From contig NZ_CP109171.1 of NCBI RefSeq assembly GCF_036246005.1, positions 558,001 to 622,000 on the forward strand: 64,000 nt of DNA, given 5' to 3'. Positions 1 to 64,000 of the stretch are shown piece after piece. Each line of letters begins with the position of its first letter. Position 1 is the first letter of the stretch. Under the pieces are notes generated by a model that did not search any database, was not told the origin of the DNA, and saw nothing but the letters and a program-made list of their open reading frames with translations. The stretch comes from Streptomyces sp. NBC_01723 (GTDB lineage: Bacteria > Actinomycetota > Actinomycetes > Streptomycetales > Streptomycetaceae). A program made the translations under genes and the position numbers.

Positions 1-428
1 CCAGCCTGGTCGGCCTCGCCGTCGTCTACGTCGCCCAGACGGTGCCGGTGTCGATCTACATGCTGAAGAACTACCTCGTCACCATCCCGGCCTCGATCGA
101 GGAGGCGGCGGCGCTCGACGGGTGCTCCCGGCTGCAGACCGTCCGCAAGGTGATCCTGCCGCTCGCCCTGCCCTCGCTGATGGCGACCGGCCTCTACGTC
201 TTCATGATCGCCTGGAACGAGTTCCTGTTCGCACTGCTGTTCCTGGCCGCCGACCCCGGCCAGTGGACCGTCTCCCTGGGCCTGGCCCAGCTGTCCAACG
301 GCATCGAGGTGCCCAAGACCGTCCTGATGGCCGGTTCCGTGGTGCTGACGATCCCCGTGGTACTTCTGTTCTTCGCCGCCGAACGCCTGCTCACCGAGGG
401 GCTGACCAGCGGCGCCGACAAGAGCTGA
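1..428 (+). CDS. Carbohydrate ABC transporter permease (MalG type), 5' truncated by window edge
   Basis: Inner-membrane permease subunit of a binding-protein-dependent sugar importer. The reading frame is open from base 3, so the gene starts upstream of the window. The visible part holds the cytoplasmic EAA loop (EEAAALDGCSRLQTVRKVILP, residues about 29-50 of the fragment), which docks on the ATPase, followed by two or three hydrophobic segments typical of the MalG C terminus. It ends 15 bases before the ROK regulator, with an oxidoreductase next, the usual content of a sugar-utilisation locus in actinomycetes. The substrate cannot be told from this fragment. Confidence 0.93.
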   Translation, partial: SLVGLAVVYVAQTVPVSIYMLKNYLVTIPASIEEAAALDGCSRLQTVRKVILPLALPSLMATGLYVFMIAWNEFLFALLFLAADPGQWTVSLGLAQLSNGIEVPKTVLMAGSVVLTIPVVLLFFAAERLLTEGLTSGADKS

Positions 429-443
429 GCCGTGGGGGACTCC

Positions 444-1646
444 ATGATGACGTCAAGTCAGGCCAGCGCGGGTGCGCTGCTGCAGCTGATCCGCAGCGGG
501 CGCGCCAACACCCGCGCCGACCTCCAGCAGGCGACCGGGCTGTCCCGCTCCACGGTCGGACAGCGCCTCGACCTCCTCAACCGCGCGGGGTGGCTGCGCC
601 ACGCGACGGGCAGTTCCACCGGTGGCCGCCCCTCCCACCGGATCGTGTTCGAACCGGGCCACGCCTCGGTGATCGCCTTCGACCTGGAGACCCGGCACGC
701 CCGGGCCGCCGTACTCGACCTGGCGGGCACCATCCTGGCCGAGCACACCGCTCCGCTGGACGTCGCCGAAGGACCCGAACCCGTCCTGGACCGGCTGGCC
801 GAGTGGTTCCCGGACCTCATCGCCGCGGCCGGGATCCCGGCCTCCCACGTGGCGGGCATCGGACTGTCCGTGCCGGGTCCGGTCGACTGGGAGTCCGGGC
901 AGGTGATCGAGCCGCCGATCATGCCGGGCTGGGACCGGTACCCCATCAGGGAACGGCTCCAGCAGGCGTACGCCGCGAAGACGGGCCTGGACCCGGCGGC
1001 GCACGCGGTGCCGGTGCTCGTGGACAACGACGCCAACCTGATGGCGCTGGCCGAGTACCAGGCCAACCACCGGGACTGCGCCTCGTTCGTCCTGCTGAAG
1101 GTGTCCACCGGCATCGGCGCGGGGGTCGTCATCGGGGACAGCCTCTACCGGGGTATCGACGGCGGCGCCGGCGACATCGGGCACATCCGGCTGCACGACC
1201 GGTCCGACGCGCTGTGCATGTGCGGCTCCCACGGCTGCCTCGCGGCCGTCGCCAGTGGCCGCGCCATCGCCAAGGAGCTGTCCGCCCTCGGCCTCGACAC
1301 CACGTCGGGCCGGGACGTGCGGCGGCTGCTCAACGAGGGGCACCCGGACGCGGTCCGGCTGGCCCGGGAGGCGGGACGGCGGGTGGGCGAGGTCCTGGTG
1401 ACCGTCGTGACCCTGCTCAACCCCGGAGTGCTCATGATCGCCGGTGAGCTGTCCGGGGTGCCCTTCCTGACCGGGGTGCGGGAGCTGGTCTACCAGCGGG
1501 CCATGCCCCGCGCCACGGCCGGCCTCCAGGTCGTCACCTCGCGGCTCGGCGACCACGCGGGGCTCGTCGGGGCCGCCGCCATGGTCGTGGAGCACCTCTA
1601 CTCCCCCGCCGGCGCCGACGCCCGGCTCGACCGCCTCGCACCGTGA
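444..1646 (+). CDS. ROK family transcriptional regulator (NagC/XylR type)
   Basis: Likely repressor of the adjacent sugar-transport genes. An N-terminal winged helix-turn-helix (residues about 5-65, with RADLQQATGLSRSTV) precedes a ROK sugar-kinase-like domain. The ROK zinc motif CxCGxxGC appears as CMCGSHGC around residue 258, and the phosphate-binding glycine-rich segment STGIGAGVVIG is present. I chose ATG 444 because a GGGGGA stretch lies just upstream; GTG 432 is the longer alternative and ATG 447 is also possible. It sits between the ABC permease and the oxidoreductase, consistent with control of one sugar operon. The inducer is unknown. Confidence 0.93.
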   Translation: MMTSSQASAGALLQLIRSGRANTRADLQQATGLSRSTVGQRLDLLNRAGWLRHATGSSTGGRPSHRIVFEPGHASVIAFDLETRHARAAVLDLAGTILAEHTAPLDVAEGPEPVLDRLAEWFPDLIAAAGIPASHVAGIGLSVPGPVDWESGQVIEPPIMPGWDRYPIRERLQQAYAAKTGLDPAAHAVPVLVDNDANLMALAEYQANHRDCASFVLLKVSTGIGAGVVIGDSLYRGIDGGAGDIGHIRLHDRSDALCMCGSHGCLAAVASGRAIAKELSALGLDTTSGRDVRRLLNEGHPDAVRLAREAGRRVGEVLVTVVTLLNPGVLMIAGELSGVPFLTGVRELVYQRAMPRATAGLQVVTSRLGDHAGLVGAAAMVVEHLYSPAGADARLDRLAP

Positions 1647-1695
1647 GCACACCGCCGTGCCACCGTGTGCCGTACCCCTCGAAGACAGGAACACC

Positions 1696-2589
1696 GTGAA
1701 CGCTGTCCCCGCCCCCTGGACCGACCGGCCCGTCGAGGTCGGGCTCGTGGGCGCCGGCCCCTGGGCCCGCGCCATGCACGCCCGGGTACTGGCCGGCGGG
1801 CCGGAGACCCGGCTCGCCGCGGTCTGGGCCCGCCGCACCGAGGCGGCCCGTGAGGCCGCCGCGCCCTACGCCGCCCATGTCGCCGCCGGTTTCGAGGAGT
1901 TGCTGGACCACTGCGAGGCCGTGGCGTTCGCCGTGCCGCCCGCCGTCCAGGCCGAGCTGGCGCCACTGGCGGCGAAGCGGGGCAAGGCGCTGCTGCTGGA
2001 GAAGCCGCTCGGCCCCGACCTGTCCGCGGCCCGCCGCGTCGCCGACGCCGTCGCCGAGGCCGGTGTCGTCTCCCAGCTGGTGCTGACCAAGCGCTACCAC
2101 CCTGCCACCCGCGCCTTCCTCGAAGCCGCGCGTTCCATCGAGGCGACCGGCGCACGCTCCTGTTACCTCCACAGCGCCTTCCTGGGCGGTGAGTTCGCCA
2201 CCGGCTGGCGGCTGGAACACGGCGCCCTGCTCGACCTCGGCCCACACCTCCTCGACCTGCTGGACGCCTCGGTCGGCCCCATCACCTCCATCCGCGCCAC
2301 CGGCGACCCTCGCCGCTGGACCGAATTGACCTGCACGCACGAGAACGGCGCCGTCAGCCAGGCCTCCCTGTCCGGCTCGGTGGCCGTCCCCCACGCGCTC
2401 ACCCGCGTCGAGCTGTTCGGGCCGGCCCAGCCGCTGGTCTACGACACGGCGGGCATCGACCACGAGGAGTGCTGGCCGATCCTGCGCCACGACTTCGCCA
2501 CCGCGGTCCGCACCGGCACACCGCCCCCGGTGGACGCCCGGCGCGGGCTGTACTTGCAGGGGCTGCTGGACCGGGTCACGTACGACTGA
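1696..2589 (+). CDS. Gfo/Idh/MocA family NAD(P)-dependent oxidoreductase
   Basis: Cytoplasmic dehydrogenase of the family that oxidises or epimerises sugars and cyclitols. The N-terminal Rossmann fold starts with VGLVGAGPWARAMHARVL, and the conserved EKP motif (LLLEKPLG) sits near residue 100. The C-terminal alpha/beta domain is shortish, so the whole protein is about 297 residues against the usual 330-350. Start GTG 1696 is preferred because GACAGGA lies just upstream; GTG 1657 in the same frame adds 13 residues with no obvious ribosome site. It probably works on the sugar imported by the upstream ABC system. The substrate is not identifiable. Confidence 0.88.
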   Translation: MNAVPAPWTDRPVEVGLVGAGPWARAMHARVLAGGPETRLAAVWARRTEAAREAAAPYAAHVAAGFEELLDHCEAVAFAVPPAVQAELAPLAAKRGKALLLEKPLGPDLSAARRVADAVAEAGVVSQLVLTKRYHPATRAFLEAARSIEATGARSCYLHSAFLGGEFATGWRLEHGALLDLGPHLLDLLDASVGPITSIRATGDPRRWTELTCTHENGAVSQASLSGSVAVPHALTRVELFGPAQPLVYDTAGIDHEECWPILRHDFATAVRTGTPPPVDARRGLYLQGLLDRVTYD

Positions 2590-2617
2590 TCGGTCGCGTC
2601 CCCCGGCCCGGTCCGCT

Positions 2618-3025
2618 TCAGTCGACGACCGCCGTGGCCTCCACCTCGACCAGGTGCTCGGGCACGTCCAGCGCCGCGACGCCCAGCAGGGTGGCCGGTG
2701 CGGCCGGGGTCTCGCCCAGTCTGGCGGCGGCGCGGGCGATGCCCTCGAGGAGCAGGGGCATCTTGTCGGGGGTCCAGTCGACGACGTGGACGTTCAGTTT
2801 CGCCACGTCGGCGAAGGTGGCGCCGGCCGCGGCTAGGGCGGTGCCGACGTTGACGTAGCTCTGCTCGACCTGCGCGGCGAGGTCGCCTTCGCCGACGGTG
2901 ACACCGTCGGCGTCCCAGGCGACCTGCCCGGCGACGAACACCAGCCTCGTGCCGGAGGCGACCGACACCTGCCGGTAGACGTCGATCTCCGGCAGGTCCG
3001 CGGGGTTCACCAGCGTGATGGCCAT
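2618..3025 (-). CDS. RidA/YjgF family protein
   Basis: Small trimeric-type protein of the Rid superfamily (135 residues, typical length). Family members hydrolyse reactive enamine/imine intermediates. The core (VFVAGQVAWDADG, then the LGVAALDVPEHLVEVEATAVV C terminus) is clear. The position usually occupied by the catalytic arginine before the VGV segment reads PAAPATLLGV, with no Arg, so RidA-type imine deaminase activity is doubtful and this may belong to a Rid subgroup with another role. A good AAGGAG ribosome site lies about 7 bases before ATG 3025. It is convergent with the oxidoreductase upstream. Confidence 0.88.
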   Translation of the reverse strand: MAITLVNPADLPEIDVYRQVSVASGTRLVFVAGQVAWDADGVTVGEGDLAAQVEQSYVNVGTALAAAGATFADVAKLNVHVVDWTPDKMPLLLEGIARAAARLGETPAAPATLLGVAALDVPEHLVEVEATAVVD

Positions 3026-3143
3026 GGCTGCTCTCTCCTTGCCCGTGCTCTCCAGTGGTTACTCGGGAACCGTAGGAGAGTGGCCGGTGACATGGAAGAA
3101 CGCACTTTTTGGTGACCGGGGAACCTGTGGGTGACCCAGCAGG

Positions 3144-3611
3144 TCAGCGGCGGGCGCGGCCTCGGAAGACGGCGAGCCGCAGCACCAGGAAGCGCACGAC
3201 GGTGACGGCGACGGACGTGGCGGCAAGGACCGCGGTCTCCGCGGCGGGCGAGGCGGCGGGCTGCTCGTGCCGGAACCACAGCACGGCGCCGGACGTGACC
3301 AGGTAGCCGAGCAGGAAGAGCCCGCCGGCCCCCAGATGGGCACGGGCCGGCCCCGCGTCGGCGTGCCGGAACGTCAGACGCCGGTTGGCCTCGGTGTTGA
3401 GCACGGTGAGGACCAGCAGGGAGACCAGGTTGGCGGCGGCCGGGGGCCACCACAGGCGCAGCGCCCAGTACAACGCCGCCTGTCCGGCGGTCGACACGAC
3501 GCCGATCGCGACGAACCAGCCGACCTCGCGCGACCACGCCCTCCGCCGGGCGGTGGGAACACGGGGCGGTCCGGCGGCCTCGGCGACCGACGACCCCTTC
3601 AGCCGAGCCAC
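3144..3611 (-). CDS. GtrA family membrane protein
   Basis: Small integral membrane protein of about 155 residues with four predicted helices, matching GtrA proteins that help move or modify polyprenyl-linked sugars for surface glycans. The diagnostic segment LVLTVLNTEANRRLTFRH between helices 2 and 3 resembles the family's NF..nr.wtF motif. I chose GTG 3611 because TGGAGGC lies about 5-7 bases upstream; the reading frame stays open further up to 3803 but that stretch looks non-coding. No glycosyltransferase partner is visible nearby. Confidence in family is high, in role low. Confidence 0.85.
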   Translation of the reverse strand: MARLKGSSVAEAAGPPRVPTARRRAWSREVGWFVAIGVVSTAGQAALYWALRLWWPPAAANLVSLLVLTVLNTEANRRLTFRHADAGPARAHLGAGGLFLLGYLVTSGAVLWFRHEQPAASPAAETAVLAATSVAVTVVRFLVLRLAVFRGRARR

Positions 3612-3811
3612 ACCGACGCCTCCACCCGGCCGACCGAAACGGCAACTCCTGGTCGCGCAGCCTACTACGGCACCGGTAGGCTCTTTGCTCTGGCTTTGCC
3701 TTCCGGGAACCCTGTGGTTCTGGAAGGCGTTGATCCTGATGACCGCGAGAGATCGCGGCCGGGAACCATGACCGACAAGCAGCAACAGAAGCCGAGGTGG
3801 CACGAGTGGCG

Positions 3812-4381
3812 ATGTGGGACAAGATCAAGGACCAGGCCAAGACCTTCCAGCAGTCCCAGGGCACTCGGGGAGCGACCGGATCGGGGCACGGGGCGCAGGG
3901 GCACCAGCAGCCCGGCGGGACGGGGTCGTCCTCCGGCGGCTCCAAGGCCCAGCTGATGGGGATGTTCAAGTCCCAGCTCGCCTCGGTCAAGACCGAGCTC
4001 AAGAGCGGTTCCTACCGGGACGCGAGCATGGCCATGTGCGCGCTGGTCGCCGCGGCCGACGGCCAGGTGGAGCCGGCGGAGCGGCAGCGCGTGGAGGAGC
4101 TGATCGTCTCCAACGAGGTGCTGCAGAACTTCCCGGCGGACCAGCTCCGCCAGCGGTTCAACCAGCACGTGGACAAGCTTCTGGCCAACTTCCAGCTGGG
4201 CAAGACCGAGGCGCTCCAGGTGATCGCCAAGGCCGCCAAGAAGCCGCAGGAGGCGCGTGCGGTCGTCCAGACCGGCATGGTCGTGGCCGGGGCCGACGGC
4301 GTCTTCGAGCCGTCCGAGCAGCAGGCGATCCGCGAGGCGTGCACCGCGCTGGGCATCTCGCCGACGGAGTTCGGTGTCTGA
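3812..4381 (+). CDS. TerB family (tellurite-resistance-like) protein
   Basis: Protein of about 189 residues: a Gln/Gly-rich N-terminal linker (residues 10-50), then a TerB alpha-helical domain containing the acidic DGQVEPAERQRVEEL and GADGVFEPSEQQAIREA segments, which resemble the metal-binding acidic positions of TerB. Such proteins occur in stress-response complexes at the membrane, and are often found singly in Streptomyces without the rest of a ter operon, as here. ATG 3812 gives MWDKIKDQAKTF; GTG 3797 in frame is an alternative. It ends one base before the end of the convergent CGNR gene. Confidence 0.88.
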   Translation: MWDKIKDQAKTFQQSQGTRGATGSGHGAQGHQQPGGTGSSSGGSKAQLMGMFKSQLASVKTELKSGSYRDASMAMCALVAAADGQVEPAERQRVEELIVSNEVLQNFPADQLRQRFNQHVDKLLANFQLGKTEALQVIAKAAKKPQEARAVVQTGMVVAGADGVFEPSEQQAIREACTALGISPTEFGV

Positions 4382-4840
4382 TCACCCGTCGGACCGGCGC
4401 TGGTGCGCCGCGACTCGCTCCCGTGTCGCACAGCGGCGTGAGCAGTAGCGGCGCTCCGGCCCGCCGCCCTGGGTGACGAAGACGTTCCGGCAGCCGCCGG
4501 ACGCGCGGTCCCTGCCGGGCGGGCGTTGGTGGTCCCGGAGCAGGACGGCCAACGCCATGCAGGCCGAGGCCGGGGACAACTCGGGCCAGGGCGCGTCGTC
4601 GTCCCGGTCGAGGTGCGGATGCCAAGGGGTGCCGCCCCCGTGGGACGTCAGGCGCAGCCGCCAGGTGTGCGCTTCCAGGAGACGGTTGAGGACGTGTGCC
4701 GCGGTGTCGACGGAGTCCGCCGCGAAGACCTCCCGCAGCAGGACGGCGGCCGCGCGCAGCACTTCGGCGACCACGGTGGGCTCGGCCGTCGGGGCGGCGC
4801 TGCAGTCGCAGCGGACCGGAGGGACCGTCACGACGGGCAA
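4382..4840 (-). pseudogene. CGNR zinc-finger protein, 5' truncated and fused to xylanase-derived sequence
   Basis: The C-terminal two thirds match CGNR zinc-finger regulators of actinomycetes: a helical segment ([23 protein letters not shown]), then the zinc finger with C-x(13-16)-C-x3-C spacing ending YCSRRCATRERVAAHQRR. Full-length family members have about 60-90 further N-terminal residues. Here the frame upstream of about base 4805 runs antisense through a GH11 xylanase remnant, so the first 12 or so residues are not CGNR sequence. TTG 4840 or GTG 4831 could still start translation, because AAGGGG lies just upstream. Most likely a truncated gene; a functional short regulator cannot be excluded. 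Confidence 0.6.
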
Positions 4841-4955
4841 CCCCTTCTACGCGTGGGCGCGCGCCGGGATGCCGCTCGGCGGCTTCGGCTACTACATGAT
4901 CATGGCCACCGAGGGCTACCGGAGCAGCGGCAACTCCAGCATCTCGGTGAGCTGA
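4806..4955 (+). pseudogene. GH11 endo-1,4-beta-xylanase C-terminal remnant
   Basis: Reading from base 4809 gives 48 residues and a stop ([20 protein letters not shown], then [18 protein letters not shown]). This is the conserved C-terminal part of family 11 xylanases such as Streptomyces XlnB/XlnC, including the acid/base glutamate in the ATEGY motif. Catalytic domains of the family are about 190 residues; the N-terminal three quarters, signal peptide and start are missing, replaced at the left edge by the CGNR gene on the other strand. A stop follows directly, so any carbohydrate-binding module is also absent. Clear gene fragment, not functional. Confidence 0.85.
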
Positions 4956-5011
4956 CCGCCCGCCCGGAAAGCGTTTGACGGCCGTCCGTGCCGAAGGGTC
5001 GGATGAGGCCC

Positions 5012-5935
5012 ATGAGTTCAGGGTGGATGCACACGGACGCGTACCCCCTCGACGAGCGTCTGGTGCGGCGGCTGGTCGACGGGCAGTTCCCGCGCTGGGC
5101 GGGGCTGCCCGTCGAGCGCTTTCCGTCCGGTGGCACGATCAACGCGATGTACCGGCTGGGTGACGACATGGTCGTCCGACTGCCGCTCGTCAAGGGCGGC
5201 GTGGCGGACGTGACGGCCGAACGGCACTGGCTGCCCCGGCTGTCCCCCCTGCTCCCCGCCACCGTGCCCGAGGTGCTCGGGGCCGGCCAACCCGCCGGGG
5301 GTTACCCATGGCCCTGGTCGGTGTACCGGTGGCTGACCGGGGAGATCCCCGAGGCAGGGGCACTGACCGATCCCGTGGCGCTGGCGGGTGATCTGGCCGG
5401 GTTCGTCTCGGCGATGCGCACCGTCTCCCTGCCCGACGCTCCCGCCGCGCACCGCGGCGGCCCGCTCGCCACGCTGGACGCGGCGACGCGGGCCGCCCTC
5501 GAGGAACTGCGGGGCCTGCCCGAGGAGGACGTCGACTGCGACGCGCTGGCCGCCGTGTGGCACGACGCGCTGCGGGCCCCGGTCTGGGACGGGCCGCCCG
5601 TCTGGCTGCACGCCGACCTGATGCCCGGCAACCTGCTGGTCGAGGGCAGCAGGCTCACCGCGGTCATCGACTTCGGGTGCGCGGGAGTGGGCGACCCGGC
5701 CTGCGACCTCTTCCCGGCGTGGAACCTGCTGCCCGCGGGCGCCCGGGAAGTCTTCCGGGAGACGCTCGGCGTCGACGACGCGACCTGGCGGCGCGGCCGG
5801 GGGCGGGCCCTTTCCCAGGCGCTGATCGCGCTGCCGTACTACCGGAAGACCAACCCGGCGATGGCGGGCAACGCCCGCCACGTGATCCGCGCGGTGCTGA
5901 CGGAGCGGGAGCAGGGGCGCCGGGGCGCTGCTTAG
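5012..5935 (+). CDS. Aminoglycoside phosphotransferase (APH/choline kinase) family protein
   Basis: Kinase-like enzyme of 307 residues. Visible motifs are the N-terminal lobe with GGTINAMYRL, the catalytic loop HADLMPGNLLV (HxDxxxxN, around residue 200) and the metal-binding loop IDFGCAGVGDPACD. The family phosphorylates aminoglycosides, homoserine, fructosamine or other small hydroxyl compounds. This subgroup is common in Streptomyces and its substrate is usually unknown. ATG 5012 is preferred because GATGAGG lies immediately upstream; GTG 4988 extends the frame by 8 residues. Its stop overlaps the end of the convergent hydrolase by 4 bases. Confidence 0.9.
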   Translation: MSSGWMHTDAYPLDERLVRRLVDGQFPRWAGLPVERFPSGGTINAMYRLGDDMVVRLPLVKGGVADVTAERHWLPRLSPLLPATVPEVLGAGQPAGGYPWPWSVYRWLTGEIPEAGALTDPVALAGDLAGFVSAMRTVSLPDAPAAHRGGPLATLDAATRAALEELRGLPEEDVDCDALAAVWHDALRAPVWDGPPVWLHADLMPGNLLVEGSRLTAVIDFGCAGVGDPACDLFPAWNLLPAGAREVFRETLGVDDATWRRGRGRALSQALIALPYYRKTNPAMAGNARHVIRAVLTEREQGRRGAA

Positions 5936-7395
5936 GGCGCGATCCCCACACCGTCGATCCTGCTCCACGCCCGCTCCTGGGCGGCGGTCATGGCGGGCCA
6001 GTGGAGTCCGCCGGGCCGGGGGCGCACCCGGGAGGCGTACGGCGACGGGCGGAAGCCGGGATCGTAGAAGCAGCCCTCGCCGTAGGTCGCGTCGAGGGTG
6101 GCGCAGGAGGCCGCGATCGAGCGCGCTCCGGGTTTGCGGCCCGTGCGGGCCCAGGCGTCCAGCGCTGCGATGGAGCCGGCGTACTCGGAGTCGCTCAGCG
6201 AACTGTGCTCGGACTCCTTCGTGAAGGTCTGGACGAGGTTCCCGCCCCGGCCGGCGCCCCGGAGAGTGGCCAGGTAGGCCGCCTCGTGCTCCACGAATGC
6301 CGTCGGGTCGTCGATGGCGTGCAGGGTGAGGACGGGCAGGTCGACGCGGCCGGTGAGGTCGCTGTCGTAGGAGAGGTCGCGGCGTGCGGTGGGGTCGGCC
6401 GAGAAGCGTTCCACACCCGCGTTGAGTGCCTTGTCGTCGTGCGAACCGGAGTACCGCACACCGCGGTTGCTCCACGGGTTCCGCCCGCCGAGCCGGTTCG
6501 ACACGATGTCCCGGAACGTGAACGTGGCGAACTTCAGATGCGACTCCAGGGTGCGCTCGGGGATGCGGGTGACGGCGAGGATGTCGTCGAGGTTGCGCTG
6601 CTGGAGGGCGGTCCGGTCGGCCGGGGCGGACTCGTGGCCGGTGCACTCCTGGAGACGGGCGGCGAGCCCGGCGCTCGTCATCGTGGAGCCGGGGCGCAGG
6701 CCCTGCCACAGCGGGTACTGCGGCTCGGTCGGGCGCGGGTGGTTGTGGCAGTAGTACTGGTAGACGACCCGCAGGTCCACGCGGTAGTCGTAGCCGCGCG
6801 AACCGCCGCCGAGGACGCCGTTGGTGAGCAGCACCCCGTCGTACGCGCCGTGGCGTCGGCCGTAGGTCTCCGCGACCTTGGCGGCGACGTTGCCGCCCCA
6901 GGACTGACCGTGCAGGTAGGTCCGTTCCGGACGGCCGAACTCCTCGGTGAACAGGCGCCGTACGTTCTCGGTGTCCGCGGCGGCCATCCGGGCTCCGTAG
7001 CCGCCGCGCCGGTATGCGGACGCGGCCCACGCGTAGCCTTCGTCGACCATCACGGCCCAGCGCTCCAGGTCCTCGGTGCTGCGGGCCGGGTCGGAGGCGT
7101 CGCCGAGGTCGGGGCCGCCGTGCGCGTGCACGACGAGGGAGCCGTTCCAGTCCTTCGGCACGGCCATCGTGTAGTACGCCCCGTTGGCGTCCCGGCCGGT
7201 GTAGCACGAGGCCTTTCCGGCCAGGGCGGGCGGGCAGGCGGCGGCCGTGGGACGGTCGGCCGCCCGCGCGGGGGCGGCCGACACGTTGCCCAGGGTGCCG
7301 AGGAGGACGGCCGCGAGGGCGGCCGCCACCACCGCCGGACGGCTTCGGCGGTGCGTGGTCCGGGTGACGGGCGCGGGAGCGTCGGGTCTGGTCAA
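5932..7395 (-). CDS. Secreted alpha/beta hydrolase
   Basis: Exported esterase/lipase-like enzyme of 487 residues. The N terminus is a classic Sec or Tat-type signal (RRSRP, hydrophobic VVAAALAAVLLGTL, cleavage around APARAAD). The nucleophile elbow is GQSWGG near residue 195, a candidate acid is the Asp in LHAIDDPT near residue 360, and a candidate catalytic His is in ESEHSSL near residue 395. A VVHAHGGPDLG strand upstream supplies the oxyanion HG motif. It diverges from the secreted alginate-lyase-family gene across a 255-base promoter region, suggesting coordinated secretion of hydrolases. The substrate is unknown. Confidence 0.87.
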   Translation of the reverse strand: MTRPDAPAPVTRTTHRRSRPAVVAAALAAVLLGTLGNVSAAPARAADRPTAAACPPALAGKASCYTGRDANGAYYTMAVPKDWNGSLVVHAHGGPDLGDASDPARSTEDLERWAVMVDEGYAWAASAYRRGGYGARMAAADTENVRRLFTEEFGRPERTYLHGQSWGGNVAAKVAETYGRRHGAYDGVLLTNGVLGGGSRGYDYRVDLRVVYQYYCHNHPRPTEPQYPLWQGLRPGSTMTSAGLAARLQECTGHESAPADRTALQQRNLDDILAVTRIPERTLESHLKFATFTFRDIVSNRLGGRNPWSNRGVRYSGSHDDKALNAGVERFSADPTARRDLSYDSDLTGRVDLPVLTLHAIDDPTAFVEHEAAYLATLRGAGRGGNLVQTFTKESEHSSLSDSEYAGSIAALDAWARTGRKPGARSIAASCATLDATYGEGCFYDPGFRPSPYASRVRPRPGGLHWPAMTAAQERAWSRIDGVGIAP

Positions 7396-7555
7396 GGTGC
7401 GGCTCCTGTACGTGCTGCGTGCCGGCGCGAAGTTGCGCTGCGAGCCGGGATGCTAGGAATCCGCCGCGGCCGGGACCACCCCTTCGATCATTGCGTTCAT
7501 AGTGTTCGCCCCACGCCCCCGGATCGGCGTCCTCCAGGACTCCCTGCGCGGCCCC

Positions 7556-7584
7556 TTGACTGCCCATTGGTCTCTACCTATCGT
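7556..7584 (+). promoter_or_regulatory. Candidate sigma70-type promoter for the alginate-lyase-family gene
   Basis: TTGACT at 7556-7561 and TATCGT at 7579-7584 are separated by 17 bases, close to the major vegetative consensus in Streptomyces. The transcript would have a leader of about 60 bases before ATG 7651. The site lies in the 255-base divergent region shared with the secreted hydrolase. Confidence 0.5.
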
Positions 7585-7650
7585 CACCGCGCAGTCGAAC
7601 GTTCAGAACAACACTCAGCGTTCACATAGACGAACGGATGGACCCCCCAC

Positions 7651-8868
7651 ATGTCCTCTGCTTCCACACCTCGCCGCCGCAGATCCCGAGCCGTCCTCCT
7701 CGCGACCCTCACCGCCGCGCTCGCCGGCACCCTCCTGGCAGGACCCGGCCCGGCCGCTCCTCGCGCGCAGGCCGCACCGGCCGCGTTCACCCACCCCGGA
7801 GTCACCGTCTCCGAGGGCCAGCTCGACTTCGCCCGTGCCAAGGTGCAGGCCGGGGCGCAGCCCTGGAAGGGCGCCTTCGACCAGATGATGAGGAGCAGGT
7901 ACGCCAACCTGAACCGCGTCCCCAAGCCCCGCGCGGTGGTCGAGTGCGGTTCCTACTCGAACCCCAACATCGGCTGCACCGACGAGCGCGAGGACGCGAT
8001 CGCGGCCTACACCAACGCGCTGGCCTGGTACCTGACCCGCGACGAGCGGTACGCGCGCAAGGCGATCGAGCTGATGGACGCCTGGTCCGCGGTGATCCGG
8101 GACCACACCAACAGCAACGCCCCGCTCCAGACCGGCTGGGCCGGCGCGTCCTGGCCCAAGGCCGCGGAGATCATCAAGTACACGTACACCGGCTCGTGGG
8201 CCAACTCCGGCCGCTTCGCCACCATGCTCCGCAACGTCTACCTGCCCGAGATCATCAACGGCTCCAACTCCAACGGCAACTGGGAGCTGACGATGATGGA
8301 GGCGGCCGTCGGCATCTCCGTCTTCCTGGAGGACAAGGCGTCCTACGACAAGGCCATGGGCAAGTTCCGCACCCGCACGGCCGCGTATGTGTACCTGGCC
8401 TCCGACGGGGACCTGCCAAGGACCGTGCCGAGCCAGAACCTCAACACCCGGGACAAGATCGTCAAGTACTGGCAGGGCCAGTCCACCTTCGTCACCGGCC
8501 TCACCCAGGAGACCTGCCGGGACTTCACCCACACCGGGTACGGCATCTCGTCCATCGCGCACGTCGCCGAGACCAGCCGGATCCAGGGGCAGGACCTGTA
8601 CGGCACCGACGTGGGCGAGCGGCTGCGGCACGCGCTCGGCTTCCAGGCCAAGTACGAGCAGGGCGCCGCGGTCCCGGGCTCGCTGTGCGGGGGCTCGCTG
8701 CACCTGGGGCTCGGCCCGGTCACCGAGGTCGGCTACAACGCCCTGCACAACCGCCTGGGCCATGCCATGGACAACACCCAGGCCCTGACCGAGCGCACCC
8801 GCCCGTCCGGATCGAACAACCTGTTCGTCGCCTGGGAGACGCTCACCCACGGCGACAACCCGGCGTGA
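7651..8868 (+). CDS. Secreted alginate-lyase-superfamily polysaccharide lyase
   Basis: Exported protein of 405 residues: arginine-rich signal peptide (RRRRSRAVLLATLTAALAG, cleavage near AQAA-PA), then an (alpha/alpha)-barrel alginate-lyase domain. Characteristic segments are AYTNALAWYLTRDERYARKA, the active-site NSNGNWE (equivalent to the NNHSYW region of PL5-like enzymes) and GYNALHNRLGHAMDNT. The family cleaves uronate-containing polysaccharides by beta-elimination. Which polymer is cut here (alginate, glucuronan or other) is not decidable by eye. A promoter candidate lies at 7556-7584. Transcribed away from the secreted hydrolase. Confidence 0.88.
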   Translation: MSSASTPRRRRSRAVLLATLTAALAGTLLAGPGPAAPRAQAAPAAFTHPGVTVSEGQLDFARAKVQAGAQPWKGAFDQMMRSRYANLNRVPKPRAVVECGSYSNPNIGCTDEREDAIAAYTNALAWYLTRDERYARKAIELMDAWSAVIRDHTNSNAPLQTGWAGASWPKAAEIIKYTYTGSWANSGRFATMLRNVYLPEIINGSNSNGNWELTMMEAAVGISVFLEDKASYDKAMGKFRTRTAAYVYLASDGDLPRTVPSQNLNTRDKIVKYWQGQSTFVTGLTQETCRDFTHTGYGISSIAHVAETSRIQGQDLYGTDVGERLRHALGFQAKYEQGAAVPGSLCGGSLHLGLGPVTEVGYNALHNRLGHAMDNTQALTERTRPSGSNNLFVAWETLTHGDNPA

Positions 8869-8890
8869 CACGGCGCCGGGTGATGGCGGC

Positions 8891-9997
8891 TCAGCTGTCG
8901 TAGTCCACGGTCAGCTTCTCGGAGACCGGGTACGTCTGGCAGGTCAGCACGTACCCGGCGTCGACCTCGGCGTCCTCGAGGGCGTAGTTGCGGCGCATGT
9001 CCGCCTCGCCGTCGGTGACCAGGGCGCGGCAGGTGCCGCAGACCCCGCCCTTGCAGGCGAAGGGCAGGTCGGGCCGGGTCTGCTGGGCTCCGTCGAGGAC
9101 GGTCCGCCCGCGGGGCAGGGAGGAGGTGGTGGAGCGGCCGTCCAGGGTGATGGTGACCTCGCTGACGGGTCCCTGCGGGCCGGTCTCCTCGTGGCGGACC
9201 TCCCGCACGGGCTCGTCGCCGGCGAAGAAGAGCTCCCGGTGGACGCGGTCCGCCGGGACGCCGAGGCCGGCCAGGACCTGCTGGGCGTCGGCGACCATGC
9301 CCTGCGGGCCGCACAGCCACCAGTGGTCGGCGGCCTCCACGTCCACCAGCGAGCCGATGAGCGCCGAGAGCCGTCCGGCGTCCAGCCGGCCGGAGAGCAC
9401 CTCGGCCTCGCGGGGTTCGCGGGAGAGCACGTGGGCCAGGTGGAAGCGGGCCGGGTGGAGATCCTTCAGGTCGGCCAGCTCGTCGGCGAACATGACCGTG
9501 TCCGTGCGGCGGTTGCCGTAGAACAGGGTGACGGACGACCGGTCGTCGGCGCCCAGCACCGACTCGGCGATGGACACCATGGGCGTGATGCCCGACCCGG
9601 CCGCGATCAGCACGTGGTGGCCGGGGACGGTCAGGTCGGGGGTGAACAGTCCGGTGGGCGCCATGACCTCGACGGTGTCGCCGGGCCGCACCTCCTCGAC
9701 CAGCCACGAGGAGAACACGCCGCCGGGCACCACCCGGACCCCGATGCGCGGCACCGAACCGGCCGGTGCGCAGATCGAGTACGAGCGGCGCTCGTCCCGG
9801 CCGTCCACCTCGCGCCGCAGGGTGAGCGACTGGCCGGGCGCGAAGGCGAACTCCCCGGCCAGCTCGTCCGGGATCTCGAAGCTCACGGCCACCGCGTCCG
9901 CGCACAGCCGCTCGACGGCGGCCACGCGCAGACGGTGGAAGGCGGGCCGGCGGCGGGCACGCACCGGCGCTGCCGGGACGGGGGCGGTCGGGGCCAT
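8891..9997 (-). CDS. paaE: Phenylacetyl-CoA epoxidase subunit PaaE (reductase)
   Basis: Electron-transfer subunit of the ring-1,2-phenylacetyl-CoA epoxidase, moving electrons from NADPH through FAD and a 2Fe-2S centre to the PaaA diiron subunit. Domains in order: FAD-binding barrel (residues 10-115, with RRSYSICAPAG), NAD(P)-binding domain (115-250, GSGITPMVSI), C-terminal plant-type ferredoxin with CKGGVCGTC and a fourth Cys in VLTCQT. ATG 9997 overlaps the paaD stop by ATGA, so translation is probably coupled. Last gene of the five-gene minus-strand paaABCDE operon. Confidence 0.96.
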   Translation of the reverse strand: MAPTAPVPAAPVRARRRPAFHRLRVAAVERLCADAVAVSFEIPDELAGEFAFAPGQSLTLRREVDGRDERRSYSICAPAGSVPRIGVRVVPGGVFSSWLVEEVRPGDTVEVMAPTGLFTPDLTVPGHHVLIAAGSGITPMVSIAESVLGADDRSSVTLFYGNRRTDTVMFADELADLKDLHPARFHLAHVLSREPREAEVLSGRLDAGRLSALIGSLVDVEAADHWWLCGPQGMVADAQQVLAGLGVPADRVHRELFFAGDEPVREVRHEETGPQGPVSEVTITLDGRSTTSSLPRGRTVLDGAQQTRPDLPFACKGGVCGTCRALVTDGEADMRRNYALEDAEVDAGYVLTCQTYPVSEKLTVDYDS

Positions 9998-10506
9998 CAG
10001 ATCTCCTTGACGTACTCGAACGGCTCGCGGCAGGCCCGGCAGCGCCACAGGGCCTTGCAGGACGTGGCGGCGAAGCGTGAGGTCTCCTCGGTGTCCGCCG
10101 AGCCGCAGCGGGGACACGGCACCGCCGCCCGGGTGGGTGACAGCACGAGAGGAACCGGGCCGCCACGGGGTGCGGGACCGGGCGGGGCGATGCCGTGCTC
10201 GGCGAGCTTGCGTCGGCCGGACTCGGTGATCCAGTCGCTGGTCCAGGGCGGGTCGAGGACCGTGCGGATCTCCACGCGCTCGTATCCGGCGTCCCGCAGC
10301 CGGGCGGCGACGTCCGCGCGCATCTCGGCCATGGCCGGGCAGCCCGAGTAGGTGGGGGTCAGGCTCGCCACCACGGTGCCGTCCGCGCCGACCTCGACGC
10401 CGCGCAGGACCCCGAGGTCGGCGAGGGTCAGCATGGGCAGCTCGGGGTCCGGCACCCGCTCGGCGACGCGGCGGGCGCGGGCGGTGTCCTCCAGCACGGT
10501 CACCAT
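9997..10506 (-). CDS. paaD: Phenylacetyl-CoA epoxidase subunit PaaD
   Basis: Small accessory subunit of 169 residues, thought to help assemble or repair the metal centre of the epoxidase. An N-terminal MIP18/DUF59 domain (residues 5-95, with VPDPELPMLTLADLGVLRGV and TPTYSGCPAM) is followed by a C-terminal zinc ribbon with CPRCGS and CRAC pairs. ATG 10506 is 7 bases inside the end of paaC. The overlaps on both sides indicate a tightly coupled operon. Confidence 0.95.
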   Translation of the reverse strand: MVTVLEDTARARRVAERVPDPELPMLTLADLGVLRGVEVGADGTVVASLTPTYSGCPAMAEMRADVAARLRDAGYERVEIRTVLDPPWTSDWITESGRRKLAEHGIAPPGPAPRGGPVPLVLSPTRAAVPCPRCGSADTEETSRFAATSCKALWRCRACREPFEYVKEI

Positions 10507-11327
10507 GTCGCCTCCGGGTGGGCGCGGGCGACGCCCTGCAACTCGGTGAGCAGCGGCGCCAGATGTTCGGTGTGCTCGCCGGCGCGGCCGGAGCCGGGCA
10601 GCGGGCGGTACACCGGCAGGGGCAGGCCGGCCGCCTCGGTGACCTGGCGCAGCACGTCGGCGACCTCGTCCCGTACGTCGTACGCCGTGTGCAGCTCGCC
10701 GAGGTACGGGGCGACCGCGTCCAGCGCCGCGCGCATCCTGCGTCGCGACTCGTCGGTACCGTCGCCCAGGCGGACGGCCCACTCGGCGGCGTACTGCCGG
10801 TGGTAGGCCAGTTCCTTGACGCCCTTGGCCGCGACCGCCGCGAGGACCGGGTCGGGGTGGTCCACCAGCCGCTGGAAGTGGGCCAGCCGCCAACTGGAGA
10901 GCACCAGCAGCCGCACCACGGCGAACGCGAAGTCGCCGCGCGGGAGTTCGGCCAGGGTCACGTTGCGGAAGTCGCCGGCGTCGCGGAAGTAGGCGAAGGC
11001 GTCCTCGTCGCGGCCGGTGCCGTCGGCCTGCCCGGCGCGCGCGTACAGCAGGCGGGCCTGGCCGAGGAGGTCGAGGCCGATGTTGGCCAGCGCCACCTCC
11101 TCCTCCAGCTCCGGGGCGCGGGTGACCCACTCGGCGAGCCGCTGGGCGCTGACCAGGGCGTCGTCGGCCAGCGCCACGCAGTCCGCGGCCAGTCCGGCGG
11201 CGTCGACACCCTCGGGCACGGTGGTGTCGACGCCGTGCAGCGGGTCCTCGAAGCCGGTGCCGTAGGCCCAGCGGGTGTCGTCCTCGTGTCCCTCGGCCAG
11301 GGTGAGGTAGACGTGGTCGTCGCTCAT
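10500..11327 (-). CDS. paaC: Phenylacetyl-CoA epoxidase subunit PaaC
   Basis: Structural ferritin-like partner of the PaaA catalytic subunit, 275 residues, the usual size. It lacks a full diiron site in known members and stabilises the PaaAC core. Recognisable segments are SAQRLAEWVTRAPELEEEVALANIGLDLLGQARLLYARAG (start of the four-helix bundle) and VKELAYHRQYAAEWAVRLGDGT. It begins 9 bases after paaB ends and overlaps paaD. Confidence 0.95.
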   Translation of the reverse strand: MSDDHVYLTLAEGHEDDTRWAYGTGFEDPLHGVDTTVPEGVDAAGLAADCVALADDALVSAQRLAEWVTRAPELEEEVALANIGLDLLGQARLLYARAGQADGTGRDEDAFAYFRDAGDFRNVTLAELPRGDFAFAVVRLLVLSSWRLAHFQRLVDHPDPVLAAVAAKGVKELAYHRQYAAEWAVRLGDGTDESRRRMRAALDAVAPYLGELHTAYDVRDEVADVLRQVTEAAGLPLPVYRPLPGSGRAGEHTEHLAPLLTELQGVARAHPEATW

Positions 11328-11336
11328 GCCCTGCTC

Positions 11337-11630
11337 CTAGATGTGGGGGACGTCGTCGGGGATGTCGTAGAAGGTCGGGTGGCGGTAGACCTTGTCCGCG
11401 CTGGGGGCGAAGAAGGGGTCCTTCTCGTCCCGGGTGGAGGCGGCGATGTGCTCGGAGCGGACCACCCAGATGCTCACGCCCTCGTTGCGCCGGGTGTAGA
11501 GGTCGCGGGCGTGGGTGAGGGCCATGGCGTCGTCGGCGGCGTGCAGCGAGCCGACGTGCACGTGGTTGAGGCCGCGCTTGCCGCGCACGAAGACCTCGTA
11601 CAGAGGCCAGCCCTGCTTCTCGGGGGTCAT
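11337..11630 (-). CDS. paaB: Phenylacetyl-CoA epoxidase subunit PaaB
   Basis: Small subunit of 97 residues bridging PaaAC heterodimers in the epoxidase complex. The sequence starts [20 protein letters not shown] and contains [22 protein letters not shown], a strong family match along the whole length. ATG 11630 overlaps the paaA stop by 4 bases, consistent with coupled translation of the subunits. Confidence 0.95.
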
Positions 11631-12604
11631 GCCACCGCTCCCTTCGCCGCGCGGGCGGCCTGCTTGGCGGCGTGGGCGGTGGCCGCCTCGCGCACCCAGG
11701 CGCCCTCTTCGTGGGCGGTCCGCCGCCGCTCGCTCCGCTGTGCGTTGCACGGGCCGTCGCCCTTGATGACCCGCATCAGCTCGTCCCAGTCCGGGGTGCC
11801 GAAGTCGTGGTGCCCCGCCTCCTCGTTCCACCGCAGCTCCGGGTCGGGCAGGGTGACGCCCAGCTTCTCGGCCTGCGGGACGGTCATGTCGACGAAGCGG
11901 CGGCGCAGCTCGTCGTTGCTGTGCCGCTTGATCTTCCAGGCCATCGACTGCGCCGAGTTGGGCGAGGCGTCGTCGGGCGGGCCGAACATCATCAGGGACG
12001 GCCACCACCAGCGGTCCACCGCGTCCTGGACCATCTCGCGCTGGGCCGTGGTGCCGCGCATCATCGTCATCAGCAGCTCGTAGCCCTGCCGCTGGTGGAA
12101 CGACTCCTCCTTGCAGATGCGCACCATCGCGCGCGCGTACGGGCCGTACGAGCTGCGGCACAGCGGTACCTGGTTGCAGATGGCCGCGCCGTCCACGAAC
12201 CAGCCGATCACGCCGACGTCGGCGAAGCTGAGGGTCGGGTAGTTGAAGATCGACGAGTACTTCTGCCGGCCCTCGATCAGGCGCTCGGTGAGGTCGTCGC
12301 GGTCGGCGCCGAGGGTCTCGGCCGCCGAGTACAGGTACAGGCCGTGGCCGGCCTCGTCCTGGACCTTGGCGAACAGGATCGCCTTGCGGCGCAGCGACGG
12401 CGCCCGGGTGATCCACTCGCCCTCCGGCTGCATGCCGATGATCTCCGAGTGGGCGTGCTGGGCGATCTGCCGGATCAGCGTCTTCCGGTAGCCCTCGGGC
12501 ATCCAGTCGCGCGGCTCGATGCGCTGGTCGTGCGCGATCGTCGCGTCGAAGTGCTCCTGGAGACCGTCCGGGGGCGGCGCCTCGGCGGCGTGTGTCGTGG
12601 TCAT
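11627..12604 (-). CDS. paaA: Phenylacetyl-CoA epoxidase catalytic subunit PaaA
   Basis: Diiron oxygenase subunit that epoxidises the aromatic ring of phenylacetyl-CoA, committing phenylacetate to the CoA-dependent aerobic pathway. The iron ligands fall in the ferritin-like EXXH motifs QDEAGH (about residue 92) and KEESFH (about 180). The 325-residue length fits. ATG 12604 follows GGGAAG in a short leader that also contains the palindromic operator at 12621-12638. First gene of paaABCDE. The ring isomerase, hydrolase and thiolase genes of the pathway (paaG, paaZ, paaJ) are not in this window. Confidence 0.96.
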
Positions 12605-12620
12605 CGTCACCAGCTTCCCA

Positions 12621-12638
12621 ACCGACCATTCGTTCGGT
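12621..12638. promoter_or_regulatory. Candidate PaaR-type operator upstream of paaA
   Basis: ACCGACCATTCGTTCGGT has ACCGA/TCGGT half sites. It lies 17-34 bases before the paaA start and shares the 12-base block ACCGACCATTCG with the site at 12745-12758 in front of paaI. TetR-family PaaR repressors responding to phenylacetyl-CoA bind similar ACCGACC-type palindromes. No regulator gene is in this window, so it must act in trans if it exists. Confidence 0.65.
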
Positions 12639-12744
12639 GCCAGTGTGACGGGTTTCCGGGCACCGGGCAAGACCCGGGACCCCGCCGCTCGCACTCTTGA
12701 CAGGGCGCCCGCGCGGCTGGATTACTGGGCCGTGCCGCGCGCTG

Positions 12745-12758
12745 ACCGAATGGTCGGT
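12745..12758. promoter_or_regulatory. Candidate PaaR-type operator upstream of paaI
   Basis: ACCGAATGGTCGGT; its reverse complement ACCGACCATTCGGT is a palindrome with ACCGA/TCGGT arms and a 4-base centre. It sits 24-37 bases before the paaI start, and the same core recurs before paaA on the other strand. Together the two sites would let one repressor control both divergent paa transcripts. Confidence 0.65.
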
Positions 12759-12781
12759 TGGGACAGAAGGTGGTGGGAAGG

Positions 12782-13231
12782 ATGTCGCAGGCCACTGGGC
12801 CGACACCCACGGAGACGATGTTCTCCGCGGACGAGGCCTCCCGGGGGCTGGGCATCGAGCTGGTCGAGCACGGCGAGGGGACCGCCGTACTCCGGATGAC
12901 CGTGACCCCGGCGATGGTGAACGGACACCGGATCGCCCACGGCGGCTATCTGTTCCTGCTCGCCGACACCGCCTTCGCCTGCGCCTGCAACAGCCACGGT
13001 CCGGTGACCGTCGCGGCCGGCGCCGACATCGTCTTCGTCGCCCCGGCCCGCCAGGGCGACGTCCTCGTGGCCCGCGCCGAGGAACGGGCCCGGTTCGGCC
13101 GCAGCGGCGTGTACGACGTGAGCGTGCGGCGCGGCGACGAGGTGATCGCGGAGTTCCGCGGACGCAGCCGCAGCATGCGGGACACCACCGGGGACCGGAC
13201 GCCGGGCACGACGACGAAGGAGCCGCGATGA
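12782..13231 (+). CDS. paaI: PaaI-type hotdog thioesterase
   Basis: Hydroxyphenylacetyl-CoA thioesterase of 149 residues that rescues CoA from dead-end intermediates of phenylacetate degradation. The hotdog signature NGHRIAHGGYLFLLADTAFA (residues 44-63) contains the catalytic HGG and Asp positions. ATG 12782 follows GGGAAGG closely; GTG 12758 is a less likely upstream start. Its stop overlaps the paaK start as ATGA. It belongs to the plus-strand transcript divergent from paaABCDE. Confidence 0.93.
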   Translation: MSQATGPTPTETMFSADEASRGLGIELVEHGEGTAVLRMTVTPAMVNGHRIAHGGYLFLLADTAFACACNSHGPVTVAAGADIVFVAPARQGDVLVARAEERARFGRSGVYDVSVRRGDEVIAEFRGRSRSMRDTTGDRTPGTTTKEPR

Positions 13232-14574
13232 GCAGCGAGCCGACGACCGGGGCGGCCCCGGCACCCCGCCCGGGTGAACCGCTCCCCCACGACCTGCTGG
13301 ACGACGCCGAGCGCCTGTCCCGGGAGCAGCTCGCGGAGCTCCAGCTGGGCAGGCTGCGCGCGACCCTGCGGCACGCCTACGAGAACGTGGAGCTGTACCG
13401 CAAGAAGTTCGACGCCGCCGGGGTCGCCCCGGACGACTGCCGCAGCCTGGCGGACCTCTCCCGCTTCCCCTTCACCACCAAGGCGGACCTGCGGGACACC
13501 TACCCCTTCGGGATGTTCGCCGTCCCGATGGAGGACGTGCGGCGGGTGCACGCCTCCAGCGGCACCACCGGCCGCGCCACCGTCGTCGGGTACACGGACA
13601 ACGACCTGTCCACGTGGGCCGACGTCGTCGCCCGTTCGATCCGGGCCGCGGGCGGGCGTCCCGGCCACAAGGTGCACATCTCCTACGGCTACGGCCTGTT
13701 CACCGGCGGTCTCGGCGCGCACTACGGCGCCGAACGCGCCGGGTGCACGGTGATCCCGGCCTCCGGCGGCATGACCGCGCGCCAGGTGCAGATCATCCAG
13801 GACTTCCGGCCCGAGATCATCATGGTCACCCCCTCCTACATGCTCACCCTGCTCGACGAGTTCGAGCGGCAGGGCGTCGACCCGCGCTCCAGCTCGCTGA
13901 AGGTCGGCATCTTCGGCGCCGAGCCGTGGACCGAGGAGATGCGCCGCGAGATCGAGGAGCGGATGGACATCCACGCCGTGGACATATACGGCCTGTCCGA
14001 GGTGATCGGCCCGGGTGTGGCGCAGGAGTGCGTCGAGACCAAGGACGGGCTGCACGTGTGGGAGGACCACTTCTATCCGGAGGTGGTGGACCCGCTCACG
14101 GACGCCGTCCTGCCCGAGGGCGAGGAGGGCGAGATCGTCTTCACCTCCCTCACCAAGGAGGCGCTGCCGGTCGTCCGCTACCGCACGCGCGACCTGTCGC
14201 GGCTGCTGCCGGGCACCGCCCGCCCCGCCTTCCGCCGGATGCAGAAGGTCACCGGCCGCTGCGACGACATGATCATCCTGCGTGGGGTGAACGTCTTCCC
14301 CACCCAGATCGAGGAGATCGTGCTGCGCACACCGGGCGTCGCCCCGCACTTCCAGATCCAGCTCTCCGAGCGCGGCCGGATGGACCACATGACCGTGCGG
14401 GTCGAGGCCCGTCCCGACGCCGGTCCCGAGCAGCGCGAGGCCGCCGCCCGGGCGATCGTCCAGGGCGTCAAGGACGGCGTGGGCGTCACGGTGGAGGTGG
14501 AGGTCGTCGCGCCGGAGACCCTGGAGCGCTCCCTCGGCAAGCTCCGCCGGGTCCGGGATCTGCGCGGCGCGTGA
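13228..14574 (+). CDS. paaK: Phenylacetate-CoA ligase
   Basis: AMP-forming ligase of 448 residues that activates phenylacetate to phenylacetyl-CoA, substrate of the adjacent epoxidase. Motifs of the adenylate-forming family are the P-loop SSGTTGRATVVGYT (about residue 112), the DIYGLSEVIGPGVAQE core, YRTRDLSRLL and the C-terminal GRCDDMIILRGVNVFP with hinge Asp, then the lysine in SLGKLRRVRDL. Translationally coupled to paaI. The FMO gene starts 111 bases downstream on the same strand, so read-through is possible. Confidence 0.96.
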   Translation: MSSEPTTGAAPAPRPGEPLPHDLLDDAERLSREQLAELQLGRLRATLRHAYENVELYRKKFDAAGVAPDDCRSLADLSRFPFTTKADLRDTYPFGMFAVPMEDVRRVHASSGTTGRATVVGYTDNDLSTWADVVARSIRAAGGRPGHKVHISYGYGLFTGGLGAHYGAERAGCTVIPASGGMTARQVQIIQDFRPEIIMVTPSYMLTLLDEFERQGVDPRSSSLKVGIFGAEPWTEEMRREIEERMDIHAVDIYGLSEVIGPGVAQECVETKDGLHVWEDHFYPEVVDPLTDAVLPEGEEGEIVFTSLTKEALPVVRYRTRDLSRLLPGTARPAFRRMQKVTGRCDDMIILRGVNVFPTQIEEIVLRTPGVAPHFQIQLSERGRMDHMTVRVEARPDAGPEQREAAARAIVQGVKDGVGVTVEVEVVAPETLERSLGKLRRVRDLRGA

Positions 14575-14685
14575 AACGTGAGGACGAACACGTCTGTTCG
14601 TCCCTCGTGCTGGTGTGCCGCGGGATGCGGATGGGCAGTCAATGCATGATCGGGGGAGGTCTGGTCCGTCCTGGGGGGAAATCCC

Positions 14686-15984
14686 GTGCGCGTGTGTGTG
14701 ATCGGTGCAGGTCTGTCGGGATTGGCGGTGGCGCACTCGCTCAAGGAGCGTGACATCGGATTCGTCTGCCTGGAGAGGGCGCCCGACGTCGGCGGGATCT
14801 GGCGGCAGCCGGAGGCCGGCGAGCGGGGGCCGGGCTACCTGTCGCTGCACCTGAACACCGCGAAGCAGCTGACCGGTTACGCCGGTTTCCCCATGCCGTC
14901 CTCGTATCCGCTCTACCCCCGGCACAGCCAGGTCGCCGCGTACTTGCGCTCCTTCGCCGAGTGGGCGGGCCTGCTCGACCACATCGAGCTGCGGACCGAG
15001 GTGGTGGCGGTACGCCAGGGCGCGGACGGCGCGTGGACGGTGGTCAGCCGCGACGCGGGCGGCACGGAGTCGGCCCGCCGCTTCGAGCAGGTGATCGTCG
15101 CCTCCGGACATCACACCGACCCGGCCCTGCCCGACCCGCTCCCGCCCGGCGCCGACTCCTTCGATGGAACGATTCTGCACTCCCTGGACTACCGTGACGG
15201 CGCCGACTTCGACGGACGCCGGGTCGTCGTCGTCGGGCTCGGGGCGTCCGCCGTGGACATCGCGGCCGACCTCTCTCGGCACGCCGAAGAGACCGTGCTG
15301 TCGGTGCGGCGGGGGCTGCACATCGTGCCCAAGCAGCTCTTCGGGATGTCGGTCGACGAGATCGCCGAGGCGCCCTGGTGGACCGAGATGTCCTTCGCCG
15401 AGCAGCGCAGTTGGGTGGAGCGGTCGCTGCTCGTCGCACGCGGCAGACTGGCGGACTACGGCCTGCCCGAGCCCGACCACCCGGTCTTCTCCTCCGCCGT
15501 GACTCTCTCGGACGAGATCCTCAGCCGGATCCGGCACGGCGCCGTGACCCCGAAGCCCGCGATCGCCTCCTTCGACGGCGACCGGGTCGTCTTCACCGAC
15601 GGCACCTCCACGACCGCGGACGCCGTCGTGTACTGCACGGGCTTCCACATGACCTTCCCCTTCCTGCCGGCCGGCTGCCCGGTGGCGGCGGACGGTTCGG
15701 TCGAGCTGTACCGACGGGTCGTCCCGGCCGGCCGGCCGGGTCTCTACTTCGTCGGGCTGGTCCGGCCCGTGGGCGCGATCACCCGGCTGGTGGAGGCGCA
15801 GGCGGAGTGGGTGGCGCGGATCATCGACGGCGAGGCCGAACTGCCCGCGGCGGAGGCGATGCGCGAGGAGATCGGCACCTACCTCACCTCCGTGGCCCAG
15901 CGCTACGGCCGGACCGAGGGCGCCTCGATCCAGGTCGACGTGGGCCCGTACCTGGCGGAGTTCCGGGAGTCGCTGCCCGTGTGA
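14686..15984 (+). CDS. Flavin-containing monooxygenase, candidate prenyltryptophan aldoxime-forming enzyme
   Basis: Class B FMO of 432 residues. The FAD motif GAGLSG is at residue 7, the NADPH motif GLGASAVD near 182, and the FMO fingerprint FxGxxxHxxxY reads [14 protein letters not shown] 14686 is the only sensible start. Together with the convergent prenyltransferase it matches from memory the S. coelicolor pair SCO7467/SCO7468, in which the FMO turns 5-dimethylallyl-tryptophan into 5-dimethylallylindole-3-acetaldoxime, leading to the nitrile. That substrate assignment is inference from context. It lies directly after paaK on the same strand. Confidence 0.85.
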
Positions 15985-16007
15985 CCGTCCCGCACGGCGT
16001 CGTGCCC

Positions 16008-16040
16008 AGGGGCTCCCGGTGACGTCGGCCGGGAGCCCCT
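16008..16040. terminator. Bidirectional hairpin between FMO and prenyltransferase
   Basis: Perfect 12-base stem AGGGGCTCCCGG / CCGGGAGCCCCT with a 9-base loop, lying in the 77-base gap between two convergent genes. No U-tract, as usual in Streptomyces. Confidence 0.75.
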
Positions 16041-16061
16041 GTGGTGTGCCGGGCGGCCGGC

Positions 16062-17189
16062 TCAGTGCACCGCGACCGGATGCCGGGCCGGCATCGCGGC
16101 GGGCGGCCGGACCGCGTACGCCTCCGAGGAGAGGTACGCCGTCACCCGCGGCGGCCGGCCCCGCTGGAGGGCCAGCGCCAGGTAGGCGATGAGCCCGACC
16201 CCGTCCTCCGGCCGCCGGTCGGTGACGGCGGCCAGCGCCCGGACCAGCATCGAGGCGTCCATGCCGTGCCGTTGCAGCAGCCGCGACGCCCGGGCCAGGG
16301 CCTCCCCGTCGTGCGGGGCGTAGTCCCTGACCGGGATGTGCAGGGTGAACCCGCTGGGCCGGGGGTCCGCCGGGCCGGTGAAGGAGTGGCAGGACAGGCC
16401 GGGCAGCCCGTCGAGTCCCGTCGCCCCGGGCCCGGCGCCCGCGACCGTGCGGAAGAAGCCTTCGACCATGGCCGGAACCGGCTCCGGGATCATGCGGGAC
16501 AGCCTCCCGGCACGGGCGGAGGTCAGGCTGTCGTGGCGCACGTAGACCTTCACCCGGGGTTCCTCCCAGTCCCCCAGGTCCAGGGCGAGGAACGGATGAC
16601 CGCTGCCCGGGGGCAGGTTGGCGTAGGCCCGCCCGAGCCCCAGTCGGCGCAGCGCCTCGCGCACCGTCGCGGCGGAACGTTCCTCCCCGTTGGCGGCGGG
16701 GTTCAGGTAGACCTTGACCTTGGGCACACCGCCGGGTGTCAGTTCCAGCGCGCACCACAGGGCCAGGGGGCCGTGCGGAGCGGGCGGCAGGAAGAGGTCC
16801 GTCACCTCGTCGAGGGGGCCGGTTCCGAAACGCCACCGGCGCGCCATCTCCCGGACCGTCTCCAGTCCGGCCCGGCCGTTGTGAGCCAGGCTGTCTGCGC
16901 CGCAGCCCGGTTCGATGAGCACCCGCAGGACGGGGGCCGCGTCCGGCCGGAAGGAGAGGGAGAACTCGACGGGGGTGTGATCGTCGGAGAGGAAGGTGCG
17001 GTAGGGCGGCGGCAGGTGGAGCGGCCGTCCGGCCACCGGCCCCAGGGAGTCCGTCAGGACCCGGGCGTAGGTCTCGATGTCCGCTCCGGCGAGGCCGGCG
17101 ACCGCGCCGAGTCTTCGCAGCTGGCCGCCCGTGAGGGCGCCGAGTGTCGGCACGCCCCGCGGGTCCGTACCCGTCGGCGCGGCGGTCAC
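16062..17189 (-). CDS. iptA: DMATS-type (ABBA) indole prenyltransferase
   Basis: Soluble aromatic prenyltransferase of 375 residues in the bacterial DMATS family, transferring a dimethylallyl group to tryptophan or a related indole. Family blocks include TPVEFSLSFRPDAAPVLRVLIEPG, VPKVKVYLNPAANG, EEPRVKVYVRHDSLT and the C-terminal PRVTAYLSSEAYAV. I place the start at GTG 17189 because it overlaps the stop of a small upstream ORF that has a strong ribosome site; the open frame to 17339 would begin inside a palindrome. Beside the FMO and paa genes it resembles S. coelicolor IptA/SCO7467 (C5-specific on Trp). Regiospecificity here is inferred. Confidence 0.87.
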   Translation of the reverse strand: MTAAPTGTDPRGVPTLGALTGGQLRRLGAVAGLAGADIETYARVLTDSLGPVAGRPLHLPPPYRTFLSDDHTPVEFSLSFRPDAAPVLRVLIEPGCGADSLAHNGRAGLETVREMARRWRFGTGPLDEVTDLFLPPAPHGPLALWCALELTPGGVPKVKVYLNPAANGEERSAATVREALRRLGLGRAYANLPPGSGHPFLALDLGDWEEPRVKVYVRHDSLTSARAGRLSRMIPEPVPAMVEGFFRTVAGAGPGATGLDGLPGLSCHSFTGPADPRPSGFTLHIPVRDYAPHDGEALARASRLLQRHGMDASMLVRALAAVTDRRPEDGVGLIAYLALALQRGRPPRVTAYLSSEAYAVRPPAAMPARHPVAVH

Positions 17190-17293
17190 CGGCCCGTCCC
17201 CGGCCGGAGCCGCACAGAGCGATACCCGCCGGGAGAGGCGGGTATCGGGGGTTTCGGCGGCGGGAAAGCGGCGTTCGTGGATATGTGGTCCAC
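17186..17293 (-). CDS. Short proline-rich leader ORF coupled to the prenyltransferase
   Basis: A 35-codon ORF, GTG 17293 to TGA 17186, giving MDHISTNAAFPPPKPPIPAS and a further 15 residues. The strongest ribosome site in the region, AAAGGAGGTG (17296-17305), sits 4 bases upstream. Its stop overlaps the prenyltransferase GTG as GTGA. It carries a poly-proline run (PPPKPPIP) directly before a 10-base-pair RNA hairpin. There is no Trp codon, so it is not a classical tryptophan attenuator. It could be a translational-coupling or ribosome-pausing leader, or a conserved microprotein. Function unknown. Confidence 0.6.
   Translation of the reverse strand: MDHISTNAAFPPPKPPIPASPGGYRSVRLRPGTGR
17221..17246 (-). 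promoter_or_regulatory. Hairpin inside the leader ORF
   Basis: Perfect 10-base stem GATACCCGCC / GGCGGGTATC with a 6-base loop, located within the leader ORF right after its proline codons and 32 bases before the prenyltransferase start. A ribosome paused on the PPP codons would abut this stem. Confidence 0.5.
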
Positions 17294-17310
17294 GACACCT
17301 CCTTTTACTC

Positions 17311-17339
17311 GTAAGCAACTTGAATGCCGCGTTGCTCAC
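17311..17339. promoter_or_regulatory. Near-palindrome upstream of the leader ORF (possible operator)
   Basis: GTAAGCAAC and GTTGCTCAC are inverted with 8 of 9 positions paired and an 11-base spacer, just upstream of the leader ORF ribosome site. A likely position for a promoter-proximal operator; no regulator is assigned. Confidence 0.4.
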
Positions 17340-17396
17340 TACCCGTGCCGTTCAACCTTCATGCGAAAGGGGCGGGTTGGGAGGGTGTTGTACAGA

Positions 17397-18743
17397 TCAC
17401 CGTGTGAGCCAGTTGAGGAACTGGCTCCACATGCCGCTGCGTTCGGCCGGCCGGGCCGGGGTGGCGGCCTCGGACTCCGCCGCACCCGGGGTCGGCCGCG
17501 GCTCGGCACCGCGTCCGGTGCGGGCCGGGGTGAAGCGGGCCGGCAGGGTGGCCAGGGCCCGGTTGAAGGGGCCCGGACGCCAGGTCAGGCTGTCCTCCGG
17601 GACGGCGAGTTCGACGTCGGGCAGCTCGTTGAAGAGGTGCTCGATGGCGGTGACCGTGATGTGCCGGGCCGGTTCCTTGGACGGGCAGGCGTGCGGTCCG
17701 GCGCTCCAGGCGAGGTGCGCGCGGTTGCTGCCGGCCTGGCGGGAGGCCCTGAGGGCCGGTCCGGTGTTGGCCGCGGCGAAGCTGACCAGCACGAGATCGC
17801 CCGCCTGGAGGTGCTGTCCGGCGAGTTCCGTGTCGGCGGCCGGGTAGTGCGGCGCGTAGTTCGACATGGGCGGGTTCTCCCACAGCGTGTCGTCCAGCGC
17901 CTCGTCGATCAGGCCGCCCTCGCGCGCGTACCGCTCATGGGTGAGCAGGCGGTGCAGCGTGTTGCCGATGAGGTTGCGCAGCGGCTCGGCGCCCGCGCCG
18001 AGGAGCAGGGCGAGCTGGTGGACCATCTCCTCGTCGCTGAGGCCCGCCTCGTGGCGCATCAGCCAGGAGGTGACGTCGTCGCCGGGCTTGCTCCGCTTGA
18101 GCGCGACGAGTTCCCCCACCGCCTGGAAGAGCACCTCGACGGCCTTCTCGGCGTTGACGCCGTCGAACATGCCGGAGATGCCGAACAGCACCCGGTCGCC
18201 GATGTCGGCGGGGCAGCCGAAGAGTTCGTTGAACACGAACAGCGGCAGCTGCTTGGCGTAGTCGCCGAGAAGGTCGGCGGATCCGCGGGCGGCGAACTGG
18301 GAGATGAGGTAGCCGGAGATCTGCTCCGTGCTCCGGCTCAGCCGCCGGGTGTCCACCCGCGCCATGCTGTCGGTGACGGCCTGGCGGAGCCTGAGGTGGT
18401 CGGCGCCGTCGGCGAACATGCAGTTGGGCCGGTAGGCGAGCAGGGGCGCGACCGGGCTGTCCGGGCCGACCTTGCCCTCGTTGAAGGCCCGCCAGCGCCG
18501 GGCGTCCTTCCGGAAGGACCCGGAGTCCTGGAGCAGCTGGAGGGCGGCGGCGTAGTCCGTGACCAGGGTCGCCTCGACGCCCGGGGCCAGTTCGACGGGC
18601 GCCGCGGCCCCGTAGTGGCGCAGGTACTCGTAGTACGCCTGCGGGTCGGCGGCGAACTCCGGTCCGTGCAGGGGCACTCTGGCGCCGGAGCCGTGGGCCG
18701 GGCACCCGGGCGGCGGCACCGGGGCCGTGTCGTGAGCGTTCAT
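17397..18743 (-). CDS. cvnE: Conservon cytochrome P450 (CvnE-like), lacks EXXR
   Basis: P450-fold protein of 448 residues at the end of the first conservon. The heme-Cys loop reads WSAGPHACPSKEPARH, with an unusual PSK after the Cys, and the I helix has GAGAEPLRNLIGN instead of AGxxT. The K-helix EXXR is replaced by DTLW (EALDDTLWENPP), as in the CYP157 family, known for loss of this otherwise invariant motif. The C-terminal 40 residues are Pro/Ala-rich. It starts 15 bases after cvnD. A role as a sensor or heme-binding partner of the conservon is as plausible as catalysis. Confidence 0.88.
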   Translation of the reverse strand: MNAHDTAPVPPPGCPAHGSGARVPLHGPEFAADPQAYYEYLRHYGAAAPVELAPGVEATLVTDYAAALQLLQDSGSFRKDARRWRAFNEGKVGPDSPVAPLLAYRPNCMFADGADHLRLRQAVTDSMARVDTRRLSRSTEQISGYLISQFAARGSADLLGDYAKQLPLFVFNELFGCPADIGDRVLFGISGMFDGVNAEKAVEVLFQAVGELVALKRSKPGDDVTSWLMRHEAGLSDEEMVHQLALLLGAGAEPLRNLIGNTLHRLLTHERYAREGGLIDEALDDTLWENPPMSNYAPHYPAADTELAGQHLQAGDLVLVSFAAANTGPALRASRQAGSNRAHLAWSAGPHACPSKEPARHITVTAIEHLFNELPDVELAVPEDSLTWRPGPFNRALATLPARFTPARTGRGAEPRPTPGAAESEAATPARPAERSGMWSQFLNWLTR

Positions 18744-18758
18744 GTCTGCTCCCAGCTC

Positions 18759-19352
18759 CTAGCGGGTGCGGTCCAGCAAGTAGCGGACGAGGGTGGTCAG
18801 TGCGGCCGCCGAGGACTTCTCGTCGCGGGCGTCGCAGGTGACGACGGGGGTGTCGTCGAGCAGGTCGAGCGCCTCGCGCAGCGCGTGTTCGTCACGCAGC
18901 GGGGTGCCGTCGAAGTGGTTGACGGCGATGGCGTAGTCGAGCCCGTAGTGCTCGATGAGGTCGATCACGGGGAAGGAGTCCGCCAGCCGCTCGGGGTCGA
19001 CCAGCACCAGGGCGCCGAGCGCGCCGCGTGCCATGTCCTCCCACATCTGGACGAAGCGCTGCTGGCCGGGGGTGCCGAAGAGGTAGAGGACGACGCGGTC
19101 GCTGATCGTGAGGCGGCCGAAGTCCATGGCGACCGTGGTGGTGGTCTTGCCCTGGACGCCGCCCAGGTCGTCGACCGACTCGGCGGCCTGCGTCATCGTC
19201 TCCTCGGTGGACAGCGGCTCGATCTCCGAGATGGAGCCGATGAGGGTGGTCTTGCCCACCGCGAAGTGTCCGACGACGAGGATCTTGACCGCGGTCTGGG
19301 TCGCCCCGCCGCGTACGTAGTCCCGCTCATCCAAACTTGGCGCGGAGCCCAT
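18759..19352 (-). CDS. cvnD: Conservon GTP-binding protein CvnD
   Basis: Small Ras-like GTPase of 197 residues, the switch of the membrane-associated conservon complex. Motifs are the P-loop GHFAVGKTT (residue 28), switch region TVAMDFGRL, G3-like FGTPGQQRF, and G4 NHFD in place of NKxD. The C terminus has no lipidation Cys. It overlaps cvnC by 26 bases. In S. coelicolor such proteins act with CvnA-C in a G-protein-coupled-like assembly influencing development and antibiotic production. Confidence 0.94.
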   Translation of the reverse strand: MGSAPSLDERDYVRGGATQTAVKILVVGHFAVGKTTLIGSISEIEPLSTEETMTQAAESVDDLGGVQGKTTTTVAMDFGRLTISDRVVLYLFGTPGQQRFVQMWEDMARGALGALVLVDPERLADSFPVIDLIEHYGLDYAIAVNHFDGTPLRDEHALREALDLLDDTPVVTCDARDEKSSAAALTTLVRYLLDRTR

Positions 19353-19704
19353 TGAGCACCTCCTCCAGGATCTCCTTGTCCGCGAGCCGGGCGCGGGCCA
19401 CCGGCGGGCGGGTCATGAGGTGGCCGCCCTCCATCAGGGAGGCCAGCAGGATCCGCACCACGCCGAGCGGGAAGTGGGTGTGTCCGGCGATCTCGGCGAC
19501 CGAGAGGTAGCCGGCCGAGCAGAGGTCCAGCAGGCTCTGCTCCTCGGGTGACAGCCGGGCCGGGCGCCGGGTGTCCTCGGCGGAGGCGGTGACGAGGGTG
19601 ATGAGGGAGAGGTGGTCCTCGTCGGGCAGGCCGCGGCCCTTGGTGATGACGTACGGCCGTACTAACTCCGGCACCTCGGGCTCCCAGCCGTCGTGGCCGG
19701 TCAT
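19327..19704 (-). CDS. cvnC: Conservon DUF742 protein CvnC
   Basis: 125-residue DUF742 protein with a winged-helix-like core: VRPYVITKGRGLP at the N terminus, then LDLCSAGYLSVAEIAGHTHFPLGVVRILLASLMEGGHLM, ending EEVLNGLRAKFG. It is the standard third member of conservons and interacts with the other Cvn proteins. It overlaps cvnB by ATGA and cvnD by 26 bases. Confidence 0.93.
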   Translation of the reverse strand: MTGHDGWEPEVPELVRPYVITKGRGLPDEDHLSLITLVTASAEDTRRPARLSPEEQSLLDLCSAGYLSVAEIAGHTHFPLGVVRILLASLMEGGHLMTRPPVARARLADKEILEEVLNGLRAKFG

Positions 19705-20102
19705 GAGCGGGCGCCGAGGTTCTCGCGCGGCGGTGTCGTCAGCCGTTTGCCGAGCTGGGCGACGAGCTGCTGCATCCGGAAGGTGATGTCGGCCATGTCC
19801 ACCTCGGGGGAGGCGGAGACACCGAGGTAGGCGCCTTCGCCGGCGGAGATCAGGAACACCCAGCCGCCGTCGAACTCGACCAGGGTCTGGCGCCAGGACT
19901 GGCTGGGGTCCTCACAGAAGAAGGCGAGGGTGCGGCTGAGCGACTGCACCCCGCTCATCGCGGCGGCGACCCGGTCGGCGTCGTCCTTGTCGAAGTCCTG
20001 CGTCCGGGCCATCAGCAGACCGTCGGCGGATATCAGGACGGCGTGCAGGGCTCCCGGAATCTCCAGGGCGCTGTCGAGCATCCATGACAGATCGTCGTTC
20101 AC
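19701..20102 (-). CDS. cvnB: Conservon roadblock/LC7 protein CvnB
   Basis: 133-residue roadblock/LC7-domain protein (WMLDSALEIPGALHAVLISADGLLMA; VFLISAGEGAYLGVSA), the small scaffold or GTPase-activating-like component of the conservon. Start and stop overlap both neighbours by 4 bases, so cvnA-B-C are translationally coupled. Confidence 0.94.
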   Translation of the reverse strand: MNDDLSWMLDSALEIPGALHAVLISADGLLMARTQDFDKDDADRVAAAMSGVQSLSRTLAFFCEDPSQSWRQTLVEFDGGWVFLISAGEGAYLGVSASPEVDMADITFRMQQLVAQLGKRLTTPPRENLGARS

Positions 20103-21271
20103 GAGACCTCATGTCCTTCGCTGCTGGCACCAGGCGTTCTGCGCGTCCGGTCGGTGCCCTCGGGGTCGGTGACCCGGCCGGACCGCGTTCCCCGCTGGAA
20201 GGCACCCATGACCTGTGCCTGCTCGGAGTCGGAGCGGCCCGCCGGGCGGGGGGTGGGCTCGTTGCCGGGCACGATGGCCATCGGCCGCTTGCGGCGCCGC
20301 CGGGGCAGACCGTCGTCGGTCCGGGACGAGACGGGCGCGGCCTCGGCGCCGCCGTCCCGGACCGGCCGGGCGGTGGCGTGGGCAGCGGGGGCGGGAGTCT
20401 TCTTCTCCGGCACGCCGGTGAGCAGTTCGTGCGGCAGCAGGACCACCGCCCGTACACCTCCGTAGGGGGACGAGGAGTCCACCGACACCTCGAAGCCGAA
20501 TCGTTCGCACAGCAGGCCGATGACCGCGAAGCCGAACTGCGGCGGATTGCCGAGCCCGGCCACACCCGAGGCGCGCTCGGTGGCGAGCAGCCGGTCGGCG
20601 CGGGCGCGCTCCTCGTCGCTCATGCCCACACCGGCGTCGTCGACGACCACGCAGATGCCCTTGGGCACGGTCCGGAGGTTGATCTCCACGACGGTGTCGG
20701 GGCTGGAGTAGCTGGTGGCGTTGTCGAGCAGTTCGGCCAGGGCGAGGGCGACGGGCTCCACGGCCCGGCTGGTGATGCCGAAGTCGACCTGGGAGAGGAT
20801 GTCCACCCTGCGGAAGTGCCGGATGCGGCCCTGCGCGCTGCGCACCACGTCGTACACCGAGGCGGTGTCGCGCCGCCCGCCGAGCCAGCCGTCGCAGAGC
20901 ACGGCGATGGACTGGGCGCGCCGGCCGAACTGCGAGTTGGTGTGATCGATCTCCAGCAGGTCCTGGAGGAGGGCCGAGTCGCCGTACTTGGTCTGCAGGC
21001 GGGAGAGGACCAGCTGCTGTTCCGCGGCGAGGCCCTGAAGGGTCCGCATGGCGGACTTCAGGACCGTCTTGGTCTCGTCCTCGGCCCGCTCCTGGGCCGC
21101 CTGTACGGATTTTCCGTAATCGTTCTCCAGCTGGGTGTAGTGGTCCCTGAGCCCCTGCACCTGCTGCCGCAACGCCCGTGCCGCCCCGCGCTGGCGGCTG
21201 ATGAGCACGGCGGCGGCCACGAGGGCGACGAGGGCCACCCAGAGCAAGGGGTTCCCTGTGTATTCCGTCAT
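20099..21271 (-). CDS. cvnA: Conservon sensor kinase-like protein CvnA
   Basis: Membrane-anchored histidine-kinase-like protein of 390 residues. One N-terminal TM helix (residues 9-24), a coiled-coil (35-75), a degenerate dimerisation region (LLEIDHTNSQFGRRAQ) and a HATPase domain with N box ALAELLDNATSYSSP and G boxes DDAGVGM and GFAVIGLL. The C-terminal 110 residues are low-complexity. No response regulator follows; in conservons the downstream GTPase module takes that role. First gene of its operon. Confidence 0.93.
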   Translation of the reverse strand: MTEYTGNPLLWVALVALVAAAVLISRQRGAARALRQQVQGLRDHYTQLENDYGKSVQAAQERAEDETKTVLKSAMRTLQGLAAEQQLVLSRLQTKYGDSALLQDLLEIDHTNSQFGRRAQSIAVLCDGWLGGRRDTASVYDVVRSAQGRIRHFRRVDILSQVDFGITSRAVEPVALALAELLDNATSYSSPDTVVEINLRTVPKGICVVVDDAGVGMSDEERARADRLLATERASGVAGLGNPPQFGFAVIGLLCERFGFEVSVDSSSPYGGVRAVVLLPHELLTGVPEKKTPAPAAHATARPVRDGGAEAAPVSSRTDDGLPRRRRKRPMAIVPGNEPTPRPAGRSDSEQAQVMGAFQRGTRSGRVTDPEGTDRTRRTPGASSEGHEVS

Positions 21272-21586
21272 AAGACTCTCTTCAGGCGACTGACGGCCGG
21301 CTTGCTGAATTCCCGTCTACGCGGACGGCGGTGGACCGCCCGCACCGGGGTAGCTGTCCGGGCTGTCCCTGAAGTCGGGGATGCCGTCTTTCACCCATCC
21401 GCCCGCTCCGCAAACGCGGTGATCGTATCACCGCATGATCAGGTGAATTTACGTCAAGAAGCGTCCATCCAGGACCGGTTGGAGACCGCCGGACGTACCA
21501 CCTCTGCCGGTGGGTACAGTCGGCCCCGTGAAAGATGCACCAGACACCTTCCGGCCGGCCCACTGCGCGGCCTCGGACGGCCCGGG
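21272..21586. other. 315-base divergent intergenic region, cvnA / TauE-like
   Basis: No gene is supported here. It contains the perfect palindrome at 21416-21434, a TTGACG hexamer read on the minus strand near 21450, and the unassigned start region of the plus-strand permease. Confidence 0.6.
21416..21434. promoter_or_regulatory. Perfect palindrome upstream of cvnA (possible operator)
   Basis: GCGGTGAT-CGT-ATCACCGC, an 8-3-8 perfect inverted repeat, lies 145 bases before cvnA and 153 before the TauE-like gene. The small spacer and position suggest a protein-binding site rather than a terminator. Confidence 0.5.
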
Positions 21587-22354
21587 GTGACGCCCGAGGC
21601 CATGGCCGCGGTGTTCGCGGCCGGCGTCGGGGCGGGCGCCATCAACAGCGTGGTCGGCTCCGGCACCCTGATCACCTTTCCCGTGCTGCTGGCCACGGGC
21701 CTGTCGCCGGTCACCGCCACCGTCTCCAACGCCCTCGGCCTCATCCCCGGCTCCATCAGCGGCGCCATCGGCTACCGCGAGGAACTGCGCGGCCAGCGGC
21801 GGCGGGTCCTCAAGCTGAGCGTCGGCGCCCTGATGGGCGGTCTCGCGGGCGCCACACTGCTGCTCGCGCTCCCGGAGGACGCCTTCGAGACGATCGTGCC
21901 GGTCCTGGTGGGCCTCGCCCTGGTGCTGGTGGCGCTGCAGCCCCAGATCGGCAAGTGGGTGCAGCGCCGCCGTGCGCGCACCGGCGCCTCCCCTCGCCGG
22001 GACGGCGGTCCGCTGCTGTTCACCGGCCTGACCCTGGCCAGCGTCTACGGCGGCTACTTCACGGCCGCCCAGGGGATCATCTACCTGTCCCTCATGGGCA
22101 CGCTCCTCGACGAGCCGCTGCAACGCCTCAACGCCGTCAAGAACGTCCTCGCCGCCGTCGTCAACACCGTCGCCGCGCTCTTCTTCCTCTTCGCCGCGGA
22201 CTTCGACTGGACCGCCGTCGGCCTGCTGGCGGTCGGCTCGGCCCTCGGCGGGTACGGCGGGGCCAAGGTGGGCCGCCACTTCAAGCCCGTCGTCCTGCGG
22301 ACGCTGGTGGTGACGGTCGGCACCGTCGCCCTCGTGCAACTGCTGCTGCGCTGA
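21587..22354 (+). CDS. TauE/SafE family membrane permease
   Basis: Integral membrane protein of 255 residues with seven or eight hydrophobic segments, matching the TauE/SafE (DUF81) family of sulfite/organosulfonate or anion exporters. Family hallmarks are the repeated half-signatures VGAGAINSVVGSGTLITFPVLL near the N terminus and GGYFTAAQGIIYLSLMGTLL in the middle. GTG 21587 is a tentative start with no good ribosome site; ATG 21602 is an alternative. A sulfur link is possible because a sulfonate operon lies 2 kb downstream, but the substrate is unproven. Confidence 0.88.
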   Translation: MTPEAMAAVFAAGVGAGAINSVVGSGTLITFPVLLATGLSPVTATVSNALGLIPGSISGAIGYREELRGQRRRVLKLSVGALMGGLAGATLLLALPEDAFETIVPVLVGLALVLVALQPQIGKWVQRRRARTGASPRRDGGPLLFTGLTLASVYGGYFTAAQGIIYLSLMGTLLDEPLQRLNAVKNVLAAVVNTVAALFFLFAADFDWTAVGLLAVGSALGGYGGAKVGRHFKPVVLRTLVVTVGTVALVQLLLR

Positions 22355-22498
22355 CCCACGGGATCCGGGCCTTGTCGCCGACGGTCCGGCTCGGGGACGC
22401 CGCCCGCCCGGGCCGCCCGAGACCACACCTCGTGACCGTCTGCGTCCGCACTGCCGCGGACGTGGGCGGCGCGCACCGCCGGACGGGCCGTCCCGCGG

Positions 22499-22515
22499 CA
22501 TAACGCCGCGTTATG
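22499..22515. promoter_or_regulatory. Palindrome upstream of the S1 protease
   Basis: CATAAC-GCCGC-GTTATG, a perfect 6-5-6 inverted repeat that is AT-rich against a GC-rich background, about 100 bases before the protease start. Possible operator. Confidence 0.45.
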
Positions 22516-22615
22516 GGAAGTCGGGAGTGCCGATGCCGCGGCAGGGCCGGGGATGCTGGGCGCCCCCACAGGCCGAACACGCGCCCCGACGCGTGTCCGT
22601 CGGAATCGAGGAGCC

Positions 22616-23344
22616 TTGCGAACCTCCAGACTCGCCCCCACCCTGACGGCCGCTCTCACGGCCACGCTGCTGTCCGCCCTCGCGCTCGCTCCGCAGTCCT
22701 CGGCGGCGGAGCCCCGCCCCGGTGACGGCGGCCCCCAGCCGATCATCGGCGGCGGCTACGCGCAGAACGCCCCCTGGGCGGCCCGGCTGTTCTCCAACGG
22801 CGCCCAGACGTGCAGCTCGACCATCATCTCGCCCACCTGGGTCCTCACGGCCAAGCACTGCGTCGGAGGCGGCGGCCTGTCCTTCCGTATCGGCAGCCTC
22901 GACCAGGGCTCGGGCGGCACGGTGGCGAACGGGGCGCAGACCACCACCCATCCCTCCGCGGACCTCGCGCTGGTCCGGCTCGACCGCTCCGTCTCCGCCT
23001 CCTACGCGCCGCTCGGACAGCCGGGCACGGTGCGCGTGGGCCAGACCGTTCAGGTCTACGGCTGGGGCGCCACCTCACGGTGCGGCTCGGAGATCAACTG
23101 CCAGTCCCAGTACCTCAAGGTCGCCAACCTGAGCGTCACCAGCGGGTGTTACGACGCCTACAACGGCCGGGCGATATGCGCCCGCCCCGGCGACGGCATC
23201 ACCGCGGGCGGCGACTCGGGCGGCCCGATGATGGCCGGTGGCGTCCAGGTCGGCGTGGCCTCGACCAGCGACCGGCAGTCCACCACGGCGTACACGAACG
23301 TGACCGCCTACCGGTCGTGGATCCAGTCGGTGGCGGGCGTCTGA
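22616..23344 (+). CDS. Secreted trypsin-like serine protease (S1 family)
   Basis: Exported protease of 242 residues. TTG 22616 is chosen because GAGGAG lies 3-4 bases upstream and gives a clean signal peptide (RTSRLAPTLTAALTATLLSALAL, cleavage near SSAAEP). A short propeptide leads to the mature N terminus IIGGGYAQNAPW. The catalytic triad is His in LTAKHC, Asp in SADLALVRL and Ser in GDSGGP. Cys pairs support the chymotrypsin fold. It resembles the Streptomyces griseus trypsin group, though the specificity-pocket residue is not certain. A strong terminator follows at 23382. Confidence 0.93.
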   Translation: MRTSRLAPTLTAALTATLLSALALAPQSSAAEPRPGDGGPQPIIGGGYAQNAPWAARLFSNGAQTCSSTIISPTWVLTAKHCVGGGGLSFRIGSLDQGSGGTVANGAQTTTHPSADLALVRLDRSVSASYAPLGQPGTVRVGQTVQVYGWGATSRCGSEINCQSQYLKVANLSVTSGCYDAYNGRAICARPGDGITAGGDSGGPMMAGGVQVGVASTSDRQSTTAYTNVTAYRSWIQSVAGV

Positions 23345-23381
23345 CCCTTCCCCTCCCGCCCGGGGAACCCGACCGGTTCCG

Positions 23382-23409
23382 GCCTGCCCCCGTCACAGCG
23401 GGGGCAGGC
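23382..23409. terminator. Hairpin terminator after the S1 protease
   Basis: Perfect 11-base stem GCCTGCCCCCG / CGGGGGCAGGC with a 6-base loop, 38 bases after the stop codon. Confidence 0.75.
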
Positions 23410-23595
23410 GCAGGACGCCCTTCGGGTCCCCGGCCGACACGCGTGCCGCGAAGGAGTACGCGGACTCGTCCGCGGTCCGAGTGCCGCCGCGTTCCGTCGC
23501 GACCCGTCCAGGAACCGGACGGTCCAGCAGGCGCATGGCCAGTACATCTACTGTGCCGGGGGTACGGCACACGTCCCGCGCGAAGGAGGCACGGC

Positions 23596-24435
23596 ATGAC
23601 CGGGCGCACGACCGGCTCGCAGGAGAACGAGCGGGAGGCGGCGGTGCTCCGGCTCCGGGACGTGCACGTCCGGCGCCTCACCACCGACCAGCTGATCCTC
23701 GACGGCATCGACTGGACCGTCCGGCCGGGTGAGCACTGGGCCCTGCTGGGTGCCAACGGCGCCGGGAAGACCACCCTGCTGCGGCTGCTCGGCGCGCTGA
23801 TGCATCCCACCGCCGGCACGGTCGAGGTCCTCGGCAGCCGGCTCGGCCGGGTCGACGTGCGCGAGCTGCGGGCGCGCATCGGCCATGTCAACGCCGCCCA
23901 GCGGGTGCCGCAGGATCTCACCGCCCACGCGGTCGTGGTCACCGGCCACAGCGGCACCGTGCAGCCCCTGTGGCGGACGTACGACGACGAGGTCCGGGGC
24001 CGGGCCCGCGACCTCCTGACCGAGCTGGGCGTCAAGGAGCTGGCCGACCGGCCGTACGGGGTCTGCTCGGGCGGGCAGCGGGCGCGGATCCTCATCGCCC
24101 GGGCGCTGATGGCCGATCCGGCGCTGCTGCTCCTCGACGAGCCGTTCAACGCCCTCGACCTGCCCTCCCGCGAGGACCTCGTCGAGGCCATGCACCAACT
24201 GGCCGAGAGGCGTCCGCACCTGGCCACCGTGACGGTCACCCACCATCTGGAGGAGCTGTTCCCGGCCGTCAGCCACGCCCTGCTGCTGCGCGAGGGCAGG
24301 ATCCTCGCCGGTGGTCCCGTCGAGGGTGTCCTGACCGACTCGCGGCTGACCGCGTGCTTCGGCCGCGACATCACGGTGGCCAGGCGCGAGGGGCGCTGGT
24401 CCGCCTATTCGGGCCGCCGCGTTTCCGGAACATGA
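23596..24435 (+). CDS. Stand-alone ABC ATPase (YlmA/ModF-like)
   Basis: Soluble ATP-binding cassette of 279 residues without an adjacent permease. Walker A GANGAGKTT (residue 56), signature CSGGQRARILIARAL, Walker B LLLLDEPFNALD and the H-loop THHLEELFP are all intact. Strong AAGGAGG ribosome site before ATG 23596. Its layout (HVNAAQRVPQDLTAHAVVVTGHSGTVQ) is that of the YlmA-like actinobacterial group, whose role is poorly defined. The partner membrane protein, if any, is not in this window. Confidence 0.88.
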   Translation: MTGRTTGSQENEREAAVLRLRDVHVRRLTTDQLILDGIDWTVRPGEHWALLGANGAGKTTLLRLLGALMHPTAGTVEVLGSRLGRVDVRELRARIGHVNAAQRVPQDLTAHAVVVTGHSGTVQPLWRTYDDEVRGRARDLLTELGVKELADRPYGVCSGGQRARILIARALMADPALLLLDEPFNALDLPSREDLVEAMHQLAERRPHLATVTVTHHLEELFPAVSHALLLREGRILAGGPVEGVLTDSRLTACFGRDITVARREGRWSAYSGRRVSGT

Positions 24436-24485
24436 CGCGCCCACGAAGGCGTCGTTGCAGTACCGGCGGAGCCGACCGGTAGCCC

Positions 24486-24515
24486 TTGACCCGGTTTCAA
24501 CCCCCTGGCTAGCGT
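24486..24515 (+). promoter_or_regulatory. Promoter of the sulfonate leader peptide/operon
   Basis: TTGACC (24486-24491) and TAGCGT (24510-24515) with an 18-base spacer. A start site 7-8 bases after the -10 would fall at the A of ATG 24523, implying a leaderless mRNA for the leader peptide. Confidence 0.6.
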
Positions 24516-24522
24516 CCACGGC

Positions 24523-24597
24523 ATGCGGAAATCCCGGCAGTTCACGAAGCGACGGGCCATCGATCTGATGCGCGTCGCCACCGCGGTGTGTAGCTGA
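24523..24597 (+). CDS. Putative Cys-containing leader peptide of the sulfonate operon
   Basis: 24-codon ORF giving MRKSRQFTKRRAIDLMRVAT and then AVCS. This fits a recurring short leader-peptide type in Streptomyces, RR-x-VDL-x-RV-x-A-x-C at the C terminus, found before sulfur and cysteine genes. The cysteine codon is next to last. The ATG lies 7 bases after a good -10 hexamer, so it is probably translated from a leaderless transcript. A likely role is ribosome-mediated attenuation sensing Cys-tRNA or cysteine supply for the downstream transporter. The attenuator structure itself would lie in 24598-24645 and is not obvious by eye. Confidence 0.78.
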   Translation: MRKSRQFTKRRAIDLMRVATAVCS

Positions 24598-24645
24598 ACC
24601 ACACCGCCCGCTGCCCCCTTTCTCCCGCTCCCCGTGAAGGCCGTG

Positions 24646-25719
24646 ATGACCTCTCGCACACCCCTGCCCGGATTCCGGGGCTTTCCCGCCCTGACCGCAC
24701 TGGCCCTTTCCCTCACCGTCACCGGCTGTGTGGCCCCGGCGCAGACCGCGGGCAGCGAGGACGTCTCAAAAGAGAGGATCCCGGCCGCGGTCGCACGGGA
24801 CACCACGCTCACCGTCGGAGCGCCCGACCTCAAGGTCGCCCTGGAGCTGTCCGGGCAGATCGACGAACTGCCCTTCAAGGTGAAGTGGGCCAACATCAGC
24901 GGCGGCCCCCAGTGCTCGGAGGCCTTCCGGGCCGACGCACTCGACGTCTGCTCGGCCGCGGACATCCCGTCGATCAACGCCCACTGGACGGGTCTCGACA
25001 CGAAGCTCGTGGCGGTCAGGTTCCGCGCGGACCCGTACGAGAACCCCGTCTACGAACTGGGCACCGCCCCGGGCTCCGGCATCAGGACCCTCGCCGACCT
25101 GCGGGGCAAGAAGATCGCCTACAGCCCGGGGCAGGCCCAGGGAGCACTCGTCCTGCGCATTCTCAAGAAGGCCGGTCTCACCCAGCAGGACGTCGAACTC
25201 GTCGAACTCGCGAGCACCGGCGACGTCTATCCCACCGCGCTCGGAAACCACCAGGTGGACGCCGCGCCCATCGCGGACGTCAACATCAGGCGCTACCTGG
25301 CCAACTACGGCAAGGAGGGCGGCGCGACCGTCAGGCACGGGCTCCGGGACGACCCGGCACACCTGTGGGCGCTGACCGAATCCGTCGCCGACGCGCAGAA
25401 GTCGGCCGCCCTCCGGGAACTCGTGAAGTTCTGGGCCAGGGCGCAGATATGGATCGACAGGCATCCCTCGGAATGGGTGGCGGGCTACTACGTCGAGGAC
25501 CAGGGACTCAGCAAGGAGGACGGCGAATACCTGGTCCGGCGCATCGGCCACCCCGACCTTCCGGCGGACTGGACCGACGCCGTCCACCGGCAGCAGCAGA
25601 CCATCGACCTGCTGGCGAAGGAGCAGGACCGCGAGCCGTTCGACGCGGATCTCCTCTTCGACCGCCGCTACGAGCCGGTGGCCGCCGAGGCCGTTGCCGG
25701 TGAAGGGACGTCGCCATGA
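24646..25719 (+). CDS. Sulfonate/nitrate/taurine-type ABC substrate-binding lipoprotein
   Basis: Membrane-anchored binding protein of 357 residues, SsuA-like. Lipobox LTVTGC near residue 26. The fold is recognisable by TLTVGAPDLKVALELSGQIDELPFKVKW, ALDVCSAADIPSINAHW, LADLRGKKIAYSPGQAQGALVLRILKKAGL and QVDAAPIADVNIRRYL. ATG 24646 has GAAGG about 8 bases upstream; GTG 24634 is an alternative. First structural gene of a four-gene operon with permease, ATPase and FMNH2-dependent monooxygenase, overlapping the permease by ATGA. Likely ligand is an organosulfur compound. Confidence 0.9.
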   Translation: MTSRTPLPGFRGFPALTALALSLTVTGCVAPAQTAGSEDVSKERIPAAVARDTTLTVGAPDLKVALELSGQIDELPFKVKWANISGGPQCSEAFRADALDVCSAADIPSINAHWTGLDTKLVAVRFRADPYENPVYELGTAPGSGIRTLADLRGKKIAYSPGQAQGALVLRILKKAGLTQQDVELVELASTGDVYPTALGNHQVDAAPIADVNIRRYLANYGKEGGATVRHGLRDDPAHLWALTESVADAQKSAALRELVKFWARAQIWIDRHPSEWVAGYYVEDQGLSKEDGEYLVRRIGHPDLPADWTDAVHRQQQTIDLLAKEQDREPFDADLLFDRRYEPVAAEAVAGEGTSP

Positions 25720-26573
25720 GCACCACGATCTTCGACAAGCAGGCGCTCCCGGCCACCGAGGCCCGGCCGGACCAGGTGCGTACGCCCGGGCCACGACGAC
25801 ACCGCCCGGGCCCCGGCAAGCCCGTGCGGTACGGGTGGGCGATCGGCCCGGTCCTGCTGCTCGCGTTCTGGGCGGCGGGTTCGGGACTGGGCGTCTTCGA
25901 CGTCCGCAGCCTCCCCGCGCCCTGGACCATCGCCGGCACCGCGGGCGGCCTCGTCGACAACGGCAAGCTCCAGTCCCACCTCGCCACCTCCGCCCAACGT
26001 GCCCTGCTGGGGCTGCTGTTCGGGGTCGCGACCGGGCTGGTCCTCGCCCTCGTCTCCGGACTCAGCCGCCTCGGCGAGGCCGTGATCGACGGCCCGGTGC
26101 AGATCAAACGGTCGATCCCCTCGCTGGCGTTGATCCCGTTGCTGATCCTCTGGTTCGGCATCGGCGAGACGATGAAGGTGATCACGATCGCGCTCGGCGT
26201 CTTCGTGCCGGTCTACATCCACACGCACAACGGACTGCGCGCCATCGACAACCGCTACGCCGAGCTGGCGGAGACCGTGCGCCTGGGCAGGCTCGGCTTC
26301 GTCCGGCACGTCGTGCTGCCCGGCGCCCTGCCCGGCTTCCTGCTCGGCATGCGCTTCGCGGTGACCGGCGCCTGGCTGGCACTCGTCGTGGTGGAGCAGG
26401 TCAACGCCACCAGCGGCATCGGCTACATGATGGAACTGGCCCGGACGTACGGGCAGACCGACGTCATCATCGTCGGTCTCGTGGTGTACGGCCTGCTCGG
26501 TCTGGTCTCCGACGCCCTCGTACGTCTGGTGGAGAGGAGGGCCCTGTCATGGCGGCGGACGCTGGCGGGCTGA
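25716..26573 (+). CDS. Sulfonate-type ABC transporter permease (SsuC-like)
   Basis: BPD-type permease of 285 residues with six hydrophobic helices after a 40-residue polar N terminus. The EAA loop reads YAELAETVRLGRLGFVRHVVLPGALPG, and the segment SIPSLALIPLLILWFGIGETMKV is typical of the SsuC/TauC/NrtB group. Start overlaps the binding protein stop by 4 bases; its end overlaps the ATPase start by 25 bases. Confidence 0.93.
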   Translation: MSTTIFDKQALPATEARPDQVRTPGPRRHRPGPGKPVRYGWAIGPVLLLAFWAAGSGLGVFDVRSLPAPWTIAGTAGGLVDNGKLQSHLATSAQRALLGLLFGVATGLVLALVSGLSRLGEAVIDGPVQIKRSIPSLALIPLLILWFGIGETMKVITIALGVFVPVYIHTHNGLRAIDNRYAELAETVRLGRLGFVRHVVLPGALPGFLLGMRFAVTGAWLALVVVEQVNATSGIGYMMELARTYGQTDVIIVGLVVYGLLGLVSDALVRLVERRALSWRRTLAG

Positions 26574-27322
26574 ACACGGCGGACCGCGTGACGGTCCGCA
26601 TCGAGAACCTGGTGCGCTCCTTCGGCGAGCGCAGGGTGCTGGACGGGCTCGACCTGTCCATCGCGCCCGGGGAGTTCGTGGCACTGCTGGGACGCAGCGG
26701 CTCCGGCAAGAGCACGCTGCTGCGCGCCCTGGCCGGCCTCGACCACGAGGTGGCGGGCAGCGGTGGACTGACCGCACCCGACCATGTGTCCGTCGTCTTC
26801 CAGGACGCGCGGCTGCTGCCCTGGAAGCGGCTGCTCGACAACGTCGTGCTGGGCCTGACCGGGCCCTTCGCCGAGGACCGGGGCCGGGCCGCCCTCGCCG
26901 AGGTCGGCCTCGCAGGACGCGAACGGGCCTGGCCGGTGGAACTGTCGGGCGGCGAACAGCAGCGTGTCTCGCTGGCGAGGTCCCTGGTACGCGAACCCCG
27001 GCTGCTGCTGGCGGACGAGCCGTTCGGCGCGCTGGACGCGCTGACCCGGATCAGGATGCACGCCCTGCTGCGGCGGCTGTGCGAGCGGCACCGGCCGGCC
27101 GTGCTCCTGGTGACGCACGACGTCGACGAGGCCATCGCGCTCGCGGACCGGGTGGTGGTGCTGGACCGGGGCCGGATCGCGGCCGACCTTCCCGTGCGGC
27201 TCGCCGCACCGCGGGACCACGCGGGCGCCGAGTACACCGCCCTGCGCGGCCGGCTGCTGGCCCGGCTGGGCGTGCGGAACTCCGGCAGCGCCGGGCCGAT
27301 CGAGGAGGAGAACGCGGCATGA
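26549..27322 (+). CDS. Sulfonate-type ABC transporter ATPase (SsuB-like)
   Basis: ATPase subunit of 257 residues. Walker A GRSGSGKST (residue 50), Q-loop VVFQDARLLPW, signature LSGGEQQRVSLARSL, Walker B LLLADEPFGALD, H-loop THDVDEA. GAGAGGAGG ribosome site lies 8 bases before ATG 26549 within the permease gene. Its stop overlaps the monooxygenase start (ATGA). Confidence 0.93.
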   Translation: MAADAGGLNTADRVTVRIENLVRSFGERRVLDGLDLSIAPGEFVALLGRSGSGKSTLLRALAGLDHEVAGSGGLTAPDHVSVVFQDARLLPWKRLLDNVVLGLTGPFAEDRGRAALAEVGLAGRERAWPVELSGGEQQRVSLARSLVREPRLLLADEPFGALDALTRIRMHALLRRLCERHRPAVLLVTHDVDEAIALADRVVVLDRGRIAADLPVRLAAPRDHAGAEYTALRGRLLARLGVRNSGSAGPIEEENAA

Positions 27323-28641
27323 GCGCCCGCAGCCTGCACCTGAACCTGTTCGTCTATCCGGGCGGCCATCACGAGGCCGCCTGGCGGCACCACGGCACCG
27401 ACCCCGGCCGCATCCTCGACATCGGCTTCTACCAGGAGCTGGCCCGCCGGGCCGAGGCGGCCGCGTTCGACGCCGTGTTCTTCGCCGACGGTCCGTCGCT
27501 GGCCGACAACGTCCGCTACGCGAGCCGCTTCCGGCTCGAACCGTTCACCTGGTTGTCGGCGATCGCCGCGGCCACCGAACGCATCGGCCTGATCGCGACG
27601 GCCTCGACCACGTACACCGAGCCGTACAACCTGGCGCGCCTGTTCGCCTCACTGGACCACCTCAGCAAGGGCCGGGCCGGCTGGAACATCGTCACCACCG
27701 GCGCCCCCCAGGCCGCGGAGAACTTCGGCCTCGACGGACATCCGGTGCACGCCGAACGGTACGACCGTGCGCGGGAGTTCGTCGACGTGGTGACGAATCT
27801 CTGGGACAGCTGGGAGGACGAGGCGCTGGTCGTCGACCAGAAGACCGGTGTGTTCGCCGACACCGACCGCATCCACGAGATCGGTCACTCGGGCCGCCAT
27901 CTCAAGGTGCGCGGCCCGCTGAATCTCCCCCGCTCCCCGCAGGGCCGCCCGGTGTACGTCCAGGCCGGGTCCTCCGAGGACGGCCGCTCCTTCGCCGCGG
28001 CCTACGCGGAGGCGGTTTTCACCGCGCACCAGACGCTGCGGAGCGGGCAGGAGTTCTACGCCGACCTCAAGGCGCGGGCCGCGGCCCTCGGCCGTGACCC
28101 CGGCCTGCTGCTCGTCCTGCCGGGCATCAGCCCCTTCATCGGTGCGACCGAGGCCGAGGCACGGGCACTGCACGCGGAGTTCGACGAACTCACCCAGCCC
28201 GAGTACTCGCTCCAGCTGCTCCGGCGTCTGCTGGGTCTCGACCTCACCGCGGACCAGCTGGACGGGCCGGTGCCCCGCCGGCTCATCGAGACCCGGGGCG
28301 AACGCGGCAACGGCAGCCGCTTCCAGCTCGTCCTGGACATCATCGACCGCGAACAGCCCACGGTGCGCGGGCTCATGCACCGCCTCGCGGGCGCGCGCGG
28401 CCACCGCGTGGTGGCCGGCACCCCCGAGCAGGTGGCCGACCAGATCCAGGAGTGGTTCGAGCAGGGAGCCGCCGACGGCTTCAACGTCATGCCGCCGTGG
28501 CTGCCGGGCGGCTTCGGCCTCTTCGCCGACCAGGTGGTCCCGATCCTGCGGGCGCGCGGCCTGTTCCGCACCGCGTACGACGCGGCGACGCTGCGCGGGC
28601 ACTACGGACTGCCGCGGCCCGCCGCGTCGGTCCCGCACTGA
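27319..28641 (+). CDS. NtaA/SnaA/SoxA/DszA-type FMNH2-dependent monooxygenase
   Basis: Bacterial-luciferase-fold enzyme of 440 residues, a length typical of the NtaA/DszA family rather than the shorter SsuD. Family blocks are ARRAEAAAFDAVFFADG, FRLEPFTWLSAIAAATERIGLIATASTTYTEPYNLARLFASLDHLSKGRAGWNIVTT, YVQAGSSEDGRSFAA and DGFNVMPPWLPGG. It uses FMNH2 supplied by a separate reductase to cleave C-S or C-N bonds. In an operon with a sulfonate-type importer and a sulfur leader peptide, desulfonation of an imported organosulfur compound is the best inference. No flavin reductase gene is in the operon. Confidence 0.9.
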   Translation: MSARSLHLNLFVYPGGHHEAAWRHHGTDPGRILDIGFYQELARRAEAAAFDAVFFADGPSLADNVRYASRFRLEPFTWLSAIAAATERIGLIATASTTYTEPYNLARLFASLDHLSKGRAGWNIVTTGAPQAAENFGLDGHPVHAERYDRAREFVDVVTNLWDSWEDEALVVDQKTGVFADTDRIHEIGHSGRHLKVRGPLNLPRSPQGRPVYVQAGSSEDGRSFAAAYAEAVFTAHQTLRSGQEFYADLKARAAALGRDPGLLLVLPGISPFIGATEAEARALHAEFDELTQPEYSLQLLRRLLGLDLTADQLDGPVPRRLIETRGERGNGSRFQLVLDIIDREQPTVRGLMHRLAGARGHRVVAGTPEQVADQIQEWFEQGAADGFNVMPPWLPGGFGLFADQVVPILRARGLFRTAYDAATLRGHYGLPRPAASVPH

Positions 28642-28652
28642 GGCACGAGGGC

Positions 28653-28706
28653 CAGAGGTCGGCCCCGGGCGGGTCCGCGTACCGGACGTCCGGGGCCGCC
28701 CCTCTG
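28653..28706. terminator. Long imperfect hairpin after the monooxygenase
   Basis: CAGAGG...GGCCCCGGGCGGGTCCG pairs with CGGACGTCCGGGGCCGCCCCTCTG with a few interruptions, 11 bases after the stop codon. GC-rich terminator lying between two convergent genes. Confidence 0.6.
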
Positions 28707-28830
28707 CTCCCCGCCGGGGACTGCCCGTCCCCCGTCCGGGAAAAACGCCGGGCGGCCACGACCGGGCACAAGTGCACGCCCACGGATCACCCCGGTCAAC
28801 ACGGCGTACCGTACGGCGGGCGGCCCGCCG

Positions 28831-29706
28831 CTACGCCGCGTCCCGGGGCGGCGTCATCGCCCAGCGGATGCCCGCGGTCACGGCCGACCCGAGCGGGCGC
28901 ACGCACACGCCCTCGGCCGGGGGAACGCGCGGCAGGCCCAGGGCGCGTGAGGCCCAGACCGGCAGCAGGGACACCGCGTTGGCGGCGAGCAGCCCGTAGG
29001 GCAGACGCGCGAGCAGCGGGATGGGCGGCCTGAGCAGCAGGAAGCGGGTGGTGCTGCGCGCCTCGGCGGTCGCGCGCAGTTCGCCGCGGTAGGCGGCGAT
29101 GCGTTCGGTGAGTCCGGCGCGGTCGACGGGCGGGTCGGGGACGCCGAGCGCGGTGGCGATGCGCGCCATGTCGGCCACGTAGCCGTCGCACTCGTCATCG
29201 TCCAGAGGGTGTGCGCCGTACCGCTGGTGGGCGCGCAGGAAGCTGTCGGCCTCCGCCACATGCACCCAGCACAGCAGGTGCGGGTCGGCGGCGGCGTACT
29301 CCTCGCCCTCGGCCGTGACGCCCCGCACCCTCTCGTGCACGGCCCGTACCCGCTCGCAGGCCTCCTGCGCGCTGTCCGCCGTCCCGTAGGTGGTGACCGC
29401 GAGGAAGGTGCTGGTGCGCTGGAGCCGGCCCCAGGGGTCGCCGCGGAAACCGGAGTGCGCGGCGACCGCGGCCATGGCCAGGGGGTGGAGCGACTGGAGC
29501 AGCAGGGCGGAGAGGCCGCCGATGAACATGGAGGCGTCCCCGTGCACCCGCCGGATCGGCCGTTCCGGGCCGAACCAGCGCGGGCCCGGTGTGTCGTGGA
29601 TGCGGGCACGGTTGCCCGGGCCCTCCGGCCCCGCCACGCGGGAGAAGATCATCTCTCCCAGCCGTGCGCGCGGGTCGGGGATGCGGTCACCGGGGAGACG
29701 TGGCAT
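28831..29706 (-). CDS. Oxygenase MpaB family (DUF2236) protein
   Basis: Protein of 291 residues in the heme-dependent MpaB/latex-clearing-like family. Conserved features are the N-terminal RRVHGDASMFIGGLSALLLQSLHPLAMAAVAAHSGF with its central His, YGTADSAQEACERVRAVHERVRG, and LLCWVHVAEADSFLRAHQRYG, which carries a conserved His. The C-terminal third has hydrophobic segments. Some relatives oxidise lipids or polyisoprenes; most in Streptomyces are uncharacterised. Convergent with the monooxygenase operon. Function here unknown. Confidence 0.88.
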   Translation of the reverse strand: MPRLPGDRIPDPRARLGEMIFSRVAGPEGPGNRARIHDTPGPRWFGPERPIRRVHGDASMFIGGLSALLLQSLHPLAMAAVAAHSGFRGDPWGRLQRTSTFLAVTTYGTADSAQEACERVRAVHERVRGVTAEGEEYAAADPHLLCWVHVAEADSFLRAHQRYGAHPLDDDECDGYVADMARIATALGVPDPPVDRAGLTERIAAYRGELRATAEARSTTRFLLLRPPIPLLARLPYGLLAANAVSLLPVWASRALGLPRVPPAEGVCVRPLGSAVTAGIRWAMTPPRDAA

Positions 29707-29786
29707 GTCTGCCGAGCCCTCCTTCGCCCTCCTGCGGCCGGGCGGCTCACACCCCTACGTCTGCCCAGGACCGCCGGGCGGGAACA

Positions 29787-31720
<1,934 letters not shown>

Positions 31721-31794
31721 GACGGATCCAATGCGGGTGGGAAGACGCGCGTGGGGGGGGACGGACAGCGGGACGGGACGGTTTGCGGGGGGGG

Positions 31795-31822
31795 GACCGG
31801 GGCCGGGCCGGCGGCCCCGGTC
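31795..31822. terminator. Hairpin between lyase and nanT, flanked by poly-G tracts
   Basis: Perfect 11-base stem GACCGGGGCCG / CGGCCCCGGTC with a 6-base loop, directly after the lyase stop codon. A run of nine G residues (31787-31795) and another of eight (31753-31760) precede it. It would attenuate read-through from the lyase into nanT. Confidence 0.65.
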
Positions 31823-31828
31823 CCGGGG

Positions 31829-32758
31829 TCACAGGAGTCCGGCCTGGGTGAGCCGGGTGCGGACGCGGGCCACGGCCGCCTCGTCGAGCGGCACCTGCGG
31901 TGCCGCGGTGGCCGCGCAGTCGATGAGGCCCAGCAGCCGGGCGGCCGCCTTGAAGGCGCCGAGCGCGCTGGAACTGGGACCCATCAGGGCGGGGTCGCCC
32001 GCGTCGGTGAGGGCGAACAGGGCCGCGAGGCGGTCCTGCTCCGCCCTGGCGGCGGCCCAGTCACCCGCCCGGGCGGCCGCGTAGAGGCGTACATAGCCGT
32101 GCGCGTCGACGTTGCCGAGGCCGGGCACGACTCCGTCCGCACCGGCGAGGAGCGCGCCGTCCACGGTGAGTTCGGAGCCGGTGAGCACCGAGAAGTCCGG
32201 GGTGCGCGGGCGCAGTTCGACCAGCAGCCGGCGCAGGGAGCCCTCGTCGCCGCTGGAGTCCTTCAGCCCGGCGAGCGTGCCGTCGGCGGCCAGGCCGAGG
32301 ACCACGTCGCGGGGCAGCTTGGTGTGCACGGCGACCGGGATGTCGTAGGCGAACAGCGGCAGGCCCGCGCCCTCGCGGATCCGCCGGAAGTGGCCGGCGA
32401 TCTCCACCGGGTGGGTGCGGGTGTAGAAGGGCGCCGTGGCCACGAGCGCGTCGGCGCCGGCCCGGACCGCGTCGGCCGCCCGGTCCAGGACCCGGGCCGT
32501 GGTGGTCTCGATGACCCCGGCGAGCACGGGGACCCGGCCGGCGGCGGCGTCCACGGCGGCTTCGAGCGCGGTCAGCCGCTGGGCGTCCGTGAGGTAGGCG
32601 GTCTCGCCGCTGGACCCCAGCAGGAACAGCCCGTGCACACCGGCCGTGATGAGGTGCTCGGTCAGTCGGCGCACCGACCCGGTGTCGACCTCCCCTGCCG
32701 GGGTGAGCGGGGTGATGACCGGGGGGATGACGCCGCGCAGCGGCGTGGGGATGGGCAT
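31829..32758 (-). CDS. Dihydrodipicolinate synthase/N-acetylneuraminate lyase family aldolase
   Basis: Class I aldolase of 309 residues. Carboxylate-binding motif GSSGET near residue 48, catalytic Tyr in FAYDIPV (residue about 140) and Schiff-base Lys in LAGLKDSSGD (about 165). The TIM-barrel fold is complete. Next to a NanT-like carrier, cleavage of sialic acid to N-acetylmannosamine and pyruvate is the natural guess, although YDIP replaces the usual YNIP and substrate specificity in this superfamily is not readable by motif. Divergent from a GntR regulator. Confidence 0.85.
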   Translation of the reverse strand: MPIPTPLRGVIPPVITPLTPAGEVDTGSVRRLTEHLITAGVHGLFLLGSSGETAYLTDAQRLTALEAAVDAAAGRVPVLAGVIETTTARVLDRAADAVRAGADALVATAPFYTRTHPVEIAGHFRRIREGAGLPLFAYDIPVAVHTKLPRDVVLGLAADGTLAGLKDSSGDEGSLRRLLVELRPRTPDFSVLTGSELTVDGALLAGADGVVPGLGNVDAHGYVRLYAAARAGDWAAARAEQDRLAALFALTDAGDPALMGPSSSALGAFKAAARLLGLIDCAATAAPQVPLDEAAVARVRTRLTQAGLL

Positions 32759-32832
32759 GCGGTGACTCCAGGTCGTGCCGTGTTTCCGTCCCGGGGGCAG
32801 GGGGCGGCGACGCGCCCGGGCTCCCGGAACCG

Positions 32833-32856
32833 AGGACGTAGGATGTCCTACGTCCT
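32833..32856. promoter_or_regulatory. Perfect 24-base palindrome, likely operator of the adjacent GntR regulator
   Basis: AGGACGTAGGA-TG-TCCTACGTCCT, 11-base arms around a 2-base centre, in the 111-base divergent region. It lies immediately before the TAGAGT hexamer (32859-32864) of the regulator, so binding would block that promoter and probably the lyase promoter too. Confidence 0.8.
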
Positions 32857-32869
32857 GTTAGAGTGACAC

Positions 32870-33601
32870 ATGACGGAGCAGGGGATGTCAAGGGTCGAGA
32901 GGGGACGCCACATGCGCTCGGTCGCCGCCGACGCCGAGGAGCGGATCAAGGAGCTGATCGTCGAGGAGGGCCTCGGCCCCGGCGACCCGCTGCCCACCGA
33001 GACGGAGCTGATGGAGCGGTTCGGCGTCAGCCGCAACTCGCTGCGCGAGGCGCTCAAGTCCCTGCAGGCCATGCACATCGTCGAGATCCGGCGCGGCTTC
33101 GGCACCTACGTCGGCACCATGTCGCTGGAGCCGATGACCGAGGCCATGGCGTTCCGCACCGTGGTCGGACACCGACGGGGCCAGGGCAGCCTGCTCGAAC
33201 TGCTGCAACTGCGCGAGGCGCTGGAGGCGGGGCTCATGCACCGGCTGGCGGGCCGGCTGCCCGACGCCGACCTGGCGGAGCTGGACGCGCTGGTGGAGAC
33301 GATGCACACCGAGGTGCGGGAGACCGGCGAGATCGCGGCCCGCACCGACCGCGCCTTCCACCGGGCGCTGCACCGCTCCCTGGACAACGAACTGCTCAGC
33401 GAACTCCTCGACGCCTTCTGGAGCGCCTTCCACCGGGTGCGCACCCAGGCCCAGGGACTGGGCGCGGCGGCCGACGGCGAGGAACTGGCCCGGATGCACG
33501 CCAGGATCGTCGACGCCGTGCGCGGGGGTGACGCGGAGGCCGCGGAGCGGGCGGTGCACCGGCACTTCGACGACATCCGCAGCCGACTGTCGCGGCGGTG
33601 A
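32870..33601 (+). CDS. FadR/GntR family transcriptional regulator
   Basis: Regulator of 243 residues. N-terminal winged helix (residues 18-85; LPTETELMERFGVSRNSLREALKSLQ, then RRGFGTYVG) and C-terminal all-helical FCD effector domain (LLQLREALEAGLMHRLAGR; RAFHRALHRSLDNELL; ARMHARIVDAVRGGDAEAAERAVHRHFDDI), whose His and Asp residues are typical metal/acid-ligand positions. ATG 32870 falls about where transcription should start downstream of TAGAGT, so the message may be leaderless; ATG 32885 is an alternative. Likely represses the divergent lyase/nanT genes through the palindrome upstream. Confidence 0.9.
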   Translation: MTEQGMSRVERGRHMRSVAADAEERIKELIVEEGLGPGDPLPTETELMERFGVSRNSLREALKSLQAMHIVEIRRGFGTYVGTMSLEPMTEAMAFRTVVGHRRGQGSLLELLQLREALEAGLMHRLAGRLPDADLAELDALVETMHTEVRETGEIAARTDRAFHRALHRSLDNELLSELLDAFWSAFHRVRTQAQGLGAAADGEELARMHARIVDAVRGGDAEAAERAVHRHFDDIRSRLSRR

Positions 33602-33665
33602 GCGGACCCCTCGTTCGGCGGACCCCTCGTTCGGCGGACCCCTCGCTCGTCGGGCTCCTCGTTCG
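33602..33665 (+). repeat. Four tandem 16-base repeats
   Basis: GCGGACCCCTCGTTCG occurs at 33602-33617 and 33618-33633, with one change at 33634-33649 (GCTCG) and a diverged fourth copy at 33650-33665. The array begins 1 base after the regulator stop codon. Too short and without spacers for CRISPR. Confidence 0.85.
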
Positions 33666-33743
33666 TGTGAAGAAGGGCGAGGACGTCCTCCGGTCGGGTG
33701 ACGGCTGTCCGGGGGCGCCCCGGCGCGCACTTACGGTTTCGCG

Positions 33744-34232
33744 ATGACCTCCATCTCCACCGCCCCGCGTCCCCTGCGAACCGCCGACCTCGGCACGCTC
33801 GTCATCATGTCCTGGAGCCGTGAGACACCCGACGGAGACGTCCCCTTTCTCCTCGCCTGCTCCCTCGGCGACGGCGAGGGCGGCCCGGAGGCGACCCCGG
33901 CCGCCGTCGAGGGGCTGCTGAGCCGCTCCGGGATCGCCGTGGGCGACGGCGTGCTCGACGCCACCGGCCTGCCCGGCCTGCCGGTCGGCCTGCTCGTCGT
34001 GCCCGGTGCGGCGGCGCTCACCATGCCGGGCGTCAACGCCCAGTTCGTGCCCACGCCACAATGGCGCGAGGCGGTGGACAAGCGCGGGTACGCCTGCCTC
34101 GTCTTCGCCACCCGCCCGTGGTCCGGCGGCGAGCCCGGCGAGGCCGGGGCGGTCGCCGCCTTCGCCAACCACGAGGACACCCTGCGGACGGCGGCGCAGC
34201 TCGTCCTCCCCGTGCGCAGCCTGCGGACCTGA
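33744..34232 (+). CDS. DUF5949 family protein
   Basis: 162-residue cytoplasmic protein matching the Streptomyces-restricted DUF5949 family: TADLGTLVIMSWS near the N terminus, PFLLACSLGDGEGGPEA (residues 33-50), and a C-terminal FATRPWSGGEPGEAGAVAAFANHEDTL. No catalytic motif or membrane segment is visible. The preceding 140 bases hold only tandem repeats and a short leader. Function unknown. Confidence 0.75.
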   Translation: MTSISTAPRPLRTADLGTLVIMSWSRETPDGDVPFLLACSLGDGEGGPEATPAAVEGLLSRSGIAVGDGVLDATGLPGLPVGLLVVPGAAALTMPGVNAQFVPTPQWREAVDKRGYACLVFATRPWSGGEPGEAGAVAAFANHEDTLRTAAQLVLPVRSLRT

Positions 34233-34272
34233 CACCGGCCGGCTCTTCCGGCCCGCCGCGCCGCGGATCGCC

Positions 34273-34809
34273 TCACGTCCACAACTCGTCGCTGTCGCAG
34301 ATCCGGGCACCCATGTTGCGCTCCATCATGCGCAGGGCGGCATCCGCGAGGTCGGCGTGGATGTGGGCGACCGCGTCGCGCGGGACGATGACCTGGAGAT
34401 GGCGGATGTGGGCGTCGAGCGCCGAATAGAGCACACACTGCTCGGTCACCTGCCCGCACAGCACGAGCCGGTCGATCCCCTGCTGGTGGAGGAGATAGGT
34501 CAGCGGGGTCTCGAAGAAGATCGAGTGGCGTGCCTTGACCACGAAGAGGGACGACTCGTCGGGCCGCAGCGGCTCGACGAGTCCCGCGTGCGGCCCCGAG
34601 AGGGCCTGGTCGAGGATCTCGCCGTGGTGCGAGCGCCACTCCCCGAAGTTGTCGTTGACGTAGATCACGGGGACGTGGTGGCGTCGCGCCCGCTCCAGCA
34701 GGCCGGTCAGCTGCGGCAGTACCGACTCCGCGGCCGGGATCAGCGCTTCGGCGTCCTGATGGTCGTAGGTGTTGATCATGTCGATGACGATCAGTGCGGT
34801 CTTGCCCAT
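34273..34809 (-). CDS. Isochorismatase-like cysteine hydrolase
   Basis: Hydrolase of 178 residues with the family catalytic triad Asp (VIDMIN, residue 9), Lys (VVKARHS, about 95) and Cys (GQVTEQCVLYSA, about 128). The cis-peptide VTEQC segment is intact. Relatives include nicotinamidases and other amide hydrolases; the substrate cannot be set by motif. ATG 34809 (MGKTALIVIDM) is preferred over the longer open frame to 35067. Convergent with DUF5949 and divergent from the secreted beta-helix gene. Confidence 0.88.
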   Translation of the reverse strand: MGKTALIVIDMINTYDHQDAEALIPAAESVLPQLTGLLERARRHHVPVIYVNDNFGEWRSHHGEILDQALSGPHAGLVEPLRPDESSLFVVKARHSIFFETPLTYLLHQQGIDRLVLCGQVTEQCVLYSALDAHIRHLQVIVPRDAVAHIHADLADAALRMMERNMGARICDSDELWT

Positions 34810-34891
34810 GCCACTCAGGTTGCCATCCTGACACGCCGTCGGATGGCTCATCCCGGCCGCGTATGAATATGTCCGGCATATCTTTACGAAT

Positions 34892-35962
34892 ATGAAGAAA
34901 TGCCATGTCGTGTACCTGGTGTGCACCGCAGCGATGATCGGTACGGGGCTCGGAGCGGCTCCGGCGTCCTCCGCCCCCATGACCCACGTGGTCAAGCCCG
35001 GAGAGTCGATCCAGAAGGCGGTGGACGCCGCCGAATCGGGGGACACGGTCCTCGTCACTCCCGGCACCTACCACGAGAGCGTCAAGGTGAGCACCCCCGG
35101 ACTCACCCTGCGCGGCATGGGCCGCGAGACGATCCTCGAGCCCGGCACGGAGAAGGCGGCCGCCAACACCTGCGCCGAGGGCGGCAACGGGATCTGTGTG
35201 ACCGGCACGAAGGGCAAGAACGTCAAGGGTGTCACCGTCGCCGACCTGACGGTGACCGGCTTCACCCGCGCCGGTCTGTACTCGACGGCCACCGACGGCC
35301 TGACGGTGCGGAACGTGACGGCCGTCAAGAACGGCGTCTGGGGCATCGCCCAGGAGCAGTCGGTCCATGGCATCTTCCGCGGCAACGCCGCCCTCGACAA
35401 CGGCGACGCGGGCATCTTCCTCGCCAACACCATCACGGCCGAGAAGGGCGCGGCCGACACCGAGGGAACGGTCGTCGCGCGCAACCTCCTCAAGGGCAAC
35501 CGGATCGGCGTCACGGTCCGGCGGCTGCGCAACCTCGCCGTCGCGGCCAACAACATCACCGGCAACTGCGCCGGCGTGTTCGTCGTCGGCGACGAGAACA
35601 AGCCCAAGGCCGGTGACCTGGTCGTGCGCGACAACCACGTCGTGGGCAACAACAAGTCCTGCCCGAAGACCGAGCGCCTCGACGCACTCCAGGGCTCCGG
35701 CATCGTCCTGACCGGCACCGAGAAGGTACTGGTCGCGGACAACAAGGTGCGGGAGAACTCGGGCAAGTCCCCGCTGTCGGGCGGCATCGTCCTGTTCAAG
35801 AGCTTCGTGGGTGTCACCAGCGAGAAGAACGAGGTCAAGGGCAACTCGCTGCGCGACAACTCCCCCGCCGACCTGGTCAACACCGAGACGGCGGCCACCG
35901 GGAAGAACAACACCTTCGAGGGCAACACCTGCGGCGCTTCCAAGCCCGCGGGACTGTGCTGA
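34892..35962 (+). CDS. Secreted right-handed parallel beta-helix protein
   Basis: Exported protein of 356 residues with a signal peptide (CHVVYLVCTAAMIGTGLG, cleavage near SSAPM). The mature part is a pectate-lyase/NosD-like beta-helix with repeating turns such as GIFLANTITA, NRIGVTVRRLRNLAVAANNITGN, GDLVVRDNHVVGNN, GSGIVLTG. N-terminal GESIQKAVDAAESGDTVLVTPGTY is the common cap. Conserved Cys pairs occur near the ends. Such proteins bind or cleave polysaccharides; no lyase catalytic triad can be assigned by eye. Confidence 0.85.
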   Translation: MKKCHVVYLVCTAAMIGTGLGAAPASSAPMTHVVKPGESIQKAVDAAESGDTVLVTPGTYHESVKVSTPGLTLRGMGRETILEPGTEKAAANTCAEGGNGICVTGTKGKNVKGVTVADLTVTGFTRAGLYSTATDGLTVRNVTAVKNGVWGIAQEQSVHGIFRGNAALDNGDAGIFLANTITAEKGAADTEGTVVARNLLKGNRIGVTVRRLRNLAVAANNITGNCAGVFVVGDENKPKAGDLVVRDNHVVGNNKSCPKTERLDALQGSGIVLTGTEKVLVADNKVRENSGKSPLSGGIVLFKSFVGVTSEKNEVKGNSLRDNSPADLVNTETAATGKNNTFEGNTCGASKPAGLC

Positions 35963-36008
35963 CCGGCCGGCCACAGCTCGTGTACCGAAGAAGGAAGGGA
36001 AGCGGCAC

Positions 36009-37037
36009 ATGACGACCGCACAGACCGCCCCACCCCCGCCCATGCGGCTGAGGGAGCTCGTGTTCGGCGCGGCATGTGCCGCCGCCCTTCGCACGGCCGC
36101 CCGGCTCGGAGTCGCCGACGCCCTCGGGGACACCCCCATGACCGTGGACGACCTCGCGACCGCGGTGAAGGCCGAGCCCAAGCCGCTGCGCCGGCTGCTG
36201 CGGGCCCTGACCTGTTACGGCGTCTTCGCCGAGCAGAAGAACGGGACGTTCGCGCACACCGACATGTCCCGGCTGCTGCGCGAGGACGACCCGCACAGCC
36301 TGCGCTACATCACCCTGTGGTGCACGGAACCGTGGACCTGGGACGCGTGGCCCCTGCTCGACGAGGCGGTGCGCAGCGGCCGCAACGTCGTCGAGGGCCT
36401 GTACGGCAAGGAGTTCTTCACCTACCTCAACGAGGACGCTCCCCAGTCGGCCGAGGTCTTCAACCGTGCCATGACGACCTCCAGCCGGCAGTCGGCGGAG
36501 GACGTCGCGGCCCTCCTCGACCTGTCGGGCAGTTCCTCGGTCGCCGACATCGGCGGCGGCCAGGGGCACGTGGTGGCGAGCCTGCTGGAGAAGTACCCGT
36601 CCATGCACGGCACCCTGCTCGACCTGCCCAGGGTCGTGGAGAACGCCGACCCGCGGCTGCGCGAGGGCGGCTCGCTCGCGGACCGCGTGCGGATCGTGCC
36701 CGGGGACTGCCGCGAGGACATCCCCGTCCGGGCCGACGTGTACGTCATCAAGAACATCCTGGAGTGGGACGACGACAGCACCGCCCGCGCCCTGCGGGGC
36801 GTCATGCGGGCGGGCGGGCCCGGGGCCCGGGTCGTGGTCATCGAGAACCTCGTCGACGACACCCCCTCGATGCGGTTCAGCACCGCGATGGACCTGCTGC
36901 TGCTCCTCAACGTCGGCGGGGCGAAGCACACCACCGACAGCATGGTCGGCCGGCTGACCGAGGCCGGCCTCGTCATCGACGACATCCGCCCGGTCAACCC
37001 CTACCTGCACGCCTTCGACTGCACCGTCCCCGAGTGA
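36009..37037 (+). CDS. SAM-dependent O-methyltransferase (PF00891 type)
   Basis: Methyltransferase of 342 residues with an N-terminal dimerisation domain (residues 10-105) and a Rossmann domain with SAM motif I VADIGGGQGHV (about 178). The position that carries the catalytic His in plant-like and tetracenomycin-type enzymes (LHDWDD) reads ILEWDDD, so the general base is Glu or is lost. ATG 36009 is preceded by GGAAGGGAAG. Convergent with a SchA/CurD protein across a perfect terminator; the pairing suggests an aromatic-polyketide tailoring origin, but no ketosynthase is nearby. Confidence 0.87.
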   Translation: MTTAQTAPPPPMRLRELVFGAACAAALRTAARLGVADALGDTPMTVDDLATAVKAEPKPLRRLLRALTCYGVFAEQKNGTFAHTDMSRLLREDDPHSLRYITLWCTEPWTWDAWPLLDEAVRSGRNVVEGLYGKEFFTYLNEDAPQSAEVFNRAMTTSSRQSAEDVAALLDLSGSSSVADIGGGQGHVVASLLEKYPSMHGTLLDLPRVVENADPRLREGGSLADRVRIVPGDCREDIPVRADVYVIKNILEWDDDSTARALRGVMRAGGPGARVVVIENLVDDTPSMRFSTAMDLLLLLNVGGAKHTTDSMVGRLTEAGLVIDDIRPVNPYLHAFDCTVPE

Positions 37038-37058
37038 ACCGACGCCCGGACGGGCGGC

Positions 37059-37097
37059 GAGGGCCGCCGGACCGCACAGCGCGGTCCGGCGGCCCTC
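37059..37097. terminator. Perfect 17-base-pair bidirectional terminator
   Basis: GAGGGCCGCCGGACCGC / GCGGTCCGGCGGCCCTC with a 5-base loop, centred between convergent O-methyltransferase and SchA/CurD genes. One of the strongest hairpins in the window. Confidence 0.85.
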
Positions 37098-37123
37098 GCG
37101 TGTCCGCGGCGTCCGGCGCCGGT

Positions 37124-38263
37124 TCAGGCGTCGGGCGCGCGCCGGTCGGTGACCGGTTCCATCCGGGCGCCCTCCAGGGCCCGGACGAGTGCGTCGCCCG
37201 GCCGGTCCTGACCGTCCAGCAGGGTGGTCAGTTCGGTGACCGTGGCGGGGTCGGGGAGCCCGAGAGTGACCGCGGGGTCGCCGGCCCGGAGGTCGCCGCG
37301 CACATCGACCAGCCGCACCACGATCTCGTCGCGCTGGAAGATGGTGCTGCTCAGCACCGGGCTGCGCGGGTCGTCGGCCGCCGCCTCGTCGCGCTCGGCG
37401 AGGAGTCGCGCCAGCCGCATGCCCTCCCCCGGCCGGGCCGGGTACGACAGCGCGTGACGCTGTGCCGCCGGGTCCCGCTCCGCCGCCGTCACGTGGTGTA
37501 CGGCGGGCAGCGCCGCCCGGGTGTAGAACACCCGCGCGGACTCCGGATCGCCGAGATCCCGGTCCTGCTCCAGATAGGGGTTGAGGGCCTCCTCGACGGC
37601 CCGCACCTCGGGCTGCGCGGCCACGTGCCGCAGGGCCGCGAGCAGGTCGCCGCGCACCTCGATGGCCCGCACCACCCGGTTGCCGTGCAGGAACAGGGAC
37701 GTACGGCACAGGCGCGTGGTGTCGTCGACGCGCGGCTCGGGCGAGGCGTAGTCGGCGAGGATCCTGGCGACCGTCTCCTCGCTGCCGGGCTTCACCGTGA
37801 AGGTGAGGGCGTGCCGGATCACGCCGTCACCGATCCGGGGGGCCGACTGGAGCCCGCCCCGGCCGGGTTCGGCGCCCGCCGCCGGCCGGCCGGTCTCGCG
37901 GACCACGTGGAAACGGAGCGACCGGGTGTGCCGGACACACTTGTGCAGCGGCTTGACCATCCGCACGTGTTCCTCACTGCTCACCCAGTTCAGGAACGGC
38001 GGGGCGCTCTCCCACTCGCTGGTGATCAGCCACTGCGACGGGTTCTCGATGGACTGGCACAACTGCTCGCCGATGTGCCCGGGGACGGACTCGACGTGGC
38101 TGCGCAGGTTCTCGTACGTCTCCAGGAACTGCTGCTGGGCACCGTCGTAGACCTCCACCAGCAGGACCACCCGGAGGCGGGAGCCGTCGAACACGGACTG
38201 GGAGACCTGGTGCGACACCTGACGTGCCGACGGGTCGGATACAGAAGTGGTCGTGATGGTCAT
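37124..38263 (-). CDS. SchA/CurD-like protein of spore-pigment type
   Basis: Protein of 379 residues. An N-terminal ferredoxin-like ABM-type domain (residues 20-115; RLRVVLLVEVYDGAQQQFLETYENLRSHV, QWLITSEWESAPPFLNWVSSEEH) is followed by two SchA/CurD repeats (GVIRHALTFTVKPGSEETVARILADY; AAQRHALSYPARPGEGMRLARLLAE). Homologues are encoded in whiE/sch/cur spore-pigment polyketide clusters. Here no minimal PKS, cyclase or ACP is adjacent. ATG 38263 gives the better ribosome-site spacing (GAAGGAG) than GTG 38272. Biochemical role unknown even in whiE. Confidence 0.87.
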   Translation of the reverse strand: MTITTTSVSDPSARQVSHQVSQSVFDGSRLRVVLLVEVYDGAQQQFLETYENLRSHVESVPGHIGEQLCQSIENPSQWLITSEWESAPPFLNWVSSEEHVRMVKPLHKCVRHTRSLRFHVVRETGRPAAGAEPGRGGLQSAPRIGDGVIRHALTFTVKPGSEETVARILADYASPEPRVDDTTRLCRTSLFLHGNRVVRAIEVRGDLLAALRHVAAQPEVRAVEEALNPYLEQDRDLGDPESARVFYTRAALPAVHHVTAAERDPAAQRHALSYPARPGEGMRLARLLAERDEAAADDPRSPVLSSTIFQRDEIVVRLVDVRGDLRAGDPAVTLGLPDPATVTELTTLLDGQDRPGDALVRALEGARMEPVTDRRAPDA

Positions 38264-38396
38264 CCTGCGCACTCTCCTTCGCGGAGGCGGAACTGAGCGT
38301 CACCCGTGATGCTGCGACGCCGACGTGTCCGACGATCTTCTGCCCGGCCCCGACGGCGCGCGACTCGTGTGCACTGCGCGGGTGACCCGCGCGGGC

Positions 38397-39095
38397 TCAG
38401 GTGAGGTGCGCGAAGACGACCAGGTTGTCCGTGTAGTCCTTGGCCTGGCGGTCGTAGTCGCCCGCGCAGGTGATGAGCCGTACCTCGGGCCGGTCGGTGT
38501 CCCCGTACACGCGCCGGCTGGGGAACTCGTCCTTGGCGAAGGTCTCCACGCCGTCGACCTCGAAGGACGCCTTGCGTCCGTCGGCCCGCCGGACGTGGAA
38601 GACGTCTCCCTCGTCCAGTTGGCCCAGGCGGGCGAAGACCGCGGCGGACGTCTTGGTGTCCACGTGCCCGGCGATGATCGAGGTGCCCCGCTCCCCGGGG
38701 GAGACGCCCTTGGCGTACCAGCCGACGAGGTTGGTGTCGGCGGCCGGCGGAGGCTGGAGCTGTCCGTTGGCGCCGATGGCGAGGTCGGTGAAGGGGGCGT
38801 CGACGGCGATCTCCGGGATCAGCAGCCGCACCGGCTTCGAGCGGGGCAGCACCGGTCCGGGCGGGCGGGTGCGGGACGTGCCGGTCGCGGACGGGCCGGC
38901 CTTGGGCGAGGCCGACGTCGCGGGCTGTGCGGGCAGTGGGGGGCGGGACGAGTCGGTCGACGTGTCGTTGCCGCCGAACAGGCTGACCGCCAGGATCAGC
39001 AGGGCCACGCCGCACAGCACCATCAGGCCGGGGCGGAATCCCTGCCCGGTCGGCGGCTTCTCGTCGGCGACGGGGGTCGAAGGGGGGACTGTCAT
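38397..39095 (-). CDS. Class F sortase
   Basis: Membrane-anchored cysteine transpeptidase of 232 residues. One N-terminal TM helix (PGLMVLCGVALLILAVSLFGG), a Pro/Ser/Ala-rich linker (45-85), then the sortase beta-barrel with catalytic His in IIAGHVD, Cys in RLITCAGDYD and Arg close after. The TLxTC signature is RLITC. It lies downstream of a repeat-rich surface protein on the same strand, the usual actinobacterial sortase F pairing, although a hairpin separates them. Confidence 0.92.
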   Translation of the reverse strand: MTVPPSTPVADEKPPTGQGFRPGLMVLCGVALLILAVSLFGGNDTSTDSSRPPLPAQPATSASPKAGPSATGTSRTRPPGPVLPRSKPVRLLIPEIAVDAPFTDLAIGANGQLQPPPAADTNLVGWYAKGVSPGERGTSIIAGHVDTKTSAAVFARLGQLDEGDVFHVRRADGRKASFEVDGVETFAKDEFPSRRVYGDTDRPEVRLITCAGDYDRQAKDYTDNLVVFAHLT

Positions 39096-39150
39096 CGAGG
39101 ACCACCTCGGTAGGGCACGGCGGCAGGGCGGACACGGAGGGGGACAGCGA

Positions 39151-39186
39151 GCCGGGCCGCCACGGAGTTCCTGGTGGCGGCCCGGC
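39151..39186. terminator. Hairpin between surface protein and sortase
   Basis: Perfect 13-base stem GCCGGGCCGCCAC / GTGGCGGCCCGGC with a 10-base loop, 22 bases after the surface-protein stop codon. Probably gives high substrate and low sortase transcript. Confidence 0.7.
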
Positions 39187-39207
39187 CGCTATCGCGCCCG
39201 GCACGGC

Positions 39208-39828
39208 TCAGGCCATTCCGTTGACCGACTTCTTGCGTCGGACGGCGTACAGGCCGGCGCCGGCCACGCCCAGGACGGCGAGGCCGCCCGCGGTGGTGGT
39301 CGGCGTGTCGAGGCCACCGCCGCCGGTGTGCATACCGCCGTGCGGCTTCTCGTGCTTGCCGCCCTCCCAGGACTTCTCGCCCTCGTCCTGCTTGTACTCG
39401 GAGCCCTCGTCCTTCTTGGACTCGCCGCCGTCCCAGCCGCCCTCGTCCTTCTTGGACTCGCCGCCGTCCCAGCCGCCCTCGTTCACCGCGGTCAGCGCTC
39501 CGCCGCCCGTGTGCATACCGCCGTGCGGCTTCTCCTGCTTGCCGCCCTCCCAGGACTTCTCGCCCTCGTCCTGCTTGTACTCGGAGCCCTCGTCCTTCTT
39601 GGACTCGCCGCCGTCCCAGCCGCCCTCGTTCACCGCGGTCAGCGCTCCGCCGCCCGTGTGCATACCGCCGTGCGGCTTCTCGTGCTTGCTTCCGTTGTCG
39701 TGCTCCTTGCTGTAGGAAGAGTCGTCGTGGTCCCAGTCGCCCGCGGAGGCCGCGTAGGCGCCGGGGGCACCGAGGACGATGACGGCCGACGCGGCCGCCG
39801 TGGTCAGGAGCGTGCGAGCAGAACGCAT
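39208..39828 (-). CDS. Repeat-rich surface protein, likely sortase F partner
   Basis: Exported protein of 206 residues: signal peptide (residues 1-27, cleavage near AYAASAG), a highly charged region made of near-identical repeats (about 50-159), and a C-terminal sorting-like tail of hydrophobic segment (GGLAVLGVAGAGLYAV) plus RRKK. The usual LPXTG/LAXTG is absent; LDTPTT lies at the expected position before the hydrophobic segment. Adjacent to the class F sortase, so anchoring to the wall is likely but the recognition motif is atypical. The repeat is hydrophilic, probably disordered. Confidence 0.82.
   Translation of the reverse strand: MRSARTLLTTAAASAVIVLGAPGAYAASAGDWDHDDSSYSKEHDNGSKHEKPHGGMHTGGGALTAVNEGGWDGGESKKDEGSEYKQDEGEKSWEGGKQEKPHGGMHTGGGALTAVNEGGWDGGESKKDEGGWDGGESKKDEGSEYKQDEGEKSWEGGKHEKPHGGMHTGGGGLDTPTTTAGGLAVLGVAGAGLYAVRRKKSVNGMA
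39352..39681 (-). repeat. Tandem repeats inside the surface protein
   Basis: Two copies of a 49-residue unit beginning EKPHGGMHTGGGALTAVNEG, nearly identical at DNA level; the second carries an extra 12-residue internal duplication (GGWDGGESKKDE). A partial third copy (HEKPHGGMHTGGG) follows. The DNA identity implies recent expansion. Confidence 0.9.
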
Positions 39829-40091
39829 CTGTGGTTCCTTCCGTCACGGCCGGGCAGCTGGTGCTTCGTCAGCTGAGATGACCCGGCCCCGACGTGAATT
39901 ACCGTCAGCCAGTCGTCCGACTCGCACCACTCAAGGCGCTCAGCCGGGTGAACGCCGACTTCTCGCGAGGACCTGCCGGAACACACAAAGCGCCCCGGAC
40001 GCACGGCAGTTGATGTACCTTCCGGTCCCGTTGACATGGCGTCACCCGCGAGGGCTACTCCGCCCCGCCGACACGCTCACCGGGCGACGGC

Positions 40092-40559
40092 TCAGGAGGT
40101 GTGTCCGAGGGCGGTGCCGCTCAGGTCGTCGGTGAGCATCAGGGCGGCCCGCATGCGCTTGCCGACGGGTTCCCGGTGCACCTCGAAGCTGTGGCACACG
40201 GCCATGACGATCTCGAGCCCGTGCCGGCCGATGCGCCCGGGGTCGGTGGCCTCGGCGACGGGCAGTACGGGTTCGCTGTCCCACACGGTGACCTCGACCA
40301 GGTCGTCGGCCAGCTCCAGGTCGACCAGCGAGGGGCCGGGCGCGTACTTGCAGGCGTTCGTCAGCAGCTCGCTGACCACGAGCTGCAGCAGGTCCGCCGC
40401 GCGGTCGGACACCGTGCGGTCCTGCACGGCCCGCACCCGGGCGAGAAATCTCCGGGCCAGCTCGCGGCCCCGGGCGATGTCGCCGGGAATGCCCTCGTAC
40501 TCCGCCGAAACCTTGACCGGCTCACTTCGCCGGTCCTCCTGCCGGGCAGCCCCGTCCAT
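40092..40559 (-). CDS. RsbW-like ATP-binding protein (HATPase)
   Basis: Serine kinase/anti-sigma-type ATPase of 155 residues. N box SELLTNACKYAPG (about residue 66) and G box GRHGLEIVMAVC (about 112) match the single-domain HATPase_c proteins abundant in Streptomyces. These bind sigma factors or STAS anti-anti-sigma partners, or act as orphans. No sigma factor is adjacent. ATG 40559; the 260 bases upstream of the neighbouring surface-protein gene are shared promoter space with nothing recognisable. Confidence 0.85.
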   Translation of the reverse strand: MDGAARQEDRRSEPVKVSAEYEGIPGDIARGRELARRFLARVRAVQDRTVSDRAADLLQLVVSELLTNACKYAPGPSLVDLELADDLVEVTVWDSEPVLPVAEATDPGRIGRHGLEIVMAVCHSFEVHREPVGKRMRAALMLTDDLSGTALGHTS

Positions 40560-40673
40560 CCGATCCGCCCTCTTCCTGAGCCTTGACCGTTACGCCAGCC
40601 CGTCTACCCAGGAAACCGCGAAACATCACCGGCCGCAGCGACCACAGGGTGGCGGCGGCGCCACGCTCGTACG

Positions 40674-41645
40674 ATGACCGTCGTGGATCTCAGCGCCGTA
40701 CGCACCTTCGTCGCCGTCGCCGAGGCGGGGCAGTTCCAGGTCGCCGCCGCCCGGCTGACCGTCACCCAGCAGGGCGTCTCCAAGCGGGTCGCCGCGCTGG
40801 AGAAGGAGCTGGGGGTGACGTTGTTCACCCGGACCGCGCGAGGAGCCCGGCTCACGATCGACGGGCAGGCGTTCCTGCCGCACGCCCGTGCGCTGCTGGA
40901 CGCCGAGGAGCGGGCCGTCGCCTCGGTTCGGCCGGGGCGCCGTCCGCTGCGGGTGGACGTGATCGGCAGACGGGCCGCGACGGCCGGTCTGCTGCGTGAC
41001 TTCCACCGCGCCCGTCCCGACGTCGACCTCGACGTGGTCACCCTCCCCGACGCGCACACCGCCGTCGCCGCCATCGGTTCCGGGGCCATCGACGCGTCGT
41101 TCCGCTGCGTCACCATGCCGGGGCAGCGGCTGCCCGACGGCATCGAGGCCACGCCGGTCTTCGACGAGCCGCTGCAGTTGTTCACCGGGCCCGCCCACCC
41201 GTTCGCGAAGGCACGGACGGTGACCCCGGGGCAGCTCGCCGGGCAGCGCGTCTGGATGCCCGGGAACGTCCCGGGCACCGAGTGGTCGGCCTACTACGAC
41301 GCGTTCGCGGCCGAGTACGGGTTCACCGTGGACGCGATCGGCCCGAACTTCGGCGTCGAGGCCCTCCTGGACACCATCTCCGAGTCGTCGACGGTGTCGA
41401 CCTTCCTCAGCGAGCACACGCCCCTGGTCTGGCCGGCCGGCCACGACCTGCGGCGCATCCCGGTGCGTGATCCGGCGCCGGTCTATCCGCACTCCCTGCT
41501 CCGGCACACCGACAACGCGCATCCGGGGCTGGCCGCGCTGCACGCGTACCTCGTCTCGCGCCCGTCCGTCCGGCTCGGCACGGAGGTCTGGTCACCGGCC
41601 TGGGCCCTGCGCCGCGGGGCGCAGGGCCCGGCCGGCCGGAGGTGA
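40674..41645 (+). CDS. LysR family transcriptional regulator
   Basis: LTTR of 323 residues. N-terminal HTH (VAAARLTVTQQGVSKRVAALEKELG, residues 24-48) and a periplasmic-binding-protein-like effector domain (RVDVIGRRAATAGLLRDFHRARPDVDLDVVTL). It is convergent with phosphoglucomutase with only 4 bases between stops, and divergent from the RsbW-like gene, which could be its target. Regulon and effector unknown. Confidence 0.9.
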   Translation: MTVVDLSAVRTFVAVAEAGQFQVAAARLTVTQQGVSKRVAALEKELGVTLFTRTARGARLTIDGQAFLPHARALLDAEERAVASVRPGRRPLRVDVIGRRAATAGLLRDFHRARPDVDLDVVTLPDAHTAVAAIGSGAIDASFRCVTMPGQRLPDGIEATPVFDEPLQLFTGPAHPFAKARTVTPGQLAGQRVWMPGNVPGTEWSAYYDAFAAEYGFTVDAIGPNFGVEALLDTISESSTVSTFLSEHTPLVWPAGHDLRRIPVRDPAPVYPHSLLRHTDNAHPGLAALHAYLVSRPSVRLGTEVWSPAWALRRGAQGPAGRR

Positions 41646-41649
41646 GGTC

Positions 41650-43290
41650 TCAGCCGCCCAGGGCGCCGAGGACGACGAGTTTGGCCTCGTCCTGCACCTG
41701 CCGGAGGTGGTCGGCGCCGAGGAACGACTCCCCGTAGATCTTGTAGACGTCCTCGGTGCCGGAGGGGCGGGCCGCGAACCACGCGTTCTCGGTGGTCACC
41801 TTGATGCCGCCGATGGGAGCGCCGTTGCCCGGTGCCTCGGTGAGGACGGCGGTCACCGGCTCGCCGGCGAGGGTGTCGGCGGTGACCTCGGCCGGGGACA
41901 GCCGGGCCAGCCGGGCCTTCTCCTCGCGGGTGGCGGGGGCGTCGATGCGGGCGTAGGCGGGTTCGCCGAAGCGGGCGGTGAGCGCGGCGTAGTGCTCGGA
42001 GGGGCTCCGGCCGGTGACGGCGGTGATCTCGGAGGCGAGCAGGGCGAGGATGATGCCGTCCTTGTCGGTGGTCCACACCGAGCCGTCCCGGCGCAGGAAG
42101 GACGCCCCCGCGGACTCCTCGCCGCCGAAGCCGAGGGAGCCGTCGAGGAGACCGCCGACGAACCACTTGAAGCCCACCGGGACCTCGACCAGCCGCCGGC
42201 CGAGATCGCCGGCGACCCGGTCGATCATGCCGGAGGAGACCAGCGTCTTGCCCACGCCGGCGTCGGCGGGCCACTCGGTGCGGTGGGCGTAGAGGTAGGC
42301 GATGGCGGTGGCGAGGTAGTGGTTGGGGTTCATCAGGCCGCCGTCGGGGGTGACGATGCCGTGCCGGTCGGCGTCGGCGTCGTTGCCGGTGGCGACGGCG
42401 AAGCGGTCGCGCTTCTCGATGAGCGAGGCCATCGCGTGGGGCGAGGAGCAGTCCATGCGGATCTTGCCGTCCCAGTCCAGCGTCATGAAACGCCAGGTCG
42501 GGTCGGTGAGCGGATTGACCACGGTCAGGTCGAGGCGGTGGTGCTCGGCGATCCGGCCCCAGTACGCGACGGAGGCGCCGCCCAGCGGGTCGGCGCCGAT
42601 CCGTACGCCGGCCGAGCGGATCGCGTCGAGGTCGACGACGGCCGGCAGGTCGGAGACGTAGCGGTCGAGGAAGTCGTAGCGTCCGGTGCCGGGGGCGGCG
42701 AGCGCCCGGGCGTAGGGGATGCGCCGTACGTCCTTCAGGCCGGCCGCGATGATCTCGTTGGCCCGGTCCTGGATCCAGGAGGTGGCGTCCGAACCGGCCG
42801 GTCCGCCGTTGGGCGGGTTGTACTTGAAGCCGCCGTCGGCGGGCGGGTTGTGCGAGGGGGTGACGACCACGCCGTCCGCGAGGCCCGAGTCGCGGCCCCG
42901 GTTGTGGGTGAGGATGGCGTGCGACACCGCGGGGGTGGGGGTGTAGCCGTCCCCGGTGTCCACGAGGACCGTCACGTCGTTGGCGGCGAACACCTCGAGC
43001 GCGGTGACCCTCGCGGGCTCGGACAGGGCGTGCGTGTCGGCGCCCAGGAAGAGCGGGCCGTCGGTGCCCTGTGCGGAGCGGTACTCGCAGATGGCCTGGC
43101 TGGTGGCGGCGATGTGGTCCTCGTTGAACGCCGTCGCGAGGGACGAACCCCGGTGCCCGGACGTGCCGAAGGCCACGCGCTGGGCGGGCTCCGCCGGGTC
43201 CGGGTGCAGGGTGTAGTACGCCGTCACCAGCCTGGCGACGTCGATCAGGTCCTCGGGGCCGGCCGGCTTCCCGGCTCGGTCGTGCTGCAT
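41650..43290 (-). CDS. pgm: Phosphoglucomutase (alpha-D-glucose phosphate-specific)
   Basis: Interconverts glucose 1-phosphate and 6-phosphate in the cytoplasm. 546 residues, matching the bacterial Pgm length. The phosphoserine loop is [12 protein letters not shown] (about 138), the Mg-binding loop [10 protein letters not shown] (about 297), the sugar loop GGEESAGAS (about 380) and the phosphate-binding [15 protein letters not shown] at the C terminus. ATG 43290 follows GGAGGAG. A core enzyme standing alone among accessory genes. Confidence 0.95.
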
Positions 43291-43393
43291 GCGCCCACTC
43301 CTCCGCATCGGTAGGGACTTCGCTCGCGGTCCCATCTTCCCCTGTCCGGGGAGCGGCGCTCTGCGTTCCGGCCGGGGCCGTCCGGTAAGGGCG

Positions 43394-43822
43394 TCAGATC
43401 CGGCCTCCGGTGAGACGGGTGAGGGGGCCCTGGGTGTGGCGGCCCGACCGCCGGCCCACCGCGTACGAGGCCGCGCTCAGGGCGGTGATGCCGGCGCCGA
43501 CGCCCGCGGCGACGAGCTTGCGGTGGGCGATGACCGTCCAGGCGGTCTTCGCTCCGGCCGCGACCTGGCCCGTGGTGGTGATGACGGCCTGACGGCCCGC
43601 CTCGACACCCTTGGCGGCCGTCTGGACGGCACCGCCTGCGACCTGGGCGGAGCGCTGGGCACCGGCCTTGGCGGCCGACGCGGCGTCACCCGCCTTGTCG
43701 GCGGCGGCGTGTGTCGCCCGGGAGGCCGGGGCGGTCGCCTTCCTTGCGGCGCTCTCGGCCTTGGCCTCGGCGGTCCGCGTAGTGGTGGGCTTCTTGTTCG
43801 TGTCCTTGTTCGGATCGCTCAT
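43394..43822 (-). CDS. Ala/Lys-rich protein with C-terminal membrane segment
   Basis: 142-residue protein of unknown function. The N-terminal half is Ala/Lys/Thr-rich and probably helical, with repeated A-x2-A/K patterns ([39 protein letters not shown]), like histone-tail or phasin-like proteins. A single hydrophobic segment ([21 protein letters not shown]) near residue 115 is followed by a basic tail. ATG 43822 ([12 protein letters not shown]) is chosen over the upstream in-frame start. Expressed alone. Confidence 0.7.
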
Positions 43823-43882
43823 GGACACCGCCTTGCCCCTCACCGCGACCGCAAACACCCGCAGTTCGCGCGGCCTCCGGCC

Positions 43883-44818
43883 TCAGCGGGCGGCGGTGGG
43901 CGGCAGTTGGGCCGGACTCACCTGTTCGCCCAGTACCTCCGCCATGAACTGGACGAGCCAGCGCTGCGCCGGAGCGCGCGAGGACTCGTGCCGCGCGTAC
44001 AGGGCGATCTCGATCGGCTCGGTCTCGAACGGCAGGCGCACCAGGCGCACCCGGTGCGAGGCGGTGAAGACCTCTCCGACGAACTCGGGGACGATGGCGA
44101 CGAGATCGGTCTGCTCCAGCAGGTAGGGCAGCATCGAGAAGCGGGTGGCGTCCACGGCGACCCGTTCCAGGAGTCCGTGCGCGGCCAGCACCGCCCGGGG
44201 CGCGACGTGTCCGCTCGGCCCGAACACCGTCGCGTGGTGCTCGGCGGCGAGGTCCGCCAGTGTGGCCGCGTCGCCCCGGATGCGCGGATGGTCCGCGGCG
44301 ACCATCAGGACGTAGCGCTCCCGGAAGAGCGGGACCCGCACGGTCAGGTGCGAGGTGATCACCGGGGTGGCCACGAACACGTCGAGGTCGCCGCGGCGCA
44401 GCTGGCTCTCGGCGTCCTCCACGTCGAAGGGCCGGACGGTGAACGACACGCCCGGCGCCCGCTCGCGCGCGGCGGCGAGGAGCCTCGGCAGCAGCGTCGC
44501 CTCGCCGAGGTCGGACAGCGCGATGGTGAAGCGCCCGGACATGGTGGCGGGGTCGAACACGTCGCCCTGCCGGACCGTCCCGTCGATCTCCGCCAGGGCG
44601 CGCTGGAGCGGCTCGTACAGCCGCCGGGCGCCGGCCGTGGGCGTCAGTCCGCGCCCGTTGCGGCGGAACAGCTCGTCGTCGAAGTGGCGCCGGAGCTTGC
44701 CCAGGCTATAGCTGACGGTGGGCTGCGTGACGTGCAGCGTCTCGGCGGTGGCCGTGACGCTGCCGGTCTCGTACAGGAGCACGAAGACCCGGGCGAGGTT
44801 GAGATCGAAGCTGCCCAT
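43883..44818 (-). CDS. LysR regulator divergent from the benzoylformate pathway
   Basis: LTTR of 311 residues. HTH in SVTATAETLHVTQPTVSYSLGKLRRHF (residues 18-45) and effector domain FTIALSDLGEATLLPRLLAAARERAP, of the NodD/LinR-like group. ATG 44818 gives MGSFDLNLARVF, the family's common N terminus. It diverges from the decarboxylase gene across about 95 bases, which contain ATAT-rich half sites (ATATCGAC...TATATCGG, 44817-44838). Likely controls the three plus-strand genes in response to an aromatic acid. Confidence 0.9.
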   Translation of the reverse strand: MGSFDLNLARVFVLLYETGSVTATAETLHVTQPTVSYSLGKLRRHFDDELFRRNGRGLTPTAGARRLYEPLQRALAEIDGTVRQGDVFDPATMSGRFTIALSDLGEATLLPRLLAAARERAPGVSFTVRPFDVEDAESQLRRGDLDVFVATPVITSHLTVRVPLFRERYVLMVAADHPRIRGDAATLADLAAEHHATVFGPSGHVAPRAVLAAHGLLERVAVDATRFSMLPYLLEQTDLVAIVPEFVGEVFTASHRVRLVRLPFETEPIEIALYARHESSRAPAQRWLVQFMAEVLGEQVSPAQLPPTAAR

Positions 44819-44912
44819 ATCGACGGAGTCTATATCGGGGCAACGAAACATCTATTGGTGCCCATGTCGCGGGGTGCCTAGCGTGTCGGACGTCACTTCG
44901 AAAGGAACGTCC

Positions 44913-46493
44913 GTGTCATCCGTGCGTCGTGTCTCCCACGAGTTCCTGGAGCGCCAGGGACTCACCACCGTCTTCGGTAACCCGGGCTCCAACGAGCTGC
45001 CTTTCCTCGCCGGACTGCCCGACGGTTTCCGCTACGTCCTCGGCCTGCACGAGGGCGCCGTCGTCGGGATGGCCGACGGGTACGCCCAGGCGACCGGGCG
45101 CCCGGTCCTGGTCAACCTGCACGCCGCCTCCGGTTCCGGCAACGCGATGGGCGCGCTGACGAACGCGGTGGCCGCGCGCACCCCGCTGGTGGTGCTGGCC
45201 GGCCAGCAGGTCAGGCCCGCCATCGGCCCGGAGGCCAACCTGGCCAGCGTCGACGCGCCCGCCCTGATGAAGCCGCTGGTGGGCTGGGCGGCGGAACCGG
45301 CGTGCGCCGAGGACGTGCCGCGCGCCCTCGCCCAGGCCGTCTTCGAGGCGCGGCTCCAGCGGCGGCCGACGTACCTCTCGGTGCCGTACGACGACTGGTC
45401 GGCCGAGGCCGGCGACAACGCGGCGGCGGTACTGGACCGGCGGGTCGAGCTGGCCGCCGTGCCCGGCGCCGGGCAGAGTCACCGGCTCGTCGAGCGGGTC
45501 GCCGCCGCCCGGCGCCCCGCCCTCGTGCTGGGCGGCGACATCGACTCCGACGGCCTCTTCGACGACGCGGTCCGGCTGGCCGAGCGGCTGGGCGCTCCGG
45601 TGTGGGCGGCCCCCTCGCTGTTCCGGCTGCCCTTCCCCAACCGGCACCCGCAGTTCCAGGGGGTGCTGCCCGCCGGAATCGCACCGGTCTCGGCGGCGTT
45701 CGAGGGCCACGACCTCGTGCTCGTGCTGGGCGCGCCGGTCTTCCGTTACCACGAGCACCTCCCCGGCGCCTATCTTCCCGAGGGCACCCGGCTGGTCCAG
45801 GTGACCGGGGACGCCTCGGCCGCCGCGCGGGCGCCGATGGGCGAGGCCCTGGTCGCCGACCCCTCGGCCGTCGTCGACCTGCTCCTGAAGTCGCTGGACG
45901 CGCCCGCGAGGCCCGCGGCGCCCTACCGGCCGGTGCCCGCACCGCTCACCGCCGAGGGTCCCGGTCTCCACCCCGAGCAGGTCTTCGCCGCCCTGCGCGA
46001 CGAACTGCCCGAGGACACGGCGTACGTCGTCGAGTCGACGTCGACCAACGCGGCCTGGTGGCGCCAGATGGATCTGCGCCGCCCCGGCTCCTACTACTTC
46101 CCGGCGGCCGGCGGGCTCGGTTTCGGCCTGCCCGGCGCGGTGGGTGTCGCGATGGCCCGGCCCGGCCGCCCGGTCGTGGCGGTGGTCGGCGACGGCTCGG
46201 CCAACTACGGCATCACCGCACTGTGGACGGCGGCGCAGCACCGGGTTCCGCTGACCGTCGTACTGCTGCGCAACGGCACGTACGGGGCGCTGCGCTGGTT
46301 CGGCGGGCTGCTCGGCGTGCCGGACGCCCCCGGCCTCGACATCCCGGGGCTGGACTTCACCCGTATCGCCGAGGGCTACGGCGTCGCCGCCCGGCACGTC
46401 GAGGGCGCCGAGGAGCTGCGCGCCGTCCTCGCCGAACCGGCGGCCGGGCCCCGGCTGATCCAGGTGGACACGGCGCTCACCACGCCCTCCTGA
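44913..46493 (+). CDS. mdlC: Benzoylformate decarboxylase
   Basis: ThDP-dependent enzyme converting benzoylformate to benzaldehyde and CO2, 526 residues against 528 in Pseudomonas putida MdlC. Strong block matches: FGNPGSNELPFL with the active-site Ser, NLHAASGSGNAMGAL with the active-site His, YLSVPYDDW, STSTNAAWWRQM, GSYYFPAAGGLGFGLP, and the ThDP motif GDGSANYGITALWTAAQ...NGTYGALRWF. GTG 44913 follows AAAGGA by 6 bases. First gene of a three-gene unit with a dehydrogenase and an aromatic-acid carrier. Confidence 0.93.
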   Translation: MSSVRRVSHEFLERQGLTTVFGNPGSNELPFLAGLPDGFRYVLGLHEGAVVGMADGYAQATGRPVLVNLHAASGSGNAMGALTNAVAARTPLVVLAGQQVRPAIGPEANLASVDAPALMKPLVGWAAEPACAEDVPRALAQAVFEARLQRRPTYLSVPYDDWSAEAGDNAAAVLDRRVELAAVPGAGQSHRLVERVAAARRPALVLGGDIDSDGLFDDAVRLAERLGAPVWAAPSLFRLPFPNRHPQFQGVLPAGIAPVSAAFEGHDLVLVLGAPVFRYHEHLPGAYLPEGTRLVQVTGDASAAARAPMGEALVADPSAVVDLLLKSLDAPARPAAPYRPVPAPLTAEGPGLHPEQVFAALRDELPEDTAYVVESTSTNAAWWRQMDLRRPGSYYFPAAGGLGFGLPGAVGVAMARPGRPVVAVVGDGSANYGITALWTAAQHRVPLTVVLLRNGTYGALRWFGGLLGVPDAPGLDIPGLDFTRIAEGYGVAARHVEGAEELRAVLAEPAAGPRLIQVDTALTTPS

Positions 46494-46553
46494 CCGCACC
46501 GAGGCTCCGAGCATCCCGAGAACGCGCACGAAGAGCACGAGGAAAGGGACACG

Positions 46554-48008
46554 ATGACACTCCTGGACAGCGACGTCTGGGGCCGGAAGTTCTACAGCGA
46601 CGGCTGGCAGGACTCCCCGGTCGAGCATCCGGTGACCGAGCCGGCCACCGGCGACCGGCTCGGCGCGGTCGGGCTGGCCACGGCCGAGGACGTGGGCCGC
46701 GCCGCCGCCCGGGCCGCCGAGGCCCAGCGCTCCTGGGCGGCGACCGGGCCGCAGGAGCGGGCCGCGGTACTGCGGCGCGCGGGTGAGCTGTTCACCGAGC
46801 ACGCCGCCGAGATCGAGGACTGGCTGGTGCGCGAGGGCGGCTCGGTACGGTCCAAGGCCGCTTTCGAGGTGGGGCTCGCGGTCGGCGAGTGCTTCGAATG
46901 CGCGGGTCTGCCGACGTACCCGCAGGGCGAGGTGCTCACCTCCGAGGAGGCCCGCTGGTCGCTCGCCCGCCGCCGCCCGGCCGGTGTCGTGAGCGTGATC
47001 GCGCCCTTCAACTTCCCGCTCATCCTGGGTCTGCGCTCCGTGGCGCCGGCGCTGGCCCTGGGCAACGCCGTGCTGCTCAAGCCCGACCCGCGGACCGCGG
47101 TCGGCGGCGGTGTGGTCATCGCCCGGATCTTCGAGGAGGCCGGACTGCCCGCCGGTGTCCTGCACCTGCTGCCGGGCGACGGCGCGGTCGGCCAGGCGGT
47201 CGTCGAGGCGCCGGAGGTGCGGGTCGTCTCCTTCACCGGCTCCACGCCGGTCGGGCGGGCGATCGGCGAGCGGGCCGGGCGGCTGCTGAAGCGGGCCCAT
47301 CTGGAACTCGGCGGGAACAACGCGCTGGTCGTGCTGGACGGCGCGGACGTGCCGAAGGCGGCCTCGGCGGGCGCGTTCGGCTCCTACCTGCACCAGGGGC
47401 AGATCTGCATGACGACCGGCCGGCACATCGTGCACGAGTCGCTGGTGGAGGAGTACACGGCCGCGCTCGCCGCGAAGGCCGACGCCCTGCAGGTCGGCGA
47501 CCCGGCCCGCGAGGACGTGGCGCTCGGCCCGCTGATCGACCGCCGTCAGCTGGAGCGGGTGCACGGCATCGTCACCGACAGCGTCGCGGCCGGCGCGAAG
47601 GTCGCCGCGGGCGGCGAGACCGACGGCGCCGGATACCGCGCCACCGTCCTCACGGGTCTGACGACCGACATGCCCGCGTGGCGCGAGGAGATCTTCGGCC
47701 CCGTCGCGCCGGTCATCGCCTTCTCCACGCTGGAGGAGGCCGCGCGCATCGTCAACGACTGCGAGTTCGGGCTGTCGGTCGGCATCCTCGGCGATGTCGG
47801 TACGGCGATGAAGCTGGCCGACCGGATCGACTCCGGCAAGGTGCACATCAACGAGCAGACCGTGAGCGACGAGCCCAACGCCCCCTTCGGCGGGGTCAAG
47901 TCCTCGGGCACCGGCTCCCGTTTCGGCGGCGCCGCGGCCAACGTCGAGGCGTTCACCGAGACCCAGTGGGTGACGGTCCGCCCGGACATCGCCGACTACC
48001 CGTTCTGA
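46554..48008 (+). CDS. Benzaldehyde dehydrogenase (aldehyde dehydrogenase family)
   Basis: NAD(P)-dependent aldehyde dehydrogenase of 484 residues. Catalytic Cys in GQICMTTGRHIV (about 285), general-base Glu in LELGGNNAL (about 252), cofactor loop FTGSTPVGRAIGERAG and PFNFPLILGLRSV. Preceded by the decarboxylase that makes benzaldehyde and followed by a benzoate-type transporter, so oxidation of benzaldehyde to benzoate is the natural role. GGAAAGGGA ribosome site before ATG 46554. Other aromatic aldehydes are possible. Confidence 0.9.
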   Translation: MTLLDSDVWGRKFYSDGWQDSPVEHPVTEPATGDRLGAVGLATAEDVGRAAARAAEAQRSWAATGPQERAAVLRRAGELFTEHAAEIEDWLVREGGSVRSKAAFEVGLAVGECFECAGLPTYPQGEVLTSEEARWSLARRRPAGVVSVIAPFNFPLILGLRSVAPALALGNAVLLKPDPRTAVGGGVVIARIFEEAGLPAGVLHLLPGDGAVGQAVVEAPEVRVVSFTGSTPVGRAIGERAGRLLKRAHLELGGNNALVVLDGADVPKAASAGAFGSYLHQGQICMTTGRHIVHESLVEEYTAALAAKADALQVGDPAREDVALGPLIDRRQLERVHGIVTDSVAAGAKVAAGGETDGAGYRATVLTGLTTDMPAWREEIFGPVAPVIAFSTLEEAARIVNDCEFGLSVGILGDVGTAMKLADRIDSGKVHINEQTVSDEPNAPFGGVKSSGTGSRFGGAAANVEAFTETQWVTVRPDIADYPF

Positions 48009-48075
48009 TCCCTCCGGCCGCCCCGGCCGTTCCGGCTCCGCTCACTCACACCCGTCCCCCGGGGGGAGAGTCATC

Positions 48076-49329
48076 ATGGCTTCCGCCACCACGTCCGACG
48101 CGCCCGCACAGGCCGGCCGCGCCGGCAACAGCTCCTGGACGGTGGTCCTTTGCTGGATCACCGTCCTGCTGGAGGGTTACGACCTCGTCGTCCTCGGCGC
48201 CATCATCCCCACCCTGCTCAAGACCCATCACCTCGGCATGACCGCGGGTGACGCGACCACCATCGCGACGCTGTCGCTCGTCGGCGTCGCCATCGGCGCG
48301 GTCTGCGTCGGTCCGCTGGCCGACCGGCTGGGCCGCCGCCGGCTGCTCATCGGCTCGGTCGTACTCTTCTCGGTCCTCACCGTCGTGGTGCCGCTGGCGG
48401 ACTCCGTCGCGATGTTCGCCGCGCTGCGCCTCCTCGCCGGTCTGGGCCTGGGCGCCTGCATGCCGGTCTCGCTGACGATGATGGCCGAGCACATGCCCGC
48501 CGCCCGCCGGGCGCGGGCCAGCACCCTGACGATGACCGGCTACCACACCGGTGCGGTGATCACCTCGCTGCTGGCCCTCCAGGTGGCCGACGACTGGGAG
48601 ATCCTCTTCTACCTGCTCGGCGTCGTCGGCCTCGTGATCGCCGTCGTCCAGTGGTTCAAGCTGCCGGAGTCGGAGGCGTTCGTCCGGGCCAAGCGGGACG
48701 GGGCCCGGCGGCTGCCGTTCACCGAGCTGCTCAAACCGGCCTACCTGCGGGCCGGCGTCGGCATCTGGGTCGCGTCGTTCATGGGCCTGCTCCTGGTCTA
48801 CGGCCTCAACACCTGGCTGCCGAAGCTCATGAACGACGCCGGCTACCCCGTGCCGACCGCCGTCACCCAGCTCCTCGTGCTCAATGTCGGCGGCGTCGTC
48901 GGTCTGGTCCTCGGTGGGTTCGTCGCCGACCGGCGAGGCATCAAGGGCACCACCATGGTCTGGTTCGCGGTCTCGGTGGTGATGCTGGGGTGTCTGAGCA
49001 TCCGCATGGAGAGCGATCTGATGCTCAACGTCGTCGTCTTCCTCACCGGCGTGTTCGTCTTCTCGGCCATGGTGCTCGTCTACGCCTACGTGACGAGCTT
49101 CTACCCGGCGTCCGTGCGGAGCACCGCGCTCGGTTCCGCGTCCGGGATCGGCCGGATCGGCTCGATCGTCGGCCCGTCGATCACCGGCGCGCTGGTCGCC
49201 TCGGGGGTGGGTCACCCGTGGGGCTTCTACTTCTTCGCCGCGGTCGCGGTCCTCGGCTTCCTGGCCGTCATGACGCTGCCCCGCGTCCGGGGGAACGACC
49301 CTGCGGAGGCCGCCGCGCCCGCGGGGTGA
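48076..49329 (+). CDS. MFS aromatic acid:H+ symporter (AAHS type)
   Basis: Twelve-helix carrier of 417 residues. The AAHS signature in helix 1 reads LLEGYDLVVLGAIIP (usually DGYD), and motif A is GPLADRLGRRRLL. The second-half motif FVADRRGIKGTTM is also present. Position after the decarboxylase and dehydrogenase suggests import of mandelate, benzoylformate or benzoate. Mandelate racemase, mandelate dehydrogenase and a benzoate-ring pathway are absent here. Confidence 0.9.
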   Translation: MASATTSDAPAQAGRAGNSSWTVVLCWITVLLEGYDLVVLGAIIPTLLKTHHLGMTAGDATTIATLSLVGVAIGAVCVGPLADRLGRRRLLIGSVVLFSVLTVVVPLADSVAMFAALRLLAGLGLGACMPVSLTMMAEHMPAARRARASTLTMTGYHTGAVITSLLALQVADDWEILFYLLGVVGLVIAVVQWFKLPESEAFVRAKRDGARRLPFTELLKPAYLRAGVGIWVASFMGLLLVYGLNTWLPKLMNDAGYPVPTAVTQLLVLNVGGVVGLVLGGFVADRRGIKGTTMVWFAVSVVMLGCLSIRMESDLMLNVVVFLTGVFVFSAMVLVYAYVTSFYPASVRSTALGSASGIGRIGSIVGPSITGALVASGVGHPWGFYFFAAVAVLGFLAVMTLPRVRGNDPAEAAAPAG

Positions 49330-49348
49330 TGGCGCACGGCACGCGGAA

Positions 49349-49382
49349 CGGGAGCAGTGGGTCCGGTGACCCGCTGCTCCCG
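49349..49382. terminator. Hairpin between the MFS carrier and PepSY lipoprotein
   Basis: 15-base stem CGGGAGCAGTGGGTC / GACCCGCTGCTCCCG with one G-T wobble and a 4-base loop, between convergent genes. Confidence 0.75.
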
Positions 49383-49405
49383 CCGGCGTCCGGGGGTTCG
49401 GTGAC

Positions 49406-50149
49406 TCAGTCGTTGTCGACGTCCTCGGTCAGAACCTTGCCGTTCGCCGCGTCGACACCGACGGTGGTCTTGTTCCAGTTGTCGGTGGACACCACGTCGA
49501 CGGCCCAGATGACCTGCTGGTTGTCGTTGTCGCCCAGTTCGACGTGGGTGACGGTGCCCTTGGCCGCGCCGGTGGCCGCCTTGACCGCCTGCTGCGGCGA
49601 CTGCTTGGCCTTGCCCAGCCAGTCGGCCGTCTGCTGCTTGTCGTCGGCGTCCTGGTCCGCGTCGGCCTGAATGCGGAAGACCTTCCCGCTGACCGCGTCG
49701 ATGTCGACGCGGTGCACGGTGCCGTCGGTCTCGGCGACCTTGGCCTCCCATTCCGGCGCGCCCTGACTTGGCGCCGGGTTCGGCATGCTGGGGCTCGGGG
49801 ATCCGGTCGGCGACGCGGTGGCGTCGGCCTCGGTGCGCTTGAGTTCGAGGTCCACGAGCTTGCTCTCGGGAACCTCCTTGACAGCGGTGTCGGCGGCCTT
49901 GTCCCAGGTGACCTTGGTCGCCGAGACGAGGTCCTTCCGCTCGGTCTGGTTCTCGTTCAGCGAGGGAGACCCGGTGGGGGACGCGGTGGAGGAATTGGTC
50001 GCGGTCGGAGACCCGGTCTGGGCCGCCTCCGCGACGCTCGAACGTGTCGTGTCGGCGTTCGTGCAGGCGGTCAGCAGCAGAACGGAGGTGCCCAGGGCAC
50101 CCATCACGGCCAGCGAACGCAGCGGCGGAAGTCGTCGTGCAGAGCTCAT
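49406..50149 (-). CDS. PepSY domain lipoprotein
   Basis: Exported lipoprotein of 247 residues. Signal with lipobox LLLTAC near residue 28. After a Ser/Thr-rich linker come two PepSY domains (residues about 73-165 and 170-247), seen in EWEAKVAETDGTVHRVDIDAVSGKV and QVIWAVDVVSTDNWNKTTVGVDAANGKVL. PepSY modules often inhibit or chaperone secreted peptidases; a secreted metalloprotease gene (snpA) is 1.3 kb away, but a functional link is conjecture. GGAGAG ribosome site before ATG 50149. Confidence 0.88.
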   Translation of the reverse strand: MSSARRLPPLRSLAVMGALGTSVLLLTACTNADTTRSSVAEAAQTGSPTATNSSTASPTGSPSLNENQTERKDLVSATKVTWDKAADTAVKEVPESKLVDLELKRTEADATASPTGSPSPSMPNPAPSQGAPEWEAKVAETDGTVHRVDIDAVSGKVFRIQADADQDADDKQQTADWLGKAKQSPQQAVKAATGAAKGTVTHVELGDNDNQQVIWAVDVVSTDNWNKTTVGVDAANGKVLTEDVDND

Positions 50150-50226
50150 GATGCTCTCCGTAACCCTTCCGTCACTCGGACACACCGGGCCCGTGGGAAA
50201 GTCACTCCATCGGCCGGATTGCGGAC

Positions 50227-51213
50227 TCAGCGGGCCCGGACGAACTCGACCCGGTCGGTGCCGCCCCCGGTCAGCGGGCGCCGGGGCAGCATCCGGATCC
50301 CCGCGCCCTCCAGCCACTCCCGGTACGCGGTGGACTGGCGGGCCACCTCCCAGTACGCCTCCTCCAGCGCCGGGAAGACGGCGTCCAGCTCGGCCCGGGT
50401 GCGCGCGGCCAGCAGGAGGCGTACGCCTATGGGGTCGCCGTACAGGCGCCGCACCGCCATGTCGGGACGGGACTGGGAGCTGGGCTGGCAGACGGTCACG
50501 ACCTCGCCGGTGGCGACGAGGGACGCGGCGGTGTGGTAATCGCCGTGCAGGACACGCGGGTTGAGGCCGACGGCGCGCAGCATGCGGTGCACGCCGTCCC
50601 ACTCGCCGTCGACGGTGGGGTCGACCATCCAGCGGTCGTCGGCCAGGTCGGCGAGGCGGACGACCGGGCGGGTGGCCGCGGGGTGGTCGGCGGGCAACAT
50701 GACGAACTGGGGTTCGCGCTCGACGAGGACGCGCAGGCGCAGCCCCTCGGGGACGTGCAGGGCGCTGCCCTCGACCTCGTGCACGAAGGCGACGTCGAGC
50801 TGTCCCTCGGTCACCCGGCGCAGCAGCGCGTTGGCGGAGACGTCCATCTGGAGGGTGGGCTCCAGGCCCGGGCGTCTGAGCCGGCGCAGCCAGCCGGCCA
50901 GGGCGCGGCTGGCGGTGGAGCCGACCCGCAGCCTGCTGTCGCCGCCGGCCGCGGCGGCGCGGGCCTCCCGGACCAGGGTGTTCATGTCGGTCAGCAGCGG
51001 ACGGGCCCGGCCGAGGACGGAGCGGCCGAGCGGGGTCGGGCGGCAGCCGGTGCGTTCGCGGACGAACAGGGGGCCGCCCAGGGCCTGTTCGATGCGGCTC
51101 AGCTGGGTGCTCAACGTGGGTTGGCTGACACCGAGTTGGCGCGCCGCCCGGTGCAGGCTGCCGGCGTCGGCGATGGCGCACAGCGCGCGTAGGTGCCTCA
51201 CCTCGAGCTCCAT
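50227..51213 (-). CDS. snpR: LysR activator of the neutral protease gene
   Basis: LTTR of 328 residues. HTH in SLHRAARQLGVSQPTLSTQLSRIEQALG (residues 18-45) and effector domain with RLRVGSTASRALAGWLRRL. It is divergent from snpA with a LysR-type palindrome in between, the classic snpR/snpA arrangement in Streptomyces, where SnpR is needed for protease expression. ATG 51213 (MELEVRHLRAL) is the family-typical start. Confidence 0.92.
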   Translation of the reverse strand: MELEVRHLRALCAIADAGSLHRAARQLGVSQPTLSTQLSRIEQALGGPLFVRERTGCRPTPLGRSVLGRARPLLTDMNTLVREARAAAAGGDSRLRVGSTASRALAGWLRRLRRPGLEPTLQMDVSANALLRRVTEGQLDVAFVHEVEGSALHVPEGLRLRVLVEREPQFVMLPADHPAATRPVVRLADLADDRWMVDPTVDGEWDGVHRMLRAVGLNPRVLHGDYHTAASLVATGEVVTVCQPSSQSRPDMAVRRLYGDPIGVRLLLAARTRAELDAVFPALEEAYWEVARQSTAYREWLEGAGIRMLPRRPLTGGGTDRVEFVRAR

Positions 51214-51318
51214 GCAGGGAGCGTAGGGCGGAACAGTTGGTTGCGCCAGGTGAACAAAACGCGGCGGATCAGGGCGAGTTCTGCACTCCCGTCCAAGCCG
51301 CACCCGAGTCGCGGTGAA

Positions 51319-51343
51319 CGGTGATAGCCCGGGCCTATCACCG
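51319..51343. promoter_or_regulatory. LysR-type (SnpR) binding palindrome
   Basis: CGGTGATAG-CCCGGGC-CTATCACCG, perfect 9-base arms containing a T-N11-A core. It lies 85 bases before snpA and 106 before snpR, the expected site for activation of snpA and autoregulation. Confidence 0.8.
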
Positions 51344-51427
51344 GTTGCCATCATCACAGCGGGGTCATGGACGCTCCACACTCACCGGTGACGACTTCTC
51401 CCCACTCCCCCACTCTAGGAGTCATCG

Positions 51428-52111
51428 ATGCGCATCAGCATGCCCCTCCTGTCCACCGCGGCCGGTCTCGGCCTGACCGCGGCCCTGCTCGGTACCGCTC
51501 CCGCCGCGACGGCCGCCACTCCCCAGGAGCCGTCGCACGCCGCCCACCTGGGCTTCGAGCCCTCGGCCGGCTCGGGCGAGGACGCGGCGGCGAACCGGGC
51601 GTTCTTCGAAGCGGTCATCAAGTCCGTGGCCGAGAAGCGCGCCGCCAGTCCGTCGTCAGCGGCGGCCGTCACCGTCTACTACAGCGCCACCAACGCGCCG
51701 AGCTTCCGCTCGCAGATATCCCGCTCCACCCAGATCTGGAACGGCTCGGTGTCCAACGTGCGGCTCGCGGAGAGAAGTTCCGGCGCCGACTTCGCGTACT
51801 ACGAGGGCAACGACTCGCGCGGCTCGTACGCCTCGACGGACGGGCACGGCAACGGGTACATCTTCCTCGACTACCGGCAGAACCAGCAGTACGACTCGAC
51901 GCGGGTGACCGCGCACGAGACGGGGCACGTGCTCGGCCTGCCCGACCACTACTCGGGACCGTGCAGCGAGCTGATGTCCGGCGGCGGCCCCGGCCCGTCG
52001 TGCACCAACGCCTACCCGAACTCCGCCGAGCGCAGCCGGGTGAACCAGCTGTGGGTCAACGGCTTCAAGGCGGCCCTCGACAAGGCGCTGGAGAAGACCT
52101 CCGCGCGCTGA
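51428..52111 (+). CDS. snpA: Snapalysin (secreted small neutral metalloprotease, M7)
   Basis: Extracellular zinc protease of 227 residues as preproenzyme. Signal peptide (residues 1-29), a propeptide to about residue 80, then the mature catalytic domain starting near [14 protein letters not shown]. The zinc site is [15 protein letters not shown], matching snapalysin HExxHxxGxxD with Asp as third ligand. Two Cys in [16 protein letters not shown] form the conserved disulphide. Controlled by the divergent SnpR; a strong terminator follows. Confidence 0.95.
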
Positions 52112-52126
52112 CGGCCCGATGACACA

Positions 52127-52159
52127 CGCGGGGGCGGCCCGGCCGGGGCCGCCCCCGCG
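52127..52159. terminator. snpA terminator
   Basis: Perfect 14-base stem CGCGGGGGCGGCCC / GGGCCGCCCCCGCG with a 5-base loop, 15 bases after the stop codon. Confidence 0.85.
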
Positions 52160-52241
52160 TGCGCGTATATCGGCCCGCTTGCCCAAACCCATCGCGGGTA
52201 ACCGGAGTTCACATCTCTACGACCCCCGTGAGGAGTCCGAC

Positions 52242-52502
52242 ATGGACGAGCGGCAGACGCCCGCCGACAGCGATCTCGGCGACCTGGAACCGGGCACACG
52301 CCAGCGCGCCCAGTTGCGCACCCGCCTGTCCGACATCGCCTGGACCGCGCTGTGCGTCGTGCTCGCCCTGTGGGCGGTGTGGACCGTCGTCGATCTCGCC
52401 CGGGGCGCGACCGCCTGGGCGTACAGCGCCGTGGCCTGGGTGCTGCTGGCCACGGCGCTGGTCCTGCGCACGATGGCCATGCGGCGCAGGACGTCGTTGT
52501 AG
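52242..52502 (+). CDS. Small two-helix membrane protein
   Basis: 86-residue protein of unknown function: 30 polar N-terminal residues, then two hydrophobic helices (IAWTALCVVLALWAVWTVV and WAYSAVAWVLLATALVL) and an RRRTSL tail. A TGAGGAG ribosome site sits 6 bases before ATG 52242. Convergent with cbiZ, separated by 12 bases. No family assigned. Confidence 0.75.
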   Translation: MDERQTPADSDLGDLEPGTRQRAQLRTRLSDIAWTALCVVLALWAVWTVVDLARGATAWAYSAVAWVLLATALVLRTMAMRRRTSL

Positions 52503-52514
52503 CGGGGCGTGTAC

Positions 52515-53198
52515 TCACCCGGGGGTGGGCAGTGCCGCCCCCACGGCCCGGTGGACGGCGCGGGCCAGCCGGGCACCCCATTCGGAACGGGGGCCGGCGA
52601 AGGAGTGCGTGACCTCGGCGCCGTGCGGCGCGCGGGCGGCGACGCACACGGCGTCCGTGGGGGTTCCCGAGCAGTCGAGTCCCGCGTCCAGCAGCGCCTG
52701 CACCTTGGCCTCGGTCGCCGTCATCACGGCGTTCACCAGTGCGGCGTCGCTCAGCGCGACCGGCACCGCGGCGACGATGTTGATCGTCCCGGGCGGGGCG
52801 GCGGCGGGGGCGCCCTCCTCGGGCGAGGCCGCCCAGCCGCGTACCGAGATACCGGCGGTCACGACGGCTTCGGCCCCGCCGTCGCGCGCGCGGGCGAAGG
52901 CGGACACGTCGGCGGCCGTCATCAGACCCACACCGGGCCCCCGGGCGCCGGCGGCGTGGGCGAGGCCCGTCAGGTGGCGGGCGGGGTCGGTGCGCCGGTA
53001 CCCGTGGGCGACCTGGGCGTTGAGCACCCACGCGCGCTCGGCGATCCCGCCGCCCAGCACGGCGCTGCTGGCCATCCGCCAGCCGGGGCCCGGACGCCAG
53101 AGCAGGGCGTGCAGCCGTTCGCCGTCCTCCAGCCGCGTCAGGTGCTCCGGGGCCGGCAGGCGGTGCCCGGTGCGGGGCGGGGGCAGCAGGGCGGGCAC
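52515..53198 (-). CDS. cbiZ: Adenosylcobinamide amidohydrolase (CbiZ)
   Basis: 227-residue enzyme of the CbiZ family, which cleaves the aminopropanol side chain of adenosylcobinamide so that it re-enters cobalamin synthesis as cobyric acid. Recognisable blocks are WRMASSAVLGGGIAERAWVLNAQVAHGY, GVGLMTAADVSAF, GAEAVVTAGISV, GTINIVAAVPVALSDAALVNAVMTATEAK and SGTPTDAVCVAARAP. It stands alone, without other cobalamin genes or a corrinoid transporter. I see no obvious cobalamin riboswitch in the 178 bases upstream. Confidence 0.9.
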   Translation of the reverse strand: MPALLPPPRTGHRLPAPEHLTRLEDGERLHALLWRPGPGWRMASSAVLGGGIAERAWVLNAQVAHGYRRTDPARHLTGLAHAAGARGPGVGLMTAADVSAFARARDGGAEAVVTAGISVRGWAASPEEGAPAAAPPGTINIVAAVPVALSDAALVNAVMTATEAKVQALLDAGLDCSGTPTDAVCVAARAPHGAEVTHSFAGPRSEWGARLARAVHRAVGAALPTPG

Positions 53199-53376
53199 GG
53201 GTCGGGGCTCCTCGGGGTGGCCGGGCGGGGGTCCGGGCGGACCGGACGATCGTACTCAGCGGCGGTGCGCCCGGAGCGGTGCCGGGTGCGTCGTGGTCCG
53301 GGGTGCGTTGCGGACCCGGTGCGGGGGACCTTCACTGAACACAACTTCGCCACCAGGCGACGGATCGGAGGCCGCG

Positions 53377-53727
53377 ATGCTGTCCCACACCCTGGAGCAT
53401 GGGGTCCTGGTCATCACGGTGGACCAGGACCCGGGAATCGACGGGCGGGCCACGCTGACCACGCACATCACCAACCTGGTCGACGCCCATCAGCCGACCC
53501 CCGTCGTCATCGTGCTGACCGACGGGGCCGACGGCCACGCGGCGGTCAGTGCCGTACTCCGGGCCCATCAGTGGTGCGGGCGGCTCGGTGTCCTGATGTC
53601 CGTGGTCACCCACAGCGCGCCGGTCCGGCGGCTGCTGGAGGACAACGCGGACACCTCCGGTACCCGACTGGTGGTGCACGCCCGCGTCGACACCGCCATC
53701 ACGACCGCGTTCACCGCTGCGGCCTAA
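53377..53727 (+). CDS. STAS-like protein (possible anti-sigma antagonist)
   Basis: 116-residue protein beginning MLSHTLEHGVLVITVDQDPG, the first strands of a STAS fold, then GRATLTTHITNLVDAHQPTPVVIVLTDG. The helix-2 region that usually has DSSG with the phosphorylated Ser reads DGADGHAAVSAVL, so phospho-regulation in the SpoIIAA manner is doubtful. The C-terminal RLGVLMSVVTHSAPVRRLLEDNADT fits STAS topology. GGAGG lies 5 bases before ATG 53377. Confidence 0.7.
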   Translation: MLSHTLEHGVLVITVDQDPGIDGRATLTTHITNLVDAHQPTPVVIVLTDGADGHAAVSAVLRAHQWCGRLGVLMSVVTHSAPVRRLLEDNADTSGTRLVVHARVDTAITTAFTAAA

Positions 53728-53774
53728 CGTCCGCGCGCGATTCCGCCATGCCGGTGCGCGTTGGCCGGCGCCCG

Positions 53775-54971
53775 TTACGAGCGTCCGAGCCAGAGGTCGG
53801 GCCCGAAGACCTCGTAGTGGACGGCCTCGGCGGGCACACCCCGGCGCAGCAGGTCGCCGCGGACGGCGCGCATGAACGGCACCGGGCCGCACAGGTAGGC
53901 CGTGAGCCCCGGGGGCAGTTCGACTCCGGCGAGGTCGACGAGACCGGCCGTCGCCTCCGGTGCCGCCTCACCGGGCTCCTCGTAGAACAGGTGCAGCCGG
54001 GCGTCGGGCAGCGCACGGACCAGGTCGCGCTGTTCCCGCCGGTGGGCGTGGTGGGCGGGGGTGCGGTCGGCGTGCACGACGGTGACCGGCCGGGTGGCGC
54101 CGGCCGCGGCCAGGTGGTCGAGCATGGCCAGCACGGGGGTGACGCCGATGCCGGCGGAGGCCAGCAGCAGCGGTCCGTCGTCCTCCGCGAGGGCGAGGTC
54201 GCCGAAGGGGGCGGAGACGGCGAGTACGTCGCCCTCGCGGGCGTGCGCGTGCAGCCAGGAGGAGACCTCGCCGTCGGGCCGCCCGTCGCCGTGCACGCGC
54301 TTGACGGTGATGCGCAGGCCGGTGCGGCCCGGGGCGGCGGAGAGGCTGTACTGGCGGATCTGATGGGAGCCGTCGGGCAGTTCGGAGCGGACGCTGACGT
54401 ACTGGCCCGGGCGGAAGGGAGCCACGGGGCGGCCGTCGGCGGGCCGCAGGACGAGGCTGAGCGCGTCGGGGCCCTCCTCGCGCCGTTCGACGATCTCCAT
54501 CCGGCGCCACACGTCACCCTCGGCCACGCCCGCCTCCGCGTAGAGACGGGCCTCGACGGCCACCAGCGCGTTGGCCATCAGCCAGTAGACCTCGTCCCAG
54601 GCGGCGGCGACCTCGGGGGTCACGGCGTCGCCGAGTACGTCGCCGATCGCGGCGAACAGATGGCGATGGACGGTCTTGTACTGGTCGGAGGTGATGCCCA
54701 GGGAGGCGTGCTTGTGCGCGATCCGGGACAGCATGGCGTCGGGCCGGGCGTCGGGGCTCTCCAGCAGCAGGCCGGCGAACGCGGCGATGGAGCCGGCCAG
54801 GGCCCGCTGCTGCTCCCCGCTGACCTGGTTGCCGCGGTTGAACAGGTCCCGGAGCAGCTCGGGGTGGGCGTCGAACAGCTTCCGGTAGAACAGCTCGGTG
54901 ATGTCGCCGATGGCCGCTCCGACGGCGGGCAGGGTCGCGCGGACCACGGGGACGGACTGTTCGGAGAGCAC
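53775..54971 (-). CDS. hmpA: Flavohemoprotein (nitric oxide dioxygenase)
   Basis: Detoxifies NO to nitrate using O2, NAD(P)H, heme and FAD. 398 residues: N-terminal globin (1-140) with the proximal His region SRIAHKHASLGI, then a FAD-binding barrel (150-255, RQYSLSAAPG), then a NAD-binding domain (260-395, LLASAGIGVTPVLAML and AYLCGPVPFM). GTG 54971 follows GGAG. Just upstream is an NsrR-type operator and the nsrR gene is next, so expression should respond to NO. It reads away from nsrR's own promoter. Confidence 0.96.
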   Translation of the reverse strand: MLSEQSVPVVRATLPAVGAAIGDITELFYRKLFDAHPELLRDLFNRGNQVSGEQQRALAGSIAAFAGLLLESPDARPDAMLSRIAHKHASLGITSDQYKTVHRHLFAAIGDVLGDAVTPEVAAAWDEVYWLMANALVAVEARLYAEAGVAEGDVWRRMEIVERREEGPDALSLVLRPADGRPVAPFRPGQYVSVRSELPDGSHQIRQYSLSAAPGRTGLRITVKRVHGDGRPDGEVSSWLHAHAREGDVLAVSAPFGDLALAEDDGPLLLASAGIGVTPVLAMLDHLAAAGATRPVTVVHADRTPAHHAHRREQRDLVRALPDARLHLFYEEPGEAAPEATAGLVDLAGVELPPGLTAYLCGPVPFMRAVRGDLLRRGVPAEAVHYEVFGPDLWLGRS

Positions 54972-54982
54972 GGCGGCTCCTT

Positions 54983-55005
54983 AATTGGTAGATGATATTC
55001 GTGTT
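54983..55005. promoter_or_regulatory. NsrR operator upstream of hmpA
   Basis: The strand read toward hmpA is AACACGAATATCATCTACCAATT, 11-base imperfect inverted arms around one centre base. AT-rich compared with surroundings and 12 bases before the hmpA start. It matches NsrR sites I recall from S. coelicolor hmpA genes. Confidence 0.85.
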
Positions 55006-55043
55006 TTAGGCCACGGGTGCGCGCCGCCACGGGCGCGCGCCCG

Positions 55044-55490
55044 TCAGCCGGAGGGGCGGTCCGAGAGGCCGACGAGCAGCGGGCCGGTGGGCGAGGCCAC
55101 CAGGTCGGCGACGGTCAGCGGGTCGAGCGCGGCGTAGAACGCCTCCTGGGCGTCGCGCAACGCGGCCCGCAGCCGGCAGGCCGTCCGCAGCGGGCACGGC
55201 GGATCGCCTTCGCAGGCGACGACTTCACCGTCCCCTTCGAGCTCTCGCACCAGCCGGCCGACCGAGGCGTCGCGCCCCGCGCCGGTCAGCGCCAGCCCGC
55301 CGCCGCGACCGCGCCGCGCCTCGACCACTCCGAGATGCTGGAGCCGGGTGACGGCCTTCGCCGCGTGCGTGTACGGCACGCCCATCGCGTCGGCCACCTC
55401 GCGGGTGGTCAGCGGGTCGTCACCGTCTCTCACGACCGCCAGGCGCATGACGGAACGCAGCGCCAGGTCGGTGAACTTCGTCAGCCGCAC
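55044..55490 (-). CDS. nsrR: NO-sensing Rrf2 regulator NsrR
   Basis: Fe-S cluster repressor of 148 residues. N-terminal winged helix (MRLTKFTDLALRSVMRLAV; REVADAMGVPYTHAAKAVTRLQHLG) and the cluster-binding loop with three Cys in ACEGDPPCPLRTACRL (residues about 93-107), as in S. coelicolor NsrR with its 4Fe-4S cluster. NO damages the cluster and releases DNA. The gene is upstream of hmpA on the same strand, and both have similar operators, so the unit is a self-contained NO response. Confidence 0.94.
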   Translation of the reverse strand: MRLTKFTDLALRSVMRLAVVRDGDDPLTTREVADAMGVPYTHAAKAVTRLQHLGVVEARRGRGGGLALTGAGRDASVGRLVRELEGDGEVVACEGDPPCPLRTACRLRAALRDAQEAFYAALDPLTVADLVASPTGPLLVGLSDRPSG

Positions 55491-55506
55491 AGCCGTGACG
55501 CTATCA

Positions 55507-55529
55507 AATACGCATAATGGATTCGTGTT
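55507..55529. promoter_or_regulatory. NsrR operator upstream of nsrR
   Basis: Read toward nsrR it is AACACGAATCCATTATGCGTATT, sharing the AACACGAAT half site with the hmpA operator. It lies 17 bases before the nsrR start and also faces the divergent cupin gene 60 bases away. Confidence 0.75.
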
Positions 55530-55589
55530 TATTGACGGCTATGACCCTGTGGCACGCGTCACCGGGCGCGGAAGGCGCGGTGACCGCTG

Positions 55590-56021
55590 ATGGCAGGGCA
55601 CGAAGACGGCTCCCCCGCACCGGCACCCGGGCCTCCCCTCCCCCGGGTCCTGTGCGACACCGCGCGACTGCTGGCGCCCGGCGACGAGGCGGCCACCGGC
55701 GCCCTGTGGCGACTGGCGGAGCCCGGGCGGCAGCTCGACGCCAACGTCGTCCGCCTCCCCGCGGCGGGGCGGGTCGGCACGCACACCGAACCGGACCTCG
55801 ACGTCCTGCTGCTCGTCCTCGACGGCGCGGCCTCCCTGGTCGGCGCCGACGGCGACCGCCCCCTGCACAGGGGCGTCCTGACCTGGCTGCCCCACGGTTC
55901 GGCCCGGGGGGTCGTCGCCGGCCCGGACGGGGTGACGTACCTGACCGTGCACCGACGGCGTCCCGGCATGCGCGTGCAGCCGCCGAGCGCCGCCGACCGG
56001 CTCCGGCCCGGCGGAGACTGA
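55590..56021 (+). CDS. Cupin-domain protein
   Basis: 143-residue single cupin. The barrel is visible as LDANVVRLPAAGRVGTHTEPDLDVLLLVLDGAASLVGADGDRPLHRGVLTWLPHGSARGVVAG, where one His (THTEPDLD) and a later His (LPHGS) stand at the usual metal-ligand places but the full GX5HXHX3-4E set is not preserved. It is divergent from nsrR and may share its operator. A role in NO stress is speculative. Confidence 0.75.
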   Translation: MAGHEDGSPAPAPGPPLPRVLCDTARLLAPGDEAATGALWRLAEPGRQLDANVVRLPAAGRVGTHTEPDLDVLLLVLDGAASLVGADGDRPLHRGVLTWLPHGSARGVVAGPDGVTYLTVHRRRPGMRVQPPSAADRLRPGGD

Positions 56022-56041
56022 CACCGGGCCGGCCGCACGGC

Positions 56042-56275
56042 TCAGCCCTCGGCGCTCAGCTCCGTCAGGGACCGCGCGGTCAGGGGGTGCGGGGCGTCGT
56101 CCGGGTCGACGAGGCCGACGGTGCAGGTGGCGGCGTGGGTGAGGGCGCCGGCGAAACTGCCGTCGGCGAACTGCTCCAGCGGGTCGCGCGGTGAACGGCC
56201 GACGGCGACCCTACGGGGCGAGTCGGCCCCGCGGGTCACCTTCCTCGCCCGGAACGGCGCCCGCGGCTGGGGCAC
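56042..56275 (-). CDS. Short hypothetical ORF, possibly a gene remnant
   Basis: 77 codons with good GC3 bias over the C-terminal 55 residues (VAVGRSPRDPLEQFADGSFAGALTHAATCT onward, ending LTARSLTELSAEG), so this part looks genuinely coding. The N-terminal 20 residues are Arg-rich and look like shadow sequence, and no good ribosome site precedes the start. I do not recognise a family. It may be the 3' end of a truncated gene lying in a scarred region before the GAF-ANTAR gene. Confidence 0.35.
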   Translation of the reverse strand: MPQPRAPFRARKVTRGADSPRRVAVGRSPRDPLEQFADGSFAGALTHAATCTVGLVDPDDAPHPLTARSLTELSAEG

Positions 56276-56470
56276 CCATGGCGCCGCCGCGCGCGCTGCG
56301 CCACCGCGGCCTGCTCACCATGGGCATCATGGCCCTGCTGTAGCGTCCATCGGCGCCTGATGCATTTAGATGTAGCACGAATCAAGATGCGTGGGGGGTG
56401 ACTTCCGCTGTTGCTTCCCTCCCTCTGCGGGCACTCGCTCCGGAAGCGAGGAAGCGAGGGAGGTGACGGC

Positions 56471-57160
56471 ATGGACTGGCGCGGGTTCGCGCAACAGATG
56501 GCGTCCTTGGCCCGCGATCTGCTGGCCCAGGAATCGGTGAACGACACCCTGGAGCGGATCACCGGCTCGGCCACGGAACTGGTGGACGGCTGCGACGCCG
56601 CGGGCATCCTCATCCTGCGTGGGCGCCAGGTGCGGTCGCTCGCCCCCACCGACCAGGTCGTCGAGGAGAGCGACGCGCTCCAGGAGCGGGTCGGTGAGGG
56701 GCCGTGCTTCGACGCGGCCCGCACGGCGGACGGGCAGCGGCAGTACCGGATCGCCGACTTCCGCGACGAGGCGCGACGCTGGCCCAAGTACGTCCCCCAG
56801 GCGCGCAGGCTGAACCTCGGCAGCATGATGGGTTTCCTGCTGTTCACCAGGGACGAGGAGCTCGGGGCGCTGAACCTCTACTCCTACCGGCCCGGCGCCT
56901 TCACCGAGGCCGACGAGACGGCGGGCTGGCTGCTGGCCTCGCACGCGGCGGTCGCCTTCTCCACCGCCCGTACGCATGCCCAGTTGCAGGAGGCCATCGG
57001 CACCCGGCACACCATCGGCGAGGCCATGGGCATCCTCATGGGCAGCCACCACCTCACCGAGGAGCAGGCCTTCGCCGCACTGCGCCGGTACTCGCAGGAC
57101 AACAACGTCAAACTGCGCGATCTCGCGGCCCGTGTCTGTGAGTTGGGGACCCTGCCCTGA
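56471..57160 (+). CDS. GAF-ANTAR regulatory protein
   Basis: 229-residue cytoplasmic regulator. GAF domain (residues 15-150, VNDTLERITGSATELVDGCDAAGILIL; GEGPCFDAAR; MGFLLFTRDEELGALNLYS) and C-terminal ANTAR domain (165-225, IGEAMGILMGSHHLTEEQAFAALRRYSQDNNVKLRDLA) that binds dual-hexaloop RNA hairpins to prevent termination. GAGGGAGG ribosome site before ATG 56471. No response-regulator partner. It precedes the second conservon by 165 bases, but the intervening region has its own promoter-like sequence. Confidence 0.92.
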   Translation: MDWRGFAQQMASLARDLLAQESVNDTLERITGSATELVDGCDAAGILILRGRQVRSLAPTDQVVEESDALQERVGEGPCFDAARTADGQRQYRIADFRDEARRWPKYVPQARRLNLGSMMGFLLFTRDEELGALNLYSYRPGAFTEADETAGWLLASHAAVAFSTARTHAQLQEAIGTRHTIGEAMGILMGSHHLTEEQAFAALRRYSQDNNVKLRDLAARVCELGTLP

Positions 57161-57207
57161 GCGCCGTGCGCACGCATGAGCAAAGATTGACCGACTTCTT
57201 CTCGTTT

Positions 57208-57234
57208 CGATCACGAACTCTCGTATAGTGATCG
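57208..57234. promoter_or_regulatory. Inverted repeat spanning the -10 region of the second conservon
   Basis: CGATCAC-N13-GTGATCG, 7-base perfect arms, with TATAGT at 57224-57229 reaching into the right arm. It lies about 92 bases before cvnA. Its GTGATCG arm recurs in the palindrome upstream of the first conservon. Confidence 0.55.
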
Positions 57235-57325
57235 TCCGTTGAGTGGTGTGTGACTATCCCCTGCTCGCACGCGCCCCGTTGGACGACACGAGGGCCGCTC
57301 CGGCGGCCTGGCGAGGACCCGATTG

Positions 57326-59185
57326 ATGACCGCGCCCGCCCGCCCCGGCGACCGATCCGCTCCCCGCACCCTGGTGGCTGTCGCCCTGCCCTGCGCCGTG
57401 GTGTCGGCGCTCGCCGTCGCCGGCGCCGTCGCCGCGGCGCCCTCCTCGGTACGCCTTCCACTCGGCCTGGGCGCGAGCGCGGCGGCGATCCTGCTCTGTG
57501 TCGCCGTGACGGTGGCCGTGCACGCCGTCCGTCGGGAACGGGCCACGCGCCGGCTGCTGGACGCCGCCCGCGCGGAGGCGGGAGCCCTCGCCCAGGAGCG
57601 CGGGCAGCTGTCCGAGCGCGCCCGGCAGGAGCGGGAGCGACTGCGGGCGGAGGCCGACCGCGAGCAGGCCGACCTCGTCGCCCAGGCCGACCGTGAACGC
57701 AGCGGCCTGCTGGACGGGTTCGACCGCGAGCGGGAACGACTCGCCGCCGGTTTCGAGCAGGAGCGGATCCGGCTGGCCGAGCAGCACGCGCAGGAGGTCG
57801 CGCGGCTCGCCGAGGAGGCCGGCCGGCTGCGGTCGCGGCTGGACCGGGCGCGCGGCGAACGTGCCGCCGCCGTCTCCGCGACCGCCAACGCGGCCGGCCG
57901 GATGCAGGCGCTGGCCACCGGGATGCTCGCGGACCTGCGCGCCATGGAGGAGCGGCACGGTGACGAGGACGTCCTCGCCGACCTGCTCCACCTCGACCAC
58001 CGCACCGCGCAGGCGGGCCGGCTCGCGGACTCCGTCGCCGTCCTCACGGGGGCCCGCTCCGGACGGCGTTGGGCGCGACCCATCGGTATGGAGTCCATTC
58101 TCCGCGGGGCCATGGGACGTATCGCCGGGTACCAGCGGGTGCGGGTGCACTCCGCCAGCGACGCCGCGGTCGCCGGGCACGCCGCCGAGGGCGTCATGCA
58201 CGCCCTGGCCGAACTCCTCGACAACGCGGCGAACTTCTCGCCGCCCACCGCCGAGGTCCACGTCTACGTGGAGGCGGTGCCGGCCGGGGCGATCGTCTCC
58301 GTGGAGGACAGCGGTCTCGTGATGGGCGACGTGCAATTGCGCCGGGCCCAGCAGGCGGTGGCCGGCGAGGCCGCCGGGCTCGGTGGTCTGACCGGCACCC
58401 GGCTCGGCCTCGCGGTCGTGGGCCGGCTGTCGGCCAAGTACGGCCTGAAGGTGTCCTTCCGGCCGTCGGCGCGCGGTGGCACGGGCGTGCTGATGCTCAT
58501 CCCCCAGGACATTCTGAGCGGCCCCGGCGCTTCCGACGGTCCGGCGGCCCCGCCCGTGGCGCCCCCCACCGAGCGGCTGCGGGGCTCCGCGCCGGCCGCG
58601 ACCGCCAACGCTCCCGCGCTCGAACCGGGTCCCGGGGCGGCCTCGGCCGACGCCACGCCCCTCCCGGAGACCGGAGCCGCGGAGGCCGCGCCCGGACGGG
58701 AGACCGGATCCGCCCCGGTCGTGTCCGCCCGGGCGACCGAGACCGCCCCTGCCGAGCGTGAACCGGATGCGGGGACCGCGCCGGTCGTGTCCGACTCGGA
58801 CGCCGGATCCGGCCCCGCCCCTTCCGAACCGCCGCCCATGCACGACCTGGCGGACCGGGAGGAGGACGACGGGGTCGCCGGGCTGCCCAAGCGCCGCCGG
58901 GGCAGGACCCTCGCCGCGGCCGAACGCGCCCGGGCCACCGCCCGTGCCGCCGAACCGCGCCCCGCGCCGGCGGCCGACGACGCGAAGGTGCGCGCGGCCC
59001 GGTTCAGCAGCTTCCGCCAGGCCGTGCGCTCCGCCGACACCGGCGCCTCGCGGACCGGCACCAACCCGATGCCGGACGGCACCAGCTCCACGCGGGGCGC
59101 GGCCGCCCCACCCGCACCGGACGAGACCACCCCCGACCACCCCGCCCACTCGCACGCGCACCCGGAAGGCGACACCACTTCATGA
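57326..59185 (+). CDS. cvnA: Conservon sensor kinase-like protein CvnA (second conservon)
   Basis: Membrane protein of 619 residues. Two hydrophobic helices (VAVALPCAVVSALAVAGAVAA and LGASAAAILLCVAVTVAVHAV), a long coiled-coil (residues 70-190, Arg/Glu-rich), then a HATPase with N box HALAELLDNAANFSPPTAEV (near 295) and G boxes VEDSGLVMGD and GLAVVGRLSAKYGLKV. The C-terminal 210 residues are low-complexity Pro/Ala/Asp. ATG 57326 (GAGGA upstream) is preferred to TTG 57323. Start of the six-gene plus-strand operon; no response regulator. Confidence 0.92.
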   Translation: MTAPARPGDRSAPRTLVAVALPCAVVSALAVAGAVAAAPSSVRLPLGLGASAAAILLCVAVTVAVHAVRRERATRRLLDAARAEAGALAQERGQLSERARQERERLRAEADREQADLVAQADRERSGLLDGFDRERERLAAGFEQERIRLAEQHAQEVARLAEEAGRLRSRLDRARGERAAAVSATANAAGRMQALATGMLADLRAMEERHGDEDVLADLLHLDHRTAQAGRLADSVAVLTGARSGRRWARPIGMESILRGAMGRIAGYQRVRVHSASDAAVAGHAAEGVMHALAELLDNAANFSPPTAEVHVYVEAVPAGAIVSVEDSGLVMGDVQLRRAQQAVAGEAAGLGGLTGTRLGLAVVGRLSAKYGLKVSFRPSARGGTGVLMLIPQDILSGPGASDGPAAPPVAPPTERLRGSAPAATANAPALEPGPGAASADATPLPETGAAEAAPGRETGSAPVVSARATETAPAEREPDAGTAPVVSDSDAGSGPAPSEPPPMHDLADREEDDGVAGLPKRRRGRTLAAAERARATARAAEPRPAPAADDAKVRAARFSSFRQAVRSADTGASRTGTNPMPDGTSSTRGAAAPPAPDETTPDHPAHSHAHPEGDTTS

Positions 59186-59589
59186 CCGGCTCGACCACCG
59201 CCGACGAGAAGCTCACCTGGCTCATCGAGGGCCTGCTGGAGCGCACGCCGGGGGCTCGGCACGCGCTCGTGCTCTCCCGCGACGGCCTCAAGCTGTGCCG
59301 CACCCCGGAACTCTCCGTCGACCAGGCCGATCAGCTGGCCGCGATCGCCGCCGGCATCCAGTCGCTGTCCCAGGGCGCCTCCGTGGAGTTCGGCGACGGC
59401 AGCGGCGGGGTGCGCTCGGCCATGACCGAGTTCTACGGCGGAATCCTGTTCATCGTCGAGGCCGGAGAGGGCGCGCACCTCGCCGTGATCACCGCGGAGG
59501 ACGCGGACGCGGGGCTGGTCGGACACAACATGAGCGAGCTGATCGAGCAGCTCGGCGAGCACCTCACCGCGCAGCCCCGCACGTCATGA
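59182..59589 (+). CDS. cvnB: Conservon roadblock/LC7 protein CvnB (second conservon)
   Basis: 135-residue roadblock/LC7 protein (LTWLIEGLLERTPGARHALVLSRDGLKL; GGILFIVEAGEGAHLAVITAEDADAGLVGHNM). It overlaps cvnA and cvnC by 4 bases each (ATGA), as in the first conservon. Sequence similarity to the 19701-20102 protein is in fold rather than close identity, so the two conservons are not a recent duplication. Confidence 0.94.
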   Translation: MTGSTTADEKLTWLIEGLLERTPGARHALVLSRDGLKLCRTPELSVDQADQLAAIAAGIQSLSQGASVEFGDGSGGVRSAMTEFYGGILFIVEAGEGAHLAVITAEDADAGLVGHNMSELIEQLGEHLTAQPRTS

Positions 59590-59933
59590 GCCGCCCCGGC
59601 AGGGACGACTCCCCCGACCGGCTGTACACCGTCACCCAGGGGCGCAGCCGGTCCGACTCCGACAACCCCTTCGACCTGGTCACCCTGGTGGTCGCGGAGT
59701 GCGAGCCGACGCGCGGCATGCAGTCGGAGCACTCGGCGATCCTGCGGCTGGCCCAGGCGCCCACGGCCGTCGTGGAGATCGCCGCCGAACTGCGGCTGCC
59801 CGTGAGCATCACCAAGATCCTGCTCTCCGACCTGCACGCCGCGGGCCGGGTGAGCGCCCGCCATCCGTACACGGCAGCCGTCCCCGATCCCGACATCCTG
59901 GAGCAGGTGCTCGTTGGACTCCGCAATCTCTGA
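59586..59933 (+). CDS. cvnC: Conservon DUF742 protein CvnC (second conservon)
   Basis: 115-residue DUF742 protein with N-terminal RLYTVTQGRSRSD and core LRLAQAPTAVVEIAAELRLPVSITKILLSDLHAAGRV, ending DILEQVLVGLRNL. It overlaps cvnB by ATGA and cvnD by 20 bases. Confidence 0.93.
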   Translation: MSRPGRDDSPDRLYTVTQGRSRSDSDNPFDLVTLVVAECEPTRGMQSEHSAILRLAQAPTAVVEIAAELRLPVSITKILLSDLHAAGRVSARHPYTAAVPDPDILEQVLVGLRNL

Positions 59934-60531
59934 CGCCCGCACCCCACTGGGTGCGTCCGCCGACAACGGCCTCAAGATCGTGGTCGTGGGCGGGTTCGGC
60001 GTCGGCAAGACGACCCTGGTCCGCTCGGTCAGCGAGATACGTCCCCTCAACACCGAGGAGACGATGACGCAGGCCGGCGAGACGGTCGACGACATCAGCG
60101 AGGTGCGCGGCAAGACCGCGACGACCGTCGCCTTCGACTTCGGCCGGATCAGCCTCGACGCGCGCAACGTGCTGTACCTGTTCGGCGCGCCCGGCCAGGA
60201 GCGGTTCTGGTTCCTGTGGGACCGGCTGTTCTCCGGCACGCTCGGCGCGGTGGTCCTCGTCGACACCCGGCGCATCGACGACTCCTGGTACGCCATCGAC
60301 CGGCTGGAGCACCACGGCACGCCGTTCATCGTCGCCTGCAACGACTTCGGCGGCCCGCGGCACCAGCCCCAGGCGCTCCGCGAGGCACTGGACCTGGACC
60401 CGGGGGTGCCGCTGGTGTTCTGCGACGCACGGTCCCGCGAGTCCAGCAAGCAGGTACTGATCGCGCTGGTCGAGCACCTGAGGACCCGTTACGCCGGCCA
60501 TGCCGCCCCGCCCCGACAGGAGTTCGTGTGA
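59914..60531 (+). CDS. cvnD: Conservon GTP-binding protein CvnD (second conservon)
   Basis: 205-residue Ras-like GTPase. P-loop GGFGVGKTT (residue 23), FDFGRISLD switch region, FGAPGQERFWFLWDRL as G3, and NDFG at G4 rather than NKxD. TTG 59914 is the start, with GGAGCAGG upstream inside cvnC. The stop overlaps the following P450 start (GTGA). Confidence 0.93.
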   Translation: MDSAISDARTPLGASADNGLKIVVVGGFGVGKTTLVRSVSEIRPLNTEETMTQAGETVDDISEVRGKTATTVAFDFGRISLDARNVLYLFGAPGQERFWFLWDRLFSGTLGAVVLVDTRRIDDSWYAIDRLEHHGTPFIVACNDFGGPRHQPQALREALDLDPGVPLVFCDARSRESSKQVLIALVEHLRTRYAGHAAPPRQEFV

Positions 60532-61760
60532 GCACCGACGCCACCGACGCCGTACCGCTCAGCGGCCCCCGCTTCCAGACCGAGCCCGCGCTGCTGTACC
60601 GGCAGATGCGGCGCGACCACGGTGCCGTCACACCGGTGCTGCTGGACGGGGACGTCCCGGCCTGGCTGGTGGTCGGCTACCGCGAGCTGCACCAGGTGAC
60701 CGGCGATCCGGTGCTGTTCAGCCGGGACTCGGAGCTGTGGAACCAGTGGGAGAACATCCCGGAGGACTGGCCGCTGCTCCCGATGATCGGGCGCAGGCAG
60801 CCGTCGATCCTCTACACGGTCGGCGAGCGGCACCGGGAGCGCGCGGCCATGATCAGCGACGCGCTGGAGGCCGTCGACCCGCACGTCCTGCGCGGCCACG
60901 CCGAGCGGTTCGCCGACGAACTCGTCGACCGGCTCTGCGCCAGGGGCGAGGCGGACCTGGTCGCCGACTACGCCATGCTGCTGCCGGTGCGAGTCCTGGC
61001 CCGGCTGTACGGGTTCTCCGACGAGCAGGGACCGGCACTGGTCACCGCCCTCAACGACATGATCGACGGCAGGGAGCGGGCCATCGCGGGCCAGACGCAC
61101 CTCGGTACGTCGATGGCGCGGCTCCTCGCCGACCGGAAGGCGGCGCCCGCCGACGACGTCGCCTCCCGGATGCTGGCCGACGAGAGCGGCTTCACCGAGG
61201 AGGAGGTCGCCCAGGACCTGATGGTGATGCTGGCCGCGGGCCACCAGCCGACGGCGGACTGGATCGGCAACTCGCTGCGCCTGATGCTCACCGACGAGCG
61301 GTTCGCGGCGTCGCTGTTCGGCGGCCGCAACAGCGTCGCCGAGGCCATGAACGAGGTGCTGTGGGAGGACACCCCCACGCAGAACGTGGCCGGCCGCTGG
61401 GCCTCGCGCGACACCCGGCTCGGCGACCGCCGGATCCGCGCCGGCGACCTGGTGCTGCTCGGCCTCCAGGGCGCCAACTCCGACCCGCAGGTACGCACCG
61501 ACGGTTCCGCCCTCACCGGCGGCAACAACGCGCACTTCTCCTTCGGCCACGGCGAGCACCGCTGCCCCTTCCCCGCGCAGGAGGTCGCCGAGGTCATCGC
61601 GCGCACGGGCATCGAGGTCGTCCTCGACCGGCTGCCGGACATCGACCTGGCGGTGCCCGCCGCGTCCCTCACCCGTCGCCCCTCGCCCTGGCTGCGGGGG
61701 CTGACCGAGTTGCCCGTGCGGTTCACCCCGACCACTGCCCTGGGAGGCACGCCAGCATGA
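60528..61760 (+). CDS. cvnE: Conservon P450 lacking EXXR (CYP157-like)
   Basis: P450-fold protein of 410 residues. Heme-Cys loop FSFGHGEHRCPFPAQEVAEV, I helix LAAGHQPTADWIGN. The K-helix EXXR is EVLW (AMNEVLWEDTP), the substitution characteristic of CYP157 enzymes, which lack the Arg needed for the usual E-R-R triad. GTG 60528 overlaps cvnD. It resembles the P450 of the first conservon more than its immediate neighbour. Whether it is catalytic, a sensor or a partner of the next P450 is open. Confidence 0.9.
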   Translation: MSTDATDAVPLSGPRFQTEPALLYRQMRRDHGAVTPVLLDGDVPAWLVVGYRELHQVTGDPVLFSRDSELWNQWENIPEDWPLLPMIGRRQPSILYTVGERHRERAAMISDALEAVDPHVLRGHAERFADELVDRLCARGEADLVADYAMLLPVRVLARLYGFSDEQGPALVTALNDMIDGRERAIAGQTHLGTSMARLLADRKAAPADDVASRMLADESGFTEEEVAQDLMVMLAAGHQPTADWIGNSLRLMLTDERFAASLFGGRNSVAEAMNEVLWEDTPTQNVAGRWASRDTRLGDRRIRAGDLVLLGLQGANSDPQVRTDGSALTGGNNAHFSFGHGEHRCPFPAQEVAEVIARTGIEVVLDRLPDIDLAVPAASLTRRPSPWLRGLTELPVRFTPTTALGGTPA

Positions 61761-62980
61761 CGACCGGTACCGAAGAAGCCCGGATACCCCTGGATCCGTT
61801 CGTCACCGACCTGGACGGCGAGGGCGCGCGGCTGCGCGCCGCCGGACCGCTCGCCGCCGTGGAGCTGCCGGGCGGGGTCCCCGTCTGGGCGGTCACGCAC
61901 CACGCGGAGGCCAAGTCCCTGCTGACGGACCCCCGGCTGGTCAAGGACATCAACGTGTGGGGCGCCTGGCAGCGCGGGGAGATCCCCGCGGACTGGCCGC
62001 TGATCGGGCTGGCCAACCCCGGCCGCTCGATGCTCACGGTGGACGGCGCCGAGCACCGGCGGCTGCGGATGCTGGTGGCGCAGGCGCTCACGGTGCGCCG
62101 GGTGGAGCACATGCGGGAGCGGATCACCGAGCTGACCGGCCGGCTGCTCGACGATCTGCCCGCGGACGGCGGCGTGGTCGACCTCAAGTCGGTCTTCGCC
62201 TACCCGCTGCCCATGTACGTCGTCGCCGACCTGATGGGCATCGAGGAGGCGCGCCTGCCGCGCCTGAAGGTGCTGTTCGAGAAGTTCTTCTCCACGCAGA
62301 CACCGCCCGAGGAGGTCCTCGCGACCCTCACCGAGCTGGCCTCGATCATGGCGGAGACGGTCGCCGCGAAACGGGCCGCGCCCGGCGACGACCTGACCAG
62401 CGCGCTGATCCAGGCGTCCGAGAACGGCGACCACCTCACCGACGAGGAGATCGTCTCCACGCTCCAGCTGATGGTGGCCGCCGGACACGAGACCACCATC
62501 TCGCTGATCGTGAACTCGGTGGTCAACCTGTCCACCCATCCCGAGCAGCGGGACCTGGTGCTCTCCGGGAAGGCGGACTGGTCGGCGGTGATCGAGGAGA
62601 CGCTGCGCTGGTCCACCCCGACCTCGCACGTCCTGATCCGCTTCGCGACCGAGGACGTGCCGGTCGGCGACCGGGTGATCCCCGCCGGGGACGCGCTGAT
62701 CGTGTCGTACGGCGCGCTGGGCCGGGACGAGCGGGCGCACGGGCCGACGGCCGGGGCGTTCGACATCACCCGCACGTCGGAGAACCGGCACATCTCGTTC
62801 GGGCACGGCCCGCACGTGTGCCCCGGCGCCGCCCTGTCCCGGCTGGAGGCGGGCGTGGCGCTCCCCGCCCTCTACGCCCGCTTCCCGGATCTGGACCTCG
62901 CGGTGCCCGCCGCGGAGCTGCGCAACAAGCCGGTGGTCACGCAGAACGACCTGTTCGAGCTGCCGGTCAAGCTGGCTTGA
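61757..62980 (+). CDS. Canonical cytochrome P450 (CYP154-like) of the second conservon
   Basis: P450 of 407 residues with all motifs intact: I helix AAGHETT (about 245), K-helix EETLRW (EXXR satisfied), and heme loop FGHGPHVCPGAALSRLE (about 345). ATG 61757 overlaps the CYP157-like gene by 4 bases. CYP157/CYP154 tandem pairs at the end of conservons are known in Streptomyces. Substrate unknown; CYP154 members hydroxylate steroids, flavonoids and polyketides in vitro. Ferredoxin and reductase genes are not adjacent. Confidence 0.92.
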   Translation: MTTGTEEARIPLDPFVTDLDGEGARLRAAGPLAAVELPGGVPVWAVTHHAEAKSLLTDPRLVKDINVWGAWQRGEIPADWPLIGLANPGRSMLTVDGAEHRRLRMLVAQALTVRRVEHMRERITELTGRLLDDLPADGGVVDLKSVFAYPLPMYVVADLMGIEEARLPRLKVLFEKFFSTQTPPEEVLATLTELASIMAETVAAKRAAPGDDLTSALIQASENGDHLTDEEIVSTLQLMVAAGHETTISLIVNSVVNLSTHPEQRDLVLSGKADWSAVIEETLRWSTPTSHVLIRFATEDVPVGDRVIPAGDALIVSYGALGRDERAHGPTAGAFDITRTSENRHISFGHGPHVCPGAALSRLEAGVALPALYARFPDLDLAVPAAELRNKPVVTQNDLFELPVKLA

Positions 62981-63029
62981 CGTACCCGGGCCACGCACAG
63001 GCGCGGCCCGGCCTTCGCCCGGTCGTCCA

Positions 63030-63060
63030 CCCGCGGGGCGTTTGCTTCCCGCCCCGCGGG
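63030..63060. terminator. Terminator of the second conservon
   Basis: Perfect 11-base stem CCCGCGGGGCG / CGCCCCGCGGG with a 9-base loop, 50 bases after the P450 stop codon. Confidence 0.75.
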
Positions 63061-63138
63061 CAACTCCGACATTCCGGACGTCGACCCCGTTCCGGCAACC
63101 GGCGTCGACACTGCTGTGTGGCACCCCCGGGAGTCGCC

Positions 63139-63537
63139 ATGTGGAAGCGCAAGGGCAGGAAGGACCGGACCCCGCGGCCGGTCCCGATGGAGCTGTGCGA
63201 CCTGTGCGCCAGGGTCTTCCCCCAGGACGAGTCCGTGACCGGCTACGTGCCGGACTCCTCCGCGGTGCAGGCCGCCCATGAACGGTTCGACGGGCTTCGG
63301 CTCATCACCGCGTGCTCGGACGACCACTTCGACGTGATCAAGGAGGGCTACTCGCACCGGCCCTTCGTCGAGGAGGAGCTGTGGGCCGCCAAGCTCACCC
63401 GCGCCCTGACCCAGGGTCCGTCGGCCCTCTCCATGGACCAGCTCGGCTCCCGGACCGGTCTCCAGGAGCCGCAGATACGCGCCGCCATCGCCTGGCACAA
63501 CGACTGGCTGCGTGAACAGCAGCGCACGGACCCCTGA
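63139..63537 (+). CDS. Hypothetical protein with N-terminal CxxC
   Basis: 132-residue cytoplasmic protein. The N terminus is basic (MWKRKGRKDRTPRP), followed by MELCDLCARVFPQDESVTGYVPDSS, where a CxxC pair and a later Cys-His (TACSDDHFDVI) could bind zinc. The C-terminal part is helical (EEELWAAKLTRALTQGP; LGSRTGLQEPQIRAAIAWHNDWL), with a possible HTH-like look. I do not recognise a named family. ATG 63139. Confidence 0.72.
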   Translation: MWKRKGRKDRTPRPVPMELCDLCARVFPQDESVTGYVPDSSAVQAAHERFDGLRLITACSDDHFDVIKEGYSHRPFVEEELWAAKLTRALTQGPSALSMDQLGSRTGLQEPQIRAAIAWHNDWLREQQRTDP

Positions 63538-63655
63538 TTCGCGCGGCGCTCCAGGTGACCGGGGCCGTCCGGGTGGCGCGACGTTTGCCCGGACGTCCCC
63601 GGGGTCACTCAGTTCCCCGTCGGCGAGCCATCGAAAGGACGCCCGAGGAGCACCC

Positions 63656-64000
63656 GTGAACCGGTTGTGGCGGCCGTTCCACCGTGTGTGGGACCGGCTG
63701 GCCGCGTCGTCCCTCGTCCGGCGCGGCCGGGACCTGGAACTGATGCACAGGGCGATGGGCTTCGCCACGCTCGCCCTGGTCACGCTGGCGCCCCTGCTGA
63801 TCGTCGTGGCCGCCGCCGATCCGCTGGGACGCGGCGGTTTCGCCTCCTGGCTGGCGGACGGGATGGGGCTGTCGGGACGGTCCGCCAAGGCGCTGACCGA
63901 CATCATCAGTCCCCCCACCAAGGTCGTCGGCACGACCAGCGTGTGGGGCGGCATCCTGCTCGCCGTCTTCGGCGTGTCCTTCGCGGCGAGCGTCCAGAAC
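63656..64000 (+). CDS. YihY/BrkB family membrane protein, 3' truncated by window edge
   Basis: GTG 63656 follows GAGGAG; the frame stays open to the window end (115 codons). The visible sequence has a basic amphipathic start (MNRLWRPFHRVWDRLAASSLVRRGRD), then the first hydrophobic helix MGFATLALVTLAPLLIVVAAA, as in the YihY/virulence-factor-BrkB family once called ribonuclease BN. A second helix (VWGGILLAVFGVSFAASVQN) begins at the edge. Function in Streptomyces unknown. Confidence 0.8.
   Translation, partial: MNRLWRPFHRVWDRLAASSLVRRGRDLELMHRAMGFATLALVTLAPLLIVVAAADPLGRGGFASWLADGMGLSGRSAKALTDIISPPTKVVGTTSVWGGILLAVFGVSFAASVQN

Follow-up and report, generated by a model that had tools for sequence, protein, structure and literature searches.

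A conserved leader ORF with an internal hairpin before conservon-linked indole prenyltransferase genes

A short ORF with a strong ribosome site ends on the very bases at which a DMATS-type indole prenyltransferase (PT) gene of Streptomyces sp. NBC_01723 begins. Is this ORF a translated leader that controls PT, and what role may be assigned to the hairpin inside it? The locus was analysed in a stretch of 64,000 nucleotides (the window; contig NZ_CP109171.1, positions 558,001 to 622,000). Four conservon-type genes, a P450-type gene, the leader and PT follow one another on the minus strand, on which all features described below lie, and a flavin monooxygenase gene is convergent to PT. PT (16062..17189), the gene predicted to be controlled, matches Pfam PF11991 (Trp_DMAT, E = 1.4e-14), and its start is fixed by the conserved NTGA described below. 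The SCO7467-like label of PT comes from the original prediction and agrees with the cluster outlined in PMC3617294. The P450-type gene (17397-18743) has no Pfam match at E 0.001 and takes its name from the same outlined cluster. Conservon-linked indole prenyltransferase clusters are common across actinomycetes, according to that account (PMC3617294).

For comparison, the window, the stretches from named genomes and 35 further stretches were assembled into 126 distinct upstream regions, 110 of conservon type and 16 not. In the named-genome scan, the PT relatives are the best 80 of 126 stretches; in a draw of 392 genomes of the genus, 88 have a PT match at E up to 0.001. Upstream of PT and on its strand, the P450 gene is present in every named conservon-type locus but L022, where the contig begins too near; L022 and the loci from L082 onward were classed as conservon-type from their upstream sequence, not gene by gene. 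All counts below are of loci and not of independent events. The 16 excluded non-conservon loci (L062, L072, L074, L075, L077, L079, L080, L081, L169, L170, L171, L173, L174, L175, L176 and L177) have, by the leader rule given below, an NTGA ORF in 2 (L175, L176) and an in-frame start further upstream in 3 (L072, L170, L174). Some PT genes outside conservon clusters carry a strong Shine-Dalgarno (SD) site at their own start (L072, L077, L170). One upstream comparison covered 70 loci (57 distinct upstream windows), leaving aside type A-like loci and doubtful starts, and aligned 54 of the 57, all but L027, L037 and L048.

A leader that ends at the prenyltransferase start

The leader ORF (17186..17293) has 35 codons, starts with GTG and encodes the peptide VDHISTNAAFPPPKPPIPASPGGYRSVRLRPGTGR, after which its TGA stop overlaps the PT start as GTGA (17186..17189). 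It is preceded by the SD site AAAGGAGGTG (17296..17305). The window therefore holds both hallmarks of an NUGA-coupled uORF, an out-of-frame stop/start overlap of 4 nt and an SD site before the uORF. These elements, together with the 10-bp hairpin, all lie where the original prediction had placed them. It had also stated that PT has no ribosome site comparable to that of the leader, which holds by inspection for the window; in 69 of 94 leaders, however, an SD-like motif stands no more than 16 nt from the PT start.

Among the 110 distinct conservon-type loci, 94 have an SD-led leader ending exactly at the PT start, 14 have a leader fused in frame to PT, and two have neither (L026, L078). In the named genomes and the window taken by themselves (n = 72), the corresponding numbers are 58, 12 and 2. 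A leader was accepted if its start had an SD of 5/6 or better and its ORF ended exactly at the PT start (NTGA). Under this rule the true PT frame gives a leader in 96/110 loci, versus 2/110 and 0/110 in the two false frames, and the arrangement is thus more than chance, as had been proposed. The 96 include L031 and L036, which the script labelled as NTGA via other starts; both were reassigned to the fused class, leaving 94. These 94 leaders come in 26 different lengths, from 25 to 83 codons, and every one lands at the PT start; for the 25-codon leader of L103 the start is perhaps wrong. The overlap reads GTGA in 58 loci, ATGA in 31 and TTGA in 5, and the leader start is GTG in 81, ATG in 11 and TTG in 2; since both the NTGA and a start codon were demanded by the rule, these letters are descriptive and have no evidence value. 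With 94 overlapping and 14 fused leaders, the predicted route to PT begins at the leader ribosome site in 108/110 loci. This apparent coupling, in either form, is the strongest evidence that translating the leader matters. The retention of frame, ribosome site and overlap in the 94 loci has the appearance of a translated leader coupled to PT rather than of noise, in line with the original prediction.

The in-frame fusions (L024, L028, L031, L035, L036, L037, L044, L047, L048, L064, L066, L069, L101 and L145) seem, by appearance, to span several independent lineages, and the enzyme would gain an N-terminal extension in each. L036 has a second ORF (5831-5959) that begins with a GTG within the SD and still ends at GTGA; it resembles a relic of an unfused state. 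Of the two exceptions, L026 has no leader, and in it the P450 stop and the PT start directly overlap each other (by inspection); in L078 the best PT segment spans just 6578-7108 and the leader continues without reaching an NTGA, so that this copy may be damaged. Another set of loci (L056, L057, L061, L063, L160, L162 and L164) lacks the standard palindrome and has leaders of 77-79 codons, with ATGA ends seen for the L056-L063 group; some of them have a different inverted repeat near RIPAAPGSG (by eye).

Conservation does not lie in the peptide. Taken over 26 distinct leaders of 35 codons, minor-letter counts at codon positions 1, 2 and 3 are 11, 3 and 8 for codons 2-9; 34, 21 and 20 for codons 10-15; 30, 51 and 41 for codons 16-25, which contain the hairpin; and 32, 55 and 41 for codons 26-34. 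No third-position excess of changes, the mark of conservation at the peptide level, was found in these leaders. The recurring motif IPAxxGGY is a one-phase reading of the hairpin, present in 80 of the 81 NTGA leaders that have the hairpin by rule; the hairpin is read in another phase in L099, L167 and several fused loci, and the leaders of L099 and L167 nonetheless end at NTGA. The altered phase and the absent third-position excess together argue that the leader peptide is not the conserved thing.

The same holds for the prolines. The original prediction had the hairpin stand just after the proline run PPPKPPIP; in fact the run continues into the hairpin, and its last codons, reading IPA, are the 5′ arm itself. 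Pausing on prolines had been suggested as the basis of control. As a general rule this is contradicted by the relatives, in which PPP occurs in just 17/94 leaders; a further 43 have PP without PPP, and 34 have neither. Poly-proline is lineage-specific, and pausing on it does not account for these leaders in general. A Trp attenuator was rejected as well, since a run of regulatory Trp codons is absent from the window's leader; this leader has no Trp codon and any Trp codon is found in 16/94 leaders, which bears out the earlier statement that it is not a standard Trp attenuator.

The hairpin P3 and its tail

The hairpin inside the leader ORF, here called P3, has the form GATACCCGCC-N6-GGCGGGTATC (17221..17246), with a stem of 10 bp, or 11 bp if the flanking C-G pair is counted. 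Its RNA folds at -18.7 kcal/mol (z = -5.7; equalled by 0/200 shuffles). With up to 4 mismatches and a 6-nt loop as the rule, P3 is present in 93/110 loci and exact in 78. It is also locus-specific: in the 8.85-Mb genome the palindrome has a single site even with 3 mismatches permitted, which again speaks against chance. In the 392-genome draw, all 43 genomes with a P3 of no more than one mismatch have that match just upstream of PT (by-eye comparison). Places with two mismatches number 14, of which 2 are at PT (G092, G173) and 12 elsewhere, and the backward control of the pattern matches in 4/392 genomes at up to 2 mismatches.

In an alignment of 78 distinct rows, 98.3% of P3 cells are paired and changes on both sides occur in 3 pairs, in 4 cells (A-U to G-C, U-A to C-G and C-G to U-A). 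The percentage paired, the double changes and the covariation score were each attained by 0/500 shuffles, while the number of pair types is at shuffle level (attained by 123/500). Controls slid by +2 and +3 have covariation scores above that of P3, and the +3 control also has 3 doubly changed pairs, but just 46.0% and 38.7% of their cells are paired. Such compensatory changes in the stem had been anticipated, and the ORF frame, ribosome site, overlap and hairpin are all conserved beyond close relatives, as was expected of a functional leader.

The 17 loci in which P3 is absent by the rule are of several kinds. L026 is leaderless; L060, L064 and L167 have variant stems, an unrelated one of 14 bp in the place of P3 in L064 and one with a 5-nt loop in L167; the seven loci with leaders of 77-79 codons have another repeat at best; and L038, L065, L066, L069, L095 and L146 retain the leader with no clear P3 counterpart. 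The spacer between the arms is nearly fixed in length, whereas the distance from P3 to the leader start varies from 14 to 140 nt and that to the leader stop from 29 to 104 nt. The arms are near-invariant in Streptomyces and Kitasatospora, and, with a few changes, in Actinacidiphila loci. Such near-invariance exceeds the needs of a plain terminator. Codon and pairing constraints may jointly explain a part of it, and a binding factor for P3 may be another source.

P3 is followed by the tail UAUCGCUCUG (17215..17224), a degenerate U-tract ending in a conserved pyrimidine-G that resembles a consensus pause. On the PT side of the stem, the U fraction at positions 1-5 is 0.71, 0.64, 0.40, 0.62 and 0.86 (84 loci), with G at position 6; position 5 is a pyrimidine in 92/93 loci and position 6 a G in 92/93. 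Many of the 84 relatives have a richer U-tract than the window. The flanks of the palindrome are one-sided in these 84 loci, with a mean of 3.2 T in the 6 bases after it and of 0.7 A in the 6 bases before. The codons of the tail are also unusual: among 77 leaders reading GGC GGG TAT/TAC, 47 continue with CTT, and TTT stands one codon further on in 22, and in seven genes of the window CTT makes up 2/227 Leu codons and TTT 1/64 Phe codons. If the pyrimidine is taken as RNA position -1, the base after it is G+1 and G-10 falls on the final G of the GC stem; G-10, Y-1 and G+1 are the layout of the elemental or consensus pause as described in PMC12288461. Pausing near P3 may thus be by RNA polymerase rather than by the ribosome.

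As a terminator, P3 is less convincing. A simple scan for canonical terminators and sigma-70 promoters found none in 16000-18800 of the window and none in 5400-6200 of L053, a locus in which the stem absorbs one U of the tract. A terminator score is above 0 in 18/93 loci and -25.8 for the window. A U-tract measure has medians of 2.0 in the direction of PT and 1.4 on the other strand, a modest difference between values that both include the palindrome's own TATC. The window has the hairpin inside a leader ORF that is characteristic of pyrBI-type control, and it lacks the canonical U-tract; because its tract is degenerate, termination in the window's own species is only putative.

The promoter-like element and two further repeats

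Upstream of the leader lies the promoter-like element GCATGA-N14-GGGTAG (17339..17364). A search that required both words, GCAT and GGGTA, nearly exactly and left their spacing free from 10 to 23 found GCAT-N16-GGGTA at one single spacing in 103/110 distinct loci. In its own genome, the full element matches exactly at a single place; a further match has 3 mismatches, and the backward control also matches once. GGGTA stands 48-56 nt from the leader start in all but one of 88 leaders measured. Promoters of SigB homologues in Table 2 of PMC8346170 include SCO0566p, GCATAA-N14-GGGTAT. The element has the layout of this class (a GNNT-type -35, N12-14 and a GGG.A. -10) and is a predicted promoter; to judge from this layout, transcription of the leader is probably driven by a SigB-family promoter. 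If so, the prenyltransferase would be linked to stress or osmotic sigma factors.

Two further repeats lie between this element and the leader codons. P1, an inverted repeat GTGAGCAAC-N11-GTTGCTTAC just past the -10-like box (17311..17339), could be an RNA hairpin or a DNA operator. It was scored in 53 of 60 segments, without type A-like loci and loci lacking GCAT/GGGTA, and minus L050, L054, L064, L066, L069, L076 and L167. In these 53 rows 80.8% of cells are paired versus 77.5% in shuffles (attained by 0/500), and the covariation score is attained by 6/500; doubly changed pairs (327/500) and pair types (457/500) are not above shuffles, and covariation support for P1 is moderate at best. If transcription starts a few bases past GGGTAG, the first arm of P1 is partly outside the RNA, and P1 may therefore be a DNA site. 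P2 (17270..17299) is a possible hairpin that would hide the SD and start codon of the leader. For 17264-17305 the fold has -18.4 kcal/mol (z = -3.85), and 89.7% of P2 cells are paired versus 25.4-60.6% in slid versions; in double changes and in covariation score P2 does not rise above shuffles, and RNAalifold gives 3 of its pairs, not the full helix. A known riboswitch was considered for this region and rejected, with 0 Rfam matches at E up to 1 over 16900-17600.

A proposed gate and its alternatives

From the observed conservation, frame, overlap and stem covariation we infer a coupling, a pause and a signal. The reading we favour, and consider rather probable, is that the SD-led uORF is translated for the act and not for its peptide, and that it gates PT through reinitiation together with a pause or weak terminator at P3. 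Transcription of the leader would start at a promoter of its own, probably one of the SigB family. Ribosomes would load at the strong leader site, pass through P3, stop at the TGA and reinitiate at the overlapping PT start; reinitiation is suggested by the anatomy, including the weak PT ribosome site of the window, and by the precedent of uPPE2. PT production would in this way probably depend on ribosomes first traversing the leader. P3 and its U-rich, YG-ended tail would act as a pause or weak-terminator signal. With a ribosome close behind RNA polymerase, P3 could not fold and transcription would continue; with the leader untranslated, RNA polymerase would pause or end at P3, and PT would also stay untranslated. 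The simplest signal would be the translation state itself, under a stress-type promoter. In E. coli, hairpins are suppressed by a nearby ribosome, one in a leader (as described in PMC5021804) and one close to a stop codon (as described in PMC4824070). It is also conceivable, albeit unlikely, that the locus represents a new translation-state sensor, in which an invariant hairpin joined to a polymerase pause is read by some factor or by the trailing ribosome and is still selected in leader-PT fusions.

The NTGA and fusion statistics require translational coupling alone, and P3 might then merely space, protect or stabilise the mRNA with no effect on transcription. The poor U-tract of P3 in the window and the absence of a standard P3 from 17/110 loci suit this simpler account; against it stand the rare U-rich codons behind the stem and the YG that is retained even where it is read in another frame, and we regard it as possible but somewhat doubtful. 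In a different view, P3 is a 26-bp palindromic DNA operator for a repressor or a road-block protein and its location in an ORF is secondary. Near-invariant arms, a near-fixed spacer and a palindrome that occurs just once in its own genome at up to 3 mismatches would all be expected of an operator. However, the T-rich flank is one-sided, the whole stem is replaced in L064, double changes and G-U cells preserve pairing in RNA, and the distances to leader start and stop are variable, so that an operator appears improbable.

Two other accounts place the weight on the nascent peptide. An attenuator sensing prolines or EF-P, in which pausing at PPPKPPIP uncouples translation and lets P3 form, has a parallel in E. 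coli, where poly-proline before the pyrL terminator raises termination without EF-P (as reported in PMC5021804), and the run is present in the window's leader; the scarcity of PPP and the 34 leaders without any PP show that it is not a conserved principle, and there is little chance that it explains the locus. The functional product might instead be the leader peptide, or a leader-PT fusion that arises when ribosomes shift frame at the overlap; in favour of this are the 14 natural fusions, the recurrence of IPAxxGGY and the small share of frameshifted fusion described for uPPE2, which gave some of it (PMC11260477). Nevertheless, codon positions show no constraint and IPAxxGGY is a reading of the stem that is altered in L099, L167 and several fused loci, which makes such a product very improbable. 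The proposed gate of reinitiation and P3 is compared below with systems already known.

In the growth-rate attenuator of ampC in E. coli, ribosome loading in the leader stops the folding of a terminator, and the leader is a minimal start-stop that is not known to have NTGA coupling. Loading of the leader would block terminator folding here as well; the present leader differs in being longer and in its NTGA overlap. The pyrL leader responds to pyrimidine supply and has a strong terminator, whereas the U-tract here is degenerate (in the window) and the leader ends directly at the gene start. Both pyrL and the present leader are ORFs that cross a terminator-type hairpin before the gene, and in pyrBI a close ribosome blocks its folding (PMC5021804). 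With regard to the pyrimidine-dependent polymerase pausing of pyrBI-type control, the present locus shows the YG with G-10 that resembles a consensus pause. The uPPE2-PPE2 pair of Mycobacterium tuberculosis, as presented in PMC11260477, has an SD-bearing uORF and an AUGA overlap that experimentally works mainly by reinitiation. The two systems share the SD-bearing uORF, the out-of-frame 4-nt overlap and a downstream ORF whose SD is poor or absent; uPPE2 lies behind a B12 riboswitch, in contrast to the present leader, which has no Rfam match, carries a conserved hairpin inside the uORF and is fused in some loci. The amino-acid leader attenuators of Streptomyces likewise have a short translated ORF before a gene related to amino-acid metabolism, as outlined in PMC8079986 and PMC1262725, but the present leader has no run of regulatory codons and ends at the gene start. 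For S. lividans TK24, the leader peptides named in the corresponding part of PMC8079986 number eight (leuL and trpL twice each, alaL, ilvL, metL and thrL), and this leader is not among them; nor is it described, by title or start of abstract, among the open-access literature matches listed. Within that literature it is an undescribed instance uniting known devices.

When PT is on may be predicted from its conserved promoter, leader and hairpin. Leaders in nature range from short to long to fused, and this series offers a testable case of how a ribosome gates polymerase in a short uORF of a high-GC genus. Constructs with the annotated PT gene alone may lose the natural translation start. In the expression in S. 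lividans described in PMC3617294, the upstream region including the ribosomal binding site was amplified, and the description says nothing further on that region.
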